NCBI GenBank assembly: GCA_949840915.1
Contig: CATKXY010000001.1
Coordinates: 62,001-126,000, forward strand
DNA: 64,000 nt
DNA from: an uncultured Lachnospiraceae bacterium
Lineage (GTDB): Bacteria; Bacillota; Clostridia; Lachnospirales; Lachnospiraceae
Direction: 5' to 3'
Part shown: positions 1 through 64,000 of the stretch, piece after piece
How the letters are laid out: the number at the start of each line of letters is the position of its first letter
Position numbering within the stretch: position 1 is the stretch's first letter
The notes under the pieces: model-generated
The model's database searches: none
What the model saw: only the letters and a program-made list of their open reading frames with translations
Told to the model about the DNA's origin: nothing
Program-made: the position numbers and the translations under genes

Positions 1-2
1 TA

Positions 3-368
3 ATCGGTACGGTTGAGGATCCATCGGAATACTATTATAGTCACGATATTGTAGTAATGCCCATCTTCTATGGAGCAGGCATGAAAGTGAAGACAGCGGA
101 GGCTATGATGTACGGACGGACTATTCTTGCCAGTGACGAGGCTCTTGAGGGCTATGAGGCGGATGGCACAAAAGGAATCTTTCGCTGTAACACCGCTTCA
201 GAATATATTGAGACGATTCGTTCCGTACTGAGTGAAGAAAGGTCCCCGTGGCAAAAGGATGTCAGAAAATTGTTCCTGGATAAATATGAAACGTCAGTAT
301 TGCACAGCATTATGGATGAAATGTTCTCTAAGCTTGAACATAAGACATTAGGAAGACTGGGTGAATAG
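3..368 (+). CDS. Glycosyltransferase family 4 (GT1-type fold), C-terminal part only
   Basis: Truncated by the window edge: the frame is open from base 3, well before the first ATG at 57. The visible 121 residues contain the stretch MPIFYGAGMKVKTAEAMMYG, which matches the nucleotide-sugar binding loop of GT-B enzymes (conserved G-x-K-x-K-x-x-E-A-M), followed by a short C-terminal helix region. In this family the Glu of the K-x-x-E motif contacts the donor ribose. Its stop is three bases before the next ORF, so it is the upstream member of the polysaccharide operon. The sugar donor and acceptor cannot be read from this fragment. Confidence 0.8.
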   Translation: MGTVEDPSEYYYSHDIVVMPIFYGAGMKVKTAEAMMYGRTILASDEALEGYEADGTKGIFRCNTASEYIETIRSVLSEERSPWQKDVRKLFLDKYETSVLHSIMDEMFSKLEHKTLGRLGE

Positions 369-371
369 ACG

Positions 372-2111
372 ATGGAAAAAATCAAAAAAATTTGGGCAGA
401 TCATAAACTTTTTTTATGCATTAATTTTGTTTGTATTTTATTTTTGAGTATTTATTACGGATGCCACATTACGGAGATCAATACCGTGTGGGAACTGGCT
501 GACGAGTTTGGTTTTCTGGCCAATGCGGAATATCTGGCGGGTCACAATTGGCCGCATATGATCACGTCATATTACGGGTATGGCTATTCTTTGGCGCTGA
601 TCCCTTTGTTCTATTTGTGTAAAACCAGCGTACAACTGCTTCAGGGCGTTGTCATAGTCAATATCATATGCATTTTGCTGATTTATGTGATTAGTCTCAC
701 GCTGATGTGCAAATTATGTGACTTTATACATAAAAATGTACTGGCTCTGATCGCCGCCCTTCTCTGTTTGTATCCTTATCTGGCGGCCAATACTCTGAAG
801 GTAACCTGTGAGTGTTTTTTGACGATGCTGACATGGCTGGTATGGCTGCTGCTGTATCAGGCTCTTGAGACAAAAAAGAAGAGGTATTTCATTTTATTGG
901 GTATTGCGGTGCCGTATGCATTTTTCACCCACACCAGAGGGCTTGTATTAACGATTACCGTCTTCTTGATCTTTCTGATATTATGTATCAGAAAGCACAT
1001 GAAATTAAACAGTTTTCTTATATTTGGCGCCGTCTTAATCCTATCCTACGGAGCCGGATTTTTGCTGAAAAATGATATAGTGGCACATGTGTATACTCCG
1101 GATATAAGCATCGACACGGATGGAACGGGAGCTGTTGTAAATCTCATTAATCTGGAATGGATACTGACGAGAGTCGAGTGGTTTTTTGCTGATTTTAAGT
1201 TTTATGTTTATGCTTTTTTATGCAAAAATGTATATTTATTTGTGGCAAGCCTGGGTTTGTGCCATTTAGGAATTTTCGCGGGGATCAGAAATCTTTGGTA
1301 CGCGCATAAAGAAAAGCAGAGCTTTTCTGCTTCGGATTGGGTGAAATTCAGCATTGTCTTATCCTTTATCCTTATGATTGGGATGATATTAGCGGCCGGA
1401 GCCGGAATCCTGGAGAATGTTGCTTACTTTTATTATGGCAGGTACTTTGAGTATTTGGTATGTCCTCTCATTTTTCTTGGTATTGCGCATTGTGTCGCGG
1501 AGGGATTGGAGGAAAAGCAATTTTTCAAGTGGTTTGTTTTTTGGGGAGTCTGTGCGTTAGGCGGTATGCAGCTTTCCAATTATTTAAAAAGTCAGGTTAT
1601 GAGTATTGATACGAACAGAATTGCAGCGTTTTCTTTTGTTACAAAGGAAGTGAACCAATATCCCGAGGTTTTGGAATACTTGATTTTATACGGCAGTCTG
1701 GGAATATTTCTTATCTTTTTGCTCTGCCGGAAAAAAGAAACCAGGAAGTTCATACTAGTTCCGCTTATCATACTATTTTTAGTAAATGATTCGGCCACCA
1801 TACAACAGATTACTTATATCAATGAAAGGGATAGCGGCGATAATTATATTGCAGATTATCTGATTGAGAATGTCAGTGATGACGACGTTTTCTTTGTGAA
1901 TACAAAATATCTTTATGACAGATTCTATATGAGGATGCAGGTGCTGCTGGGCGATAAGAGACTGCGGGTGGTTGAAGTGGAGGATGTGGAAACGATACCC
2001 GCAGGAGCATATTTTGTAGCATATAATAATGATAGTACCGAGGCGCAGCTTGCCCCCGTAGCTGAGACCGTGATGCCGGGCAGAGCGTTTAAATTATACC
2101 AGAAACAATAA
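372..2111 (+). CDS. Polytopic membrane protein, GT-C-like glycosyltransferase
   Basis: A 579-residue protein with about twelve hydrophobic segments and few charged loops. After the first membrane segment (around residue 40) the loop holds an acidic D-E pair in WELADEFGF. This position and pattern are typical of GT-C fold enzymes that use polyprenyl-phosphate sugars (PMT/ArnT-like). A soluble-looking tail follows the last membrane segment, from roughly residue 490. It starts three bases after the upstream GT4 stop and sits 17 bp before a GT2 gene, so it belongs to the surface-glycan operon. The role inferred is transfer of a lipid-linked sugar outside the membrane; the substrate is unknown. 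An O-antigen-polymerase-like role is an alternative. Confidence 0.6.
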   Translation: MEKIKKIWADHKLFLCINFVCILFLSIYYGCHITEINTVWELADEFGFLANAEYLAGHNWPHMITSYYGYGYSLALIPLFYLCKTSVQLLQGVVIVNIICILLIYVISLTLMCKLCDFIHKNVLALIAALLCLYPYLAANTLKVTCECFLTMLTWLVWLLLYQALETKKKRYFILLGIAVPYAFFTHTRGLVLTITVFLIFLILCIRKHMKLNSFLIFGAVLILSYGAGFLLKNDIVAHVYTPDISIDTDGTGAVVNLINLEWILTRVEWFFADFKFYVYAFLCKNVYLFVASLGLCHLGIFAGIRNLWYAHKEKQSFSASDWVKFSIVLSFILMIGMILAAGAGILENVAYFYYGRYFEYLVCPLIFLGIAHCVAEGLEEKQFFKWFVFWGVCALGGMQLSNYLKSQVMSIDTNRIAAFSFVTKEVNQYPEVLEYLILYGSLGIFLIFLLCRKKETRKFILVPLIILFLVNDSATIQQITYINERDSGDNYIADYLIENVSDDDVFFVNTKYLYDRFYMRMQVLLGDKRLRVVEVEDVETIPAGAYFVAYNNDSTEAQLAPVAETVMPGRAFKLYQKQ

Positions 2112-2128
2112 AACACGGAGGTATAAAA

Positions 2129-3136
2129 ATGAAGGAGACAGACAGGATAACGGTGATCATTCCTGCATATAATGCGGAACAGTATATTCGTAAATGCGTT
2201 GATTCAATCTTAGGACAGACCTGGGAAAATCTGAGGCTGATCCTGGTAGACGACGGGAGTACGGATAAAACTTCACAGATCGCGGATGAGTATGCTGTCA
2301 GGGACAGCCGTGTGTCGGTAATTCACAAATTGAATGAGGGAGCGGAGCTGGCCAGAAAAGCGGCATTGGATGTGATTGATTCTCAAGGGTTTATCATGTT
2401 TGTTGATGCGGACGACTATTTGCTGAAAAGAGATTTGCTGCAACAGCTTGTCGAGACCAGTATTGCCGAGTCGGCGGATATTGTGTGCTTTGATTTTTTG
2501 CATAAGGGAAAACGGGGATTGAATATTGTCAAGGCAGAAACCCTGGATGTGCAGGAGGCGCTGGGCAATATGCTGCTGAGACATAAAATAGACGGTAATT
2601 TGGTCTGCAAATTGTACCGGGCGAGTATCGTTAAGGCGCAAAATGTTCATTTTGTAAATAAAAGAAATTGTGATTTTGTAATAGTGGGCACAATGCTTAC
2701 CAATGCCGGGAAGATTTATTTACTGCCTGTTTGCGGATATTATTATCGCTATGTGGAAAACAGCCAATCGAGAAACCAGTGCCTGCATGACAGAGAGGAG
2801 CAATATGAGCAGGAGGCATATCGTTTTTATGAAAAGACAGCGCTGGCTTATCCGAAGCTGAAGCCATACGCTGAGGCTCATTGGTTTAGTGTGCTGATTT
2901 ATGTCTGCATAAAGATGGAAAAGGACAGCTCTGTGCGAAGGAGCACGGCTCGGTTCCTGAATTACAAAAAACATTTTCGTAAACAATGGGCACAGGTTAT
3001 TGTAAACCCGCATGTAACGGCAAGAGATAAAATACAATACTGGCTGTGCTTTTTGAATTTATTCCGGAGCTTGTTCAGGTTGAAGATCATATGCGGCAGG
3101 GCAGTTGAGGGGAGGACCGGACAGAGACGAGTTTGA
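2129..3136 (+). CDS. Glycosyltransferase family 2
   Basis: A 335-residue cytoplasmic inverting glycosyltransferase. It has the GT-A N-terminus TVIIPAYNAEQYIRKCVDSI, the LVDDGSTDKT nucleotide-binding turn at about residues 38-47, and the metal-binding DxD at about residue 93 (VDADDY). The second half is variable, as usual in the family, and has a weakly basic C-terminus. A clear ribosome binding site (GGAGGT) precedes the ATG. The stop codon overlaps the TTG start of the following acyltransferase (TTGA), which implies translational coupling. It probably adds one residue of a cell-surface polysaccharide repeat unit; the sugar specificity cannot be assigned. Confidence 0.85.
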   Translation: MKETDRITVIIPAYNAEQYIRKCVDSILGQTWENLRLILVDDGSTDKTSQIADEYAVRDSRVSVIHKLNEGAELARKAALDVIDSQGFIMFVDADDYLLKRDLLQQLVETSIAESADIVCFDFLHKGKRGLNIVKAETLDVQEALGNMLLRHKIDGNLVCKLYRASIVKAQNVHFVNKRNCDFVIVGTMLTNAGKIYLLPVCGYYYRYVENSQSRNQCLHDREEQYEQEAYRFYEKTALAYPKLKPYAEAHWFSVLIYVCIKMEKDSSVRRSTARFLNYKKHFRKQWAQVIVNPHVTARDKIQYWLCFLNLFRSLFRLKIICGRAVEGRTGQRRV

Positions 3137-4180
3137 ACAGACAAAGCAGTTTCCGATATGAATATGTGGATATATTAAAATTAGTTTGTGCTTTTTTGGT
3201 TATATGCATTCATAATCCGTACAAGAATGCATTTTGGTTTTGGGTGGAACCGTGGACAAGGATTGCAGTGCCCCTGTTTTTTATGATTTCGGGTTATTTT
3301 TATATAAATGAGCATCAATTAACAGGGGGGGGGGCAAATTGTCAAAATATTTAAGCTTTGCATTCTCTGGTACACGATATATTGGATTATGGAGTTTGGT
3401 GTGAAGCTGCATCCTGTGTCTATGCAGGGATGGACAGAATATACCAGAGAAAACTTTTTTGCGGAATTTATGAAATTTTTGCTGGCCAACAAACCGATGT
3501 TAAATCTGGGCGGAGCTTTATGGTATTTATTTGCGTTGGGATATGTGTACCTGATCTATGGATTTGCTGCAAAGACGCGTAAAATATCTTATTTGATAAG
3601 AGCAGGAGCCCTGCTTATGATTCTGCAATATGTTTTCGGAATGTATTCTTTTGTTTTTGGAATGCCCACCGCTGCCATCAGGACAAGAAACTTTTTGATG
3701 ACAGGTCTTCCGTTTTTCGGACTGGGAATATGGCTGAGACAGACTTTGAAAAGCAAACCCCAAATACTGAAGCACAGTGGTTTTATCAAAGTGATGTTGA
3801 TTTGTTCTTTATTTTTGAGTGTGGTAGAAAAATATATTCTTGTCAAGTATATAGGTTTAGAAATCAGTTCGGATATCTACCTGTCTACCTTGTTTCTCGC
3901 AGCGGTGCTTTTTGTTTATGCGCTTGCGAAGGAGGAGACAAGGCTGAGGCCGTCTCCGGTCACGAATCTGGCTGCGGCAGGGCGAAAATACAGCACGGGA
4001 GTTTATCTGGTCCACACCATTGTTCTTTGCAGTATCGATCAGCTATTATATCGGCTGGGAGTGCCGCCGGGAAATATGATCTACAAATTGTTTCCGGTAG
4101 TGATTTTTTTAGTGTCACTGTTCTGTGTAATGATTGGTACACACCTGGTAAAAAAAATACCCGGATATACTTCATATTGA
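3133..4180 (+). pseudogene. Acyltransferase family 3 membrane protein, split by a poly-G frameshift
   Basis: The N-terminal part (TTG start at 3133, overlapping the previous stop) begins YEYVDILKLVCAFLVICIHN, the first helix and catalytic-His region of acyltransferase-3 proteins. It then carries RIAVPLFFMISGYF. It runs into ten G at 3325-3334 and stops at 3354. From 3335 the adjacent frame continues QIVKIFKLCILWYTIYW and runs through about eight membrane helices to 4180. Removing one G (nine in the tract) would join both halves into one protein of about 348 residues, the usual family length. As read, the gene is off. The likely role when intact is O-acetylation of the surface polysaccharide. 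A slipped-strand phase switch, a fixed mutation, or a sequencing error are all possible. Confidence 0.75.
3325..3334 (+). repeat. Homopolymeric G tract (10 G) inside acyltransferase gene
   Basis: Ten consecutive G after AACA. The length is out of frame; 9 or 12 G would restore the reading frame. It lies about 190 bases into the coding region, where truncation would abolish function. Confidence 0.95.
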
Positions 4181-4274
4181 CATGCATTCGCTGATTGAAA
4201 TATACTTTATGATGATATGTGCAATCAAAGCAACCGATTAAGAAGTGCAGATTATGCGGTGGAGAGGAACGCTT

Positions 4275-5213
4275 TTGGATAAGACTATTTTTTTCCTTAT
4301 ATTAAATTATAATACATTTCAGGAGACAGAAAACTGTATTCGTACCATCAGGGAAATGGATGAGGTTCCCTATAAAAAGCATATTGTTGTTGTGGATAAT
4401 GCTTCGACAAAGGAGCTTGATAAAAAGGCCGAATTGTTAAATGCCGAGGATGTAACCTTATTATGCCTGGATCAAAATATGGGTTTTTCTCATGGCAATA
4501 ATGTCGGATACAAATATATTCGCCAATTAAGAGAGCAGGGGGGGGTGATAATTGTGTGCAATAGCGATATTGAATTTCGTGACAAGCGCTTTTTGACAAA
4601 GGTCCTGGATGCGTATGAAAAGACAGGCTTTGACATTCTCGGGCCGGATGTGTGGTGTGAAGCTCAGAGAGAAAAGAGCTGGAAGGGCCATCAGTCTCCT
4701 GCATTTCCCTGGGAGGGCAGAAAAAATTATGTTAAGTATCAGATTCGCAGTAACCAACACGAAAGAAACCGGCTTTTGAATACGGAGTCCGGAGGATTTC
4801 AAATAATCTGCACACTTTTTGACCGACTGATCAGCCTTAAACATATGATATTGACGAGGGTGGTATATAAAAAATGGAGACTGCAATATCATGAGGATGT
4901 TGTTGTCCACGGTTCCTGTTTTGTGGTGTCAGACAATTTTGTCAAACAGGAGGAAAAGCTGTTTTCCCCTGAGACACAATTCTATTTCGAGGAACTGCTG
5001 TTATATTTGCGTATAAAGGATAACGGATATAAGTCCGTATATGATCCCGGGATACAGGTGTGGCATATGCAGGGGCAGGCTACCGGCAGGGTAGCGGATA
5101 ACGAGCGGGCGCGAAGGTTATTTGCTGTTAATCACCTGATTAAAAGCGGGAAAATTTATTTAAATGAATTGGACCGGAGAGAAACGGGAGGTTCGGAGGA
5201 TGGAATCGGGTAA
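4275..5213 (+). CDS. Glycosyltransferase family 2, rhamnosyltransferase-like
   Basis: A 312-residue GT-A enzyme. The start is taken as TTG 4275, giving MDKTIFFLILNYN, because GGAGAGGA lies just upstream; an in-frame ATG at 4245 is possible but has no good ribosome binding site. Motifs: LILNYNTFQET at the N-terminus, VVVDNAS in the nucleotide-binding turn, NMGFSHGNNVGY, and CNSDIEF as the metal-binding site. The late segment FYFEELLLYLRIKDNGY resembles the catalytic region of WbbL/rhamnosyltransferase-type proteins. The coding frame contains a run of eight G at 4538-4545, in frame. It overlaps the start region of the flippase gene by 14 bp. Confidence 0.82.
   Translation: MDKTIFFLILNYNTFQETENCIRTIREMDEVPYKKHIVVVDNASTKELDKKAELLNAEDVTLLCLDQNMGFSHGNNVGYKYIRQLREQGGVIIVCNSDIEFRDKRFLTKVLDAYEKTGFDILGPDVWCEAQREKSWKGHQSPAFPWEGRKNYVKYQIRSNQHERNRLLNTESGGFQIICTLFDRLISLKHMILTRVVYKKWRLQYHEDVVVHGSCFVVSDNFVKQEEKLFSPETQFYFEELLLYLRIKDNGYKSVYDPGIQVWHMQGQATGRVADNERARRLFAVNHLIKSGKIYLNELDRRETGGSEDGIG
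4538..4545 (+). repeat. Homopolymeric G tract (8 G) in GT2 gene
   Basis: Eight consecutive G in the codons for Gln-Gly-Gly-Val, about 265 bases into the gene. As read, it keeps the frame open. It is the second long G run within 1.3 kb of otherwise AT-rich DNA. Confidence 0.9.
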
Positions 5214-6720
5214 AAAGTATGCAATGAGAACTACAATTTCACATATTGTCCTACAGGTGGTCCTGGCTCTTTCCGGACTTATCGTTCCGAAACTGATCTT
5301 ATCCATATATGGTTCCACGATGAACGGACTGATCAATTCCATTACACAGTTTTTAACATATGTGGCGCTGGTGGAAGCAGGGATAGGAAATGCGGCAATT
5401 GTAGCTTTATATCAGCCGCTCGCCACGTCGGATCATGAAAATGTCAATAAGATTTTAGCATATGCTAAAAAGAAATATTTGCGGGCGGGATTTTTGTATC
5501 TGACGCTCGCATTGTTATATTCGTTTGCTTATGCTTTTTGGGTGCGCGGCGAAGTGGATATTACGCTGGCCTTTGAGATGGTTCTGTTGATTGCTTTTTC
5601 GTATGCGATAGATTATCTGCTTATCGGAAAGTATAAGGTTCTGTTAGTCGCCGATCAAAAATACTACATTGTCAATTTTTTTAAAGGGTTTTCCACATTA
5701 TTTACGATGCTTGCCTCTATTATAATACTTTTGCAGGGGCAGTCTGTTTTATTGGTGAAAGTATTGGCGGTAGTCATTCGGATTGCAGAGGCCTGGGGAA
5801 TCGCTTATTATGTCAGGAAAAAGTATGATTGGGTACACTTTGAGAAGGACTCCGGCGAGATCCATCTCGGGCAGCAGAAAAATGCTTTGGTTCATCAGAT
5901 CGCGTCGGTGGTGATCTATAATACGGATCTGGTGGTTCTGACTTTATGTCTTACAGGAGATTCATTAAAGGAGATCAGTGTATATACGGTTTATGCAATG
6001 ACATTTGGTGTAATAAATAATGTCATGGTGGCGTTTACCAATGGCGTTTCCGCAATGATGGGGAGACTGAATGCTCAGGGACAGATAAATAGACTGAATC
6101 AGTTTTTCGGTAAATTCGAGGCGGCCTATATGGCGGGTATGTTTTTACTCTATACCTGTTATGCGGTGCTGGCGGTTCCGTTTACCGCATGTTATACAAA
6201 AGGTGTGACGGATGTGAATTACATCCGTTATATAGTTGCGCTGCTTTTTGCTTTCAACGGAATCACTTGCCAGATGCATGATCCTGCCGGTACATTGATT
6301 CTGGCGGCCGGCCGGTTTAAAGAGACCCAGAAGTATGTGATAATAGAGGCAATTGCCAATATTGTAATATCGCTCGCACTGGTTTTCCGATATGGTATTG
6401 TAGGGGTTCTGATCGGGACACTGATCGGGCATATTATATCGGCATTTGGCTTGATCGGATATGCCAATAGAAGCATTTTAAAACGCAGGCATAACAAAAC
6501 AATCGAACGTATCTTAAGAAACGGAATCCTGATGATACTGGTTATTTATATAGAGCTGCCGTTCATTCGTAATGCAAATGATTGGCTGACCTGGGTGTTG
6601 ACCGCGGCAGGCTGTTTTGCGGTTAATTGCGTTTGCTTTGGGGCATTCAATCTGTTGTTTGAATTTAAGCAGATAGGGCTTGGATTTAGAAATAAGGATG
6701 CGGGTAAGAATAAGAAATAA
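5200..6720 (+). CDS. Polysaccharide flippase (Wzx / MOP superfamily)
   Basis: A 506-residue membrane protein with about twelve to fourteen hydrophobic helices. It begins MESGKKYAMRTTISHIVLQVVLALSGLIVPKLIL and then GSTMNGLINSITQFLTYVALVEAG, the usual Wzx/oligosaccharide flippase N-terminus (first two helices). The start at ATG 5200 is preferred over the earlier ATG 5164 because GGGAGG lies eight bases upstream and the earlier start would overlap the GT2 gene more. The inferred role is flipping undecaprenyl-pyrophosphate-linked repeat units across the membrane. It is the last glycan gene of the locus; the ATPase gene starts 27 bp after its stop. Confidence 0.85.
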   Translation: MESGKKYAMRTTISHIVLQVVLALSGLIVPKLILSIYGSTMNGLINSITQFLTYVALVEAGIGNAAIVALYQPLATSDHENVNKILAYAKKKYLRAGFLYLTLALLYSFAYAFWVRGEVDITLAFEMVLLIAFSYAIDYLLIGKYKVLLVADQKYYIVNFFKGFSTLFTMLASIIILLQGQSVLLVKVLAVVIRIAEAWGIAYYVRKKYDWVHFEKDSGEIHLGQQKNALVHQIASVVIYNTDLVVLTLCLTGDSLKEISVYTVYAMTFGVINNVMVAFTNGVSAMMGRLNAQGQINRLNQFFGKFEAAYMAGMFLLYTCYAVLAVPFTACYTKGVTDVNYIRYIVALLFAFNGITCQMHDPAGTLILAAGRFKETQKYVIIEAIANIVISLALVFRYGIVGVLIGTLIGHIISAFGLIGYANRSILKRRHNKTIERILRNGILMILVIYIELPFIRNANDWLTWVLTAAGCFAVNCVCFGAFNLLFEFKQIGLGFRNKDAGKNKK

Positions 6721-6747
6721 ACGTGTTTTTGATATAGGGAGGGCGCT

Positions 6748-8043
6748 ATGCAATTAAGAATCTCTAATATAGCAAAAATTAAAGAGACAACAATCGACAT
6801 TGACGGAATAACTGTTATCGCCGGGGAGAATAATGCCGGAAAAAGTACTATAGGGAAATTGTTGTTTGCTGTCTTTAATTCCATGAATAATATGGACGAG
6901 AAGATCAGAGAGGAGAAGCGGAACAAAATCTATCGGACTGTTATACAGGTGCTGCAGAGCTATCATGGAAAGAGACCGGATAATTATGCGGCATGGGTGC
7001 GCCGACGCAATCTCTTTGCAAAAAATATAGCAGACAATGTTATGAAATATATCAGCGGAGATATCAAACAAAGCCGGGATGATATGGATGAGGTTTTACA
7101 GCGGGGTGTCAAGACAGCTTCCATTTTAGAGAACCAGGAAGATTTAGAAGTATTTTTGAAGGAGTGTGTCAATAATCTGGATCCGATTCTTAACGTCTCA
7201 GATGACAGAATCATGGCAGAAGTTATTACGAGGTGGTTCAGCAGAGTGTTTGACAATCAGGTTTCTCCGCTGTGGGATGAGGAAGCAGAGTCCAAAATCG
7301 AATTGACGATCCGGGGAGAAAAGTTAACTTGTCTCTTCAGAGAAAATACATGCATAAAGTGGGAGTCAGATATCCATATTTTACATGGAGCTTTTTATAT
7401 AGATAATCCGTTTGTCATTGATAAGATATCAGATCCTTATGGAGACTTAAAAATCACGGAGAACCATCTGGTGAAATTTTTACAAAAAGAAGAGGAGGAC
7501 CTTTTTGAGGGCATTTTTGACGCTGTGATAGCGAAAGACAAAATGGATGATATCAATGCGATAATAGGGAAGGTTATTACAGGCGATATTACGATTAATC
7601 AGGAAGGGGAGTATTGCTTTAAAGCCGGCAAAGATACCCGACCTCTTTATGTTCAGAATATGTCTACAGGATTGAAAGCGTTTGCACTGTTGAAAATGCT
7701 TCTTGAGAACGGAAGCATAAAGGAAAAGGATGTTTTGATTCTAGATGAGCCGGAGATACACCTGCATCCGGAATGGCAGCTGCTTTATGCGCAATTGATT
7801 GTATTACTGCAAAGGGAGTTTGACCTGTCTTTGATTATTACTACGCATAGTCCCTATTTTCTGGACGCGATAGATGTCTATTCCAGGAAATACAATACTT
7901 CGCAGGCGGCTCATTATTATCTGGCAGAAAATGACGGCGTATTTTCCCGACTGCATGATGTGACGAATCATATTGACGCTATATATAAGAAGCTGTCAGA
8001 GCCGATGCAGATGCTGGAAAATTTGAGATACAGTATAGATTAG
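6748..8043 (+). CDS. AAA/ABC-type ATPase (OLD-like / AAA_15 class), possible defence ATPase
   Basis: A 431-residue soluble protein. Walker A is GENNAGKST at about residues 27-35, right after the N-terminal strand typical of the class (MQLRISNIAKIKETTIDIDG). A signature-like segment MSTGLKAF lies near residue 309. Walker B is VLILDEPEIHLHP near residues 329-341, with D-loop, and the H-switch is ITTHSPYFLDAI near residue 370. No C-terminal TOPRIM nuclease domain of true OLD proteins is visible; the protein ends about 60 residues after the H-switch. Such ATPases are common sensor or motor subunits of two-gene anti-phage systems. The ribosome binding site is GGGAGGG. It is followed 16 bp later by a small nuclease-like gene, its likely partner. 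Confidence 0.78.
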   Translation: MQLRISNIAKIKETTIDIDGITVIAGENNAGKSTIGKLLFAVFNSMNNMDEKIREEKRNKIYRTVIQVLQSYHGKRPDNYAAWVRRRNLFAKNIADNVMKYISGDIKQSRDDMDEVLQRGVKTASILENQEDLEVFLKECVNNLDPILNVSDDRIMAEVITRWFSRVFDNQVSPLWDEEAESKIELTIRGEKLTCLFRENTCIKWESDIHILHGAFYIDNPFVIDKISDPYGDLKITENHLVKFLQKEEEDLFEGIFDAVIAKDKMDDINAIIGKVITGDITINQEGEYCFKAGKDTRPLYVQNMSTGLKAFALLKMLLENGSIKEKDVLILDEPEIHLHPEWQLLYAQLIVLLQREFDLSLIITTHSPYFLDAIDVYSRKYNTSQAAHYYLAENDGVFSRLHDVTNHIDAIYKKLSEPMQMLENLRYSID

Positions 8044-8059
8044 GGTAAGGGACGTAAAG

Positions 8060-8668
8060 ATGCACATTATTGATGAGGTTCAAAGTACACTGGAAGAGGC
8101 GTCTTATGATGTTGATAACGGAACCTACATGGTTCATAGTAAATTAACGGTTTGTCCGTTCGACAAAGTGAAGGAATGGTATGTCCGTGAAAAGATACCG
8201 TATGCCAATCCTAATCCGAAGTCGAATGACGCGTTGTATTTTGGCGGGAGAGAAAGCTATTTTATCGAATTTAAAAACGGCAAAATTACCAATGCAATCA
8301 ATTATGAAATTAATAAGAAAATATATGACAGTTTATTTATTCTGTTTGACCTCGAGTATGTAGATCGGTATGGGAATCCGGTCAATTCCATATCTTATAC
8401 CCGACGAAACATGAATTATGTACTGGTGTATAATGAGGAGAATTATATACAGGCGGGACAGACAGCGCAGACAAAGGACGGGATAAAGAGGCAACAGGCA
8501 GTGTCTGAGTCAGGCCATAGAACTGCTTTGTATAAAACAGTCAGAAAATTGGCAAAGGAAGACTTTGTTTTATTTGGATTGGATCAGTTCAGAAACTATC
8601 TTTTCAGAAATGTATTTACTTATACGCAAAAAGAGTTTGAACAGAACATCGCAAAAATTTTTACATAA
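8060..8668 (+). CDS. Small protein with PD-(D/E)XK-like motif, partner of the upstream ATPase
   Basis: A 202-residue soluble protein with no family recognised on sight. The central part reads NDALYFGG, then YFIEFKNGKI, giving Asp57, Glu70 and Lys72 in the arrangement D-x12-E-x-K. A predicted helix with lysines (INKKIYDSLFIL) follows, as in PD-(D/E)XK nuclease cores. An upstream Glu (around residues 12-13) could be the alpha-helical acidic residue of that fold. The C-terminal half holds an aromatic- and basic-rich segment ending KEFEQNIAKIFT. It is co-directional with the ATPase gene, 16 bp apart, and just outside the polysaccharide genes. Nuclease activity is inferred from the motif only. Confidence 0.5.
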   Translation: MHIIDEVQSTLEEASYDVDNGTYMVHSKLTVCPFDKVKEWYVREKIPYANPNPKSNDALYFGGRESYFIEFKNGKITNAINYEINKKIYDSLFILFDLEYVDRYGNPVNSISYTRRNMNYVLVYNEENYIQAGQTAQTKDGIKRQQAVSESGHRTALYKTVRKLAKEDFVLFGLDQFRNYLFRNVFTYTQKEFEQNIAKIFT

Positions 8669-8754
8669 TATAGGGCGATAATCGAAACTACCGCCAGTCC
8701 GCAAAATGCCGGTGTATTCCTGCAGGGTCCAACAGCAACGGAGGATTTAGGGGC

Positions 8755-8783
8755 TTGCGCACTTCCGCTAATCATTATAGAAT
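8755..8783 (+). promoter_or_regulatory. Putative sigma-A promoter for ABC exporter gene
   Basis: TTGCGC at 8755-8760 and TAGAAT at 8778-8783, with a 17-bp spacer, about 35 bp before the GTG start. The 150-bp gap it sits in also marks the switch from AT-rich to GC-richer sequence. Confidence 0.5.
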
Positions 8784-8818
8784 GATAAATGAAGAGATAA
8801 GTACGAAGGAAAGGATGC

Positions 8819-10588
8819 GTGGCTGATTTGGAGCAGAGACATTATACCACCGGGGAGTTATTCAGAAGATTTGCTCCTTATTACAGGAAGTACAGAGGAG
8901 CTTTATGTCTGGATTTGTTCTGTGCGGCGCTGACCACCATATGCGAGCTGGTGCTGCCTTTAATTATGCGTTTTATCACCAATGAGGGGATGCGGGATCT
9001 GGCGTCTCTTTCCGTGCGCACGGTAGGGGGGCTGGGGCTTTTATATCTGGCGCTGCGCATTGTGGATGCCTTTGCCGCCTATTATATGGCGGACATGGGA
9101 CATGTGATGGGGGCGAAGATCGAGACGGACATGAGGCGGGACGCTTATCGTCATCTGCAGAGACTCTCCGATACTTATTACAATAATACCAAGGTGGGAC
9201 AGATCATGGGGCGCATCACTAACGATCTGTTCGACGTGACGGAGTTTGCACATCATTGTCCCGAGGAATTTTTTATCGGTTTTGTGAAAATACTCATTTC
9301 TTTTCTGATTCTGGCAGGGATCAATCTGCCGTTGACTCTGATTGTGTTCGCCTGTGTGCCGGTGATGATTGCGGTGTGTATGCCGCTTAATTTTCGGATG
9401 CGCGGAGTCTTCCGTAGCCAGAGGGGGCAGATCGGAGAGCTGAACGCCCGCATTGAGGACAGCCTTCTGGGCCACAAGGTGGTGAAGGCCTTTACGAATG
9501 AGGAGATCGAGAATCACAAATTTGAGCGGGATAACAGTACTTTCTATGACATCAAAAAGCTTTCCTACCGTTATATGGGGCTGTTCCAGACCACTGTGCG
9601 TCTGTTCGACGGGCTGATGTATCTGACTGTGGTGGTGGCGGGTGGCATTTTTATGGTAAACGGGCTGGTAGAGCCGGGAGATCTGGTGGCATATATGCTG
9701 TATGTGACTACCATGATTGCCACCATCAGGCGGATCATAGAGTTTGCGGAGCAGTTTCAGCGGGGAATGACGGGGATTGAGCGTTTCCTGCAGATTATCG
9801 ACGCGGATATCGAGATCTTTGATGAGCCGGGCGCTGTGGAATTAAAGCATCCCCGGGGAAATATCGCGTTTGAGCGGGTGAGCTTCGAGTATCCCGATGA
9901 TCATAACCGGGTGTTCAGAGATTTGAATCTGTGCATCCGTGCGGGAGAAAAGGTCGCCATTGTGGGACCTTCCGGCGGAGGGAAGACCACACTGTGCAAT
10001 CTGATTCCCAGATTTTATGACGTGTCTGAGGGCCGTATTACGCTGGATGGCAAGGACATCAAGCATTTTACACTGAAGAGCCTCAGAAGCAGCATCGGCA
10101 TCGTACAGCAGGATGTATATCTGTTTTCCGGCACGATCTATGAAAATATTGTCTATGGCAGGCCGGACGCATCCCGGGAGGATGTGGTGGAGGCCGCAAA
10201 ACGGGCGGGGGCTCATGAGTTTATTCTGGGGCTGAAAGACGGATATGAGACCTATGTGGGAGAGCGCGGGGTAAAGCTTTCCGGGGGACAGAAGCAGCGC
10301 ATCAGCATTGCCAGAGTCTTTTTGAAAAACCCTCCCATCATTATCCTGGACGAGGCCACCTCAGCGCTGGACAATGAGAGTGAGTTTGCGGTGGCGCAGT
10401 CTCTTGCCAAGCTCTCGGAGGGCCGTACTACGCTGACCATTGCCCACAGGCTTTCCAGCATCCGCAATTCAGACCGGATTCTGGTGCTGACGGAGGATGG
10501 TATCGTGGAGGAGGGGAAGCATCAGGAGCTGCTCAACAAAAAGGGTATTTATTATCATTTCTATGAGACGGCAAACGCTTTGAAATAA
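8819..10588 (+). CDS. ABC exporter, fused permease-ATPase half transporter (MsbA/MDR-like)
   Basis: A 589-residue half transporter. Residues about 20-320 carry six membrane helices with the coupling region typical of type IV ABC exporters. The nucleotide-binding domain follows: Walker A GPSGGGKTT near residue 383, signature LSGGQKQRISIA near 487, Walker B IIILDEATSALD near 506, H-loop AHRLS. The GTG start at 8819 is supported by GAAGGAAAGG just upstream; the ATG at 8815 is out of frame and stops at once. It probably works as a homodimer, since no partner half-transporter is adjacent. The substrate is unknown (lipid, drug or peptide). The metallo-hydrolase gene follows after 24 bp. Confidence 0.88.
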   Translation: MADLEQRHYTTGELFRRFAPYYRKYRGALCLDLFCAALTTICELVLPLIMRFITNEGMRDLASLSVRTVGGLGLLYLALRIVDAFAAYYMADMGHVMGAKIETDMRRDAYRHLQRLSDTYYNNTKVGQIMGRITNDLFDVTEFAHHCPEEFFIGFVKILISFLILAGINLPLTLIVFACVPVMIAVCMPLNFRMRGVFRSQRGQIGELNARIEDSLLGHKVVKAFTNEEIENHKFERDNSTFYDIKKLSYRYMGLFQTTVRLFDGLMYLTVVVAGGIFMVNGLVEPGDLVAYMLYVTTMIATIRRIIEFAEQFQRGMTGIERFLQIIDADIEIFDEPGAVELKHPRGNIAFERVSFEYPDDHNRVFRDLNLCIRAGEKVAIVGPSGGGKTTLCNLIPRFYDVSEGRITLDGKDIKHFTLKSLRSSIGIVQQDVYLFSGTIYENIVYGRPDASREDVVEAAKRAGAHEFILGLKDGYETYVGERGVKLSGGQKQRISIARVFLKNPPIIILDEATSALDNESEFAVAQSLAKLSEGRTTLTIAHRLSSIRNSDRILVLTEDGIVEEGKHQELLNKKGIYYHFYETANALK

Positions 10589-10612
10589 ATAGACGAAAAG
10601 GAGGGGTTTTGC

Positions 10613-12208
10613 ATGAAACTGACGTTTATTGGGGCTGCGCATGAGGTGACCGGGAGCTGCCATTATATGGAGGCGGGCGGCAAACATATGCTGGTAGACT
10701 GCGGCATGGAGCAAGGGGTGAATGTGTTTGAGAACGCACCGCTTCCTGTGGATGAGGCCATGATTGACTATGTGTTCCTCACGCATGCCCATGTGGATCA
10801 TTCCGGTCTGCTGCCGCTTCTTTATTCCAGAGGCTTCCGAGGGCAGGTTTACATGACGGATGCATCGGCGGATCTGTGCAGCATTATGCTTCGTGATTGT
10901 GCACACATTCAGATGATGGAGGCAGAGTGGCGAAACCGCAAGGCCAAGCGAAGCGAGAGCGTGCCTAAACATGATGCGCTGTACACGATGGAGGATGCCG
11001 AGGGCGTGATCAAGCGCATCATTCCCTGCCATTACAATCGGGAGGTGCAGGTCTGTGACAATGTGAAGATCCGTTTCACGGATATCGGACATCTGCTCGG
11101 AAGCTCCAGTATAGAGGTGTGGCTGACGGAGGACGGCCGCACAAAGAAGATCGTATTTTCAGGAGATATCGGAAATAAATATCAGCCTCTTTTGAAGGAT
11201 CCGATCCCCACGGCCCAGGCGGATTATGTGGTGATGGAGTCCACTTATGGAGACAGGCTGCATTCCGCGGAGAAGGTGGATTATGTGAAGGAGCTGGCCG
11301 CCATTCTGCAGGAGACCTTCGACCGGGGCGGCAATGTGGTGATTCCCTCCTTTGCCGTGGGCAGGACGCAGGAGATGCTTTATTTTCTGAGGCAGGTCAA
11401 GGTGGGCCGTATGGTGAAGGGGCATGAGAACTTTCCGGTGTATGTGGACAGTCCCATGGCGGTGGAGGCCACGGAGGTCTTTCACGAGAACCGTATGGAC
11501 TGCTTTGACGGGGAGGCTCTGGCGCTGGTACGGGAGGGCATCAATCCCATCTCCTTTGCAGGGCTGAAGCTGTCCATCACCAGCGAGGAATCCAAGGAGA
11601 TCAATTTTATCGACACGCCAAAGGTGATCATCTCTGCCTCCGGCATGTGTGAGGCGGGCCGTATCAGGCATCATCTGAAGCATAATCTGTGGCGTGAGGA
11701 ATGTACGATCCTGTTTGTGGGTTATCAGGCTGTGGGTACATTGGGCAGGAGTATCGTGGAGGGCGCAAAAGAGGTAAAGCTCTTTGGAGAGTCCATTCAG
11801 GTACGGGCACATATCAAAAAGCTGGTGGGCATGAGCGGTCATGCGGACAAAAACGGTCTGCTTGAGTGGATCGACGCTTTTGAAGAGAAGCCAAAGAAGG
11901 TTTTTGTGGTACACGGGGAGGACGGCGTATGCATGTCCTTTGCGGAATGCTTAAAGATCGAGCACGGGCAGAGAGCGTATGCGCCCTACAGCGGCACAGA
12001 GTTTGATCTGCTGGGCAATCAGTTTCTGTACGAGGCGGAGCCTGTGCATGTCAAGAAGAAAACAAAGCCTGCAAGCGGCGTCTATGCGAGACTGCTGGCT
12101 GCGGGTCAGCGTCTGCTGGCGCTGATTACCAAAAACGACGGTATGCCTAACAAGGACATGGCGAAGTTTGCGGATCAGATCAATTCCCTCTGTGACAAAT
12201 GGGAATAA
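10613..12208 (+). CDS. MBL-fold beta-CASP metallo-hydrolase (RNA-processing type)
   Basis: A 531-residue protein. The metallo-beta-lactamase zinc motif HAHVDH is at residues 58-63, with GHLLGSSSIEV and the beta-strand FSGDIG further on. A beta-CASP insert with VIPSFAVGRTQEML and YVDSPMA follows. Then come ASGMCEAGRIRHHL and the RMMBL zinc-binding end GMSGHADKNGLLEWI plus FVVHGE. This layout matches the YsnF/CPSF-73-like class of beta-CASP hydrolases, known or proposed to cleave RNA. The C-terminal 70 residues are an additional tail. The ribosome binding site is AAGGAGG. The specific substrate is not known. Confidence 0.85.
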   Translation: MKLTFIGAAHEVTGSCHYMEAGGKHMLVDCGMEQGVNVFENAPLPVDEAMIDYVFLTHAHVDHSGLLPLLYSRGFRGQVYMTDASADLCSIMLRDCAHIQMMEAEWRNRKAKRSESVPKHDALYTMEDAEGVIKRIIPCHYNREVQVCDNVKIRFTDIGHLLGSSSIEVWLTEDGRTKKIVFSGDIGNKYQPLLKDPIPTAQADYVVMESTYGDRLHSAEKVDYVKELAAILQETFDRGGNVVIPSFAVGRTQEMLYFLRQVKVGRMVKGHENFPVYVDSPMAVEATEVFHENRMDCFDGEALALVREGINPISFAGLKLSITSEESKEINFIDTPKVIISASGMCEAGRIRHHLKHNLWREECTILFVGYQAVGTLGRSIVEGAKEVKLFGESIQVRAHIKKLVGMSGHADKNGLLEWIDAFEEKPKKVFVVHGEDGVCMSFAECLKIEHGQRAYAPYSGTEFDLLGNQFLYEAEPVHVKKKTKPASGVYARLLAAGQRLLALITKNDGMPNKDMAKFADQINSLCDKWE

Positions 12209-12223
12209 AGGAATAGGAGAATA

Positions 12224-13072
12224 ATGAGCTACGCGGATACTTTATTTATCAATATGTGCAGGGATATTCTGGAAAACGGAACCAGCACTGAGGGGGAGAA
12301 AGTGAGGCCCCACTGGCCGGACGGGACGCCCGCCTATACGATCAAGCGTTTCGGTGTGGTGAACCGGTATGATCTGCGGAAGGAGTTCCCGATCATGACG
12401 CTGCGCCGTACGGCGCTGAAATCAGCTACGGACGAGATTTTGTGGATATGGCAGAAAAAGTCCAACAATATCCATGATCTGCACAGTCATATCTGGGATG
12501 AGTGGGCGGACGAGGACGGAAGCATCGGCAAAGCCTACGGTTATCAGCTTGGGGTGAGACATCAGTACCGGGAGGGCATGATGGATCAGGTTGACCGGGT
12601 GATCTATGACCTGAAGAACAATCCCTTCAGCCGCCGGATCATGACGAATATCTATGTGCATCAGGATCTGCATGAGATGAATCTCTATCCGTGCGCTTAC
12701 AGCATGACCTTCAATGTGACTCAGAGGCCGGGAGAGGAGAGGCTTACTCTCAATGCGATCCTGAATCAGCGCTCTCAGGACGTGCTGGCTGCGAACAACT
12801 GGAACGTAGTGCAGTACGCCGTGCTGATCCATATGCTGGCGCAGGTCTGTGACATGTATGTGGGAGAGTTTGTCCATGTGATCGCGGACGCTCATATCTA
12901 TGACAGGCATGTGCCCATCATTCGGGAGCTGATAGACAGGGAGCCCAGGCCGGCACCTGCGTTCTGGCTGAATCCTGATGTCCGGGATTTTTATGAATTT
13001 ACCAGAAATGATGTGAGGGTGGACCACTATGAGACGGGGGAGCAGATCACGGACATTCCCATCGCTATCTGA
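12224..13072 (+). CDS. thyA: Thymidylate synthase
   Basis: A 282-residue ThyA-type enzyme converting dUMP and methylene-tetrahydrofolate to dTMP and dihydrofolate. The catalytic Cys157 lies in YPCAYS, a variant found in Firmicutes in place of PPCH. The dUMP-binding stretch QRSQDVLAANNWNV and the end segment HIYDRHVPIIREL are present. Start ATG 12224 is preceded by AATAGGAGA. The next gene encodes dihydrofolate reductase, which recycles the dihydrofolate made here, so the pair forms a functional unit. Confidence 0.95.
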   Translation: MSYADTLFINMCRDILENGTSTEGEKVRPHWPDGTPAYTIKRFGVVNRYDLRKEFPIMTLRRTALKSATDEILWIWQKKSNNIHDLHSHIWDEWADEDGSIGKAYGYQLGVRHQYREGMMDQVDRVIYDLKNNPFSRRIMTNIYVHQDLHEMNLYPCAYSMTFNVTQRPGEERLTLNAILNQRSQDVLAANNWNVVQYAVLIHMLAQVCDMYVGEFVHVIADAHIYDRHVPIIRELIDREPRPAPAFWLNPDVRDFYEFTRNDVRVDHYETGEQITDIPIAI

Positions 13073-13108
13073 TCAAAGACAAAATCAGGTTTACAGGAGG
13101 TATACAGA

Positions 13109-13600
13109 ATGAACATTATCACAGCGGTGGACCGCAATTGGGCTATCGGCAGCAAAAATGATCTGTTGATCCGCATTCCCAACGACCACAAACATTTCAG
13201 GGAGGAGACCACAGGCAAAGTGGTGGTGCTGGGGAGAAAGACGCTGGAGACCTTTCCCCAGGGGCTGCCCTTAAAGAACCGCACCAATATCATCCTCTCT
13301 ACCAATCCGCAGTATCAAGTGAAAGATGCCATAGTGGTACATTCCGTAGAAGAGCTTATGGAAGAGCTGAAAGCATATCGGGACGAGGATATCTATGTCA
13401 TCGGAGGCGAGAGTGTCTACAGGCAGCTCCTGCCCTACTGCAGTGTGGCGCATATCACCAAAATAGACCATGCCTATGAGGCTGACGCCTATTTTCCGGA
13501 TCTGGATGCGGACGGAGAATGGGAGATCACGGCGGACAGTGAGGAGCAGACCTATTTTGATATTCCTTATCAATTCGTAAAATATGAGAGGAAATCCTAG
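13109..13600 (+). CDS. dfrA: Dihydrofolate reductase
   Basis: A 163-residue enzyme reducing dihydrofolate with NADPH. The N-terminus MNIITAVDRNWAIG with the following KNDLLIRIPNDHKHFRE is the family substrate-binding loop. GKVVVLGRKTLETFP and IYVIGGESVYRQLLP are the NADPH-binding segments. Length is standard. It starts 36 bp after thyA with ACAGGAGG upstream. In place of the usual Trp-containing LPW, this protein has LIRIP, a common clostridial variant. The chromosomal pairing with thyA argues for the housekeeping enzyme rather than a resistance cassette. Confidence 0.94.
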   Translation: MNIITAVDRNWAIGSKNDLLIRIPNDHKHFREETTGKVVVLGRKTLETFPQGLPLKNRTNIILSTNPQYQVKDAIVVHSVEELMEELKAYRDEDIYVIGGESVYRQLLPYCSVAHITKIDHAYEADAYFPDLDADGEWEITADSEEQTYFDIPYQFVKYERKS

Positions 13601-13635
13601 CGGGAGAGCAGCGGGGGACCGGGAGGAAGCTTGGA

Positions 13636-14571
13636 ATGATATTCTATGGAGTCGGGAAGCACCGGGGGCGGGTGTCGCTGGCAGGACTTTTGATATGCGG
13701 TATGCTGGCGGGCTGCGGTGAGCGGGATAGAGATATGGAGGAGCTTGTCTCCAAAGAGCCTGTTGTAAGCGCGTCTGTCTCAGAGGAGTCCGTTTCAAGC
13801 GAGTTTGACTTTGAGGAGCTGCAGCAGGAGCTGCTGGCGTGGTATGAGACGCTTACGGAGGAGGATTTTGCTGCCGCAAAAACCGTAGAGGAACTGACGA
13901 CGGACGATTTCCTGATAAGGCAGCTTGTCCTTTTGGGAGATTTGCCCGAGGCACGGGTGAAGATTTACGGCGAGTTGAGCGATGGGTGTCTGCTGATCTT
14001 GGAGCATCAGGGGCAGCGGCATGCCTTTGTCAAAGACTTTCTCACGCCCCGGGCAGTACTGCCGGAATTCTGTGTATATGATTATGACGGCGACCGGACT
14101 GTGGAGGTCGGTATGATCTGTTATGTGTTCTCCGGAACGGGAGTTGCGATCAGGGATTTCTCTGTCTTTGACTCTGTGGAGGAGGATTTTGACACACTTT
14201 ATACCATGCCTGAGGAAGAAGAGCTCCGGGCCTGCGATCAGGTCTGGTGGAGTTATGAGGAGCATGTTCTGAGGATCGGGGTAGCTGATGAATATGAGGA
14301 ACATTCACTCAAGGATACGCCCTTTGCCGGGATGGGCATCAAGGGGCTGGCACTGGGAAACATAACGGAGTTTTCTTTTGGAGAGTCCGGGGAGGTGTAT
14401 TGTGATGTGAGGCTGGCGTTAGCTCTGGAGGAGCAGGTGACGCCGTTTCTGCTGGAAGAGATGGGGACATTGTATGACGGCGCAGTTTTGTGGAATATCA
14501 ATAATGTCTGTTTTCAGGTGCATTACGATGGTGCCGGTGTATTCCGGACGGACGGAATTTCTCTGAGATAA
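13636..14571 (+). CDS. Putative lipoprotein of unknown function
   Basis: A 311-residue protein with a basic N-terminus, a hydrophobic stretch and a lipobox LAGC ending at about residue 32, so it should be lipid-anchored outside the membrane. The mature part is strongly acidic (many Glu and Asp), beginning with a low-complexity linker of E, S and V. It contains YDYDGDRTVEVGMICYVFSG, resembling FG-GAP/VCBS-like repeats or periplasmic calcium-binding loops. No family was recognised. GGGAGGAAGC lies upstream of ATG 13636. It follows dfrA by 35 bp and may be the last gene of that unit, with ilvE having its own promoter. Confidence 0.65.
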   Translation: MIFYGVGKHRGRVSLAGLLICGMLAGCGERDRDMEELVSKEPVVSASVSEESVSSEFDFEELQQELLAWYETLTEEDFAAAKTVEELTTDDFLIRQLVLLGDLPEARVKIYGELSDGCLLILEHQGQRHAFVKDFLTPRAVLPEFCVYDYDGDRTVEVGMICYVFSGTGVAIRDFSVFDSVEEDFDTLYTMPEEEELRACDQVWWSYEEHVLRIGVADEYEEHSLKDTPFAGMGIKGLALGNITEFSFGESGEVYCDVRLALALEEQVTPFLLEEMGTLYDGAVLWNINNVCFQVHYDGAGVFRTDGISLR

Positions 14572-14580
14572 TGAGAGATA

Positions 14581-14609
14581 TTGACTTTTTTTGCCAAAAG
14601 TATGATAAT
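14581..14609 (+). promoter_or_regulatory. Putative sigma-A promoter for ilvE
   Basis: TTGACT at 14581-14586 and GATAAT at 14604-14609 with a 17-bp spacer, between the lipoprotein stop and ilvE. Confidence 0.6.
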
Positions 14610-14656
14610 AAGAAAAATATTTTTATGATAAGTATTTCAGAAAGAAGGAAAAGCCG

Positions 14657-15682
14657 ATGGAAAAAAAGAATATTGACTGGAGTAATCTTGGATTTGGTTA
14701 CATTCAGACTGACAAGAGATATGTGTCTAATTTTAAGGATGGAGCGTGGGATGCGGGCGCGCTCAGCGATGACGCCAATGTGGTGCTCAACGAGTGTGCG
14801 GGTGTGCTGCAGTATGCGCAGACAGTCTTTGAGGGCCTGAAGGCATATACCACTGAGGACGGACATATTGTGACCTTCCGTCCTGATCTGAATGCAGCCA
14901 GAATGGCCGATTCTGCGGCCAGATTAGAGATGCCTGTGTTTCCCGAGGAGCGTTTTGTGGATGCGGTGACCCAAGTGGTGGCGGCAAATGCGGCGTATGT
15001 GCCTCCCTATGGCAGCGGCGCCACTCTGTATGTGCGGCCCTATCTGTTTGGCACGAATCCCGTCATCGGCGTGAAGCCTGCGGACGAGTTCCAGTTCCGC
15101 ATATTCTGTACGCCGGTGGGACCTTATTTTAAGGGCGGAGTCAAGCCCCTGACTATCTGCGTCAGCGACTTTGACCGTGCGGCGCCCCATGGTACTGGTC
15201 ATATCAAGGCCGGACTGAACTATGCCATGAGCCTTCATGCCATTGTGTCGGCACATAAGGCCGGATTTGATGAAAATATGTATCTCGATCCCGGCACGCG
15301 CAGTAAAGTGGAGGAGACCGGCGGAGCCAATTTCCTTTTTGTGACCGGGGACGGCAAGGTGGTAACGCCCAAATCCGACAGTATTCTTCCCTCCATCACG
15401 CGCCGTTCTCTTGTATATGTGGCCAAGGAGTATCTTGGACTCGAGGTGGAGGAGAGAGAAGTGCTCCTGGAGGAAGTGAAGGATTTTGCCGAGTGCGGAC
15501 TCTGCGGAACCGCGGCTGTCATCTCTCCCGTGGGCAGAATCGTGGATCACGGCAGAGAGATTTGCCTGCCCAGCGGCATGACTGCCATGGGTCCTGTGAC
15601 ACAGAAACTCTATGACACGCTGACCGGTATCCAGATGGGCCGCATTGAGGCGCCCAAGGGATGGATCCATGTGATAGTATAA
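14657..15682 (+). CDS. ilvE: Branched-chain amino acid aminotransferase (PLP fold type IV)
   Basis: A 341-residue aminotransferase for the last step of Leu, Ile and Val synthesis. The PLP-binding Lys184 is in GHIKAGLNYA. The segments VLQYAQTVFEGLKAY, TLYVRPYLFG and EVEEREVLLEEVKDFAECGLCGTAAVISPVG are typical of the class IV long (BCAT group II-like) enzymes. AGAAAGGAAAAG lies before the ATG. No T-box or leader-peptide attenuator is visible in the 85 bp before the gene. It stands alone, outside any ilv-leu cluster. Confidence 0.93.
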   Translation: MEKKNIDWSNLGFGYIQTDKRYVSNFKDGAWDAGALSDDANVVLNECAGVLQYAQTVFEGLKAYTTEDGHIVTFRPDLNAARMADSAARLEMPVFPEERFVDAVTQVVAANAAYVPPYGSGATLYVRPYLFGTNPVIGVKPADEFQFRIFCTPVGPYFKGGVKPLTICVSDFDRAAPHGTGHIKAGLNYAMSLHAIVSAHKAGFDENMYLDPGTRSKVEETGGANFLFVTGDGKVVTPKSDSILPSITRRSLVYVAKEYLGLEVEEREVLLEEVKDFAECGLCGTAAVISPVGRIVDHGREICLPSGMTAMGPVTQKLYDTLTGIQMGRIEAPKGWIHVIV

Positions 15683-15700
15683 GATTGACATGCATAAGAG

Positions 15701-15740
15701 CCTGCGTATCTCCGGTGCCAGATCAACGGAGATACGCGGG
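15701..15740 (+). terminator. Hairpin terminator after ilvE
   Basis: An 11-bp perfect stem (15704-15714 with 15727-15737), extended to 14 bp with wobble, and a 12-nt loop. The following sequence is CCCTTTCC, so the U tract is weak. Confidence 0.6.
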
Positions 15741-15858
15741 CCCTTTCCAATTTATGGAAGCAAATGAGTCGTATTATGTCGAAAAATGGAAAATTTGCTG
15801 AAAATTATACCATTTAATATAAGTAAGCAAAAAATATAAATTTTTTTAAGAAAATGTG

Positions 15859-15887
15859 TTGACAAATGTCGGGAAAGCTGTTATAGT
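15859..15887 (+). promoter_or_regulatory. Near-consensus sigma-A promoter
   Basis: TTGACA at 15859-15864, 17-bp spacer, TATAGT at 15882-15887. No intact gene begins within the next 500 bp, so it drives the uncharacterised transcript at about 15893-16325. Confidence 0.8.
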
Positions 15888-15892
15888 AACAT

Positions 15893-16325
15893 TAACAACA
15901 AACAAGAGATAAAAAACTAAAAAATCTAAAGAAAAGGAGGTACGGTCCACCTAACACGATAATTTAAAATTAGAATATCTTCCATTGAAGTACCAAGGAG
16001 TTGAGTTACAAGGGCATTTCCCCTGAAGAAAGATTCACATAGATTAATCGAGTACACAGAAGAAAAAGTAGCGCATTACCAATGAATACTTAACCATTTG
16101 GGACGTTACAGTATCCGATACGAATGAAGAGTGGAAAGAGTACAATGGAGAAAATGGAAGGTACAAAAAACTGAATAAGGTTCCAAGATCTAAAAGAGCA
16201 CTAAAAAAGTAGATAAAATGATATTGTTAAGACAAAAGATAATAAAGAAAGAGAGGTAGCATTCCATTGGATAGCATAGTCTGAGAGAGCGTATTGACGG
16301 TGAAGTCGATACGCTCTCTTGCATT
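15893..16325 (+). ncRNA. Candidate non-coding RNA or decayed small gene
   Basis: This AT- and purine-rich stretch of about 430 nt begins seven bases after a strong promoter and ends at a strong hairpin. A good Shine-Dalgarno sequence (AAGGAGGT at 15934-15941) is present, but no ATG, GTG or TTG start follows at a usable distance. Three short open stretches lie one after another in different frames: about 23 codons ending near 16025, about 28 codons ending near 16085, and about 46 codons ending TAG near 16212. They could be joined by single-base shifts, which suggests a decayed small gene. A structured RNA is the alternative. No known RNA family was recognised. The remaining gap up to nagZ (16326-16452) shows no clear promoter. 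Confidence 0.45.
16283..16320 (+). terminator. Strong hairpin ending the 15.9-16.3 kb transcript
   Basis: A stem of about 15 bp: 16284-16298 pairs with 16305-16319, with a GGTGAA loop at 16299-16304. Only a short, interrupted T run follows. Confidence 0.6.
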
Positions 16326-16452
16326 GTGTATCCGAATGTTCCGGGGGACATTTTTTAAATTTTCATAAAGAAAGATTTAGCAGTAGAAAAATGTCGAAAA
16401 GTAATGTATGATGGAAAGCGGATAGCATAGATAGCATTGAAGGAGCGGCAGT

Positions 16453-17775
16453 ATGGAGCAGAATACACAATTACAGCAGGAGAAGCGGGAAACGAGAAGA
16501 AAGCGCCGCATACGAAATCAGATTCTGGCCTATGCTGCGGTGGCTGCGTTTGTTATAGCGTTCGCAGCGGGAATTGTTTTTGGCGTACATTATCTGACAA
16601 AGGAGAGCCGCAGGCAGGAACAGCAAAAGCAGGATCAGGTAGACCAGGTTCTGGGGGAAGAGGAAAGTATTGAAGAGTCAGCGAAAGAGTCTGAGACGGT
16701 ACCTGAGGTCGTTGAACTGACGCCCGAGCAGAAACTGGATGATATTGTCAATGCGGGCATTGAAGTGATGCCGTTAGAGGATAAGGTGGCGGGACTTTTC
16801 ATCGTCACGCCTGAGTCCATCACGGGAGTGACCACTGCCGTGAAAGCGGGAGACGGCACCAAGGAAGCTCTGACAAGGTATTCGGTGGGCGGAATCATAT
16901 ATCGTACCAAAAATATACAAAATGCGGAACAATTTAAGGAAATGATTGAAACCACGAAACTCTATTCCAATTATCCGCTGTTTATAGCAGTGGAGGATGA
17001 GGGCGGCAGCATCAGTCCGCTGGCGGAAAAGGGTTTGACGGATAAGCAGGAAGGCGCCGCAGCCCTCGCCGGGAACGGCGGAGCCGACAAGGCTTATGCG
17101 GCGGGCGCTGCCATAGGCGGTTATCTGAAGGAATATGGGTTTAATCTGAATCTGGCTCCGGTGGCGGATCTGAACAGTGTGGATAATTCTGTTATGAAGG
17201 ATCGTGCCTATGGTTCCGAGGCGGAAAAAGTAAGTCCTTATGTCGCCTCCATGGTGCAGGGATTGAAGGAGCAGCAGATCACCGCGTGTCTCAAGCATTT
17301 CCCCGGCATGGGGAGCACGGACCAGGACACGGATGAGGGACTTGCCTCCACGGACAGAAGCGCCGAGGATTTCAAGGCCAATGAGTTTGCGGTATTCCAG
17401 GCCGGAATAGAGGCCGGGGCAGATATGGTGATGGTGAGCCACATGGCAGCGCCCTCACTGGCCGGCGACAACACTCCCTGCTCCATGTCGGCTGCGGTGG
17501 TGACAGATCTGCTGCGCCGGGAGATGGGTTTTGACGGTGTGATCATCACAGACTCCATGAGTATAGCTGCGGTCTCCGATTATTATGAGGCGGGCGAGGC
17601 AGCAGTGCTGGCGCTGCGCGCAGGCTGCGATATGATTCTGATGCCGGAGGATTTTGAGAAAGCGTATAACGGTGTTCTGGAGGCTGTGCAGACCGGTGCG
17701 ATCTCCGAAGAGCGCATAAACGATTCCCTGAGAAGAGTGTACCGGATCAAATATGCGGATAGAGTTGCCGAGTAA
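16453..17775 (+). CDS. nagZ: Beta-N-acetylhexosaminidase, GH3 (NagZ-like), membrane-anchored
   Basis: A 440-residue glycoside hydrolase family 3 protein. Residues 1-55 are a basic N-terminus plus one membrane helix, then an acidic Gln/Glu-rich linker to about residue 95. The catalytic domain has the flexible-loop motif KHFPGMGSTDQDTDEG that carries the catalytic His, and the nucleophile Asp367 in IITDSMSIAAV. The likely reaction is release of N-acetylglucosamine from cell-wall fragments or other beta-linked glycans at the outer face of the membrane. Many clostridial homologues have the same anchored layout. AAGGAGCGGC precedes the ATG. A shared hairpin separates it from the tRNA gene on the other strand. 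Confidence 0.88.
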   Translation: MEQNTQLQQEKRETRRKRRIRNQILAYAAVAAFVIAFAAGIVFGVHYLTKESRRQEQQKQDQVDQVLGEEESIEESAKESETVPEVVELTPEQKLDDIVNAGIEVMPLEDKVAGLFIVTPESITGVTTAVKAGDGTKEALTRYSVGGIIYRTKNIQNAEQFKEMIETTKLYSNYPLFIAVEDEGGSISPLAEKGLTDKQEGAAALAGNGGADKAYAAGAAIGGYLKEYGFNLNLAPVADLNSVDNSVMKDRAYGSEAEKVSPYVASMVQGLKEQQITACLKHFPGMGSTDQDTDEGLASTDRSAEDFKANEFAVFQAGIEAGADMVMVSHMAAPSLAGDNTPCSMSAAVVTDLLRREMGFDGVIITDSMSIAAVSDYYEAGEAAVLALRAGCDMILMPEDFEKAYNGVLEAVQTGAISEERINDSLRRVYRIKYADRVAE

Positions 17776-17806
17776 CGGCTGATTAACGGCTATCATAGAT
17801 AGACAG

Positions 17807-17840
17807 AAAATGGGCTGCCTTACACTTTAAGGCAGCCCAT
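17807..17840 (-). terminator. Terminator of tRNA-Gly, between convergent nagZ and tRNA
   Basis: A 10-bp perfect stem (17811-17820 with 17830-17839) and 9-nt loop. On the minus strand it is followed by TTTTC, so it terminates tRNA transcription. It may also stop nagZ transcripts arriving on the + strand. Confidence 0.75.
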
Positions 17841-17846
17841 ACAAAA

Positions 17847-17918
<72 letters not shown>

Positions 17919-17949
17919 ATATCCGGTAATGTACTTACGAACAAAAAGA

Positions 17950-17978
17950 ATTATACTATAGGAATACCGGGATGTCAA
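17950..17978 (-). promoter_or_regulatory. Consensus sigma-A promoter for tRNA-Gly
   Basis: On the minus strand, TTGACA (17978-17973), a 17-bp spacer and TATAAT (17955-17950), both perfect matches. Confidence 0.85.
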
Positions 17979-18005
17979 CTATTAAATTTTTATTGGAAAT
18001 ATCCG

Positions 18006-18034
18006 TTGACAATTCCGTATTTTGGGTCTATACT
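18006..18034 (+). promoter_or_regulatory. Sigma-A promoter of the rimP-nusA-infB operon
   Basis: TTGACA at 18006-18011, 17-bp spacer, TATACT at 18029-18034, divergent from the tRNA promoter. It leaves an untranslated leader of about 135 nt before rimP. Confidence 0.8.
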
Positions 18035-18175
18035 TTCAATAGCATAAAGGTAGATTAGTAAGAGTGGACATGTGCCACTCTTTCTTCTTTGTCTGGCAGC
18101 AATTTTCTCCGGCAGCCGTTGTCTGCGGCGGGCAGCAGGGAGAGGGCTGTGACAGTTAAATATAGGAGGAGTGGG

Positions 18176-18640
18176 ATGTCAAAAAGAGAAAATTATGAGA
18201 GCCGCACTGAGGAGCTGCTTGCGCCCATCGCCGCCGCTAACGGTGTGGAGATTTATGATGTGGAGTATGTGAAGGAAGGCAGCGACTATTATCTGCGGGT
18301 ATATATTGACAAGACGGAGGGAGTGAACATCCTCGACTGCGAGAATGTGAGCCGCCCGCTGTCAGACGCGCTGGACCGGGAAGACTTTATTCCCGATGCC
18401 TATATTCTGGAGGTGTCAAGTCCGGGGCTTGGCCGGACACTAAAGAAAGATAAGCATCTGGCAAAGAGCATTGGCGAGGCAGTGGAGATTAAGCTGTTTA
18501 AGCCCATTGACAAGAGAAAGGAATTTGCCGGCACATTGCTGCGCTTTGACGCGGAGACGCTGGCTGTCGAAGAGGAGGGGGAAGAGCGGGTTTTCTGCCG
18601 GTCGGATATCGCGCTGATTCGTCTGAGTCTCGATTTTTAA
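18176..18640 (+). CDS. rimP: Ribosome maturation factor RimP
   Basis: A 154-residue protein needed for 30S subunit maturation. N-terminal domain: ENYESRTEELLAPIAAANGVEIYDVEYVKEGSDYYLRVYID (family signature from residue 5 on). The linker EVSSPGLGRTLK is the best-conserved motif. The C-terminal SH3-like barrel ends in the expected ALIRLSLDF. ATG 18176 is chosen because TAGGAGGAG lies five bases upstream; an in-frame ATG at 18089 would add 29 unlikely residues. It is the first gene of the standard nusA operon. Confidence 0.93.
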   Translation: MSKRENYESRTEELLAPIAAANGVEIYDVEYVKEGSDYYLRVYIDKTEGVNILDCENVSRPLSDALDREDFIPDAYILEVSSPGLGRTLKKDKHLAKSIGEAVEIKLFKPIDKRKEFAGTLLRFDAETLAVEEEGEERVFCRSDIALIRLSLDF

Positions 18641-18698
18641 CCACGATTATTGTAATTAGATATAGAAAAGAACAAGGCGGAAGCCGGAAACGGAGGAA

Positions 18699-19889
18699 AT
18701 GATGAACAAGGAATTAATGGAAGCACTGGATATTCTGGAAAAGGAGAAGGAGATCAGCAAGGAAACGCTGTTTGAGGCCATTGAGAACTCTCTGCTCACC
18801 GCATGCAAGAACCATTTTGGCAAGGCGGATAATGTGCATGTGGAGATTGATCGTGAGACCTGCGACTTTCTGGTATATGCAGAGAAGGAGGTAGTGGAGT
18901 CCGAGGATGATGTGGAGGATAACTGTCTGCAGATTTCGTTGTCCGACGCGCAGGAAATTTCCCAGAAGGCGAGTGTCGGCGATGTGTTGAACGTGGAGAT
19001 CAAGTCCAAGGAGTTCGGCCGTATCGCCACACAGAATGCCAAAAACGTGATTCTGCAGAAGATTCGCGAGGAGGAGAGAAGCGTCATCTACAATCAGTAT
19101 TATGAGAAGGAGAAGGACGTGGTCACCGGTGTGGTGCAGCGCAATATCGGCAGAAATATCAGCATCAATCTGGGCAAGGCAGACGCCATGCTGGCTGAGA
19201 GTGAGCAGGTGAAGGGGGAGGTTTTCAGACCCACCGAGCGCATCAAGGTATATATCTTAGAGGTGAAAAACACCTCCAAAGGTCCCCGTATCAATGTGAG
19301 CCGCACACATCCCGAACTGGTAAAACGTCTGTTTGAGTCCGAGGTGATGGAGATCAAGGACGGGACGGTGGAGATCATGAGTATTGCGCGTGAGGCCGGA
19401 AGCCGTACCAAGATCGCAGTGTGGAGCAATAATCCCAACGTGGATGCGGTGGGGGCATGCGTGGGTATGAACGGCGCGAGAGTCAACGCCATTGTGGAGG
19501 AGCTTCGGGGTGAGAAAATCGATATCATTCCATGGGATGAGAACCCCGGCAATCTGATTCAGAATGCGCTGTCTCCCGCAAAGGTGGTAGCCGTATTTGC
19601 AGATCCGGACGAGAAGACGGCGAAGGTTGTGGTGCCCGATTATCAGCTCTCGCTTGCCATTGGTAAGGAAGGCCAGAATGCAAGGCTGGCAGCACGTCTG
19701 ACCGGATATAAGATTGACATCAAGTCCGAGACCCAGGCCAAGGATGCTCCCGGATTCCGCTATGAGGATTATGTGGATGACGAGTACGATGACGACGGTT
19801 ATGAGGAGGAGTATCAGGAAGAATATGACGGCGAATATGCCGGGGACGGATATGCGGAAGACGGGTACGAGGAAGGAACGGAGGAGTAA
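18699..19889 (+). CDS. nusA: Transcription termination/antitermination factor NusA
   Basis: A 396-residue RNA polymerase-binding factor. The N-terminal domain (MNKELMEALDILEKEKEISKE onward) binds the polymerase flap. Residues about 135-200 are the S1 domain, and the KH1/KH2 pair follows, with GSRTKIAVWS and IGKEGQNARLAARLTGYKIDI. The C-terminus is an acidic, Tyr/Asp/Glu-rich tail of about 40 residues, longer than in Bacillus, with no repeats of the proteobacterial AR domains. Two adjacent ATG codons (18699, 18702) follow CGGAGGAA; either could be used. It sits between rimP and rnpM as is usual. Confidence 0.96.
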   Translation: MMNKELMEALDILEKEKEISKETLFEAIENSLLTACKNHFGKADNVHVEIDRETCDFLVYAEKEVVESEDDVEDNCLQISLSDAQEISQKASVGDVLNVEIKSKEFGRIATQNAKNVILQKIREEERSVIYNQYYEKEKDVVTGVVQRNIGRNISINLGKADAMLAESEQVKGEVFRPTERIKVYILEVKNTSKGPRINVSRTHPELVKRLFESEVMEIKDGTVEIMSIAREAGSRTKIAVWSNNPNVDAVGACVGMNGARVNAIVEELRGEKIDIIPWDENPGNLIQNALSPAKVVAVFADPDEKTAKVVVPDYQLSLAIGKEGQNARLAARLTGYKIDIKSETQAKDAPGFRYEDYVDDEYDDDGYEEEYQEEYDGEYAGDGYAEDGYEEGTEE

Positions 19890-19897
19890 CGGTTCCC

Positions 19898-20173
19898 ATG
19901 GCGAAGAAAATTCCATTGAGGCAGTGCGTCGGCTGCGGAGAAATGAAGAGCAAGAAAGAGATGCTGCGCGTGCTGAAGACTGCAGAGGACGATAGAATTT
20001 GTCTGGACACGTCAGGCAAAAAGAATGGAAGAGGCGCATATGTTTGTAAGAGCAGAGAATGTCTGCAGAAAGCCCGCAAAAATAAAGGCTTGGAGCGCTC
20101 CTTCAAAATGAGTATTCCCAATGAAGTGTATGACGCTTTGGAAAAGGAGTTTGATGAGCTTGCAGCAGAATAA
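19898..20173 (+). CDS. rnpM: YlxR family protein, RNase P modulator RnpM
   Basis: A 91-residue basic protein of the DUF448 family. It has RQCVGCGEMKSKKEMLRV at the N-terminus and the GRGAYVC signature followed by ECLQKARKNK, a nucleic-acid-binding surface. The homologue in Bacillus (YlxR) binds RNase P RNA and modulates its activity. It starts eight bases after nusA and overlaps the next gene by 20 bp, so the two are probably translationally coupled. Confidence 0.9.
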   Translation: MAKKIPLRQCVGCGEMKSKKEMLRVLKTAEDDRICLDTSGKKNGRGAYVCKSRECLQKARKNKGLERSFKMSIPNEVYDALEKEFDELAAE

Positions 20174-20465
20174 AGTTTTGTCGCTGCTTGGGATTGCCAT
20201 GAGAGGACGCAATCTGGTGAGCGGTGAATTCCAGACATTGGAGGCGGTCAAGAACGGAACTGCCGTGCTGGTGATCGTCGCGGAGGATGCGTCGGCAAAC
20301 ACCAAGAAGCTGTTTACGGATAAATGTAAGTATTATGAAGTCCCGGTTCGTGAGTTTGGCACCAAAGAGGAACTGGGCAGGGCAATCGGCAGGGACATAC
20401 GCTCCTCTCTGGGAGTGCGGGATGAAGGATTGGCAGAGGCGATTGTCAGACAGTTGGAAATGTAA
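20154..20465 (+). CDS. L7Ae/L30e-family ribosomal protein (YlxQ)
   Basis: A 103-residue K-turn RNA-binding protein. The motifs NKVLSLLGIAMRGRNLVSGE, VLVIVAEDASANTKKLF and YYEVPVREFGTKEELGRAIG fit the YlxQ group. ATG 20154 is preferred over the further upstream ATG 20121, because GGAG is placed five bases ahead and this gives the normal family N-terminus. The gene overlaps rnpM by 20 bp. The exact RNA target of this paralogue is not settled. Confidence 0.88.
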   Translation: MSLQQNKVLSLLGIAMRGRNLVSGEFQTLEAVKNGTAVLVIVAEDASANTKKLFTDKCKYYEVPVREFGTKEELGRAIGRDIRSSLGVRDEGLAEAIVRQLEM

Positions 20466-20509
20466 TTGGTCGCCGCTTTTTGGGGCGGTGACGGAAAATG
20501 GAGGAAAGC

Positions 20510-23500
20510 ATGGCGAAAATCAAAGTACATGAGCTTGCAAAAGAATTGGATAAGCAAAGTAAAGATATATTGAGCTTTCTGCAGGAAAAGGGTATTCAGG
20601 CCAAGGCGGCGCAGAGTTCTCTGGAGGAGGATGCCGCAGAGCTGGTGAGAAATAATTTCGGTAAGACAGGAGGAAAGGATGTGAAGGCAAAGCCGGCAGA
20701 GACTAAGCCCGCGGAGGCATCCAAGGCTGAGAGTGCGAAGTCCGAGGCAGCTCTAAAGACAACGGAGCAGCCCAAAGCGGCAGAACAGCCCAAAGCGGCA
20801 GAGCAGCCCAAGGCAGCAGAGCAGCCCAGAAAGAAGAAGAGCAGTATCATCGTTGTCAGCAATCCGCAGAATTCCAAGATGCCGGGCGGACGTTCTAACG
20901 GCGGCGGACAGCGTCCCGGGGGAAACGGACAGCGCCCGGGCGGCAGTCAGGGAAGAAATCAGGGCGGTGGTTACGGCAATAATGGCAATAACGGCAGCAA
21001 TGGCAGGAGACCGGCTCCCGTGCGGCCCATTAAGCCGCTGACTCCTCCGTCGCCCACGCCTTCGGTGCAGATGGTGAGCAGCCGTCCTCAGCCCGCAAAG
21101 CGCGTCGAGGATGAGAGCGCAAAGGCACAGGCTCCTGTTCAGCAGACGGCAAACCGGCAGACCCAGGCTCCCGAGAGAATTCAGAATGAGCATTCTCAGA
21201 ATGACAGAAGCCAGGGCGGCAGACCTCAAAATGACAGATATCAGGGCGACAGACCTCAGAATGACAGATACCAGGGCGACAGGCCCCAGAATGACAGATA
21301 TCAGAACGACAGACCGCAGGGCGGCAGATTTCAGGGGGACCGTTCTCAGAGTGACAGACCGGTGCGTCAGGGGCAGAGTGCGGGAAGCAGACCCCAGAAC
21401 GGTCAGTATCAGAATCGCGGAGGTGGCCAGAATGGAAGACAGGGAGGCAGTGCAGACAGGCCGAACAGCTTTAACCGCCAGGGGCGTCCGGGCGGTGCGG
21501 GTGGTCAGGGTGATCGCCGCAGCGGTGGGAATAATGCAGGTCCTGGCCGCGGCTTTAACGGTGGCGGCCGCGATAACAGAGGCAATGCAGGGCAGGGAGC
21601 TCACAGAGGATTTACGGGTGAAGCTCCGGCCAAGGACATGGAAAAGAAGCGCGATGACGACAAGAGGCGTATCGGCCGGGAGCGGGACAACAAACGCTCC
21701 AAGAAAGACCATATTTATGAGGAAGAAGAAGCGCTGAAGAACAAACCCGGAAGATTTATCAAGCCGGAGAAGAAGGAAGTGATGGAAGAGGCTATCAAGG
21801 TCATCACGCTTCCCGAGAATATCACCATTAAAGAACTGGCGGAGAAGATGAAGCTGCAGCCTGCAGCCATCGTCAAGAAGCTGTTCCTGTCAGGTAAGGT
21901 GGTGACGGTCAATCAGGAGATTTCCTATGAGGACGCAGAGAATATTGCCATGGAATACGATATACTCTGTGAGAAGGAAGTCAAGGTAGACGTGATAGAG
22001 GAGCTTTTGAGAGAGGAAGAGGAGTCCGAGGACACCATGGTGGAGAGACCTCCCGTCATCTGTGTCATGGGCCATGTAGATCATGGTAAGACTTCGCTTC
22101 TGGACGCCATCCGAAAGACTAATGTGACGGATAAGGAGGCGGGCGGTATTACACAGCACATTGGTGCGTATACTGTATCTCTGGGGGAGAGAAAGATTAC
22201 TTTCCTGGATACGCCCGGACATGAGGCGTTCACCGCCATGCGTATGCGCGGAGCCAATTCCACGGATATCGCTATTTTGGTGGTGGCCGCAGACGACGGC
22301 GTGATGCCTCAGACCATCGAGGCGATCAGTCATGCCAAGGCTGCGGGTATCGAGATCGTGGTGGCTGTAAACAAGATCGATAAGCCCTCCGCAAATATAG
22401 ACCGCGTAAAGCAGGAGCTCACGGAATATGAGCTGATCGCTACCGACTGGGGCGGCAGCACGGAGTTTGTCCCGGTGTCTGCAAAATCCGGTCAGGGAAT
22501 TGAGGATCTGCTTGAGACGATTCTGCTCACGGCGGATATCCTGGAGCTGAAGGCGAATCCCGACAGACGTGCAAGAGGTCTGGTCATCGAGGCGGAGCTG
22601 GACAAGGGACGCGGTCCTGTGGCTACCGTGCTGGTACAGAAGGGTACTCTGCATGTGGGAGACTTTATCTCGGCGGGCGCAAGCCACGGCAAAGTGAGAG
22701 CCATGGTGGACGACAAGGGAAGAAGAGTGAAAGAGGCAGGCCCCTCCACACCGGTGGAGATCCTGGGACTTTCCGATGTGCCCAGCGCGGGAGAGGTGTT
22801 CATCGCTCACGAGAGCGACAAGACGGCCAAGTCTTTTGCGGAGACCTATCTGGCTCAGAACAAGGAGAGAATGCTGGAGGACATCAAGACCGGTATGTCT
22901 CTTGACGATCTGTTCTCCCAGATCCAGGAGGGCAATCTCAAGGAGCTGAACCTGATCGTTAAGGCGGATGTGCAGGGCAGTGTGGAGGCTGTGAAGCAGT
23001 CGCTGTTAAAGCTTTCCAACGAGGAGGTCGTGGTGAAGTGTATCCACGGCGGCGTAGGTGCGATCAACGAATCAGATGTGGTGTTGGCCAGTGCGTCCAA
23101 CGCAATCATCATCGGTTTTAACGTGCGGCCCGACGCCACTGCCAAGGCCACTGCGGAGCAGGAGGGCGTGGACGTGCGTCTCTACAAAGTGATCTATCAG
23201 GCCATTGAGGATGTGGAGGCTGCCATGAAGGGTATGCTGGATCCTGTCTTTGAGGAGCAGATCATCGGTCATGCCGAGGTGCGCCAGCTCTTCAAGGCGT
23301 CCCAGATCGGTAATATCGCAGGTTCCTATGTGCTGGACGGCGAGTTCCGCAGAGGCTGTAAGGTCCGCATTACCAGAGAGGGTGAGCAGATCTACGAGGG
23401 CAGTCTGGCTTCCCTGAAGCGCTTTAAGGATGATGTGAAAGAAGTCAAGGCGGGCTTTGAATGCGGTCTTGTGTTCGAGGGCTTTGACCAGATGAAGGAA

Positions 23501-23545
23501 TTGGATATCGTGGAGGCTTATATCATGGTGGAGGTACCGCGATAG
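20510..23545 (+). CDS. infB: Translation initiation factor IF-2
   Basis: A 1011-residue GTPase delivering initiator tRNA to the ribosome. The N-terminal IF2N motif ([18 protein letters not shown]) is followed by about 350 residues of low complexity: an AAEQPK repeat, a Gly/Asn/Arg-rich zone, and a ten-residue repeat. A second IF2N domain ([22 protein letters not shown]) comes next. The G domain has G1 GHVDHGKT near residue 521, DTPGHE and NKIDKP; domains II, III and C2 follow normally. The start at ATG 20510 has GGAGGAAAGC upstream; ATG 20498 lacks one. The length exceeds Bacillus IF-2 (about 716) because of the linker. Confidence 0.96.
20762..20829 (+). repeat. 18-bp tandem repeat in infB (AAEQPK units)
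   Basis: Roughly three and a half copies of an 18-bp unit encoding Ala-Ala-Glu-Gln-Pro-Lys, with silent differences between copies. Confidence 0.85.
21200..21349 (+). repeat. 30-bp tandem repeat in infB ([10 protein letters not shown] units)
   Basis: Five consecutive 30-bp units, the middle three nearly identical, encoding [10 protein letters not shown] and variants. The unit length is a multiple of three, so copy-number change would keep the frame. Confidence 0.9.
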
Positions 23546-23625
23546 GAATTCCGCCGGGACGGCAGAGGACGCTGTCTATGTGGAAGCAGGCCTCATCGGG
23601 ATTATGAGAAGAGGAATGAAAGAGA

Positions 23626-23994
23626 ATGAGAAAAAACAGTGTTAAGAACACCCGGGTGAACGGCGAGGTACAGAGAGTTCTCGCCGAGATCATCCGCGGT
23701 GAGATCAAGGATCCCCGCATCAGCCCGCTGACAAGCGTGGTTGCTGTGGAGGTGGCTCCCGATCTGAAGAGCTGCAAGGCTTGGATCAGCGTTCTGGGCG
23801 GCGAGGAAGAGAGAGCGGCCACGCTGGCGGGACTGAGGAGTGCGGAGGGATTTGTCAAGAGAAAGCTCGCACAGACGATCAATCTGCGCAATACGCCGGA
23901 TATCACTTTTGTCATGGACCAGTCCATCGAGTACGGGGTGAATATGTCCCGCAGGATCGATGAGGTCATGGGGAATGCGACGGAGGAATTATGA
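23626..23994 (+). CDS. rbfA: Ribosome-binding factor A
   Basis: A 122-residue KH-like protein that binds the 16S rRNA 5' region during 30S maturation. The signature runs RVNGEVQRVLAEIIRGEIKDPRI, then SVVAVEVAPDLKSCKAWISVLG, and the C-terminal RNTPDITFVMDQSIEYG. It is separated from infB by 80 bp with a purine-rich ribosome binding site and overlaps the next start by four bases (ATGA). Confidence 0.94.
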   Translation: MRKNSVKNTRVNGEVQRVLAEIIRGEIKDPRISPLTSVVAVEVAPDLKSCKAWISVLGGEEERAATLAGLRSAEGFVKRKLAQTINLRNTPDITFVMDQSIEYGVNMSRRIDEVMGNATEEL

Positions 23995-24950
23995 ATTTAT
24001 TACAGGAAGTAAGCGGAGCAAAGCGCATCGGTATCAGCGGACATCTCAGGCCGGACGGCGACTGTGTGGGAGCCTGTCTGTCTCTGTGGCAGTATCTGAG
24101 GAAGAATTTGCCCGGAGTACAGGTGCAGGTATATCTGCAGCGGCCGGCGGACATATTCCGGGAGCTCACAGGGTACGATGAGATCGTGGATGACTTTCCT
24201 GAGGAGGAGAGCTTTGACGTATTCTTTGTTCTGGACAGTAACGAGGAGAGACTGGGTGATGCGTTCAGGTATTTTCAGAGCGCCAAAAAGAGGATCAATA
24301 TCGATCATCATGTCAGCAACCCCGGATGCGGGGATGTAAATCTTGTGCGTCCGGAGATCGGCTCTACCTGTGAAGTGCTGTTTGATCTGGTAGAGGAGAG
24401 TCTGGACCGCGGCATGGCGGAGACGCTCTACACGGGGATTATCCATGATACGGGAGTCTTTCAGTATTCCAATACCACGCCGGAGACGATGATGAAAGGC
24501 GCAAAGCTGATCAGCTATGGCTTTGATTTTTCCAAGCTGATCGAGCAGAGCTTTTATCAGCGGACTTATATCCAGTCTCAGATTATGGGCCGTGCGTTGA
24601 TGGAGAGCATCCGCTTCCTTGACGGCAGATGCATTGTCAGTGTGGTGAGCCGCAAGATTATGGATTTTTATCATGTGCAGCCCAAGGATCTGGACGGCAT
24701 TGTAAATCAGCTGCGCAATATCAAGGGCGTCAGCTGCGCTATTTTCATGTATGAGACAGATGTGCTGGAATATAAGGTCAGCATGCGTTCTGACGAGAAG
24801 GTGGACGTGGCCCGGGTGGCAGTGTTTTTTGGCGGCGGAGGGCATGTGCGGGCAGCGGGCTGTACCATGAAGGGGACTTTTCATGATTGTGTAAACAATC
24901 TGTCCCTACATATCGAGCGACAGCTCAGGGAGCAGGAAGAAAATGTATAA
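23991..24950 (+). CDS. nrnA: DHH family phosphoesterase (NrnA-like nanoRNase/pAp phosphatase)
   Basis: A 319-residue phosphoesterase. The DHH domain has ISGHLRPDGDCVGACLSL (motif I), VLDSNEERLG and INIDHHVSN (motif III). The C-terminal DHHA1 domain ends with FFGGGGHVRAAGCTMKG. In the family this enzyme degrades short oligoribonucleotides and 3'-phosphoadenosine 5'-phosphate. The ATG overlaps the rbfA stop, and the 3' end overlaps truB by eight bases, the standard order in Firmicutes. Confidence 0.92.
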   Translation: MNLLQEVSGAKRIGISGHLRPDGDCVGACLSLWQYLRKNLPGVQVQVYLQRPADIFRELTGYDEIVDDFPEEESFDVFFVLDSNEERLGDAFRYFQSAKKRINIDHHVSNPGCGDVNLVRPEIGSTCEVLFDLVEESLDRGMAETLYTGIIHDTGVFQYSNTTPETMMKGAKLISYGFDFSKLIEQSFYQRTYIQSQIMGRALMESIRFLDGRCIVSVVSRKIMDFYHVQPKDLDGIVNQLRNIKGVSCAIFMYETDVLEYKVSMRSDEKVDVARVAVFFGGGGHVRAAGCTMKGTFHDCVNNLSLHIERQLREQEENV

Positions 24951-25863
24951 CGGAATTATAAACATTCACAAGGAGGCAGGTTTTACCTCCCACGATGTGG
25001 TGGCCAAGATGCGTGGCATCCTCAGGCAGAAGAAGATCGGGCACACCGGTACGCTGGATCCAGAGGCGACCGGTGTGCTTCCGGTTTGTCTGGGCAGCGG
25101 CACAAAGCTGTGTGATTTGTTGACGGACAGGGATAAGGAATATGTGGCAGAGCTTTTGCTGGGCGTCAGCACAGATTCCCAGGATACCACCGGACGCCTG
25201 CTGCGGGAAAGTCCGGTGACGGCTTCCGGGGCGCAGGTGCGGGAGGCGGTTCTAAGCTTTCTGGGGGAGTATGATCAGGTTCCGCCCATGTACTCGGCGC
25301 TGAAAGTGAACGGCAAAAGACTCTATGAGCTGGCCCGCGCGGGGAAAGAGGTGGAGCGCAGGGCACGCAGAGTGCATATCCACGAATTGGAAATTCTTGA
25401 AATGTCATTGCCCGTAGTACGCATGAGGGTTGTCTGTTCCAAGGGGACTTACATTCGTACACTCTGTTCGGATATCGGAGACAAGCTGGGCTGCGGCGGG
25501 ACCATGCAGAGCCTGGTGCGCACCAGAGTCGGACGGTTTGCCCTGGATGGAGCGGTGACCTTGACACAGTTAGAAGCATTGCGGGATGCGGGCCGTATAG
25601 GAGAGGTGCTGACACCTGTGGACGAGCTGTTTGAGGACTGCCCCATGCTGCATGTGCAGGAGCAGTTCGGGAGACTCTTGAGAAACGGCAACGCGATCCG
25701 CCCCGTTCAGACAAGGGAGCAGGAGAGATTTGCACCCGGGCAGCAGGTGCGTTTTTATCAGGAGGACGGGACTTTCGCGGGGGTCTATGCCTTTGATGAG
25801 ACAGGAATTTATAAACCGGTAAAAATGTTTCTGGAGGCTGGGCTAAATGGAACTGATTCGTGA
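24943..25863 (+). CDS. truB: tRNA pseudouridine-55 synthase
   Basis: A 306-residue enzyme making the T-loop pseudouridine of tRNAs. It starts GIINIHKEAGFTSHDVV; the catalytic Asp is in HTGTLDPEATGVLP at about residue 39. The family motifs PPMYSALKVNGKRLYELAR and CSKGTYIRTLCSDIG are present, and a C-terminal PUA-like segment follows. It overlaps nrnA at the start and ribF at the end (17 bp), so it lies inside a coupled operon. Confidence 0.95.
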   Translation: MYNGIINIHKEAGFTSHDVVAKMRGILRQKKIGHTGTLDPEATGVLPVCLGSGTKLCDLLTDRDKEYVAELLLGVSTDSQDTTGRLLRESPVTASGAQVREAVLSFLGEYDQVPPMYSALKVNGKRLYELARAGKEVERRARRVHIHELEILEMSLPVVRMRVVCSKGTYIRTLCSDIGDKLGCGGTMQSLVRTRVGRFALDGAVTLTQLEALRDAGRIGEVLTPVDELFEDCPMLHVQEQFGRLLRNGNAIRPVQTREQERFAPGQQVRFYQEDGTFAGVYAFDETGIYKPVKMFLEAGLNGTDS

Positions 25864-26800
25864 AACCACAGATTTTCAACTGCATAGGGACACGGCAGTG
25901 GCGCTGGGGAAGTTCGACGGCATTCACATGGGTCACAGAAGCCTGCTCTCAAAGCTTCAGCAGAGGGAGGGCTTGAGCTCCTGCGTGTTCACTTTTGACC
26001 CGCCGCCGGCAGTGCTGTTTGGAATCTCGGACGGGCGGGAGCTCTCCACCAGGGAGGAGAAGCGCAGACTTTTTGAGCGTATGGGAGTGGATATTCTGAT
26101 TGAATTTCCGCTGAACAGACAGACGGCTTCAGTCTCCCCCGAGGAGTTTGTGCGGGAATTTCTTTATGGACGCATGCGGGCGCGGTATATCGCGGCCGGG
26201 GAAGATATCTCTTTTGGCAGAGACGGTGCGGGAAACGCCGCACTGCTGCGGGCTATGGGGGAAGAGCTCTCCATTGAGACTGAGATTATCGATAAGGTCT
26301 GCATAGACGGGGCACAGGTAAGCTCCACCCGCATACGGGGCTGTGTGGAGGCGGGGGACATGGAGGCCGCGGCAAGGCTTCTGGGCATGCCTTACCCGGT
26401 GTCCGGCACTGTCGTTTTGGGCAATCGCATCGGCAGAACCATCGGATTTCCCACTGTTAATCTGTATCCGCCAGAGAGTAAGCTTCTTCCGCCCAGAGGA
26501 GTGTATTATTCCCGGGTGTATTGCGATAAGGTTTGGTATCCTGCCATCAGCAATATAGGGTGCAAGCCTACGGTGCAGACAGCCGGGCGAATAGGGCTGG
26601 AATCCTATCTGTATGATTTCGACCGGGATGTGTACGGACATGAGATCGAGGTGGAGCTGCTGGCATTCAGGAGGCCTGAGCAGCGCTTTGCAGATATAGA
26701 GGCTCTGAAGAGACAGCTTCAGGAGGATATTGCGGCAGGGGCAGGTTATCACGGTGTGCCGGATGCCGAATATAAAAAACAAGTAAAATTCCTATTGTAA
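25847..26800 (+). CDS. ribF: Bifunctional riboflavin kinase / FAD synthetase
   Basis: A 317-residue enzyme making FMN and FAD. The FAD synthetase domain has VALGKFDGIHMGHRSLL with the nucleotidyl-transferase HxGH-like site, and the segment ISSTRIRG occurs in the form VSSTRIRG. The riboflavin kinase domain begins PVSGTVVLGNRIGRTIGFPTVNL and holds RGVYYSRVY. GGAGGCTGGGC lies before the ATG within truB. Last gene of the rimP operon. No FMN riboswitch is expected or seen here, because the gene is driven from upstream. Confidence 0.95.
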   Translation: MELIRETTDFQLHRDTAVALGKFDGIHMGHRSLLSKLQQREGLSSCVFTFDPPPAVLFGISDGRELSTREEKRRLFERMGVDILIEFPLNRQTASVSPEEFVREFLYGRMRARYIAAGEDISFGRDGAGNAALLRAMGEELSIETEIIDKVCIDGAQVSSTRIRGCVEAGDMEAAARLLGMPYPVSGTVVLGNRIGRTIGFPTVNLYPPESKLLPPRGVYYSRVYCDKVWYPAISNIGCKPTVQTAGRIGLESYLYDFDRDVYGHEIEVELLAFRRPEQRFADIEALKRQLQEDIAAGAGYHGVPDAEYKKQVKFLL

Positions 26801-26906
26801 CTTTTTACCTTTTCCCGTAAAATATACTCGGAGTATTTTGAAACACGACGAAAACTGATTCAGGGACAGTAAGATACAAAAGCCCAATGAGGTGTGAGAA
26901 GAACGG

Positions 26907-28568
26907 ATGAATGCAGAAGAATTGTTGAGTATGATGTTGTCAATGGCCGGTGGATTGGGACTTTTTCTCTTTGGCATGAGTTTGATGAGCGAGTCTATCG
27001 AGAAGGTTGCGGGTGCAAAGCTGCGCCGTATTCTGGAGATCTTTACCACCAATCGTTTTATGGGAATGATCATCGGTATCGTGTTTACCGGTATCATTCA
27101 GTCCTCGTCTGCCTGTACGGCTATGGTGGTCAGCTTTGTAAACGCAGGCCTCATGAATCTGTATCAGGCGGCAGGTGTGATCTTCGGAGCAAACATCGGT
27201 ACGACTATCACATCGCAGCTGGTATCCTTCAATCTCTCGGAGATTGCACCGGTGATTCTTTTGGTGGGTGTTTTGATCGCAATGTTCTGTGGCAGACAGA
27301 ATGTGAAACAGGCGGCGGAGATCGTGATCGGCTTCGGAATATTGTTTCTCGGCCTGCAGACCATGTCCGGAGCAATGGCGGGAATGCGCAGCGTCCCGGA
27401 GGTGGTGAATTTTCTGGGCTCTCTCACCAATCCGTTTCTGGCCACGCTCACAGGTGTGCTGCTCACTTCCATTATACAGAGCTCCTCTGTGACCGTCAGC
27501 ATTGTGCTGCTGATGGCCAATCAGGATCTGCTCACCCTTCCGATCTGTCTGTTTATTATACTGGGCTGTAATATAGGCGCCTGCACCACGGCGCTGCTGG
27601 CTTCGCTCTCCGGCAAAAAGGATGCCAAGCGCGCAGCCCTGATCCATTTTTGGTTCAACGTCATCGGAACGGTGCTGATTTATGTGATCCTGATGGTGGC
27701 GATGGATCCCGTGATCAATATGATTCAGAGTATATCCTCCGACAATGGACGGTTTGTGGCAAATGCCCACACGATCATTAAAATATTCCAGGTGATCGTA
27801 CTGTTCCCGTTCTCGGGGCTGATCGTGAGACTGGCCAGCCGGTGCGTGCCCGGAGAGGACAAAAAGATCAATTACCGCGAGAGCTATCAGCTCAAATATA
27901 TCGGCGATAAGGTAGTGTTTAATCCGGCCACTGCCGTGGTGGGAGTGATCAGGGAGCTGGAGCGCATGGCCGATCTGGCAAATGAGAATCTCAACCGCGC
28001 CATGAATGCACTCATCACGCTGGACGAGGAGGATATCGCCGAGGTGTATGAGGTGGAGAAAAATATCAACTTCCTGAACAACGCCATCACGGATTATCTG
28101 GTGAAGATCAATCAGCTGACTCTGCCCATCGAGGACTTGAAGAGTCTGGGGGCGCTGTTCCATGTGGTGAACGATATCGAGCGCATCGGAGATCATGCGG
28201 AGAATGTGGCCGACGCTGCCAGACAGCGCAGGGACACCGGCGTCACGATCAGCAAGGAAGCTCAGCGGGAGCTGGGGGAGATGCTGGATATGGTAAACAA
28301 GATCATCCAGGATGCCATTGCCATGTTTGCACACAGCGATGAAAGCAAGATGCAGGAAGTTGTGGATCTGGAGGACCGTGTGGACAATAAGGAGAGAGAG
28401 CTGCAGATGCGGCATGTGGAGCGCCTGACCCGGGGAGAGTGTACGCCTGAGGCCGGCATGATCTTCTCCGATATTGTTTCCGGTCTGGAGCGTGTGTCCG
28501 ACCATGCTACGAATATCGCATTTGCGATCATTGCGGCGGAGCGGGAAGAGGAAGTGGCGGTGGAGTAA
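26907..28568 (+). CDS. Na/Pi cotransporter family protein with PhoU-like domain
   Basis: A 553-residue protein. The N-terminal half (to about residue 310) has eight or so membrane helices and the duplicated family signature GIIQSSSACTAMVVSFV and TSIIQSSSVTVSIVLL. The C-terminal 200 residues are helical and PhoU-like, with ERIGDHAENVAD and ERVSDHATNIA. The family imports phosphate with sodium; the PhoU-like end is a probable regulatory domain. A 106-bp gap before the gene contains ATACTC-G-GAGTAT, a small palindrome. The stop overlaps the ATG of the next gene (TAATG). Confidence 0.88.
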   Translation: MNAEELLSMMLSMAGGLGLFLFGMSLMSESIEKVAGAKLRRILEIFTTNRFMGMIIGIVFTGIIQSSSACTAMVVSFVNAGLMNLYQAAGVIFGANIGTTITSQLVSFNLSEIAPVILLVGVLIAMFCGRQNVKQAAEIVIGFGILFLGLQTMSGAMAGMRSVPEVVNFLGSLTNPFLATLTGVLLTSIIQSSSVTVSIVLLMANQDLLTLPICLFIILGCNIGACTTALLASLSGKKDAKRAALIHFWFNVIGTVLIYVILMVAMDPVINMIQSISSDNGRFVANAHTIIKIFQVIVLFPFSGLIVRLASRCVPGEDKKINYRESYQLKYIGDKVVFNPATAVVGVIRELERMADLANENLNRAMNALITLDEEDIAEVYEVEKNINFLNNAITDYLVKINQLTLPIEDLKSLGALFHVVNDIERIGDHAENVADAARQRRDTGVTISKEAQRELGEMLDMVNKIIQDAIAMFAHSDESKMQEVVDLEDRVDNKERELQMRHVERLTRGECTPEAGMIFSDIVSGLERVSDHATNIAFAIIAAEREEEVAVE

Positions 28569-29296
28569 TGGCAGAAGAATTTCTCAGAACACAGATGCTG
28601 ATAGGAGAACGCGCCCTGGAGCGTCTGCGCGGGGCGAAGGTGGCTGTGTTCGGTGTGGGCGGCGTGGGCGGTTATGTGGTTGAGGCTCTGGCCAGAAGCG
28701 GCGTCGGAAGCTTTGTGCTGATAGACAATGACCTGGTCAGCGAGAGCAATCTCAACAGACAGATCATCGCCACGGTGCAGACCGTCGGGCGTTATAAGGT
28801 GGATGTGATGCGGGAGCGCATTCTTGCGGTCAATCCCCGGGCTCAGGTGGAGACCCGAAGATGCTTTTATCTGCCGGAGCTTGCCGGGGAGTTTGACTTT
28901 TCCGGGTATTCTTATGTTGCGGACGCGGTGGACACCGTCACTGCAAAGCTTGATCTGATCCTGCGGTCCCAGGCGGCGGGGACGCCGGTCATCAGCTCCA
29001 TGGGAACAGGAAACAAACTGGATCCTGCCGGGTTCCGGGTGGCTGACATCTATGAGACGAGAGGCTGTCCGCTGGCAAAGGTCATGCGCAGAGAACTCAG
29101 AAAACGCGGCGTGGAGCGTCTGAAAGTAGTGTATTCGGAGGAGGAACCTCTGCGGCCGACGCTGCAGGACAGTGGGACAGCGCAGGGGGAGAATGCGGGC
29201 CGTGTTCCGGGCAGTATTGCCTTTGTGCCGCCTGTGGCGGGAATGATCATGGCGGGAGAGATCGTGCGGGATCTGACCGGGGATCAGCACAAATAA
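28568..29296 (+). CDS. tcdA: tRNA threonylcarbamoyladenosine dehydratase (ThiF/E1 fold)
   Basis: A 242-residue protein related to ubiquitin-activating enzymes. The nucleotide-binding loop is VFGVGGVGGYVVEALARSGVG, and FVLIDNDLVSESNLNRQI contacts ATP. DAVDTVTAKLDLI and the C-terminal segment PGSIAFVPPVAGMIMAGEIV match TcdA/CsdL, which cyclises t6A at position 37 of tRNAs to ct6A. It overlaps the phosphate transporter stop by one base and ends at a clear terminator. Confidence 0.88.
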   Translation: MAEEFLRTQMLIGERALERLRGAKVAVFGVGGVGGYVVEALARSGVGSFVLIDNDLVSESNLNRQIIATVQTVGRYKVDVMRERILAVNPRAQVETRRCFYLPELAGEFDFSGYSYVADAVDTVTAKLDLILRSQAAGTPVISSMGTGNKLDPAGFRVADIYETRGCPLAKVMRRELRKRGVERLKVVYSEEEPLRPTLQDSGTAQGENAGRVPGSIAFVPPVAGMIMAGEIVRDLTGDQHK

Positions 29297-29313
29297 AATA
29301 ATCAAACAGAAGG

Positions 29314-29353
29314 GCCATTTCTTAAGAAATCATAAGAAATGGCTTTTATTTTT
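29314..29353 (+). terminator. Intrinsic terminator after tcdA
   Basis: A 10-bp perfect stem (29314-29323 with 29334-29343), 10-nt loop, then TTTTATTTTTT. Confidence 0.9.
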
Positions 29354-29385
29354 TGCATAATTTTTAAGAATTTTTTCTCAAAGAG

Positions 29386-29414
29386 TTGACAGTAGGCCCT
29401 TGTATCGGTATAAT
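29386..29414 (+). promoter_or_regulatory. Sigma-A promoter for the NlpC/P60 gene
   Basis: TTGACA at 29386-29391, 17-bp spacer, TATAAT at 29409-29414; both perfect. Confidence 0.9.
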
Positions 29415-29470
29415 GGACACGAAACGTAATAATTTTGTAACAAAGATGTAAAAAATATGGAGAAGCATAA

Positions 29471-30517
29471 ATGACACATAAGGACAAAAGAAGGAAGAAA
29501 ACGATACGGATCGCAGCGGCAGGCATGGCCTGTTTTATGTTGTTAGATCCCTTGCAGGTATCTGCGGCTGAGTCGGGCGGAATGCTCTTGACGGCGGGTG
29601 TGGGTTCCGTGTTTGAGACAAGCCTTACCGCCGAGGAATATATGTCGATTGCAGAGCAGGCGAAGGGCGCGCTGTGGGGTTATACCAATATCGGTATCGC
29701 AGATGTGGAGAGCGGCAATCTGAATGTGCGCGCAGTACCCTCCACGGACGGCAAGCTGGTGGGCAAGATGCCCAAGGATTCCGCCTGCGAAGTTCTGGAG
29801 CTTGCGGACGGCTGGGCACAGATCAAGTCAGGCGAGGTGGAAGGTTATGTGAGTACGGATTATCTGCTCGTCGGGCCGGATGCAAAGTTCAGGGCGCAGG
29901 AGCTGGTCCGCACGGTGGCGGTAGCCAATACGGACGGCCTGAATGTCCGGGATGAGGCTGATACGAACAGCGCTGTGATGACTCAGGTGTTAAAGGGTGA
30001 GGAACTGGATTTTGTGGAGGATCTGGGAGACTGGATACAGGTTTCTCTCGACGGCGAGGACGCTTATGTTGCTGCCGAGTTTGTGACGGTAGAGGAGAAG
30101 CTGGATACGGCTATCACTATGACGGAGCTGCTTTACGGCCAGGGTGTGTCCGATGTCCGCGTGGATCTGGTAGAGTATGCAAAGCAGTTTTTGGGCAATC
30201 CCTATGTGTGGGGAGGAACCAGCCTGACCAAGGGCGCAGATTGTTCCGGTTTTGTTCTCAGCGTGTTTAAAAAGTATGGTGTGAAGCTGAGCCATTCTTC
30301 CAGAGCGCAGGCAAACGAAGGAACCAAGATCAGTGCCTCCGAGCTGCTGCCCGGCGATCTGGTATTCTATGCCAACAGCAGCGGTACCATCAATCATGTG
30401 GCGATCTATATCGGCGGCGGACAGGTTATCCATGCCAGCAACCCGACGTCCGGCATCAAGATTAACAAATATAACTATCGTACGCCCAAGAAGTGTGTGC
30501 GCGTGCTGTACGACTGA
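29471..30517 (+). CDS. Secreted SH3-domain NlpC/P60 peptidoglycan hydrolase
   Basis: A 348-residue secreted protein. The signal peptide has a basic N-terminus (THKDKRRKKTIR), a hydrophobic core and a likely cut after VSA near residue 36. Two bacterial SH3 repeats follow, each with the NLNVRAVPS or GLNVRDEAD start, at about 78-135 and 156-205. The NlpC/P60 domain (about 236-348) has the catalytic Cys in GADCSGFV, the His in INHVAIYIG and a third polar residue near VIHASNP. It should cut the D-Glu to diamino-acid bond of stem peptides. It is monocistronic between its own promoter and a strong terminator. Confidence 0.93.
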   Translation: MTHKDKRRKKTIRIAAAGMACFMLLDPLQVSAAESGGMLLTAGVGSVFETSLTAEEYMSIAEQAKGALWGYTNIGIADVESGNLNVRAVPSTDGKLVGKMPKDSACEVLELADGWAQIKSGEVEGYVSTDYLLVGPDAKFRAQELVRTVAVANTDGLNVRDEADTNSAVMTQVLKGEELDFVEDLGDWIQVSLDGEDAYVAAEFVTVEEKLDTAITMTELLYGQGVSDVRVDLVEYAKQFLGNPYVWGGTSLTKGADCSGFVLSVFKKYGVKLSHSSRAQANEGTKISASELLPGDLVFYANSSGTINHVAIYIGGGQVIHASNPTSGIKINKYNYRTPKKCVRVLYD

Positions 30518-30550
30518 AAAGAGATCTGATAAAGCGTATCAAATTTTGTA

Positions 30551-30610
30551 CGGCCGGTGGAATTGCTCCTGTAATTGGGCAGGAACAATTCCATCGGCCG
30601 TGCGTTTTTG
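30551..30610 (+). terminator. Intrinsic terminator after the NlpC/P60 gene
   Basis: Arms 30551-30570 and 30581-30600 pair along 20 positions with one wobble and one mismatch; GTTTTTG follows at 30603-30609. Confidence 0.85.
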
Positions 30611-30658
30611 TGCCGGAATTAATTTAGAAGCTATAGGCGGAAAAATCACATGGCATAC

Positions 30659-30687
30659 TTTACATTTAGAGGGCGTTGTGCTATACT
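30659..30687 (+). promoter_or_regulatory. Sigma-A promoter for rpsO
   Basis: TTTACA at 30659-30664, 17-bp spacer, TATACT at 30682-30687. The leader of about 80 nt up to rpsO is GC-rich and can fold (GGGG at 30718-30721 with CCCC at 30731-30734), so S15 autoregulation is possible. Confidence 0.75.
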
Positions 30688-30775
30688 GTCCTAGTATGAT
30701 CAGCCGATGCTCAGATAGGGGAGACTCCGACCCCGTCCTGGTGTCCGGCGTTTATAGAAAAAAGGAGGAAGAACA

Positions 30776-31042
30776 ATGATTTCCAAAGAGAAGAAAACTG
30801 CAATTATGAACGAGTATGCCAGAACTCCCGGCGATACCGGTTCACCCGAGGTTCAGGTAGCGGTTCTGACCGCAAGGATCCAGGAGCTCACCGAGCATCT
30901 GAAAGAGAATCCCAAGGATCATCATTCCCGCAGAGGTATGTTGAAGATGGTAGGTCAGAGACGTGGCCTTCTGGATTATCTGAAGAAGAAGGATATTGCG
31001 AGATATCGTGCTCTGATTGAGAGACTTGGCTTAAGAAAATAA
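30776..31042 (+). CDS. rpsO: 30S ribosomal protein S15
   Basis: An 88-residue ribosomal protein binding 16S rRNA helix 22. The motifs [22 protein letters not shown] and [22 protein letters not shown] are diagnostic. The length equals the family standard. AAGGAGG is nine bases ahead of the ATG. It is followed by a terminator, then pnp, the common pair in bacteria. Confidence 0.98.
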
Positions 31043-31052
31043 TGCAGATGCA

Positions 31053-31091
31053 GAAGCGGAGTTCGCCCAACAGGGCGCTCCGCTTCCTTTT
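31053..31091 (+). terminator. Terminator between rpsO and pnp
   Basis: The outer stem GAAGCGGAG (31053-31061) pairs with 31078-31086, and an inner CGCCC/GGGCG closes an AACA loop. CTTTTG follows. Some read-through into pnp is likely because the T run is short. Confidence 0.8.
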
Positions 31092-31130
31092 GTGCAGGTA
31101 GTTCCGGGACAGAGACATTATCCGAGATTG

Positions 31131-31165
31131 CTGAAAGACGTGCGAGGTACTCGCGTTTCTTTCAG
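31131..31165 (+). promoter_or_regulatory. Long hairpin in the pnp leader
   Basis: CTGAAAG at 31131-31137 pairs with CTTTCAG at 31159-31165, and GCGAG with CTCGC inside, giving a stem of about 15 bp with one mismatch and a 3-nt loop. It is not followed by a T run. It lies 70 bases before the pnp start. See the findings. Confidence 0.65.
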
Positions 31166-31237
31166 TGGTTTCGGGATTCTCTGTTCCGCTGAAATACGCA
31201 ATCAAACAGCCGCAGTGCGGCGGAATGGAGGAAATTT

Positions 31238-33328
31238 ATGTACCAGAGTTATGAAATGGAGCTCGGCGGACGCAGACTGGTAGTGGATGTGAACCGTGTG
31301 GGCAAACAGGCAAATGGCTGTGCTTTTATGCACTACGGCGACACCACCGTACTCTGCACGGCCACTGCATCCGAGAAGCCCAGAGAGGGCATTGACTTTT
31401 TCCCGCTCAGCGTGGAATACGAGGAGAAAATGTATGCCGCAGGCAAGATTCCCGGCGGTTTTAACAAGCGTGAGGGCAAGGCCAGCGAGAATGCCATTCT
31501 CACCAGCCGCGTCATCGACAGACCCATGCGCCCTTTGTTTCCCAAGGATTACCGCAACGATGTGACTCTGAACAATATGGTGATGAGCGTGGATCCCGAG
31601 TGCCGTCCTGAGATCGTGGCTATGATCGGCGCCGCCATCGCCACCTGTATCTCGGATATTCCCTTCGACGGTCCCTGCGCGATGACACAGATCGGCATGA
31701 TCGACGGGGAGCTGATTGTGAATCCTTCCCAGAAGCAGTGGAAGGAGGGAGATCTGAATCTCACCGTGGCTTCCACCAGAGAGAAAGTTATCATGATCGA
31801 GGCCGGTGCCAATGAGATCCCCGAGGCAAAGATGCTGGAGGCGATTTATAAGGCTCATGATATCAATCAGACGATCATCGCCTTTATCGACAAGATCGTT
31901 GCAGAGGCAGGCAAGCCTAAACATGAGTATACAAGCTGCGCGATTCCCGCCGAGATGTTCGAGGCCATGATGGGTATCGTGACTCCTGCTGAGATGGAGG
32001 AGGCCGTATTTACCGACGAGAAGCAGGTGAGAGAGGAGAATATCCGTCAGATCACTGCAAAGCTGGAGGAGGCTTTCGCCGAGAATGAGGAATGGCTGGC
32101 AATCTTGGGCGAGGCAGTCTATCAGTATGAGAAAAAGACTGTGCGCAAGATGATCCTGAAGGATCACAAGCGTCCGGACGGCCGTGAGATCACCCAGATC
32201 CGTCCCCTGGCTGCGGAGGTGGATATCATACCCCGCGTTCACGGTTCCGCAATGTTTACCCGCGGACAGACTCAGATCTGCAATGTATGTACTCTTGCGC
32301 CGCTCTCGGAGGCTCAGAGGATTGACGGGCTGGATGAGAACGAAGTGAACAAGCGCTATATGCATCATTATAATTTCCCTTCCTACTCTGTGGGTGAGAC
32401 GAAGCCCTCCCGCGGACCCGGAAGGCGTGAGATCGGCCACGGCGCACTGGCTGAGCGGGCGTTGATTCCCGTGCTTCCGTCAGAGGAGGATTTCCCTTAT
32501 GCCATCCGTACCGTGTCCGAGACGTTTGAGTCCAACGGCTCCACTTCCATGGCTTCCACCTGCGCATCCTGTATGTCTCTGATGGCTGCGGGCGTACCCA
32601 TCAAGAAGATGGTGGCAGGTATCTCCTGCGGTCTTGTGACCGGGGATACGGATGACGATTTTGTGCTGCTCACCGATATTCAGGGTCTGGAGGATTTCTT
32701 TGGAGATATGGACTTTAAGGTGACCGGTACCACTGAGGGTATTACTGCCATTCAGATGGATATCAAGATCCACGGTCTGACCAGAGCCATTGTGGAGGGC
32801 GCTATCGCCCGCTGCCGGGAGGCCAGACTGTTCATTATGGATAACTGCATGAAGCCCGCCATCGCCGTACCCAGACCGGAGGTTGGACCCTATGCACCCA
32901 AGATCATCTCCATTCAGATCGATCCCGAGAAGATCGGCGACGTGGTGGGTCAGCGAGGCAAGACCATCAATGAGATCATTGCCCGTACCGGTGTGAAGAT
33001 TGATATCACCGACGACGGCATGGTGTCTATCTGCGGCACTGACAAGGAGATGATGGACAAGGCTGTGGAGATGGTACAGATCATTACCACCGAGTTTGAG
33101 GAAGGACAGATCTTCAAGGGCAAAGTGGTCAGCATCAAGGAGTTTGGCGCATTTCTGGAGTTTGCCCCCGGCAAGGAGGGAATGGTTCATATTTCCAAGA
33201 TTGCCAAGCAGAGGATCAACCGTGTGGAAGACGTGCTGACTCTGGGCGATGTGGTGACTGTTGTGTGCCTTGGCAAGGATAAGATGGGAAGGATCAGCTT
33301 CTCCATGAAGGATGTGGCTCAGCAGTAA
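31238..33328 (+). CDS. pnp: Polyribonucleotide nucleotidyltransferase (PNPase)
   Basis: A 696-residue exoribonuclease degrading RNA with phosphate. The first RNase PH domain starts with ELGGRRLVVDVNRVGKQ and contains FFPLSVEYEEKMYAAGKIPGGF. A helical linker follows. The second PH domain has the catalytic segments MFTRGQTQ and RREIGHGALAERAL, and DITDDG opens the KH domain with GQRGKTINEI. The S1 domain ends the protein (GKVVSIKEFGAFLEF). GGAGGAAATTT precedes the ATG. Confidence 0.97.
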   Translation: MYQSYEMELGGRRLVVDVNRVGKQANGCAFMHYGDTTVLCTATASEKPREGIDFFPLSVEYEEKMYAAGKIPGGFNKREGKASENAILTSRVIDRPMRPLFPKDYRNDVTLNNMVMSVDPECRPEIVAMIGAAIATCISDIPFDGPCAMTQIGMIDGELIVNPSQKQWKEGDLNLTVASTREKVIMIEAGANEIPEAKMLEAIYKAHDINQTIIAFIDKIVAEAGKPKHEYTSCAIPAEMFEAMMGIVTPAEMEEAVFTDEKQVREENIRQITAKLEEAFAENEEWLAILGEAVYQYEKKTVRKMILKDHKRPDGREITQIRPLAAEVDIIPRVHGSAMFTRGQTQICNVCTLAPLSEAQRIDGLDENEVNKRYMHHYNFPSYSVGETKPSRGPGRREIGHGALAERALIPVLPSEEDFPYAIRTVSETFESNGSTSMASTCASCMSLMAAGVPIKKMVAGISCGLVTGDTDDDFVLLTDIQGLEDFFGDMDFKVTGTTEGITAIQMDIKIHGLTRAIVEGAIARCREARLFIMDNCMKPAIAVPRPEVGPYAPKIISIQIDPEKIGDVVGQRGKTINEIIARTGVKIDITDDGMVSICGTDKEMMDKAVEMVQIITTEFEEGQIFKGKVVSIKEFGAFLEFAPGKEGMVHISKIAKQRINRVEDVLTLGDVVTVVCLGKDKMGRISFSMKDVAQQ

Positions 33329-33356
33329 GACTGTCCGCATGAAATAAAAGCATAGG

Positions 33357-33401
33357 AAAGGGAGCATAGCGGAATTTATTTCTGCCGTGCTCCCTTTTTG
33401 A
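33357..33401 (+). terminator. Intrinsic terminator after pnp
   Basis: A 10-bp stem AAAGGGAGCA (33357-33366) with TGCTCCCTTT (33388-33397) and a further TTG-type run after it. Confidence 0.88.
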
Positions 33402-33474
33402 CCGGGGAGACCGGCAGGAAGCCTTCAGTTTATGTATTCTTAAGGTGTTCACCGGATTTATCAGGATATTTAGG

Positions 33475-33504
33475 TTGACGCACGGCGGCGGGATTCTGTA
33501 TAAT
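33475..33504 (+). promoter_or_regulatory. Sigma-A promoter for the PfkB kinase gene
   Basis: TTGACG at 33475-33480, 18-bp spacer, TATAAT at 33499-33504, 68 bp before the start codon. Confidence 0.75.
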
Positions 33505-33572
33505 GAAAGTAATGGAAAGCAAGGAGACCGGCGGGCCGCGCCGAGGCGGCCGGACGGGGAAAGGCGAATCGT

Positions 33573-34658
33573 ATGGAACATAGAAATCCTTTGTTGGCGG
33601 AGAACGCAGATGTAAAATTTTTGGCGGTGGGTGAGATCATGCTCCGACTGACGCCGCCCAATTATGAGAAGATACGCATGACGAATACTTTTGAGGCGAG
33701 TTATGGCGGCAGCGAGGCCAATATCGCGCTGGCACTGGCCAATCTGGGGGTGGACAGCACCTTCTTTTCCGTGGTTCCCAACAACAGTCTGGGCAAGAGC
33801 GCGATCAGGATGCTGCGCAGCAATGATGTGCATTGTACGCCCGTTATCCTGAGTACGCCGGAGGAGACGCCGACCCATCGTCTGGGAACCTATTATCTGG
33901 AGACCGGCTATGGTATCCGTGCCAGCAAGGTGACTTATGACAGAAAGCACAGCGCCATGTCCGAATATGATTTTTCCAAAGTGGATCTGGATTCCCTGCT
34001 GGAAGAGTTCGACTGGCTTCATCTGAGCGGTATCACGCCGGCTCTCAGCGAGAACTGTGCGCAGCTGGTTCTGGACTGTCTTCGCAAAGCCAAGGAGAAG
34101 GGCCTTACGGTGAGCTTTGACGGCAATTTCCGAAGCCTCCTGTGGACCTGGGAGGAAGCGAGGGATTTCTGTACCAAATGTCTGCCCTATGTGGATGTGC
34201 TGATGGGTATTGAGCCCTATCATCTCTGGAGAGACGAGAACGATTACAGCAAGGGTGATTGGAAGGACAATGTTCCTCTTCAGCCCACCTATGAGCAGCA
34301 GGATGAAGTGTTCAAGGCATTTGTGGAGCGCTATCCCAATCTCAAGTGTATTGCGCGGCATGTGCGCTACGCCCACAGCGGCAGCGAGAACAGCCTGAAA
34401 GCCTATATGTGGTACGAGGGCCATACTTTTGAGAGCAAGCTGTTTACTTTCAATATTCTGGACCGTGTAGGCGGAGGAGATGCCTTTGCATCGGGCCTGA
34501 TCTATGCCATCATGCATGATTATAAGGCTATGGATATGATCAATTTTGCGGTGGCCAGCAGTGTGATCAAGCACACGATCCATGGTGATGCCAATATTAC
34601 CGACGATGAGAAGGCGATTCGCAATCTGATGAATATGAACTATGATATTAAGAGATAA
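33573..34658 (+). CDS. PfkB family sugar kinase (2-keto-3-deoxygluconate kinase-like)
   Basis: A 361-residue ribokinase-fold enzyme. The N-terminal glycine-rich substrate motif is FEASYGGSEANIALALANLGV, and the catalytic base lies in DRVGGGDAFASGLIYAI near the C-terminus. GEIMLRLTPPNYEKI at the start resembles KdgK proteins. The long insert with YHLWRDENDYSKGDWKD is typical of the larger clostridial members. The likely reaction is phosphorylation of keto-deoxygluconate or a related sugar acid by ATP. No aldolase or uronate genes are adjacent, so the substrate stays open. Confidence 0.8.
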   Translation: MEHRNPLLAENADVKFLAVGEIMLRLTPPNYEKIRMTNTFEASYGGSEANIALALANLGVDSTFFSVVPNNSLGKSAIRMLRSNDVHCTPVILSTPEETPTHRLGTYYLETGYGIRASKVTYDRKHSAMSEYDFSKVDLDSLLEEFDWLHLSGITPALSENCAQLVLDCLRKAKEKGLTVSFDGNFRSLLWTWEEARDFCTKCLPYVDVLMGIEPYHLWRDENDYSKGDWKDNVPLQPTYEQQDEVFKAFVERYPNLKCIARHVRYAHSGSENSLKAYMWYEGHTFESKLFTFNILDRVGGGDAFASGLIYAIMHDYKAMDMINFAVASSVIKHTIHGDANITDDEKAIRNLMNMNYDIKR

Positions 34659-34718
34659 AACAACAGGTAAAATAAGGATAAAACTTCTACATATTATAGT
34701 ATTACAGGGAGTATGGAT

Positions 34719-37700
34719 ATGAGAATCCACATAAAGAAAATTCTTTCGGGAGTCTTGGCGGCAGCCCTGCTGGCAGGCTCCCTGCCTGATTTTCAGGCAA
34801 ATGCCGTAGAGACTGCCCGGCAGGAGGAACTGCCTGCGGAGGAGAACCCGGCGGATCTGGCGGAGGGCACGGGAGACGGGGCCGATATCGGGACAGACTA
34901 CGGCGGACAGCTCGACGGGTCGGGCGGGCAGTCGGTCTATCAATATGTGACTTTCCCGGACAGCGGGGGAGATATTATCATCACTGTCCCTGACGCGGTG
35001 GGAGTTTCACCTCTAAAGAATGTGGCGGCAGACACTGTCTGGCGCATTGATGTGAAGGAGAGGGAGGAGTTTGTATTTGAAGCGGCGGTCCGCTATGGAT
35101 ACAGGCTGGCGATTCCCGATGCACTCGCAGACCTTCTGGCAGAGAGACAGGACAGAGAGCTGGCAGACGGGCGATGGGTGTACCGGTACGGCCTGAAGCT
35201 GTCGGAGCTGTCCACTGCAAAGACAGAGCCGCTGTCGATCGAATTTGCGTCGGAGCGGGATGTGGTACCCGTGGCTGTAAAAGGGGACGCGGCGGTCTCA
35301 GGTGTTGACGGAGACGGGATGGCTCAGCTGGGCAGCCGGGTTTCTATCGAGGTGGAAGTGCCCGGAATGGTGCTTGCCAGGGTGACTTGCGATGAGAAGG
35401 GCAGTGCGGTTTATACGGCCATGGAGCTGGATTATCACAACCGGTATACCTTCACGGTGGAAGAACAGGCGGATTTTGTTGTGGTTGACCCGGAGCAGGC
35501 GGATTTTGCCATCGCTTATGGTGCAGAGAGAAAGGCAAAGCGCTCCGGAGAGGCAGGCCTTAAGCTCACAGGGCTCTCCAGCAGCGCTCAGGGCTACAAG
35601 GAGATCGTGCTGAATCTGACGGCAGTCAAAAACGGCAGCGACGGCACGGAGAAGCAGGATGTATATTATGAGGTGAAGGTGACGGCGGTACCGCGGGAGG
35701 GGGAAGTGATTCCGGCAGGTTCCGCTGAAGAGCCGGTGTATTATTATATCCCGAAGAAAGCAGGCACCAATACGCAGAGCAAGTCCGTTCAGGTTAACGC
35801 CGGAGATTTGTCTGCGCCCACGGCCTGTCTGTATGAGTTTTCCGTCCGTATGGTACTCATCAACAGGACACAGGAGATCCCGGACGAAGATACGCCGGCC
35901 GGGGAGCCTCTGGAGGCGGCGCTCTCGGGCAATACCATCACGAAGAGCTTTGCCACCAGAAATCTTTACTATGAGGATAAGCTGGGCTTTACGAAGAAGA
36001 AAACTACGATTTATTCAGGGCAGAAGGATGTGCTTGCCGGCACTGTAAAATACAGTAAAAAGGCGAGCTATCTCCATGATCTGACAGCAGTGGCCTATGA
36101 CAGCAGGGGGGCGGTCTGTGCAGGTCTGACCTGTACGTTCCGGAATGACAATGATGAGCTGTACCTGTCGGCGGCATCCAATGTGCTTCCCGGGAAGTAT
36201 AAAGTGGTGGTTTACGCCGGTGTGGGTGAGGACTCTTCGTCAGGTTCTCCTCAGGGCGGCACATTGTATCAGGCCAACACTTCGTTTACCCTGACGGTGC
36301 AGGCGGGTATCTGGTATATCGATACCACTGCCATCACCACACAGGCTGCCGTCAACAATAAGAATATCACTTTCAATGCGGCTCCTGTGGGGCGGGGATA
36401 TTATGACAATAAGAAGACGAAGAGCCAGAAGTTCAGCTATGAGATCAAGTCGGCTGTGCTGAATGGCACCGAGCTTTCCGCGACTGAGCCCACGGAGAAT
36501 GTAAAAAATAATATCTCTGTGAACAAAAGCGGAAAAGTCACCGTCAAAAAGGGATTTTATGTGGATCCGGACACCGCAAAAAATTATATTGCCATTGTGA
36601 TCAAGGCGGCGGATTTTGCGGGAAACGAGGCCACTGCCACGGCGTATGTGCAGATCGTGAACACAGCGCGAGTGCCCGCTTATATACGCATAGGCGACGG
36701 CCACGGCAACTGGCTTAAGGCCGGCAACAAATATGAACTCACGGCTGCAGATGCAGAAAATACAGTGATAGTGGTGCAGGATAAGGACGGCAATGTTATA
36801 AATGATTACGTCACCATCACGCCCGCGGATAACTCAAAAAATACGGCTGCGGCCTATATCTCCCGGTCCAAGGGGACAGACTATCTGCATGTGAGAAAAT
36901 GTACCACCATTACCATCAAAGCCACGCCCAAGGACGGCGGGAAGAAATCCAAGTCCGTGAAGCTCACCATCACGGAACCCAAGGTCACGAGCATCAGCTA
37001 TTATCTGGCCGATCTCACCAGCGACGGGTTCCAAGTGGACAGCTATACGGTCAAGGGCGGAACGATCCGTTACAGCGCTCCCCAGGGAGCCGTATTTAAA
37101 CTGAGGATGGGTGTGAATGTAAAGGGAACCCGGTATTTCAACAACTGGTTTGATATGGGATATACCATGAAAAACGGCAAGGTTAAAAAGGACGGGGATT
37201 ATATTCTGGTCACGCCCACAGCTAAGGATGCGGAGCTGACTGTGCAGACGGGCAGTATTTCGGGAACCTTGACTTTTACGAATGTAGGCTGGAATAAAAA
37301 GTATGACGCGCCGCCCGGTTTGAAGCTGATCGACGGAAAGCTGTACAGCAACCGGTATACCAGTCGGTCAGAGCTGGTGCCCAAGGACGGGAAATATTAT
37401 GTGCCCACGCAGACGCTGACTTATCAGTATGATCACGGAAGCTATGACGAGATCATGATCGCCAGGATTTCCAAGTCCGGGCCTGACCTGTATCTCAGTG
37501 ATTTTGATCCGGCTGAAAGGACCTTTGTTCTCAATACGGAGGCGGGAAACGACCTCAAGACCGGAAGCTTTCAGTACAGAATTGCGTTTATGAGAGACGG
37601 CGAGCTCATGTGCAGGCCGGCTGCGATCACGGTGAAGGTCAATAAGGGCGCATCGTTGAAGATTACGTCCTCCTACACGCTGGATATCCAGAAGTCGGAG

Positions 37701-37997
37701 TATATTACGCTTAAGGCTACGCCGGCGGAATTTATACCGGACTATGACACGCAGCTTCTGAATGCCAATGTGGGCGGTAAGGCCAATGACTTTGACGAGT
37801 ATTTCGAGATGGAATATCTCGCTGATGCGGAGACAGGTGAGCCCAAGGTAGTGCTGCGCTTTAAGGATTCTGTGATGCCTGACGAGCGGATGAGACTTCG
37901 GGGCAGGAGCTTCACGGGGTATGTGAAGTACAGCTATTATTACGGGTACAGTTATATTGAGAACGCTACAGCCAAGGTGACGATCCGGATCAAATAG
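34719..37997 (+). CDS. Large secreted or surface protein of unknown function
   Basis: About 1092 residues. The start is either ATG 34713 or, better placed behind CAGGGAG, ATG 34719 (MRIHIKKILSGVLAAALLAG). A signal peptide ends near FQANA; a Glu/Ala/Asp- and Gly-rich linker follows. The rest is beta-rich, with many Lys-Tyr-Thr-Val strands and several Ig-like or cadherin-like stretches (for example FAGNEATATAYVQIVNTA and KVTSISYYLADLT). No cell-wall sorting motif, SLH domain, choline-binding repeat or C-terminal membrane helix is visible, so it is probably released or held by the wall non-covalently. Family not recognised; an adhesin-like or filament role is only a guess. Confidence 0.6.
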   Translation: MRIHIKKILSGVLAAALLAGSLPDFQANAVETARQEELPAEENPADLAEGTGDGADIGTDYGGQLDGSGGQSVYQYVTFPDSGGDIIITVPDAVGVSPLKNVAADTVWRIDVKEREEFVFEAAVRYGYRLAIPDALADLLAERQDRELADGRWVYRYGLKLSELSTAKTEPLSIEFASERDVVPVAVKGDAAVSGVDGDGMAQLGSRVSIEVEVPGMVLARVTCDEKGSAVYTAMELDYHNRYTFTVEEQADFVVVDPEQADFAIAYGAERKAKRSGEAGLKLTGLSSSAQGYKEIVLNLTAVKNGSDGTEKQDVYYEVKVTAVPREGEVIPAGSAEEPVYYYIPKKAGTNTQSKSVQVNAGDLSAPTACLYEFSVRMVLINRTQEIPDEDTPAGEPLEAALSGNTITKSFATRNLYYEDKLGFTKKKTTIYSGQKDVLAGTVKYSKKASYLHDLTAVAYDSRGAVCAGLTCTFRNDNDELYLSAASNVLPGKYKVVVYAGVGEDSSSGSPQGGTLYQANTSFTLTVQAGIWYIDTTAITTQAAVNNKNITFNAAPVGRGYYDNKKTKSQKFSYEIKSAVLNGTELSATEPTENVKNNISVNKSGKVTVKKGFYVDPDTAKNYIAIVIKAADFAGNEATATAYVQIVNTARVPAYIRIGDGHGNWLKAGNKYELTAADAENTVIVVQDKDGNVINDYVTITPADNSKNTAAAYISRSKGTDYLHVRKCTTITIKATPKDGGKKSKSVKLTITEPKVTSISYYLADLTSDGFQVDSYTVKGGTIRYSAPQGAVFKLRMGVNVKGTRYFNNWFDMGYTMKNGKVKKDGDYILVTPTAKDAELTVQTGSISGTLTFTNVGWNKKYDAPPGLKLIDGKLYSNRYTSRSELVPKDGKYYVPTQTLTYQYDHGSYDEIMIARISKSGPDLYLSDFDPAERTFVLNTEAGNDLKTGSFQYRIAFMRDGELMCRPAAITVKVNKGASLKITSSYTLDIQKSEYITLKATPAEFIPDYDTQLLNANVGGKANDFDEYFEMEYLADAETGEPKVVLRFKDSVMPDERMRLRGRSFTGYVKYSYYYGYSYIENATAKVTIRIK

Positions 37998-38023
37998 CTG
38001 ATAGAGGACACGAGGAGACGGAT

Positions 38024-38479
38024 TTGAGAAAAAAGATATCGATTATGCTTTTGCTTGTTGTAATTTTATTTATCTGGGGCAATTCTCTGCAGAGCGCTGA
38101 CCGCTCGGGAGAGAGGAGCGGCAGAGTCACTGAGATCGTAAATGATGTGCTCCGGACGGGAAATCCCGTCACGGAGCACATCATTCGTAAACAGGCTCAT
38201 TTTGCGGAATTTGCGCTGGAGGGTATGTGCGTAGTGCTTGTCTTATGGACTCACGGTAGATTGCGGCGCGCAGACTGCGGGAATGTTCTGCTGGCGGGAG
38301 TCATGACTGCGCTGATCGATGAGTCGATTCAGGCGGGAGTCGCCGGACGATGGTCCTCGGTGGCGGATGTGTGGCTGGATCTGGCGGGATTTGTGACGGG
38401 CGCCTGTGTTATGGCTTTTATTGCATTTGTGCAGAGTAAAAAAAGAGGAAACAGATCCCAGGAAGTTATTGACAACTAA
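38024..38479 (+). CDS. VanZ family membrane protein
   Basis: A 151-residue protein with four membrane helices. It starts at a TTG behind GAGGAGACGG and reads KKISIMLLLVVILFIWGNSLQSADRSGERS. The VanZ-like signature follows: HIIRKQAHFAEFALEG and LIDESIQAGVAGRWSSVADVWLDLAGFVTGA. VanZ itself lowers teicoplanin sensitivity, but most family members have no tested role. The last bases of the gene contain the feoA promoter. Confidence 0.85.
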   Translation: MRKKISIMLLLVVILFIWGNSLQSADRSGERSGRVTEIVNDVLRTGNPVTEHIIRKQAHFAEFALEGMCVVLVLWTHGRLRRADCGNVLLAGVMTALIDESIQAGVAGRWSSVADVWLDLAGFVTGACVMAFIAFVQSKKRGNRSQEVIDN

Positions 38480-38499
38480 TGAGGGTTAGTGTATACTAA
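38469..38499 (+). promoter_or_regulatory. Promoter and operator-like palindrome of feoA
   Basis: TTGACA at 38469-38474 and TATACT at 38492-38497, 17-bp spacer. The inverted repeat TTAGT-N4-ACTAA at 38486-38499 covers the -10, and another ACTAA at 38475-38479 makes a second, wider arm. The same TTAGT-N4-ACTAA recurs before feoB. Confidence 0.75.
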
Positions 38500-38531
38500 T
38501 TAACATAAAAAGGAAGGAAAGGAGACTATAG

Positions 38532-38753
38532 ATGAAGACGCTGAGAGAGACGGCCGTGGGACAGACAGTCACAGTGAAGAAGCTGACGGGTGAAGGCCCG
38601 GTCAAGAGACGTATCATGGACATGGGGATCACAAAGGGAGTAACCGTCTATGTGAGAAGGGTGGCACCCCTGGGGGATCCTATGGAAATCACCGTGCGGG
38701 GTTACGAATTGTCACTTCGCAGGGCGGACGCCGGGATGGTTGAGGTGGAATAA
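38532..38753 (+). CDS. feoA: Ferrous iron transport protein A
   Basis: A 73-residue SH3-like protein accompanying FeoB. The signature runs TVKKLTGEGPVKRRIMDMGITKGVTVYVRRVAPLGDPMEI, then VRGYELSLRRADAGMVEVE. It probably binds the FeoB cytoplasmic domain. GGAAAGGAGAC precedes the ATG. It is expected to be repressed by iron through the palindrome in its promoter. Confidence 0.93.
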   Translation: MKTLRETAVGQTVTVKKLTGEGPVKRRIMDMGITKGVTVYVRRVAPLGDPMEITVRGYELSLRRADAGMVEVE

Positions 38754-38782
38754 AAGCGCTCGGTTATTTTTTTATACAGAAG

Positions 38783-38796
38783 TTAGTTAAAACTAA
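38783..38796 (+). promoter_or_regulatory. Second operator-like palindrome, upstream of feoB
   Basis: TTAGT (38783-38787), four bases, ACTAA (38792-38796): the same arms and spacing as the site over the feoA -10. A half-similar AGTTTAAG follows at about 38804. No good promoter was seen in the 114-bp gap, so it may act by read-through blocking or on a weak promoter. Confidence 0.6.
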
Positions 38797-38867
38797 TAAA
38801 AGATAGTTTAAGAGGAATTCGGCGGTAATATTTATGGATGAGAGCCTGACAGAAAAGGAGGAGAGAT

Positions 38868-41030
38868 ATGTCTATAAGAATTGCATTAGCGGGCAATCCG
38901 AACAGCGGTAAAACAACCTTGTTCAATGCCTTGACCGGTTCAAATCAGTTTGTGGGAAACTGGCCCGGTGTGACTGTAGAGAAAAAGGAGGGGCGTCTGA
39001 AATCCGATCAGGAAGTTCTGATCGTGGATCTCCCGGGCATCTATTCTCTCTCGCCCTATACGATAGAGGAAGTGGTGGCGAGAAATTATCTGATAAACGA
39101 GAGGCCGGATGCGATCATCAATATTGTGGACGGCACCAATATCGAGCGCAATCTTTATCTGTCCACACAGTTGATGGAGCTTGGGATCCCGGTTGTATTG
39201 GCAGTCAATATGATGGATGTGTTGGAGCGGTCGGGCAGTATCATCGATGTCCAAAAGCTTTCCGGGGAAATGGGATGTGCGGCGATTGCGATATCCGCTC
39301 TCAAGGGAAGCAATATCCTAGAGGCCGCCGAGCAGGCGGCAGCGCTGGCAAGGGCGGGCGGAACGCAGAAGTCTGTCCACCGTTTTGACGAGAGGCTGGA
39401 ACAGGCGATCGGGGCAGTGGAAAGAAAATTATCCGGTATACCGGAAGTGCAGAAGCGCTTCTTTGCCATCAAGCTCCTGGAGCGGGATGGCAGAATATCG
39501 GATATGATATCTTCGACGCCTGATGTGGAAGACGTAATTCGGGCTCTGGAACAGGATTTTGACGATGATGCGGAATCGGTCATCACGAATGAGAGATATG
39601 TCTATGTTACTTCTGTGATCAGGCAGTGCTGTACCGGAGCAAATACGGACCAAGACAGCCTGTCGGACAGAATTGACAAAATTGTGACTAACAGGATTCT
39701 GGCGCTGCCAATCTTTGCTGCGGTTATGCTGCTGGTGTATTATATCTCGGTCACCACAGTGGGGACATGGGTTACCGACTGGACCAATGACGGGCTCTTT
39801 GGGGACGGCTGGCATTTGTTTGGCATCGGCAGTGCCGCATATGACGAGGCGGCGGAGGTGGCACTGGCGGAGGCTCCGGATGCTGCCGATTACGGAATCT
39901 GGGTGCCCGGCATTCCTGTGCTGGCAGAGAGCCTGCTGGATGCGGTGAGCTGCGCAGAATGGCTCAAGGGACTGATACTGGATGGTATTATCGGCGGAGT
40001 GGGCGCCGTACTGGGGTTTGTGCCGCAGATGCTGGTGCTGTTTCTCTTTCTGGCATTTTTGGAAGGGTGCGGTTATATGGCCCGGATCGCGTTTATCATG
40101 GACAGAATTTTTCGAAAGTTCGGACTCTCCGGTAAGTCCTTTATTCCCATGCTGATCGGAACAGGATGCGGAGTACCCGGTATTATGGCATCCCGTACCA
40201 TTGAGAATGACAGAGACCGCAAGATGACCATTATGACTACCACCTTTATTCCCTGCGGGGCAAAGCTCCCGATCATCGCCCTGATCAGCGCAGCCGTGTT
40301 TGGAGGTGCGTGGTGGGTGGCTCCCAGCGCGTATTTCCTGGGCGTTGGGGCAGTCATGGTGTCGGGCATCATGCTGAAAAAGACCAAGATGTTTGCGGGT
40401 GATCCGGCACCTTTCGTGATGGAGCTTCCGGCTTACCGTATGCCCGCCGCGGGCAGTGTGCTCCGGAGCATGTGGGAGAGAGGCTGGTCCTTTATCAAGA
40501 AGGCAGGCACAGTCATTCTTTTGTCTTCCATCGTTATATGGGCAGGTTCCCGGTTCGGTATTGTGGACGGAAGCTTTTTATTTGATGCGGAGATGGAATT
40601 GGAGAGCAGTATTCTGGGATATATCGGCGGCGCGTTGAGCTGGATCTTTGCACCGCTGGGTTTTGGAGAGACTAAGGCCGTCATCGCCACGATCATGGGA
40701 TTGGTGGCAAAGGAGGAGGTGGTAGGTGTGCTGGGCGTACTGGACTTTGAGGGCATGACACGGACAGCAGGCTATTCCTTCCTGACGTTTAATCTTCTCT
40801 GCGCCCCCTGCTTTGCAGCGATGGGAGCTATCAAGCGTGAGATGAACAATATCAGATGGTTCTGGTTTGCAATCGCTTATCAGTGCGCGTTTGCCTATGC
40901 TGCATCGCTGATCATCTGCCAGATCGGTGCGGCATGTACCGGGGAGCCGAATGCGACGGGACTGGCAGCTGCGGTAATACTGCTGACAGGCATACTCTAT
41001 CTGCTCTTAAGACCCTGCAGCAAACGGTAG
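38868..41030 (+). CDS. feoB: Ferrous iron transport protein B (GTPase permease)
   Basis: A 720-residue iron transporter. The N-terminal G domain has G1 GNPNSGKTT at residues 9-17, GNWPGVTVEKKEG, DLPGIYSLSPY and NMMD. A helical domain and about nine membrane helices follow, with two Gate motifs (GCGYMARIAFIMDR and the FIPMLIGTGCGVPGI block with ENDRDRKMTIM) and CFAAMGAIKREM near the end. Ribosome binding site AAGGAGGAG. The long first extracellular loop (residues about 305-355) rich in Ala, Glu and Asp is typical of gut clostridia. Confidence 0.95.
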   Translation: MSIRIALAGNPNSGKTTLFNALTGSNQFVGNWPGVTVEKKEGRLKSDQEVLIVDLPGIYSLSPYTIEEVVARNYLINERPDAIINIVDGTNIERNLYLSTQLMELGIPVVLAVNMMDVLERSGSIIDVQKLSGEMGCAAIAISALKGSNILEAAEQAAALARAGGTQKSVHRFDERLEQAIGAVERKLSGIPEVQKRFFAIKLLERDGRISDMISSTPDVEDVIRALEQDFDDDAESVITNERYVYVTSVIRQCCTGANTDQDSLSDRIDKIVTNRILALPIFAAVMLLVYYISVTTVGTWVTDWTNDGLFGDGWHLFGIGSAAYDEAAEVALAEAPDAADYGIWVPGIPVLAESLLDAVSCAEWLKGLILDGIIGGVGAVLGFVPQMLVLFLFLAFLEGCGYMARIAFIMDRIFRKFGLSGKSFIPMLIGTGCGVPGIMASRTIENDRDRKMTIMTTTFIPCGAKLPIIALISAAVFGGAWWVAPSAYFLGVGAVMVSGIMLKKTKMFAGDPAPFVMELPAYRMPAAGSVLRSMWERGWSFIKKAGTVILLSSIVIWAGSRFGIVDGSFLFDAEMELESSILGYIGGALSWIFAPLGFGETKAVIATIMGLVAKEEVVGVLGVLDFEGMTRTAGYSFLTFNLLCAPCFAAMGAIKREMNNIRWFWFAIAYQCAFAYAASLIICQIGAACTGEPNATGLAAAVILLTGILYLLLRPCSKR

Positions 41031-41162
41031 TACTGCCCGTGGAGGACGCGGCGGAGCCGCACGCCGGCGGGAAATAGAAACCGATGGTATTTTGGAGATT
41101 TCTGTGATACACTGACAGAGAACCCGCGGGGTTCAGCACATTGCGGCAGACAGGCCCGGAGT

Positions 41163-41729
41163 ATGTGCGGAAAGGATATTATGGAGAAGGAAGCAGAACG
41201 GAATAATGAAACCGGCGGCGGATTCGGCAGCAGAATGGGGATATCGGAGCTTGAGAACAGTCCCAGGGGGAAGAAGGCCATGGAATATTTCCTTTCCGGA
41301 TATAATTGTACGCAGGCGGTAGCGCTGGCTTTTTCGGATCTGTTGGATATGGACCGGAGTTTGCTGCTTCGCATGAGTTCCTCTTTTGGCGGCGGTATGG
41401 GCAGACTCAGGGAAGTGTGCGGCACTGTGTCCGGTATGTTTTTGGTGGCGGGAATGCTCTACGGTTATGAGGATCCCAAAGCGTATGAGGAGAAGGCGGC
41501 GCATTACGGGAGAATTCAGGAGCTGGCGGCACGCTTTCGGGAACAACAGGGCAGTATTGTGTGCAGAGAGCTGCTGGGCCTCTCCTCGAAGCAGGACGAT
41601 CCTGTGCCCGAACGGCGCACACCCGAATATTATCAAAAGCGGCCCTGTCCGCAGCTTGCGGGGCTTGCGGCGGCAATTCTGGAACGGTTTATAGAGGAAA
41701 ATCCACTGAATCCGAATAATATGGCATAA
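41163..41729 (+). CDS. C_GCAxxG_C_C family protein
   Basis: A 188-residue protein of the conserved cysteine family (C-GCAxxG-C-C). Motifs: GYNCTQAVALAFSDLL, then SFGGGMGRLREVCGTVSGM, and late cysteines in GSIVCRELLG and RPCPQL. The first ATG is 41163, but ATG 41181 has the better placed ribosome binding site (GGAAAGGATATT). Family members often sit by redox or metal genes; the proximity to feoAB fits an iron-linked redox role, which is inference. Confidence 0.82.
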   Translation: MCGKDIMEKEAERNNETGGGFGSRMGISELENSPRGKKAMEYFLSGYNCTQAVALAFSDLLDMDRSLLLRMSSSFGGGMGRLREVCGTVSGMFLVAGMLYGYEDPKAYEEKAAHYGRIQELAARFREQQGSIVCRELLGLSSKQDDPVPERRTPEYYQKRPCPQLAGLAAAILERFIEENPLNPNNMA

Positions 41730-41810
41730 AAGGCATAAAATCTCATAAACGCGCAAAAATAAGAACAGAGAACGGCTTGTGCGGGATTATTATGGAAGGA
41801 GACAGCTTAG

Positions 41811-43106
<1,296 letters not shown>

Positions 43107-43164
43107 GACCGGCATGAGGTGCAGAGCGCATCGCACGGTTTATTGACAGAACCGGATTTTTTTG

Positions 43165-43198
43165 AGACAGGAAGCTGCGGCTTTCTGTCTTATTTTTG
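43165..43198 (+). terminator. Intrinsic terminator after eno
   Basis: An 11-bp stem (43165-43175 with 43180-43190) with one wobble, TGCG loop, then TATTTTTG. Confidence 0.85.
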
Positions 43199-43222
43199 CG
43201 TATATTTATTCTTTGAAAAAAG

Positions 43223-43251
43223 TTGAAGGGATTTCCATTATCTAGTATAAT
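43223..43251 (+). promoter_or_regulatory. Sigma-A promoter for the solute-binding protein gene
   Basis: TTGAAG at 43223-43228, 17-bp spacer, TATAAT at 43246-43251. Confidence 0.8.
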
Positions 43252-43314
43252 ATTCCATATAGTAATAAGACTGATATTTTGCGGCGGGATAAAGACCGCA
43301 GGTCATAGAAGGGC

Positions 43315-44796
43315 ATGGTGGACAGGATGAGAGATAAAGAGCGGAAGTTTGGAAAATTTTGTGCAGGCAGTGCAGCGGCAGCGCTTGCGATGTCGGTCTG
43401 CATCGGATTTGCAGGCTGTGGCGGCGCAGCGGGGGTGTCTGACGGACCGGTGTCACTGACGGTATGGCATTATTACCACGGCGCCCAGCAGTATGCTTTC
43501 GACTCTCTGGTGGAGGAGTTCAACGATACGGTGGGAAAGGAACAGGGAATCTATGTTCAGGGCGTAGGTAAGGGAACGGTGTCCGATCTGGAGGCTGCGG
43601 TGAGAGATTCGATGGCGGGCAAGGTCGGATCCGATCAGATGCCGGATATTTTTTCTTCTTATGCGGACACTGCATATGAGGTGGAGCAGGCCGGGGCCCT
43701 GGCTGATCTGACAAACTATTTAAGCGATGAAGAACTCGACGATTTTGTGGACTCCTATGTGGAGGAGGGCAGGATAGCGAAAGACAACACGCTGCGTATC
43801 TTTCCTCTGGCAAAATCCACGGAGGTCATGCTCCTGAACAAGACGGACTGGGATCGGTTTGCGCAGGCGACGGGCGCATCTTTGGACGACCTGGCGGATC
43901 TGGAGGGAATAGTGGCTGTGGCGCAGGCTTATTACGAGTACACGGACAGTCTGACTCCCGATGTGGCAAACGACGGCAGAGCCTTCTACGGGCGGGACTC
44001 TATGGCGAATTATTTTAATATCGGCATGCGGCAGCTGGGGAATGAAATTTTTCAGGTACAGGACGGGGAGGTCAGCCTGAATCTGGATAAGGATTCGCTC
44101 AGACGTCTCTGGGACTGTTATTATGTGCCCATGGTGAAAGGGTATTTCGGAGAGTACGGAGCTTTCCGTTCCGATGATGTAAAGACCGGGGAACTGCTGG
44201 CGTACACCGGCTCTACCACCTCGGCAATGTACTTTCCCGACGCAGTTGAGGCGGATGACGGGAGGTATGACATAGAATATCTGGTTCTGGCAGCACCCGG
44301 TTTTGCTGACGGAGAACATATCGCGGTCCAGCAGGGGGCAGGCATGGCCGTGTGCAAGTCTGACGAGCGTCGCGAGAAGGCGTCGGTAGAGTTTTTAAAA
44401 TGGTTCACACAGGCGGAGAACAATCTTGTTTTCTGCGGCGACTCAGGTTATCTCCCGGTCAGAAAGGAGGCCAATGACAGCGCGCTTCTGGATCGGGTGA
44501 TCGAGGAGCGGGGCATTGAGATATCCGAAAAGACCTATGACTGCATCAGACAGATATTTGACGAGATGTCGGACGTGACCTTATATACCAATAAATGTTT
44601 CAGGAACGGTTCCGGTGCCCGCAAGGTTTTGGAATATCATCTGGCAGACAAAGCGCATGCGGATCGTGCCGAGGTGGAGAAGAAGCTGGCGGATGGGAGC
44701 TCTCTGGAAGATGCATGTGGGGAATATCTTTCGGACGAGGCGTTCGATGCGTGGTATCTGGATTTTGAGAAGGCTCTCAGGGATGCTGTAGACTGA
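43315..44796 (+). CDS. Extracellular solute-binding lipoprotein (family 1 ABC type), orphan
   Basis: A 493-residue lipoprotein. The lipobox FAGC ends at about residue 34, after a basic N-terminus and a hydrophobic stretch (start at ATG 43315 or 43327). The mature part opens SLTVWHYYHGAQQYAFDSLVEEFND, the sugar-type binding protein signature, and includes DIFSSYADTAYEVEQAG, STEVMLLNK and the late segment SVEFLKWFTQAENN. No ABC permease or ATPase gene is adjacent. The gene is followed by a hybrid sensor kinase 82 bp away, so it may deliver a ligand to the sensor instead of a transporter. Sugar binding is inferred from the family. Confidence 0.85.
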   Translation: MVDRMRDKERKFGKFCAGSAAAALAMSVCIGFAGCGGAAGVSDGPVSLTVWHYYHGAQQYAFDSLVEEFNDTVGKEQGIYVQGVGKGTVSDLEAAVRDSMAGKVGSDQMPDIFSSYADTAYEVEQAGALADLTNYLSDEELDDFVDSYVEEGRIAKDNTLRIFPLAKSTEVMLLNKTDWDRFAQATGASLDDLADLEGIVAVAQAYYEYTDSLTPDVANDGRAFYGRDSMANYFNIGMRQLGNEIFQVQDGEVSLNLDKDSLRRLWDCYYVPMVKGYFGEYGAFRSDDVKTGELLAYTGSTTSAMYFPDAVEADDGRYDIEYLVLAAPGFADGEHIAVQQGAGMAVCKSDERREKASVEFLKWFTQAENNLVFCGDSGYLPVRKEANDSALLDRVIEERGIEISEKTYDCIRQIFDEMSDVTLYTNKCFRNGSGARKVLEYHLADKAHADRAEVEKKLADGSSLEDACGEYLSDEAFDAWYLDFEKALRDAVD

Positions 44797-44878
44797 TCCG
44801 TTTAAGGAACTGTGCATAGAGGGACCATATGAAAAGCTTCGGGTGTTGGGTGAAATACACCGGGCGGAATGGGGACGT

Positions 44879-47800
44879 ATGGCACAAAAAGGAAATCTTA
44901 AAAAAAGAAAACAGACAATCTTTAGAATTTTTCTCATACCGCTGGTAGCTCTGATGCTGGCGCAGAGTCTGATCGTGCTGGGAGTGCTGGTCTTTCGCAG
45001 AACCAGTACCATGCTGCAGGATCATTCTGTCAATATGCTGCTGCGCATGGTGGAGAACCGCAAGGTTATTCTGCGCAATGACATGGCCAGATGGGCGTTT
45101 GTCTCAGGGCAGGAAGCGGGCATGAACCATCTGCTGGAGGAGTATCTGCAGGAAAAGCAGCTGACTCTGGAACAGGTTCTCGCATCCGCGGATACGAGGA
45201 ACGAATTGCTGGAAAGAATGCTTCCCGACTGTATGAATCTTGTGGAAAATAATATGACTACGGGTATTTTCGTAGTTTTGACAGGAGAGGATGCGAACGG
45301 AAAAAACGTCGGAAAGGCGGCTGAGTTTGACGGTTTCTTCATTCGGGATTCCAGTCCGCTTTCCAATCCCACCAACTATTCGGACCTCTTGATGGAGCGG
45401 GGCAGTAAGCATTTGTCACGAACTTACGGCGTGCCGCTGGACACTTATTGGACGACTTCTTTTTCTTTGAGCGGTCAGGGACAAAATACAGGAGAAAATT
45501 TTTTCTATGAGCCGTGGCGTGCGGCGCGTGAGAATGAACATGCGGATGCGGCAGATCTGGGTTATTGGTCGACACCCTTCGTATTGGAGACAGGCAGAAA
45601 GGATTCTCATGATATGATCGCCTATTCCGTACCGCTGCGCTATCAGGGGACCGTGTATGCGGTCATGGGTGTGGAGGTGGCGGTCAGCTATCTGTACGAT
45701 TATCTGCCGGTGACGGAGCTGAGCAAGGATGAGATGGCCGGCTATGCTCTGGCTGTGAGAAATACAGACGGAAACTACACGATGATGGCAGGCCGGGGCA
45801 TGCTCTATAATGCCGCCCATGATAAGGAACACGGTCTGTTACTGAAAGAGAGTTCCTATGAGAACCTGTATGTGGTGCAGGATATACGTCTGAGATCACA
45901 GCGCATTTTTGCAGCAGTGTTTCCGCTGGAGTTGTATGATGCCCATCCGCCTTATCAGGACACAGAATGGGTTCTGATCGGTCTCAGCAGTGAGGAATCT
46001 TTGTTTGGTATGACCCGGAAGCTTTATATGTGGATGCTGGTGGCGATATTCTTTGGACTTGTTTTCAGTCTGATGGGTATTTATTTTGTTGTGCGCCGGA
46101 TCACCAGTCCCATCATGCGTCTGATGACATGCATCAGCAAGGGAGAGGACGGACTGCTGGAGTTTGCCCCCTCCAATATTTTCGAGGTGGATTCACTGCA
46201 TGCCGTGGTGAAAGACCTCACGGCCGCACAGAAGGCTGCGGAGGGAGCGCTCCTGGAGGAAAAGGAGTTGTACAGGCTGGCTCTGGAGACCACAAAGGAC
46301 ACATTTTTTTCCTATGATTTCGAGGCGAGATCCATAGACATTATCAATAATGCGGTCATAAACGGACGCTTCGGCTGTGAAGAGTACGAATTAGGCCTCG
46401 TGGATTTGAATGCGGTGTATGAGGAGGACAGGGAGCAGCTGAGGAATCTTTTACAGCGGATGCCGGATATCTGGAATCTGGAACTGCGCATGCAGATTCC
46501 GGGAAAGCCGGAATACCGGTGGTATTTTATGAATGCCAATGTCATCTTCGACACCGGCGGCAGACGCTGGAAGCTGGTGGGCAGAATTCACGACATTCAG
46601 GAGCGTAAGGAGCAGGAGGCGGAGCGGCAGAGGAAGATTACCACAGACGGTGTGACGGGATTTTTTGCCTATGCTGCGGGCATGCAGAGATTGAGAGAAC
46701 TGCGTAAAACACAGCCGGACGGCGTCATGATCTATCTTATGGTGGATAATCTGCGCCGTATGGATGAGCAGTACGGCGTTACTTTTGGAGACATGATCCT
46801 GGAGGAGCTGGGGTGTATCGTTCGTGAGACCGCGGGCCACAGGAGTATGCAGATCCGGTTTGACGGAAATGAATTCTGCGTGTGGCTGCCGGGCGGGACG
46901 GAGCAGAAGGCTCAGGAATTTGCACAGAGTCTGTTCGCCCGGGTGCGGGAGCGTTTCCCCTCGGATATTTTTGAGATTCTGCTCCATGCCGGCATAGCGC
47001 CGGGAGACGCGCACAACCACACAAGGGAGATTGCCCGGATGGCGAAGCAGGCACAGATGGCGGCCTCAAAGTCTGTGGAGGAGATGGGATATGCCTTTCA
47101 CAGCCGGCTGCCGGCCAAACAGGAGCAGCCGGGTCCCACATGGCGGGGAAAACAGGTGCTGACTGTGGCATATGGCGACAATGTCAGTCTGGTATCTCTG
47201 GCGCTGACTCTTTTTGGCAAAGGCGAGAATCTGGCTGCCCAGATGTATCTGATGCTTCAGAAGCTGGCCCAATACTATGACGCCAGCGATGTACTCCTGA
47301 ATATGGTTCAGCCGGAGTATCACACCATGTATCTGGAGTATCAGTGGCACCGGGATACGTCGGCGGAGATAGCCGATCATGCAATGCCTTATCGTGAGGA
47401 AGAGTGGAAGCTCTTTGTCAGACAGATAGAAAATAAGGGCGTTCTCACATGGCAGGGAGAGGAGTCCCAGGACTCTCTCACGGTGTTTTTCTGCCATGGC
47501 GCAGGTTCTTCCTGCGGCTGTGCGATACCGCTCTATGACAGCGGCACCGTGATGGGAATTTTAAGTATTTTAAACGGTCAGGCTCCGGAGGAGGATTCTG
47601 CGGAAGCAGCCAAGAATCTGTTGGAGCTTGGAAGCGTCATCCAGAGTCAGATCGCCCAGAGACGGCACGATATGGCAAGTAAGGCCAAGTCGGATTTCCT
47701 TTCCAGGATGAGCCATGAGATCCGCACGCCGATGAACGGAATTATCGGTATGACAGCCATAGCCATGCAGCAGGATCAGAGCCCCGAGAGAATCCAGGAT

Positions 47801-48805
47801 TGTCTGCAGAAGATTCGGTTCTCCTCCGATTATCTGTTGGGGCTGATCAATGAGATCCTTGATATGTCCAAGCTCGAGAGCGGAAAGCTGTGTCTCGAAC
47901 CGGCAGATTTCTCTATGACGGAGCTGCTGGAGCCCATTGAGGAAATGATCCGTCCTCAGGCACAGGACAAATCGTTGACCTTCGTGAAGGATATTCGGTT
48001 GACACACGATTGCTTTTTTGCGGACAGACTGCGCATCAGCCAAGTGTTGATCAATCTGCTTGGAAATGCGGTTAAGTTTACGCAGGAGCACGGAGAGGTG
48101 AGACTGATCGTGCGGGAGGATGCTGCAAAGGAGAATCAGGCAGCGCTCTATTTTGCCGTGCAGGATAATGGCATGGGCATCAGCCCCGAAGACCAGGAGC
48201 GGGTGTTCAGGGCATTTGAGCAGGTGAGCGGCACCAATTCGTCCAGTCTGAAAGGAATGGGCCTGGGCTTGTCAATCAGCAGCCGTCTGGTCAAGATGAT
48301 GGGCGGCGACATCGGCCTCGAGAGCAGCCCGGGTGAGGGAAGTATCTTCTACTTTACGATAATTGTGCCCGTGGGGCAGCAGGAACAGGCTCCCGTACAG
48401 GAGCAGCGGTTCTTTGAAGGCCGGCGCGTACTGGTGGTGGAGGACAATGAGCTGAATGCGGAGATTGCCCGGACCATTCTGGAAGAGTGCCGGTTCCATG
48501 TGGACTGCGTCGGGGATGGCGCGCAGGCGCTAAAGCGGATTGAAGAGACGCAGCCCGATTATTACGACTTGGTTCTGATGGATATTATGATGCCGGTTAT
48601 GGACGGAATCGAAGCCACCAAGGCGATCAGGGCCATGGAGAGAGAGGACTGCCGTACGCTTCCCATTGTCGCCCTGTCTGCCAACGCGTTTGACGATGAT
48701 CTCAAAAAATCCGTGGAATGCGGCATGAACGGTTATTTGTCCAAGCCGTTGGAAATTGATAAATTATATAAGATGTTGGAGGATGTACTGAAAAAGCAGG
48801 ATTAA
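44879..48805 (+). CDS. Hybrid sensor histidine kinase / response regulator
   Basis: About 1308 residues from ATG 44879 (a TTG at 44843 would add 12). Membrane helix at about 17-40; a large outside sensor region of double-Cache type (to about 380) with VMGVEVAVSYLYDYLP; second helix at about 383-405, then HAMP. PAS follows at about 461-578, a GGDEF-like domain with degenerate RFDGNEF at about 588-705, and a GAF-like region to about 920. The kinase has His946 in SHEIRTPMNG, N-box NLLGNAVKF, and G boxes DNGMGIS and GMGLGLSIS. The receiver has Asp1235 in MDIMMPVMDG. There is no output or HPt domain. The preceding gene encodes a solute-binding lipoprotein, a likely co-sensor. Confidence 0.88.
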   Translation: MAQKGNLKKRKQTIFRIFLIPLVALMLAQSLIVLGVLVFRRTSTMLQDHSVNMLLRMVENRKVILRNDMARWAFVSGQEAGMNHLLEEYLQEKQLTLEQVLASADTRNELLERMLPDCMNLVENNMTTGIFVVLTGEDANGKNVGKAAEFDGFFIRDSSPLSNPTNYSDLLMERGSKHLSRTYGVPLDTYWTTSFSLSGQGQNTGENFFYEPWRAARENEHADAADLGYWSTPFVLETGRKDSHDMIAYSVPLRYQGTVYAVMGVEVAVSYLYDYLPVTELSKDEMAGYALAVRNTDGNYTMMAGRGMLYNAAHDKEHGLLLKESSYENLYVVQDIRLRSQRIFAAVFPLELYDAHPPYQDTEWVLIGLSSEESLFGMTRKLYMWMLVAIFFGLVFSLMGIYFVVRRITSPIMRLMTCISKGEDGLLEFAPSNIFEVDSLHAVVKDLTAAQKAAEGALLEEKELYRLALETTKDTFFSYDFEARSIDIINNAVINGRFGCEEYELGLVDLNAVYEEDREQLRNLLQRMPDIWNLELRMQIPGKPEYRWYFMNANVIFDTGGRRWKLVGRIHDIQERKEQEAERQRKITTDGVTGFFAYAAGMQRLRELRKTQPDGVMIYLMVDNLRRMDEQYGVTFGDMILEELGCIVRETAGHRSMQIRFDGNEFCVWLPGGTEQKAQEFAQSLFARVRERFPSDIFEILLHAGIAPGDAHNHTREIARMAKQAQMAASKSVEEMGYAFHSRLPAKQEQPGPTWRGKQVLTVAYGDNVSLVSLALTLFGKGENLAAQMYLMLQKLAQYYDASDVLLNMVQPEYHTMYLEYQWHRDTSAEIADHAMPYREEEWKLFVRQIENKGVLTWQGEESQDSLTVFFCHGAGSSCGCAIPLYDSGTVMGILSILNGQAPEEDSAEAAKNLLELGSVIQSQIAQRRHDMASKAKSDFLSRMSHEIRTPMNGIIGMTAIAMQQDQSPERIQDCLQKIRFSSDYLLGLINEILDMSKLESGKLCLEPADFSMTELLEPIEEMIRPQAQDKSLTFVKDIRLTHDCFFADRLRISQVLINLLGNAVKFTQEHGEVRLIVREDAAKENQAALYFAVQDNGMGISPEDQERVFRAFEQVSGTNSSSLKGMGLGLSISSRLVKMMGGDIGLESSPGEGSIFYFTIIVPVGQQEQAPVQEQRFFEGRRVLVVEDNELNAEIARTILEECRFHVDCVGDGAQALKRIEETQPDYYDLVLMDIMMPVMDGIEATKAIRAMEREDCRTLPIVALSANAFDDDLKKSVECGMNGYLSKPLEIDKLYKMLEDVLKKQD

Positions 48806-48813
48806 TTTTTTTC

Positions 48814-48842
48814 TTGCCATGACAGGCATTTTGATTTATGAT
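48814..48842 (+). promoter_or_regulatory. Putative sigma-A promoter for the 48.9-kb membrane protein gene
   Basis: TTGCCA at 48814-48819, 17-bp spacer, TATGAT at 48837-48842. Confidence 0.55.
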
Positions 48843-48874
48843 AAAAAGGGCAGGAAATTGGCTCGGAGGATAGA

Positions 48875-50665
48875 ATGAAGATATCTGAGAGAAAGAGATT
48901 GTGGTTCCGGGTTCTCGTGGCGGCGCTCGCGCTCTACACGATCAAAAGTATATTTGTGGGGGCGGATATAGACGAGGCATACGGAGTGACGCTGGGTTAC
49001 CGGCTGGTGCAGGGCGACCGGCTTGTGTGGGACATGTGGGAACCGCATCAGACCTCCGCGATCTTTACGGCTCTGTTTATTCGTCTGATACTTCTTCTCA
49101 CGGGCGGCAGCCTGCATTTTATGACGATTCTTTTGAGGGTATGTTTTTTTCTCGTCCAGATCGGTATCACTCTGTATCTCTATCAAAGTTTGAAGGAATG
49201 TCTGCCCTTCCTCGGCGGATGGGAGCGGACGCTCTTCGCCATGGTGTACTATATCACAACACCCAAATGCAATTATGTGCCGGAGTATTCCAATCTGCAT
49301 ATGTGGTTTTCCACATTGCTTGTGCTGTTTCTGCTGCAGTATTTTGGCAGTGCTTCCCGCAATCACGGCAGAAGCCGGTATCTTGTTTGGGCCGGCGCAA
49401 TGCTGGCCTGCGATGTGCTGGCGTACCCGGGAATGGTACTTCTGTATCCCTTTTGTGCGGGAATGATCCTGTGGAAGTCCAATACCGGCAGAAAACGGCT
49501 GGGGGAGCTTTTTGTATTTACCCTGCCCTGTGTTCTGGGGGCGGGAGCTTTTGTGGGTTATCTGCTCAGCTATATGAGCCTGCAGGATATTATGCTGGTG
49601 CTGCCCGCCATTCTGGGGGATGGTTCTCATCAGACGGGTATTGCGGAAAAGCTTGGCGTCTGGGGCGCCGGAATCGGGGAAATCGTCCTGATGACTGCGG
49701 GCTGCACGGTTGTGGCAGTGCTGATCCTGGCAGGCATCCGGGCGGCGGGAGACAGGAAGAGCACAGTGGGGAAGGATCAGACGGTAAGTCTGGTGACCGT
49801 GTGGTTTGCGGTACAGACGGTCTTTCAGGTATTGTGCTGGATCGACAGCGATTATAATTCCGGCTATCCGCAGATTGCTTATGTGGCGCTGCCGCTGTTC
49901 GGGTGGCTGTGCGCGGGCAGATGCAGGAGAAGAGAGAGGGCGGGTCTTTTGATGATCGGCTTTTCGCTGGTCAATTATCTGGCGCTGAATCTGTTTTCAA
50001 ACTGGAAGCCTGCCTGTCTGAATGTATATCTGGTGATGGGACTTCTGGGAGGCCTGCTCTGTCTGCGGCAGTATTTTCTGGAAAAACGTGGAGAGGCGGG
50101 GCTTAAGCTGATGCGCGGCATCTGTATTCTGTTTTTGCTCAGTCAGGTGTTCGGGCGGTGCCTTTTGATGATTGGCGGTGATGAGGGAAGCAGTATGACT
50201 TTTCAGGTCAGGGGGATCAGCCGAGGAGGAGTCAGAGGGGGGATATTTACCTCCTATATGAATTCTTACCGCTACAATAGCAATTATGAGCTGTTCCCCG
50301 AGATCGTTCCCGAGGGCAGCATGGTACTGTATTTAGGGCCGTCAGTTTTCTATTATATGATGGGGGAGTGCAGGGTAGCGGCGCCCAGCACCATCAGTAC
50401 GCCGGAGTATGACGAACGCTTTGCGCTGTATTATGAGCTGCACCCTGAGCGCTTTCCGGATGTGGTGGTGATGGAAAGCTGTTACGGAGATGTGTCCTAT
50501 TTCCCGGAGGACGATTATATTTATACCTGGCTGGCAGAAGAGTTCGGGCCTGCACAGGTGGAGGATTACCCCTATGTGCGGGTATATCGCAGGGAGACGG
50601 GTGATAAGCCCGGCTCGGCAACAGGAAGGACGAATAACGACAGAAAGCAAGGAGGAGCTGAATGA
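48875..50665 (+). CDS. Polytopic membrane protein, GT-C-like
   Basis: A 596-residue protein with about ten to twelve membrane helices to about residue 430 and a C-terminal soluble part of about 150 residues. After helix 1 the loop has GADIDEAYGVTLGYRLVQGD and then DMWEPHQTSAIFTALF, the acidic pair and His placing that marks GT-C transferases and related arabinofuranosyl or mannosyl transferases. A lipid-linked sugar substrate is therefore likely, but no donor or acceptor can be named. Ribosome binding site CGGAGGATAGA. The stop overlaps the citrate synthase ATG, which suggests co-transcription with an unrelated metabolic gene. Confidence 0.6.
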   Translation: MKISERKRLWFRVLVAALALYTIKSIFVGADIDEAYGVTLGYRLVQGDRLVWDMWEPHQTSAIFTALFIRLILLLTGGSLHFMTILLRVCFFLVQIGITLYLYQSLKECLPFLGGWERTLFAMVYYITTPKCNYVPEYSNLHMWFSTLLVLFLLQYFGSASRNHGRSRYLVWAGAMLACDVLAYPGMVLLYPFCAGMILWKSNTGRKRLGELFVFTLPCVLGAGAFVGYLLSYMSLQDIMLVLPAILGDGSHQTGIAEKLGVWGAGIGEIVLMTAGCTVVAVLILAGIRAAGDRKSTVGKDQTVSLVTVWFAVQTVFQVLCWIDSDYNSGYPQIAYVALPLFGWLCAGRCRRRERAGLLMIGFSLVNYLALNLFSNWKPACLNVYLVMGLLGGLLCLRQYFLEKRGEAGLKLMRGICILFLLSQVFGRCLLMIGGDEGSSMTFQVRGISRGGVRGGIFTSYMNSYRYNSNYELFPEIVPEGSMVLYLGPSVFYYMMGECRVAAPSTISTPEYDERFALYYELHPERFPDVVVMESCYGDVSYFPEDDYIYTWLAEEFGPAQVEDYPYVRVYRRETGDKPGSATGRTNNDRKQGGAE

Positions 50666-52008
50666 AGAAAAATGGCATCAATTATAGTGATTACGCGGCG
50701 CTGTGCAGAGAGGCGGATCAGATAGACCTGACATTGTTTGACCGCTATGAGGTACAGCGGGGGCTTCGAGACAAGAACGGAAACGGAGTGTTGACCGGTC
50801 TTACCAATATCTCCAGGATCGAATCATTTAAGATGGTGGACGGGGTGAAAAAACCCTGTGACGGTAAACTCTGGTATCGTGGATATGACTGTATAGAACT
50901 GGTAAAAGGATTTCGCCAGAAAAGGTTCGGCTTTGAGGAGGTGGCTTATCTGCTGCTTTTGGGCAATCTGCCCACAGAGGAGGAGCTGAAGCGTTTTTGT
51001 CATGTGCTTTCCTCAGAGAGAACGCTGCCCACCAATTTTACCAGAGACGTCATCATGAAAGCGCCCAGCAGCGATATTATGAATTCCATGACCAGGAGTG
51101 TATTGACGCTGGCGTCCTATGACAGGAGCTGCAAGGATACCTCCGTTGAGAATGTGCTGCGGCAGTGTATGGGACTGGTCAGTCTGTTCCCGGTGCTGGC
51201 CGTGTACGCATATCACGCCTACAATCACTATGAGAACGATGACAGTATGTATATCCACCGCCCCTCCAGAAAGCTTTCCACGGCGGAGAATATTCTGATG
51301 ATGCTTCGCCCGGACAAAAAGTATACAGAACTGGAGGCCAGAGTGCTGGATATTGCACTGGTTTTACATATGGAGCACGGCGGCGGAAACAACTCCACTT
51401 TCACTACCCGTGTGGTGACTTCGTCCGGTTCGGACACTTATTCTGTGATCGCCGCGGCGCTGTCCTCCCTGAAGGGACCCAAGCATGGCGGCGCCAATAT
51501 CAAGGTGGTGGAAATGATGCGCGACCTTGAGGCCAATGTGTCCGACTGGGAGGATGAGGACGAGGTCAAGGAATATCTCCAGAGGATTTTAAGCAGGGAG
51601 GCTTTTGACCGCAAGGGCCTGATCTATGGTATGGGACACGCGGTATATTCCCTGTCCGATCCCAGGGCCCAGGTGTTTAAGGGATTTGTGGAGCAGCTTG
51701 CCATTGCCAAGGGACGCGAGAAGGAGTTTCGCCTGGATCCTATGACCGTACGGCTCGCCCCGGAGCTCATCGCCCAGAAATCACGCATTTACAAGGGCGT
51801 CAGCGCCAATGTGGACTTTTACAGCGGGTTTGTGTACAGTATGCTGGAGATTCCTCTGGAGCTTTATACCCCGATTTTTGCCATCGCCCGTATCGTGGGC
51901 TGGAGCGCTCACCGTATCGAGGAGCTGCTGAATATGGATAAAATCATTCGTCCCGCCTACAAGAGCGTTATGGAGGAGAGAGACTATATCTCCATGGAGG
52001 ACAGGTAG
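50662..52008 (+). CDS. gltA: Citrate synthase
   Basis: A 448-residue enzyme condensing oxaloacetate and acetyl-CoA. Motifs: SFKMVDGVKKPCDGKLWYRGYD, MEHGGGNNSTFTTRVV with a catalytic His, the segment GPKHGGANIKVV, GMGHAVYSLSDPRAQVFK and the catalytic Asp in NVDFYSGFVYSML. The layout fits the longer citrate/methylcitrate-type synthases of clostridia. Ribosome binding site AAGGAGGAGC. The gene overlaps the upstream membrane protein by four bases. No aconitase or isocitrate dehydrogenase gene is adjacent; in gut clostridia a partial TCA branch for glutamate synthesis is the likely role. Confidence 0.93.
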   Translation: MKKNGINYSDYAALCREADQIDLTLFDRYEVQRGLRDKNGNGVLTGLTNISRIESFKMVDGVKKPCDGKLWYRGYDCIELVKGFRQKRFGFEEVAYLLLLGNLPTEEELKRFCHVLSSERTLPTNFTRDVIMKAPSSDIMNSMTRSVLTLASYDRSCKDTSVENVLRQCMGLVSLFPVLAVYAYHAYNHYENDDSMYIHRPSRKLSTAENILMMLRPDKKYTELEARVLDIALVLHMEHGGGNNSTFTTRVVTSSGSDTYSVIAAALSSLKGPKHGGANIKVVEMMRDLEANVSDWEDEDEVKEYLQRILSREAFDRKGLIYGMGHAVYSLSDPRAQVFKGFVEQLAIAKGREKEFRLDPMTVRLAPELIAQKSRIYKGVSANVDFYSGFVYSMLEIPLELYTPIFAIARIVGWSAHRIEELLNMDKIIRPAYKSVMEERDYISMEDR

Positions 52009-52046
52009 GAAGTATATTTGGTGCCCGATACGCTTGATTTTCTCAC

Positions 52047-52076
52047 AAAAAAGAACCTGTGCGCAGGTTCTTTTTT
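52047..52076 (+). terminator. Intrinsic terminator after gltA
   Basis: A 13-bp perfect stem AAAAAAGAACCTG with CAGGTTCTTTTTT around a TGCG loop (52060-52063). The T run is built into the arm, and the design is bidirectional. Confidence 0.92.
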
Positions 52077-52192
52077 ATATGCTGCGGAACTTGTCCTGTA
52101 TTCGTATACCGTGCATCCGTTCAGACATAATAGATACAAGGTATTGAAGTCTGGAGGAGATGTGGTAAAATATGAGAATATGGAGGAAGTTT

Positions 52193-53371
52193 ATGTCTGA
52201 TACAATACACAATTATCTGAAAGAGTACGGGGATATCTCCTTTATGGACCGGCCCATGAATGATGTGGACTCTCTGGTGCTTTGTCAGTTTGTCTATTTA
52301 AAGTTTGACGGGCTGGTGCCGGAGCTGAAAGAGAGCAGGAGTTCGGTCTCACTTGAGGAGCTTGCGGCACATCCACAGGCGGAGAAGCTTTTTGCGGACG
52401 AGCGTTTTGAGAAGGATAACAGGGAGCTCTTTGAGGATATGCTGGCAGGGAGACGGTTTCGCAATCTGAAGATCAACTGCCACATCAATGTGATCGAGAA
52501 GGAGTGGGAAACACAATTTTCCGCGGCCACGTTTATTTTGGAGGACGGCACGATCTATGTGGCTTTCCGCGGCACGGATGAGACGATTGTAGGCTGGAAG
52601 GAAGATTTTAATATGGCCTTTCTCTCCCCGGTGCCGGGACAGGCTCTGAGCGTGAAGTATCTGAATATGGTCACGGAGCGTTTTCATAATCCTTTTTATG
52701 TGGGCGGACATTCCAAGGGCGGCAATCTGGCGGTGTACAGTGCCATGAACTGTGCGGATGTGGTACAGGAGCGTATTCTTAAGGTCTACAGCATGGACGG
52801 GCCGGGATTTCGCCCGGAGATTCTGGAGCGCTGCGGCTATGACAGGATCGCGGACAGGGTGGTAAAGCTTCTTCCCCATTCCTCCATGATCGGGATGCTT
52901 TTTGAGTGGGATACCCGGTATCAGGTTGTGGAGTCCCGCAGTTTCGGGCTGGCCCAGCACAATCCTTACAACTGGAAGATCAAAGACGGAGAGTTTGTCC
53001 TGGCGGAGGATATCTACGGACGGGCCCGTCTGGTTGACAATACCGTCAATGAGTGGATAGCGTCTCTGGATGATCAGCAGATCAAATTGTTCGTGGATAC
53101 ATTATATCAGGTCATATCGGCCTCGGAGGCGGATGATCTGATCGCTATCACTGCTGACTGGAAGCGCAGTATGTCGGGCGTGGTAGCAGCCCTGAAGGGA
53201 GTGGATGAGGATACCGTCAAGGTACTTCAGGAGATTGTAAAGGCATTGTTTGATCTGGCAAAGGTGCGCATGAAGGAGGAGCTTGGTCTGCCGTTAAAGA
53301 AGGCGGCTCAGCAGGCGAAGAGCAGGCGCCGCCCAAAAAGAAGGACAGAAGCGGTACACCCGACAGCGTAG
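52193..53371 (+). CDS. DUF2974 (Mbeg1-like) alpha/beta hydrolase
   Basis: A 392-residue protein. The start is ATG 52193 with GGAGGAAGTTT upstream; an in-frame ATG at 52172 lacks this. Motifs: VDSLVLCQFVYLKFDGLVP, IYVAFRGTDETIVGWKEDF, the lipase-class-3-like nucleophile elbow GGHSKGGNLAVYSAM, and SMDGPGF. The Ser of GHSKGG is the expected catalytic residue. Real substrates of the family are unknown. No signal peptide. The last 155 bp overlap the end of the gene on the minus strand; the final residues are basic (KSRRRPKRR). Confidence 0.85.
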   Translation: MSDTIHNYLKEYGDISFMDRPMNDVDSLVLCQFVYLKFDGLVPELKESRSSVSLEELAAHPQAEKLFADERFEKDNRELFEDMLAGRRFRNLKINCHINVIEKEWETQFSAATFILEDGTIYVAFRGTDETIVGWKEDFNMAFLSPVPGQALSVKYLNMVTERFHNPFYVGGHSKGGNLAVYSAMNCADVVQERILKVYSMDGPGFRPEILERCGYDRIADRVVKLLPHSSMIGMLFEWDTRYQVVESRSFGLAQHNPYNWKIKDGEFVLAEDIYGRARLVDNTVNEWIASLDDQQIKLFVDTLYQVISASEADDLIAITADWKRSMSGVVAALKGVDEDTVKVLQEIVKALFDLAKVRMKEELGLPLKKAAQQAKSRRRPKRRTEAVHPTA

Positions 53372-53966
53372 TCTGTCCGGCGTCCAGCCGCTCGGGATGC
53401 CACTGCACTCCCAGGATGGGCAGGCTTTCATGGGCGATGGCCTCGGGACAATGATCTATGGGGCAGTGCTGTATGACATGCAGTCCCGAGCCGATTTTGT
53501 TCAGACATTGGTGGTGGGCGGAGTTGACCTGTGCGGTTCTTCCGTAGAGGAAACAGAGCAGGCTGCCCGGCTCAATGAGGGTCGGGTGATAAAGATCTCT
53601 GCCGGATGTCAGGTGCAGATCGGCCTCCGGCATATCCTGTACGATGGTGCCGCCGAATGCTATGTTGATGAGCTGCATTCCCTTACAGATGCCCAGAACG
53701 GGAAGCCTGTGTCTGATACAGAGCTCCAGAGCCTGAAACTGCAGAATGTCCAGCTCGGTATCGACAGTCCGGGAACCCTTGTTCAGCTCGCCGAAAAAGG
53801 CGGGAGTGATATCGCCGCCGCCGGGCAGCAGGAGCCCGCGGCAATGGGATACTTCCCCGGGATTTAGGGTGGTTACGGGCCAAAACGCGTTCTCCCTGAG
53901 AAAACGCTCATAATTACCGGTGTCCTTTTTTCGGCCCAGAATGGCAATTTTGTTAGGTTGAGGCAT
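53217..53966 (-). CDS. Gamma-glutamyl-gamma-aminobutyrate hydrolase family (peptidase C26)
   Basis: A 249-residue class I glutamine-amidotransferase-like peptidase. Motifs: GLLLPGGGDITPAFFG, the nucleophile elbow LPVLGICKGMQLINIAFGG (Cys near residue 95), AHHQCLNKIG and VQWHPERL with the catalytic His. The last 40 residues lie in the convergent overlap with the DUF2974 gene and are low-complexity, with many Pro and Ser. It is transcribed opposite to all its neighbours. The likely role is hydrolysis of gamma-glutamyl compounds in amino-acid or polyamine metabolism. Confidence 0.88.
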   Translation of the reverse strand: MPQPNKIAILGRKKDTGNYERFLRENAFWPVTTLNPGEVSHCRGLLLPGGGDITPAFFGELNKGSRTVDTELDILQFQALELCIRHRLPVLGICKGMQLINIAFGGTIVQDMPEADLHLTSGRDLYHPTLIEPGSLLCFLYGRTAQVNSAHHQCLNKIGSGLHVIQHCPIDHCPEAIAHESLPILGVQWHPERLDAGQTTLSGVPLLSFFLGGACSSPAEPPSLTADQAPPSCAPLPDQTMPLQSPEVP

Positions 53967-54058
53967 GGTTTCGATGTCCTGTCTAAAATGCTATACAGTA
54001 GTATATGCCGCCGCGGTTATTTTTTGCATGAAAAGCGGGCGGTCTGGAGGAGTTTGTG

Positions 54059-56692
54059 ATGAACGACAGAAAAGTGAAGTGCAAATGGCTATCGGAGATG
54101 AGGTGGACGGGATCAGGCCGCAAAGCGGCGGCGCTGCTGTCTTTTTTGCTGCCTGTATTGATTATGCTCACGCTGTTTGCCATAAAAGGCATTTATCCCT
54201 TTGGAGGAAGAAGCTTTCTGAGTACGGATCTGTATCATCAGTATATGCCGTTTTTCAGTGAGTTTGTCCGGGCTGTGAAGTCCGGCGAAGGAATTTCCTA
54301 CACCTGGAATGTGGGTGTGGGTTCCAATTTTCTGGCACTGTATGTATATTATCTGGCCAGTCCCTTTCACTGGCTGGGATTGCTGGTGCCTGAAGCACAC
54401 ATTATGGAGTTTCTCACCTATCTGGTGGTGTTAAAGGTCGGTTTGTGCGGTCTGACGGCCTTTTTGTATCTGGACGGGCGGGGCAGGCGCGTAAAAAGCG
54501 CTCCTCTGCAGGCCGGGGCTGCGTTGTTTTTTTCGCTGGGCTATGCGCTCTCCGGTTTTCTGGCCGCCTACAACTGGAACATCATGTGGCTGGACTGTGT
54601 GATCTTGCTGCCTGTTATCGTGATGGGACTGGAGAGGCTGGTCCGGGAGGGAAAGCCGGGGCTTTACTGTATAGCGCTGGGGTTGTCCATCTTCACAAAT
54701 TATTATATCTCTATTATGATCTGCATTTTTCTGGTGCTGTATTTTATTTTTCTATTCTGCACGGAGCGGCATCCCATCCCCGGGGAAGGGGCGGGAAAGG
54801 GAGCGCGGGCAGCTGCCCATCTCAAACCCGTGGGCCGGTTCGCCCTGTATTCGCTTCTGGCGGGAGGGATGGCGGCAGTGCTTCTGATCCCGGAGGTCTG
54901 TGCCATTCTTGCCACAGACTTCGGAGATGTGAACTTTCCAAAGAAGGTGGAGAGCTATTTTTCCGTATTGGATATGTTGGCGAGGCATTGTGTGTCCGTA
55001 ATGACGGAGAAAGGACTGGATCACTGGCCCAATATCTATTGCGGTGCGGCGGTGTTTCTGCTGATGCCCCTGTATGCCTTGAACGAGAAGATTCCGGCGC
55101 GCCGGCGATTTGGCATGCTGGCGCTTGCAGGGATAATTCTGCTGGGCTTCAGCACCAATGTGCTCAATTTTATCTGGCATGGTTTAAACTATCCGGATTC
55201 CCTGCCCGGCAGGCAGTCGTTTATCTATATACTGCTGGTGTTGATCATGTGCTATGATGCCTGCACACATCTGGATTTACAGAAACAGGAACAGAAGGAA
55301 CGTGTGATCCGCGGGTACCTGCTGGCAGCGGCGGCATTGCTTCTGGTGGAAAAGTTTGTGGAGCACGACGATTTCCTGCCCGGAGTGGAGTGGCTGACGC
55401 TCTTATTTGTCACGATCTATGCAGGAATCCTGTATCATTTGTATTATGTGGAGACATATGAGCCGCAGAAGAAGCGGCGGACGGGCCTGACGCTGGCGGC
55501 ACTGGCCGTGGCTGTGATGGTGCTGGAGACAGGCGTCAATACTTATTGCACAAGCATCAGCAATGTGAGCAGGTCAGCCTATCTGGAGCATCAGGAGGAT
55601 TATAAGCTTCTGCATGAGTGGGTGCGGCAGCAGGAGGACGATTTTTACCGCATAGAGAAGTTTACGAGAAAGACCAAAAACGACGGTACATTGGCAGGAT
55701 ATCCCACTGCTTCGGTGTTCTCTTCCACGCTGAACTCTGCCGTGATGGACTTCTACGAACGCCTTGGTATGCGCCACAGCAAGGTATATTACGGATATGA
55801 CGGCGCGACGGCTTTTACATCGGCCCTGCTGAATGTGGAGTATCTTTTCGGGGAGTCCGGGGAATACGAGAACAGCCTCTATCGTCTCTGCCGGGAGAGC
55901 GGTGAGATCAGCCTCTACCATGTGGAACATTCCCTGCCCTTCGGCTATGTGGCTCCTGTGGAATACGATCTGCCGGAGGGATTTAAAAACAGCGGTCTGC
56001 GGCTGCAGAATCAGATGATTCATGATCTGGGGATAGCCGGACAGTTGTTTGTAAAATGCGATGAGGACAGCTCCGGTGAGGATGTGAGATTCTCCGCGCC
56101 GGAGGACGGTATCTATTACGGCATTCTCACGGCGTCGGGAACCAAGAAGGTCAATTTGCTGGGAGGGACGCCGGGCGATCAGAGCTTTAACGATCTCAAG
56201 GACGGCTCGGTGCTGTATCTGGGACGTCTGGAACAGGGGACGGATATCGTTATCACAAACAGTGACGAGGACGACAAGACAAGGGATGTGGCTGCGGATA
56301 TCTACCGAATGGATGAATCGGTTTTATCGGAGGTGCTGGAGAGGCTGTCGGAGAACCGTCTGGAGGATGTGGCCTATGACAGTACACATGTTTTTGGCAG
56401 ACTGAGCCTTTCGCAGGCAGGCAGGCTGATCCTCTCCGTGCCGTATGAGAAGGGCTGGCAGATCTCGCTGAACGGAGAACCGGCGGAAGCGTCGCTCTTT
56501 GGAAATGCTTTTATAGCGTTTGATCTGGAGCCGGGAGATTATGAGCTTGAGATGCATTATGTGCCCTATGGTCAATATGCGGGTATTGCGGTGAGTCTGA
56601 CAAGCATTCTTTTATTTGCCGGACTGATGCTGCTGCGGACGTGCAGACAGGGGAGAATAAAACATGTGCAGGAAGCGGATGAAAATGATTAA
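54059..56692 (+). CDS. YfhO family membrane protein
   Basis: An 877-residue protein. About 12-14 membrane helices in the first 480 residues, then a large beta-rich extracellular part, then a final helix near the C-terminus. The YfhO signature is present: LSTDLYHQYMPFFSEFVRAVKSGEG, WNVGVGSNFLALYVYYLASPFH and GYALSGFLAAYNWNIMWLDC. ATG 54059 is preferred over GTG 54056, with CTGGAGGA eight bases before. Characterised relatives glycosylate lipoteichoic acid or related polymers with GT-C-like chemistry. It is monocistronic and opens divergently from the C26 gene (92-bp gap). Confidence 0.9.
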   Translation: MNDRKVKCKWLSEMRWTGSGRKAAALLSFLLPVLIMLTLFAIKGIYPFGGRSFLSTDLYHQYMPFFSEFVRAVKSGEGISYTWNVGVGSNFLALYVYYLASPFHWLGLLVPEAHIMEFLTYLVVLKVGLCGLTAFLYLDGRGRRVKSAPLQAGAALFFSLGYALSGFLAAYNWNIMWLDCVILLPVIVMGLERLVREGKPGLYCIALGLSIFTNYYISIMICIFLVLYFIFLFCTERHPIPGEGAGKGARAAAHLKPVGRFALYSLLAGGMAAVLLIPEVCAILATDFGDVNFPKKVESYFSVLDMLARHCVSVMTEKGLDHWPNIYCGAAVFLLMPLYALNEKIPARRRFGMLALAGIILLGFSTNVLNFIWHGLNYPDSLPGRQSFIYILLVLIMCYDACTHLDLQKQEQKERVIRGYLLAAAALLLVEKFVEHDDFLPGVEWLTLLFVTIYAGILYHLYYVETYEPQKKRRTGLTLAALAVAVMVLETGVNTYCTSISNVSRSAYLEHQEDYKLLHEWVRQQEDDFYRIEKFTRKTKNDGTLAGYPTASVFSSTLNSAVMDFYERLGMRHSKVYYGYDGATAFTSALLNVEYLFGESGEYENSLYRLCRESGEISLYHVEHSLPFGYVAPVEYDLPEGFKNSGLRLQNQMIHDLGIAGQLFVKCDEDSSGEDVRFSAPEDGIYYGILTASGTKKVNLLGGTPGDQSFNDLKDGSVLYLGRLEQGTDIVITNSDEDDKTRDVAADIYRMDESVLSEVLERLSENRLEDVAYDSTHVFGRLSLSQAGRLILSVPYEKGWQISLNGEPAEASLFGNAFIAFDLEPGDYELEMHYVPYGQYAGIAVSLTSILLFAGLMLLRTCRQGRIKHVQEADEND

Positions 56693-56719
56693 GAGAGTTT
56701 TAATGGACTGAATTTATGC

Positions 56720-56758
56720 TACCTTCTTATCAGATAAAACTGGTAAGGAGGTATTTTT
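56720..56758 (+). promoter_or_regulatory. Terminator-like hairpin that contains the next gene's ribosome binding site
   Basis: TACCTTCTTATCAG (56720-56733) pairs along all 14 positions with CTGGTAAGGAGGTA (56740-56753), with two wobble pairs and an ATAAAA loop. The 3' arm carries AAGGAGGT, the Shine-Dalgarno of the next gene, and is directly followed by TTTTTATG, where the start codon begins. Confidence 0.8.
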
Positions 56759-57163
56759 ATGAAGAGAGCGACCATCGGTTTTGTATTCCTTACAGTGGCC
56801 CTTATCTGTCTGACCGGATTCTGTGCGGCCTGTAAGGTGAGAAGTCAGGGAGCGTTTCGGCACAGGGAGAAGGAGAGCTGGTATCGGGAGAGGGAGAAAC
56901 AGCTGGTCTCGGATACCCGGGCGTATCTGGACGGCGGAGGCTTTCGGGACAGCGGAGTCAGTCTCACAAGGATTGTGGACCCGGAGGGCAGCAGACATTA
57001 CACCTTTACGATCCATCATGCGCGCATCGACCGGATGGAAGAGACCGGGCGGCAGACCCTCAGAGAAGAACTGACGGTTTTGACGAAAGATTTTGCTCAT
57101 GCCGCACCGGGGGAAATCTGTGAATTTTCTTATGAGTTTCTGATCCTGGAGGAAGGACTGTAG
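56759..57163 (+). CDS. Small secreted or membrane-anchored protein of unknown function
   Basis: A 134-residue protein. Residues 1-25 are basic then strongly hydrophobic (KRATIGFVFLTVALICLTGFCAAC); this could be a signal anchor, and the Cys is near but not in a clean lipobox. The rest is charged with several Arg/Glu pairs, then RIVDPEGSRHYTFTIHHARID and EICEFSYEFLILEEGL. No family was recognised. Its ribosome binding site lies inside a hairpin with the T run of a terminator, so expression may be conditional. Confidence 0.6.
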   Translation: MKRATIGFVFLTVALICLTGFCAACKVRSQGAFRHREKESWYREREKQLVSDTRAYLDGGGFRDSGVSLTRIVDPEGSRHYTFTIHHARIDRMEETGRQTLREELTVLTKDFAHAAPGEICEFSYEFLILEEGL

Positions 57164-57209
57164 GATTCGGCGGAATTGCTCCGGATTTAGAAAACAGCAT
57201 AAGATTTAC

Positions 57210-57238
57210 ATGACATTTGGGGGAAATAGGGGTATACT
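57210..57238 (+). promoter_or_regulatory. Putative sigma-A promoter of the DUF1653 operon
   Basis: ATGACA at 57210-57215, 17-bp spacer, TATACT at 57233-57238, about 50 bp before the start codon. Confidence 0.6.
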
Positions 57239-57286
57239 CTTAATAAAAGCATCTGCGGAGGGCAGAGTTTGAAAGGAGTTTTACAA

Positions 57287-57856
57287 ATGTCATTTATGCC
57301 CAGACCCCATGAGATTTATAAACATTTTAAAGGGAACCTATATCAGATCACGGCAGTGGCGCAGCACACGGAGACGGATGAGCTGCTGGTGGTGTATCAG
57401 GCGCTGTATGGAGATTTCAAGACTTATGCCAGACCGCTGGAGATGTTTTTGAGCGAAGTGGACAGACAGAAATATCCCGATGTAAAGCAAAAATACCGCT
57501 TTGAGCTGCAGAGCGGGGACTCCTACAGACAGCAGGAGCGGGAGCCGATTGCAGCGGACGGGGCTGATGGATTGGAAAAAGCAGAAGGCGCCGCAGCGGA
57601 GGGAGAGCTCAACATAGATCCCAAGGTATTGGAATTTCTGGATGCGGACTCCTATGAGCAGAGGCTGAATATCCTGGCGGGGCTGTATCACCGCATCACC
57701 GATGACATGATCACTACCATGGCGGTGGCCTGTGACATCGAGGTGCCGGAGGGCGATACCCAGGAGCGTTATGCATCGCTTAGATCCTGTCTGCTGACAC
57801 TGGAAAAGTATGAGTGCAACAGACTGCGCCAGGGCAGAGACTCTCATGTTTTCTGA
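57287..57856 (+). CDS. DUF1653 domain protein
   Basis: A 189-residue protein. The N-terminal 60 residues (PRPHEIYKHFKGNLYQITAVAQHTET, then VVYQALYGDFKTYARPLEMF) match the short DUF1653 fold. The remaining 110 residues form a helical extension with an acidic Ala/Glu linker. ATG 57287 follows GAAAGGAG. Function of the domain is unknown. It opens an operon with a 5'-nucleotidase and the SfsA-MutY fusion. Confidence 0.82.
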   Translation: MSFMPRPHEIYKHFKGNLYQITAVAQHTETDELLVVYQALYGDFKTYARPLEMFLSEVDRQKYPDVKQKYRFELQSGDSYRQQEREPIAADGADGLEKAEGAAAEGELNIDPKVLEFLDADSYEQRLNILAGLYHRITDDMITTMAVACDIEVPEGDTQERYASLRSCLLTLEKYECNRLRQGRDSHVF

Positions 57857-57924
57857 TGGAACGGCTCCCCATTGGATGAATCCCGCGGTATGTGCGGGGA
57901 ACGGATTCCGGAAAGGAGCAGGAT

Positions 57925-58899
57925 ATGTCTGTGAGAGTGCAGGATCAATTAAATAAAATGGTGATCGGAATTTCTGCAAGAGCGCTTTTTGACACGACCA
58001 GGGAGCATGAGATTTACGAGAAACAGGGAGTGGAGGCATACTGCCGTTATCAGGTGGCCCATGAGCTGGAGCCTATGCGGCCGGGGCCGGGCTTCGGATT
58101 GATCCGTTCTCTGCTGGCGTTAAACAAAGCCGGCGGGGAAGAGCTGGTGGAAGTCATCATCATGTCCCACAACAGCCCCGACACTTCTCTGCGCATATTT
58201 AATACCATCAGGCATTACGGGCTTGCGATCACCAGGGCGGTACTGGTGAGCGGCGCGTCGCTGGCTCCTTATCTGGAGGCTTTTCACACGGATCTCTATC
58301 TGTCGGCCTGTGAGGAGGATGTTCAGTATGCTGTTGACAGCGGTATTGCGGCCGGGATCGTCTGTACTGAGCGGGGCGGAAGCTTTGACGTGGACGCGGT
58401 GGGCGAGCCGGCGCAGATACGCATCGCCTTTGACGGGGATGCGGTGCTTTTTACGGACGAATCAGAGAGGATCTTCCAGACGGACGGACTCCATGCCTTT
58501 GAGGAAAACGAGGAGCGCAATGCCAGGAATCCGCTGGCAGAGGGGCCGTTTGCCAATTTTTTGAGAAAATTATCCGATCTGCAGAAGAAATTGTCCGATC
58601 AGGAGGGAGGGAACTGCGCCATTCGTACGGCGCTTGTGACTTCCCGGAGCGCTCCCGCCCACGAGCGGGTGATCAGGACCCTGCGTTCCTGGAATGTGCG
58701 TGTGGACGAGGCCTTTTTCCTGGGCGGCATAGAGAAGAAAGCGGTGCTGGCGGCTTTTGGGGCGCAGATATTCTTTGACGACCAGTCGGTGCACACTCTG
58801 AGCGCGGCACAGGCTGTACCGGCAGCGCGGGTGCCTTATCGCAACATCAAAAGGAGAGATAGCTTTACCGATGAGATATCAGACGATCGAGCAAGCTGA
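57925..58899 (+). CDS. 5'-nucleotidase (cytosolic NT5C1-like family)
   Basis: A 324-residue protein. The N-terminal part has VIGISARALFDTTREHEIYEKQG, with the LFD-type phosphatase loop in place of the DxD of standard haloacid phosphatases, and VEVIIMSHNSPDTSLRIFNTIRHYGL. DGDAVLFTDESERIF carries the second acidic pair. VRVDEAFFLGGIEKKAVLAAFGAQIFFDDQSVH is the C-terminal motif with the terminal Asp pair. The family hydrolyses 5'-AMP or IMP. The start at ATG 57925 has GAAAGGAGCAG ahead. The 3' end overlaps the fusion gene by 29 bp. Confidence 0.85.
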   Translation: MSVRVQDQLNKMVIGISARALFDTTREHEIYEKQGVEAYCRYQVAHELEPMRPGPGFGLIRSLLALNKAGGEELVEVIIMSHNSPDTSLRIFNTIRHYGLAITRAVLVSGASLAPYLEAFHTDLYLSACEEDVQYAVDSGIAAGIVCTERGGSFDVDAVGEPAQIRIAFDGDAVLFTDESERIFQTDGLHAFEENEERNARNPLAEGPFANFLRKLSDLQKKLSDQEGGNCAIRTALVTSRSAPAHERVIRTLRSWNVRVDEAFFLGGIEKKAVLAAFGAQIFFDDQSVHTLSAAQAVPAARVPYRNIKRRDSFTDEISDDRAS

Positions 58900-60709
58900 G
58901 TTTATTGAACGTCCCAACCGTTTTGTGGCCTATGTCAGACTTTTGGGAGAACGTGTGAAGGTACATGTGAAAAACACAGCCAGATGCAGGGAATTGTTGA
59001 AGCCCGGAGCGCGGGTCTGGCTTGAGAAGAGCGGCAATGCAAAGCGGGCCACAGACTATGATCTGGTGGCTGTGGAAAAGAACGGGCGCATCATCAATAT
59101 TGACTCCCAGGCGCCGAATAAGGCCGTTGGTGAATGGCTTCTGAGAGAGGAGCTGTTTCCCGGCCTTATTTCTGTACGGCCGGAGACCGTATTTGGTAAG
59201 TCCCGGTTTGATTTTTATCTGGAGACGGAGGCGGAGAAGGTATTTTTGGAGGTGAAAGGAGTCACACTGGAGAATGAGGGTGTAGTGCGCTTTCCGGACG
59301 CGCCTTCCGAGCGGGCGGTGAGACATCTGGAGGAGTTGATCCTGGCCAGAAGAGAGGGCTATAGAGCCTGCATTGTCTTTGTCGTCCAGATGAGGGGTGT
59401 GAGGTATTTTCTTCCCAATTGGGATACCCACAGCAAGTTTGCAAAGACCCTGATCAAGGCCAGGGACGCGGGTGTGGAACTGTATGCCTATGACTGCAAT
59501 GTGACAGAGGAAAGCATGGATATCTGCGGGAAAGTACCCGTATTTTTAACGGAAGAGGAAGTTTGTGAAGGATTTGGAAAAGATTCCGTAAATCCTAATA
59601 AAAACTTAAGAATGGGGGACCTTTTTGCTATTCCCCAACTGCTCTTAAACTGGTATGATAGTAACAGGCGGATCCTGCCCTGGAGAGAAGACCCCACGGC
59701 CTATCGGGTGTGGGTGTCGGAGATCATGCTGCAGCAGACCAGGGTGGAGGCCGTAAAACCTTATTTTGGACGCTTTATGAAAAGGCTTCCCGATGTGGGA
59801 GCTCTGGCTGCGGCCGATGAGGAAACATTGTTGAAGCTCTGGGAGGGGCTTGGTTATTACAATCGCGTGCGTAATATGCAGAAGGCGGCTGTTCGTATCA
59901 TGGAGGAGCACGGCGGACGTCTGCCGGCGGATTATGAGGCGCTTCTGGCGCTCCCGGGAATCGGAAGCTACACGGCGGGTGCGATCGCTTCGATTGCATA
60001 CGGGATCAGATGTCCCGCGGTGGACGGCAATGTGCTGCGGGTGCTCTCGCGTATCCGCAGGGACGGCCGGCTGATCACGGACGCAAAGGTAAAGAAGGCG
60101 GTGGAGCAGGAACTGCAGGAGGTCATACCGGCAAAGAGGCCGGGGGATTTCAATCAGGCCATGATGGAGATCGGAGCCTGTGTCTGTGTGCCAAACGGCG
60201 CACCTCACTGTGATTCATGCCCGCTTTCGGCTCTGTGCATGGCGCACAGGGATGAAGCCTGGGCTCAATATCCCCAAAAGGCGGCCCCGGGCAAGCGGAG
60301 CATTGAAAAGAAAACGATTCTGGTCATTCAGGACGCCGACCGGTCGGTGATCCGCAGACGACAGAAGGGGCTGTTGGCGGGGATGTATGAATTTCCGTCC
60401 CTGGAAGGATTTTGTGCTGTCAGTGAGGTGGCGTGCTATCTTGAGGAGAAGGGGCTGAAGGCTATCCGTATTCAACCGCTGGAAGAGGCGAAGCATATTT
60501 TTACCCACAGGGAATGGCATATGAGAGGGTACCTGATCCGTGTGGACGAGCTGGAGCCCGCGAGGCCTGAGGGAGGATGCGGGGACTGGCTGTATATCCG
60601 ACCGGAGGAAACCAGAGAGAAATATCCGATTCCCGCCGCGTTTGCGGCTTACACAAAAGCTTTGAGTATCAGGCTCGGAAGAGACAATTTTAAGGAGGAG
60701 CAGTTATGA
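58871..60709 (+). CDS. SfsA-MutY fusion: DNA/RNA-binding SfsA domain plus adenine DNA glycosylase
   Basis: A 612-residue single open frame. Residues 1-235 are a full SfsA protein: FIERPNRFVAYVRLLGERVKVHVKNTARCRELL and FDFYLETEAEKVFLEVKGVTLENEG (PD-ExK-like core), then RYFLPNWDTHSKFAKTL. From about residue 248 the MutY part starts: LLLNWYDSNRRILPWREDPTAYRVWVSEIMLQQTRV, HhH motif LPGIGSYTAGAIAS, catalytic Asp in AVDGNVLRVL, 4Fe-4S cluster C-x7-C-x2-C-x5-C, and a NUDIX-like C-terminal domain from about 475. No ribosome binding site is visible before residue 248, so a fused protein is expected. MutY removes adenine opposite 8-oxoguanine; SfsA is a nuclease-like sugar-fermentation protein of uncertain role. 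Confidence 0.9.
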   Translation: MRYQTIEQAEFIERPNRFVAYVRLLGERVKVHVKNTARCRELLKPGARVWLEKSGNAKRATDYDLVAVEKNGRIINIDSQAPNKAVGEWLLREELFPGLISVRPETVFGKSRFDFYLETEAEKVFLEVKGVTLENEGVVRFPDAPSERAVRHLEELILARREGYRACIVFVVQMRGVRYFLPNWDTHSKFAKTLIKARDAGVELYAYDCNVTEESMDICGKVPVFLTEEEVCEGFGKDSVNPNKNLRMGDLFAIPQLLLNWYDSNRRILPWREDPTAYRVWVSEIMLQQTRVEAVKPYFGRFMKRLPDVGALAAADEETLLKLWEGLGYYNRVRNMQKAAVRIMEEHGGRLPADYEALLALPGIGSYTAGAIASIAYGIRCPAVDGNVLRVLSRIRRDGRLITDAKVKKAVEQELQEVIPAKRPGDFNQAMMEIGACVCVPNGAPHCDSCPLSALCMAHRDEAWAQYPQKAAPGKRSIEKKTILVIQDADRSVIRRRQKGLLAGMYEFPSLEGFCAVSEVACYLEEKGLKAIRIQPLEEAKHIFTHREWHMRGYLIRVDELEPARPEGGCGDWLYIRPEETREKYPIPAAFAAYTKALSIRLGRDNFKEEQL

Positions 60710-61734
60710 AGCTGTTATCAATTGCGATTCCCTGTTTTAATTCAGAGAATTACATGAGAAAATGCGTTGAATCCCTTCTGGCGGGAGGAGAGCAGGTGGA
60801 AATTTTGATTGTGGACGACGGTTCCGCCAAGGATCGCACGGCGGAGATCGCAGATGAATATGCGGCAAATTATCCCAGTATCGTGAAGGCCATACACAAA
60901 GAAAACGGTGGGCACGGCTCTGCGGTGAACGCGGGAATCGCCAATGCCACAGGGCTGTATTTTAAGGTGGTGGACAGCGACGACTGGGTAAAGAAGGAGG
61001 CTTATCTGGAAATACTTAAAAAGCTGGAGGAGCTTGCCGGAGGAGACACGGTGCTGGACATGCTTATCAGCAACTTTGTCTATGAAAAAGAGGGCGAGAA
61101 GCGTAAGAAGGTCATGCATTACAGACATATTCTTCCGAGGGATGAGATGTTTACGTGGAAGGATTGTCATTATTTTATGAAGGGTCATTATATTCTGATG
61201 CATTCCGTGATCTTTCGTACCAGACTGCTGAAGGACTGCGGACTGCAGCTGCCGGAACACACCTTTTATGTGGACAATCTGTATGTTTTCGAGCCGCTGC
61301 CCTATGTAAAGAATATGTATTATCTGGATGTGAATTTCTACCGGTATTATATCGGAAGAGAAGACCAGTCTGTGAACGAGAGCGTGATGATAGGACGCAT
61401 CGATCAGCAGTTAAAGGTTAATCGTCTGATGATCGATTATCTGTCGGAGCGCAAGATGGAAATAATCAGGAATAAGCGAATGTATCAGTATATGCGTAAT
61501 TATCTGGAGATCATCATGACGGTGTCCTCGGTATTGTTGATCCGCTCCGGTACGGAGGAGCATCTGGAGATGAAGAAGGACCTCTGGAAGTACCTTAAAA
61601 GCAAGGACAAGGGACTGTATTTCTATATGAGGCACGGAATAATGGGCGGAACCATGAATCTGCCCGGCAGGAGCGGACGAAAGATTTCCGTGGACGCTTA
61701 CCGCATCTGTCAGAAAATCTTCAAATTTAATTGA
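60706..61734 (+). CDS. Glycosyltransferase family 2
   Basis: A 342-residue GT-A enzyme. N-terminus LLSIAIPCFNSENYMRKCVESLL, nucleotide turn ILIVDDGSAKDRTAEIADEY, ENGGHGSAVNAGI, and metal site FKVVDSDDW at about residue 85-95. The rest holds a long helix-rich region. The ATG overlaps the fusion gene stop by four bases and AAGGAGGAGC lies before it. It is an unexpected member of a nucleotidase and DNA-repair operon; the acceptor is unknown. Confidence 0.85.
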   Translation: MKLLSIAIPCFNSENYMRKCVESLLAGGEQVEILIVDDGSAKDRTAEIADEYAANYPSIVKAIHKENGGHGSAVNAGIANATGLYFKVVDSDDWVKKEAYLEILKKLEELAGGDTVLDMLISNFVYEKEGEKRKKVMHYRHILPRDEMFTWKDCHYFMKGHYILMHSVIFRTRLLKDCGLQLPEHTFYVDNLYVFEPLPYVKNMYYLDVNFYRYYIGREDQSVNESVMIGRIDQQLKVNRLMIDYLSERKMEIIRNKRMYQYMRNYLEIIMTVSSVLLIRSGTEEHLEMKKDLWKYLKSKDKGLYFYMRHGIMGGTMNLPGRSGRKISVDAYRICQKIFKFN

Positions 61735-61747
61735 TAACTCATTTAAA

Positions 61748-61783
61748 ACAGCGCCGGAACCTGAACTCCGGCGCTGTCTTTTT
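61748..61783 (+). terminator. Bidirectional terminator between GT2 and PAP2 genes
   Basis: An 11-bp perfect stem (61748-61758 with 61767-61777) and 8-nt loop, followed by CTTTTT on + and TTTTAAAT on the minus strand. Confidence 0.9.
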
Positions 61784-61832
61784 GAACATATATGATATTG
61801 TCGTCAAAGGCCTGACAGACGGCAGAACATGG

Positions 61833-62534
61833 TCAGCGCACGATCTGCGGTTTTGCCTTTTTGCGTTCCCTTGCGGTCCGCACGGCCAGAACAAGATCAT
61901 AGCGGTACACGACCATATACATAATTGCGGCCATACAGAAAGCGGTAAGCACATCAAACATCGAGTGCTGTTTGATAAAGACCGTTGACATGATAATGGA
62001 GCAGGCCAGAACACAGGAGGCAATTTTGATCCCCTTTTTATCGGCCAGCTTTTCGCTGTGCATGACGGCGAAATGCGCTCCCAGAGAATTGTAAACGTGA
62101 ATGCTCGGCCACAGGTTTGTGGGAGTGTCTGTCTGCCACAGCTGCGCCACCATCTGCGTGAAGATATTATCTCTGGGCATCACGCTCAGCCGCAGGTGAT
62201 GGCCGTTTGGCCATAGGGTGGATATGATCAAAAAGACGGTCATACCGGTAAACAGGAATACGCAGGTTCTGTAGTAATTGGTCTTGTCTGTAAAGAACTG
62301 ATACAGCACCACTGCGGACACATAGGCAAACCACAGAAAATATGGGATCACGAACACCTCCAGAAAAGGTATGTAATCATCCACGGCCATATGGATCACA
62401 CGATAGTGGGACGTGACGGTTTTTTCCAGGTGCCAGAACCACAGCCAGTAAATGATACCGTATACGATCAGGGGCAGTGCGTGCCGATATTTTATAAATA
62501 GTTCTCTGCATTTTTCAAAATTAATACTTTTCAT
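61833..62534 (-). CDS. PAP2 superfamily membrane phosphatase
   Basis: A 233-residue protein with about six membrane helices. The PAP2 core motifs are NLWPSIHVYNSLGAHFAV (motif with Ser-His) and STVFIKQHSMFDVLTA (C-terminal His). The first motif (K-x6-RP) is not obvious in this sequence, with GHHLRLSVMPRDN in the expected zone, so the closest type may be the inositolphosphotransferase/Aur1-like branch. Substrates are membrane phospholipid phosphates or undecaprenyl pyrophosphate. Ribosome binding site GGAGGATAATTT is seen on the minus strand. The C-terminus is basic. Confidence 0.85.
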   Translation of the reverse strand: MKSINFEKCRELFIKYRHALPLIVYGIIYWLWFWHLEKTVTSHYRVIHMAVDDYIPFLEVFVIPYFLWFAYVSAVVLYQFFTDKTNYYRTCVFLFTGMTVFLIISTLWPNGHHLRLSVMPRDNIFTQMVAQLWQTDTPTNLWPSIHVYNSLGAHFAVMHSEKLADKKGIKIASCVLACSIIMSTVFIKQHSMFDVLTAFCMAAIMYMVVYRYDLVLAVRTARERKKAKPQIVR

Positions 62535-62576
62535 ATAAATTATCCTCCGTTACGGGGAATCCCCCGGACAACATAT

Positions 62577-62604
62577 AGTATAATCCAACCGGTCAAAAAT
62601 GCAA
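62577..62604 (-). promoter_or_regulatory. Putative sigma-A promoter of the PAP2 gene
   Basis: On the minus strand TTGCAT (62604-62599), 16-bp spacer, TATACT (62582-62577). Confidence 0.6.
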
Positions 62605-62689
62605 TGTATTTTTGACAATCTTATAGGAATCTTTAGGATTCTTAAGAATTTTAAGAAATTTGGGACTTCCTATTTGGAAGATATTGTAT

Positions 62690-62695
62690 TATAAT
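62690..62695 (+). promoter_or_regulatory. Possible -10 element of rho
   Basis: TATAAT matches the consensus -10, but no good -35 lies 17 bp upstream (TTCCTA). The region around 62630-62655 also holds a palindrome ATTCTTAAGAAT. The leader to rho would be about 170 nt. Confidence 0.35.
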
Positions 62696-62813
62696 ACAGT
62701 TGAGATGACATCGGCTCACAGTCAAGGGCACATCCAGGACCTGTCTTTTAGAAACAATCCCTTACGGAATGATATGAATAAAGAGTGAATGATATAATTG
62801 TCAGGATGAGATC

Positions 62814-62858
62814 ATGAGGATTAAAATAAGCGGCGTCTGCTGCATTGAGAGGTGTTGA
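62814..62858 (+). CDS. Possible leader peptide of rho, cysteine-rich
   Basis: A 14-codon frame, MRIKISGVCCIERC, starting at ATG 62814 behind AGGATGAG and ending 12 bases before the rho start. Three of its fourteen residues are Cys. Small size makes coding status uncertain. Leader peptides before rho are known in E. coli (rhoL), but this sequence is different. Confidence 0.35.
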   Translation: MRIKISGVCCIERC

Positions 62859-62870
62859 CGGGAGGTATTT

Positions 62871-64000
62871 ATGAGAGAAAAGTATGAATCACTGGCATTG
62901 TTGCAATTGAAGGAGCTGGCCAAGGTTCGCGGTCTGAAGGGCACCTCTGCAATGAAGAAGGCAGAGCTGGTGGAGGCTATGCTGGCGGAGGACGAGCGTC
63001 AGAAAGCGCTTGCCGGGACGGCGGCCGGGCAGATAACATCGGGGGCGTCGCCTGCGGCAAATGCGGCTGCCAGGGCAGCGGTTCCCGGTGCGGCGCCCGC
63101 ATCGAATACGGCCGTGAGGGAACCCGTGGAGGAGCAGGGTATGTCTTACGGACAGAGCCGTGTCCAGGAGGCCTGTGAGGAGGGGAACCAGATTCCCAAG
63201 GATTTGGACAGCGGTCTGGAGGCCAGCGGTATTTTGGAGGTTATGCCGGACGGATACGGATTTATCCGCTGTGAAAACTATCTGCCCGGTGAGAACGATG
63301 TCTATGTGGCACCCAGCCAGATACGCCGTTTCGGTTTAAAGACGGGTGATATTCTCTGCGGCAATAAGCGTGTGAAGACGCAGCAGGAGAAATTCAGCGC
63401 CCTTTTATTTGTGCGGTCCATCAACGGTTATACCCCGGAGGAATGCGCAAAACGCAAAAACTTTGAGGATATGACTCCTATTTTTCCCAATGAGCGCATT
63501 AAGCTCGAGACGCAGGGCTGCGGTGTGTCTATGCGGGTCATGGATCTGGTGAGTCCTGTGGGAAAGGGCCAGAGAGGAATGATCGTGTCGCCGCCCAAGG
63601 CCGGCAAGACCACCCTTTTAAAGGAAGTGGCCAAGTCCATTCTGCGGGCCAATCCGCGGATGCATATGCTGATTCTGCTGATCGACGAGCGTCCTGAGGA
63701 GGTAACGGATATCAAGGAGGCCATTGTCGGGCGGAATGTGGAGGTGATCTACTCTACCTTTGACGAGCTGCCCGAGCATCATAAACGCGTGTCGGAGATG
63801 GTGATCGAGCGGGCGAAACGCCTGGTGGAGCACAAGAAGGATGTGGTTATCCTGCTTGACAGTATCACTCGTCTCACAAGGGCCTATAATCAGGTAGTTC
63901 CCCCCAGCGGGCGCACTCTGTCGGGAGGCCTTGACCCGGCGGCGCTGCATATGCCCAAGCGCTTTTTTGGCGCGGCGCGCAATATGCGTGAGGGAGGCAG
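62871..64000 (+). CDS. rho: Transcription termination factor Rho, N-terminal part
   Basis: Cut by the window end; 376 codons are visible. The start ATG 62871 has GGGAGG before it. The Rho_N helix region is ESLALLQLKELAKVRGLKGTSAMKKAELVEAML. A Ala/Gly/Pro-rich linker of about 60 residues follows. The cold-shock-like RNA-binding domain has GILEVMPDGYGFIR and SQIRRFGLKTGDILCG. The ATPase domain has Walker A PPKAGKTTLLKE and, further on, LLIDERPEEVTDI, SEMVIERAKRLVEH and the R-loop region up to the window edge. The linker length is greater than in E. coli, as usual in Clostridia. Confidence 0.95.
   Translation, partial: MREKYESLALLQLKELAKVRGLKGTSAMKKAELVEAMLAEDERQKALAGTAAGQITSGASPAANAAARAAVPGAAPASNTAVREPVEEQGMSYGQSRVQEACEEGNQIPKDLDSGLEASGILEVMPDGYGFIRCENYLPGENDVYVAPSQIRRFGLKTGDILCGNKRVKTQQEKFSALLFVRSINGYTPEECAKRKNFEDMTPIFPNERIKLETQGCGVSMRVMDLVSPVGKGQRGMIVSPPKAGKTTLLKEVAKSILRANPRMHMLILLIDERPEEVTDIKEAIVGRNVEVIYSTFDELPEHHKRVSEMVIERAKRLVEHKKDVVILLDSITRLTRAYNQVVPPSGRTLSGGLDPAALHMPKRFFGAARNMREGG

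Follow-up and report, generated by a model that had tools for sequence, protein, structure and literature searches.

We report a gene for an acyltransferase-3 (AT3) protein that is split at a run of ten G and is probably a poly-G contingency locus. It lies in the 64-kb stretch of Lachnospiraceae DNA analysed here (the window, taken at its full length). The state of the gene is best explained by a slippage switch, a kind of system already known. This reading is supported by the tract, the frame break, the conserved halves, the cluster context and the finding of similar tracts in AT3 and other glycan genes within and outside the genus. An earlier note on this DNA had proposed a phase-variable AT3 candidate; the split at the tract, the conserved halves, the glycan cluster and the recurring tracts speak for it, whereas the nearest homologues, which lack the tract, speak against it.

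Mechanistically, the gene product would be a membrane AT3 protein acylating the surface polysaccharide made by the surrounding cluster, the acyl group most likely being acetyl. In this strain the G10 tract would act as a slippage-prone repeat at which DNA polymerase gains or loses G at high frequency, and at any time the cells would form a mixture, some making the whole enzyme and others the truncated 73-aa piece. The sequenced consensus would then be the OFF state, with reversibility and an effect on the surface presumed. Taken as a whole, namely a surface AT3 protein switched by G10 slippage with an OFF consensus, we regard this account as likely.

More interesting than the single locus is the genus-wide tract repertoire. 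It is possible, and we suggest it tentatively, that some species of the genus carry genome-wide poly-G contingency loci with a Campylobacter-like logic, re-decorating surface glycans via acyl-, methyl-, fucosyl- and glycosyltransferases, and that this is partly a domain-adding switch in which tract length decides whether an extra C-terminal half is fused. If so, strain surfaces would flicker within a population, which would matter for phage resistance, for antibody coating and for how broken genes in metagenome assemblies are to be read.

The split gene and its surroundings

According to the earlier note, both halves of one acyltransferase stand in adjacent frames and the break falls exactly at ten consecutive G, and this was borne out (Table 1). 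The TTG start overlaps the stop of the upstream gene, the first frame stops just after the tract, and the shifted frame then runs without a stop to the one that ends the second part. Both pieces match PF01757 (acyltransferase-3) with an E value of 1.4e-11, above the curated cut-off, and they cover complementary ranges of the 326-position profile (2-60 before the tract, 77-318 after it). Their summed length agrees with that of intact homologues (351 and 347 aa). Matched by eye, the 73-aa piece contains the K-x10-H form of the R/K-x10-H motif described for TM1 of AT3 proteins (PMC9558356, in excerpt). As expected of a contingency locus, the G tract is inside a coding gene and its length sets the frame.

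Table 1. Features of the window and further G9 sites of the genus (locus:position or locus)
Feature	Position	Strand	Frame at tract	Basis
Membrane glycosyltransferase-like protein (PMT_2)	372-2111	+		Pfam
Glycosyltransferase family 2 (GT2), directly upstream, overlaps AT3 start	2129-3136	+		ORF, Pfam
AT3 acyltransferase, N-terminal part, 73 aa	3133-3354	+		PF01757; TTG start, K-x10-H motif
G10 tract, breakpoint of reading frame	3325-3334	+		Run located in window sequence
AT3 acyltransferase, C-terminal part, ~280 open codons	3335-4180	+	Shifted	PF01757; homologue alignment
GT2 with G8 tract, next gene after AT3	4245-5213	+		PF00535
Second G tract, G8, inside the next gene (GT2)	4538-4545	+	In frame	Run search
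518-aa protein, no Pfam match	5164-6720	+		ORF, Pfam
Census AT3 site	L073:2461		Shifted	
Census AT3 sites	L074:497, L184:1991, L077:4040, L077:14548		In frame	
Census AT3 site	L078:9631		In frame, ends early	
G9 outside census, MBOAT	L090		In frame	
G9 outside census, epimerases	L091, L216		Shifted	
G9 outside census, DUF6056 protein	L218		Shifted	
G9 outside census, AT3	L217		Shifted	
G9 outside census, FkbM gene	L086		In frame	
G9 outside census, GT2	L178		In frame	

Neither half is visibly decayed, since the 351-aa intact homologue aligns at 78% identity before the tract (59 aa) and 68% after it (276 aa); for the 347-aa homologue the values are 71% and 52%. With the codons after the break open throughout, the earlier description of the rest of the frame as well preserved agrees with our data.

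Such a gene could also have lost its function recently, a slippage mutation having fixed it in the off state without any adaptive switching, and the tract being just the spot where this occurred. P0002 and P0003, its closest homologues (68% and 52% identical), are intact and lack a long tract there, the glycine run being absent from both, and no close orthologue was found among 116 relatives, where a search with the C-terminal part gave matches in three, all weak (27-32% identity). These results agree with a simple loss, as does the further decay of a tract-bearing AT3 gene of the genus (L078), which illustrates that decay is possible in such genes. Against it, the frame after the break has stayed open and 68% identical to its homologue, and long G runs, although otherwise rare in the strain's own genome, turn up across the genus in genes of the same classes. 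We consider a fixed loss unlikely.

For the slippage switch, the tract-free homologues mean that the tract is a young feature of the gene. Because the closest homologues are tract-free and the matches in relatives few and weak, a long-maintained switch at this locus is unsupported. Intact homologues with 9 or 12 G, which the earlier note had named as support for switching, were not what we found here, P0002 and P0003 having no long tract. Orthologues that keep the tract at different lengths were likewise not found for the window gene; they were found for two other related AT3 pairs (see below). A search for strain-level alleles with the C-terminal part returned the gene's own cluster (P0001) and homologues at 68%, 52% and 32%, and a search of viral contigs for the window gene gave no match. 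Structure prediction of P0002 (mean pLDDT 46) was of no use.

A possible surface role is suggested by gene context, the neighbours forming a cluster of glycan genes. The 518-aa protein downstream may be a polysaccharide flippase. Upstream of the window lie genes for a GT2, a GT1, a GHMP kinase, a nucleotidyltransferase-HAD fusion, a SIS protein and another GT2, a set that we take to resemble a heptose-nucleotide pathway. Separately, the first part of the AT3 gene (3133-3324) has a G+C content of ~33% compared with 42-45% in both neighbouring glycosyltransferase genes, and could fit a transfer or mosaic origin; the second part (~41%) does not differ clearly from its neighbours.

Long G runs in the genome and the genus

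The genome avoids long G runs. Its 2,596,032 bases hold five G runs of at least eight, and the G10 of the AT3 gene is the longest. A first-order model of the window predicts 0.29 G/C runs of at least ten per 64 kb, so that against composition the G10 tract in the window is not significant alone, and runs of eight give the same message. Applied genome-wide, the same model predicts ~133 runs of at least eight, against the five present, and ~12 of at least ten, against one. Two of the five are separated by 1.2 kb and occupy adjacent genes, the G10 of the AT3 gene and the G8 of the following GT2 gene (P ~0.009, post hoc). The sole other run of at least nine is a G9 at C11:82048 (L172:4049-4057), where a methyltransferase gene seems to change frame; PF13649 matches the right piece, and the left piece was assigned to the gene by eye. 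The adjoining gene may encode a MATE-like transporter. Loss of mismatch repair was considered as a cause of the tracts and rejected, since MutS is above the cut-off in the strain's own genome and in G144, G172, G178 and G006.

We then compared 72 genomes of the genus (71 at least 90% complete, plus the strain's own). Exact G9 runs numbered 157 and were confined to 38 genomes, 34 being without any; the richest five had 23, 13, 11, 11 and 10. Thirty of the 38 genomes contributed one G9 site each, a neighbouring site being used for the contig-end loci L052 and L063, and 30 sites of a non-repetitive G-rich word from the same genome set served as controls. G10 tracts at contig ends (e.g. L018, L034, L035) were excluded as likely artefacts. 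At 20 of 30 G9 sites and 4 of 30 controls, the longest frame on one side of the site disagrees with that on the other (Fisher P 4.9e-5), a measure that is meaningless at non-coding sites, and some G9 sites are in non-coding DNA.

Pfam, run on 20 of the 30 G9 sites, gave matches at 13: three AT3, one hexapeptide, one GT2 and eight non-glycan (two Ser/Thr kinases, two histidine kinases, a sigma factor, a transporter, an MT-A70 methyltransferase and an AraC/cupin protein). At all 13 the G stood on the coding strand, as did the control word at 21 of 30 sites. AT3, glycosyltransferase, hexapeptide and MBOAT families were absent from the 30 control sites, which carried one DegT aminotransferase, one GalP uridyltransferase and one penicillin-binding transpeptidase, with five sites lacking a family. 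Matches were listed to an E value of 1e-5 for controls and 1e-3 for G9 sites; when the control tally was redone at 1e-3, no AT3 or glycosyltransferase appeared among the 25 of 69 families listed. A profile built from AT3 proteins of the genus overlooked tract-bearing AT3 genes that Pfam caught, and the genus counts therefore rest on Pfam.

AT3 genes average 6.4 per genome, or ~0.2% of the DNA (taking 1.1 kb per gene), and their presence at 3 of 30 G9 sites is a strong excess over that share (P 3.6e-5). Pooling the glycan families, Pfam matches only, gives 5 of 30 against 0 of 30 controls, a borderline contrast (P 0.052). This contrast counts against the switch, as do the eight non-glycan families among the 13 matches, the presence of MutS, the decayed AT3 gene in L078 and the non-coding G9 sites.

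A census covered every exact G9 run (47) of three tract-rich genomes, 24 of the 47 sites being scanned by Pfam. Six of the 47 runs fall in AT3 genes by Pfam, with 0.16 expected (P 1.2e-8), in genomes chosen post hoc for their tract number and with neighbouring tracts that are not independent. Seven more sites are in AlgX-like, fucosyltransferase, FkbM, hexapeptide, sugar-transferase and two GT1 genes, and the genes for a DUF6056 membrane protein (L183, shifted) and a DUF1919 protein hold one site each; the remaining scanned sites have no family or one such as a sensor kinase (L059). All quoted counts rest on the 30-site sample and this census; some other regions were hand-picked and are not unbiased. 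Across the genus, G9-G10 runs occur in AT3, MBOAT, hexapeptide and AlgX-like acyltransferases, in glycosyltransferases and in FkbM methyltransferases, in frame or shifted.

Further tract genes deserve mention. At L075:9289, L076:8024, L032:1501 and L078:5301 a G9 or G10 run links a whole glycosyltransferase or TupA gene in frame to a duplicate C-terminal half, and at L023:1501 the in-frame partner is instead a second whole GT2-like gene; the joined copies share 40-56% identity. A G12 in genome G154 (L030:1501-1512) marks a frame break near the end of a gene that by eye resembles a type III restriction-modification Mod gene. Such Mod genes are known for phase variation.

An assembly or sequencing error, with the true tract in frame and the gene constitutively intact, would make the split spurious. 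Base calling is difficult in homopolymers this long. Annotated G-tract lengths can deviate from measured ones (PMC9187656, in excerpt), and both runs of at least nine in the strain's own genome sit at apparent frame breaks. The frame offsets at G tracts of the genus, however, run in both directions, which a one-sided calling error would not produce, and, judged by ORF coverage, a greedy list of 49 ORFs fills most of the window and leaves no gap above 770 bases. Moreover, even a frame-keeping tract would be slippage-prone. We consider such an error improbable.

Tract-bearing AT3 genes beyond the genus

We scanned a collection of genome contigs (genome_contigs, described as 84,980 species) for runs of at least nine G located 12-42 bases after the AT3 motif. 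The scan returned 18 loci: three from Neisseria, two from Oceanimonas, five from Bacteroidales, three from Clostridia MAGs, one from the culturable Pseudobutyrivibrio ruminis DSM 9787 (L109) and four others. A broad AT3 profile matched at least one piece at all 18 (weakest E 2e-4) and none of 30 control proteins. Relative to the frame of the motif itself, 8 loci stay in frame and 10 are shifted; seven of the shifted loci retain 169-323 open codons in another frame and three have short frames. As the scan was limited to one AT3 position and left tract-free AT3 genes uncounted, it bears neither on site preference nor on enrichment.

Two related pairs differ in tract length and frame state together: L094 (G10) is shifted and L097 (G9) in frame, and likewise L107 (G10) is shifted and L105 (G9) in frame. 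These pairs bear on a further alternative, in which the tract is fixed and transcriptional slippage or ribosomal frameshifting yields some full-length protein from unchanged DNA. Long homopolymers can make polymerase slip at the RNA level. Motifs prone to RNA-polymerase slippage are also mentioned in work on bifidobacterial G tracts (PMC9187656, in excerpt). That frame state in related AT3 genes varies with tract length nevertheless fits a length change in the DNA, and we consider expression from a fixed tract very improbable. As a separate observation, L094 and L097 share 85% identity up to the tract and 45% beyond it, a pattern that could reflect domain replacement at the tract or merely a conserved N-terminus.

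Comparison with known systems

Simple-repeat phase variation is best known in Gram-negative mucosal pathogens and has been little described in the present lineage. Among the literature matches listed (titles and abstract starts, with few subscription journals), none concerned poly-G phase variation in Lachnospiraceae or related Clostridia. For Clostridia and the gut, a 2025 phase-variation review gives invertible promoters and recombinase systems as examples (PMC11868660, in excerpt), and an article on homopolymeric tracts does not mention Lachnospiraceae in the excerpt used (PMC2831843). The breadth of poly-G use in this genus may be new.

In another gut commensal, Bifidobacterium breve UCC2003, the genes bbr_0113 and bbr_1889 are likewise split into two ORFs at G10/G11, and slippage rejoins the ORFs (PMC9187656, in excerpt). 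They differ from the window gene in encoding sortase-dependent pili rather than an acyltransferase, in belonging to a different phylum, and in that their slippage was measured by deep sequencing, also in mouse faecal samples, whereas the window case is known from assembled sequence alone (PMC9187656, in excerpt). The oafA gene of Haemophilus influenzae belongs to the same enzyme class: it encodes an AT3 protein whose on/off switching changes surface (LOS) O-acetylation, although through a tetranucleotide repeat and in a Gram-negative pathogen (PMC9558356, in excerpt). The same source reviews AT3 phase variation and describes AT3 proteins as moving several kinds of acyl group. In Campylobacter jejuni cgtB, a poly-G tract (8-9 G) again lies in a surface-glycan enzyme gene and a frameshift turns it off, but the enzyme is a galactosyltransferase and switching was shown experimentally (PMC6437147, in excerpt). 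In the three Neisseria AT3 genes of our scan (L093, L101, L104), the G tract (G10-G16) follows the TM2 motif at the same place in the AT3 gene as in the window, while in L093 and L104 the frame after the tract is much longer (563 codons). Neisserial AT3 genes are themselves known to vary in phase through poly-G tracts.
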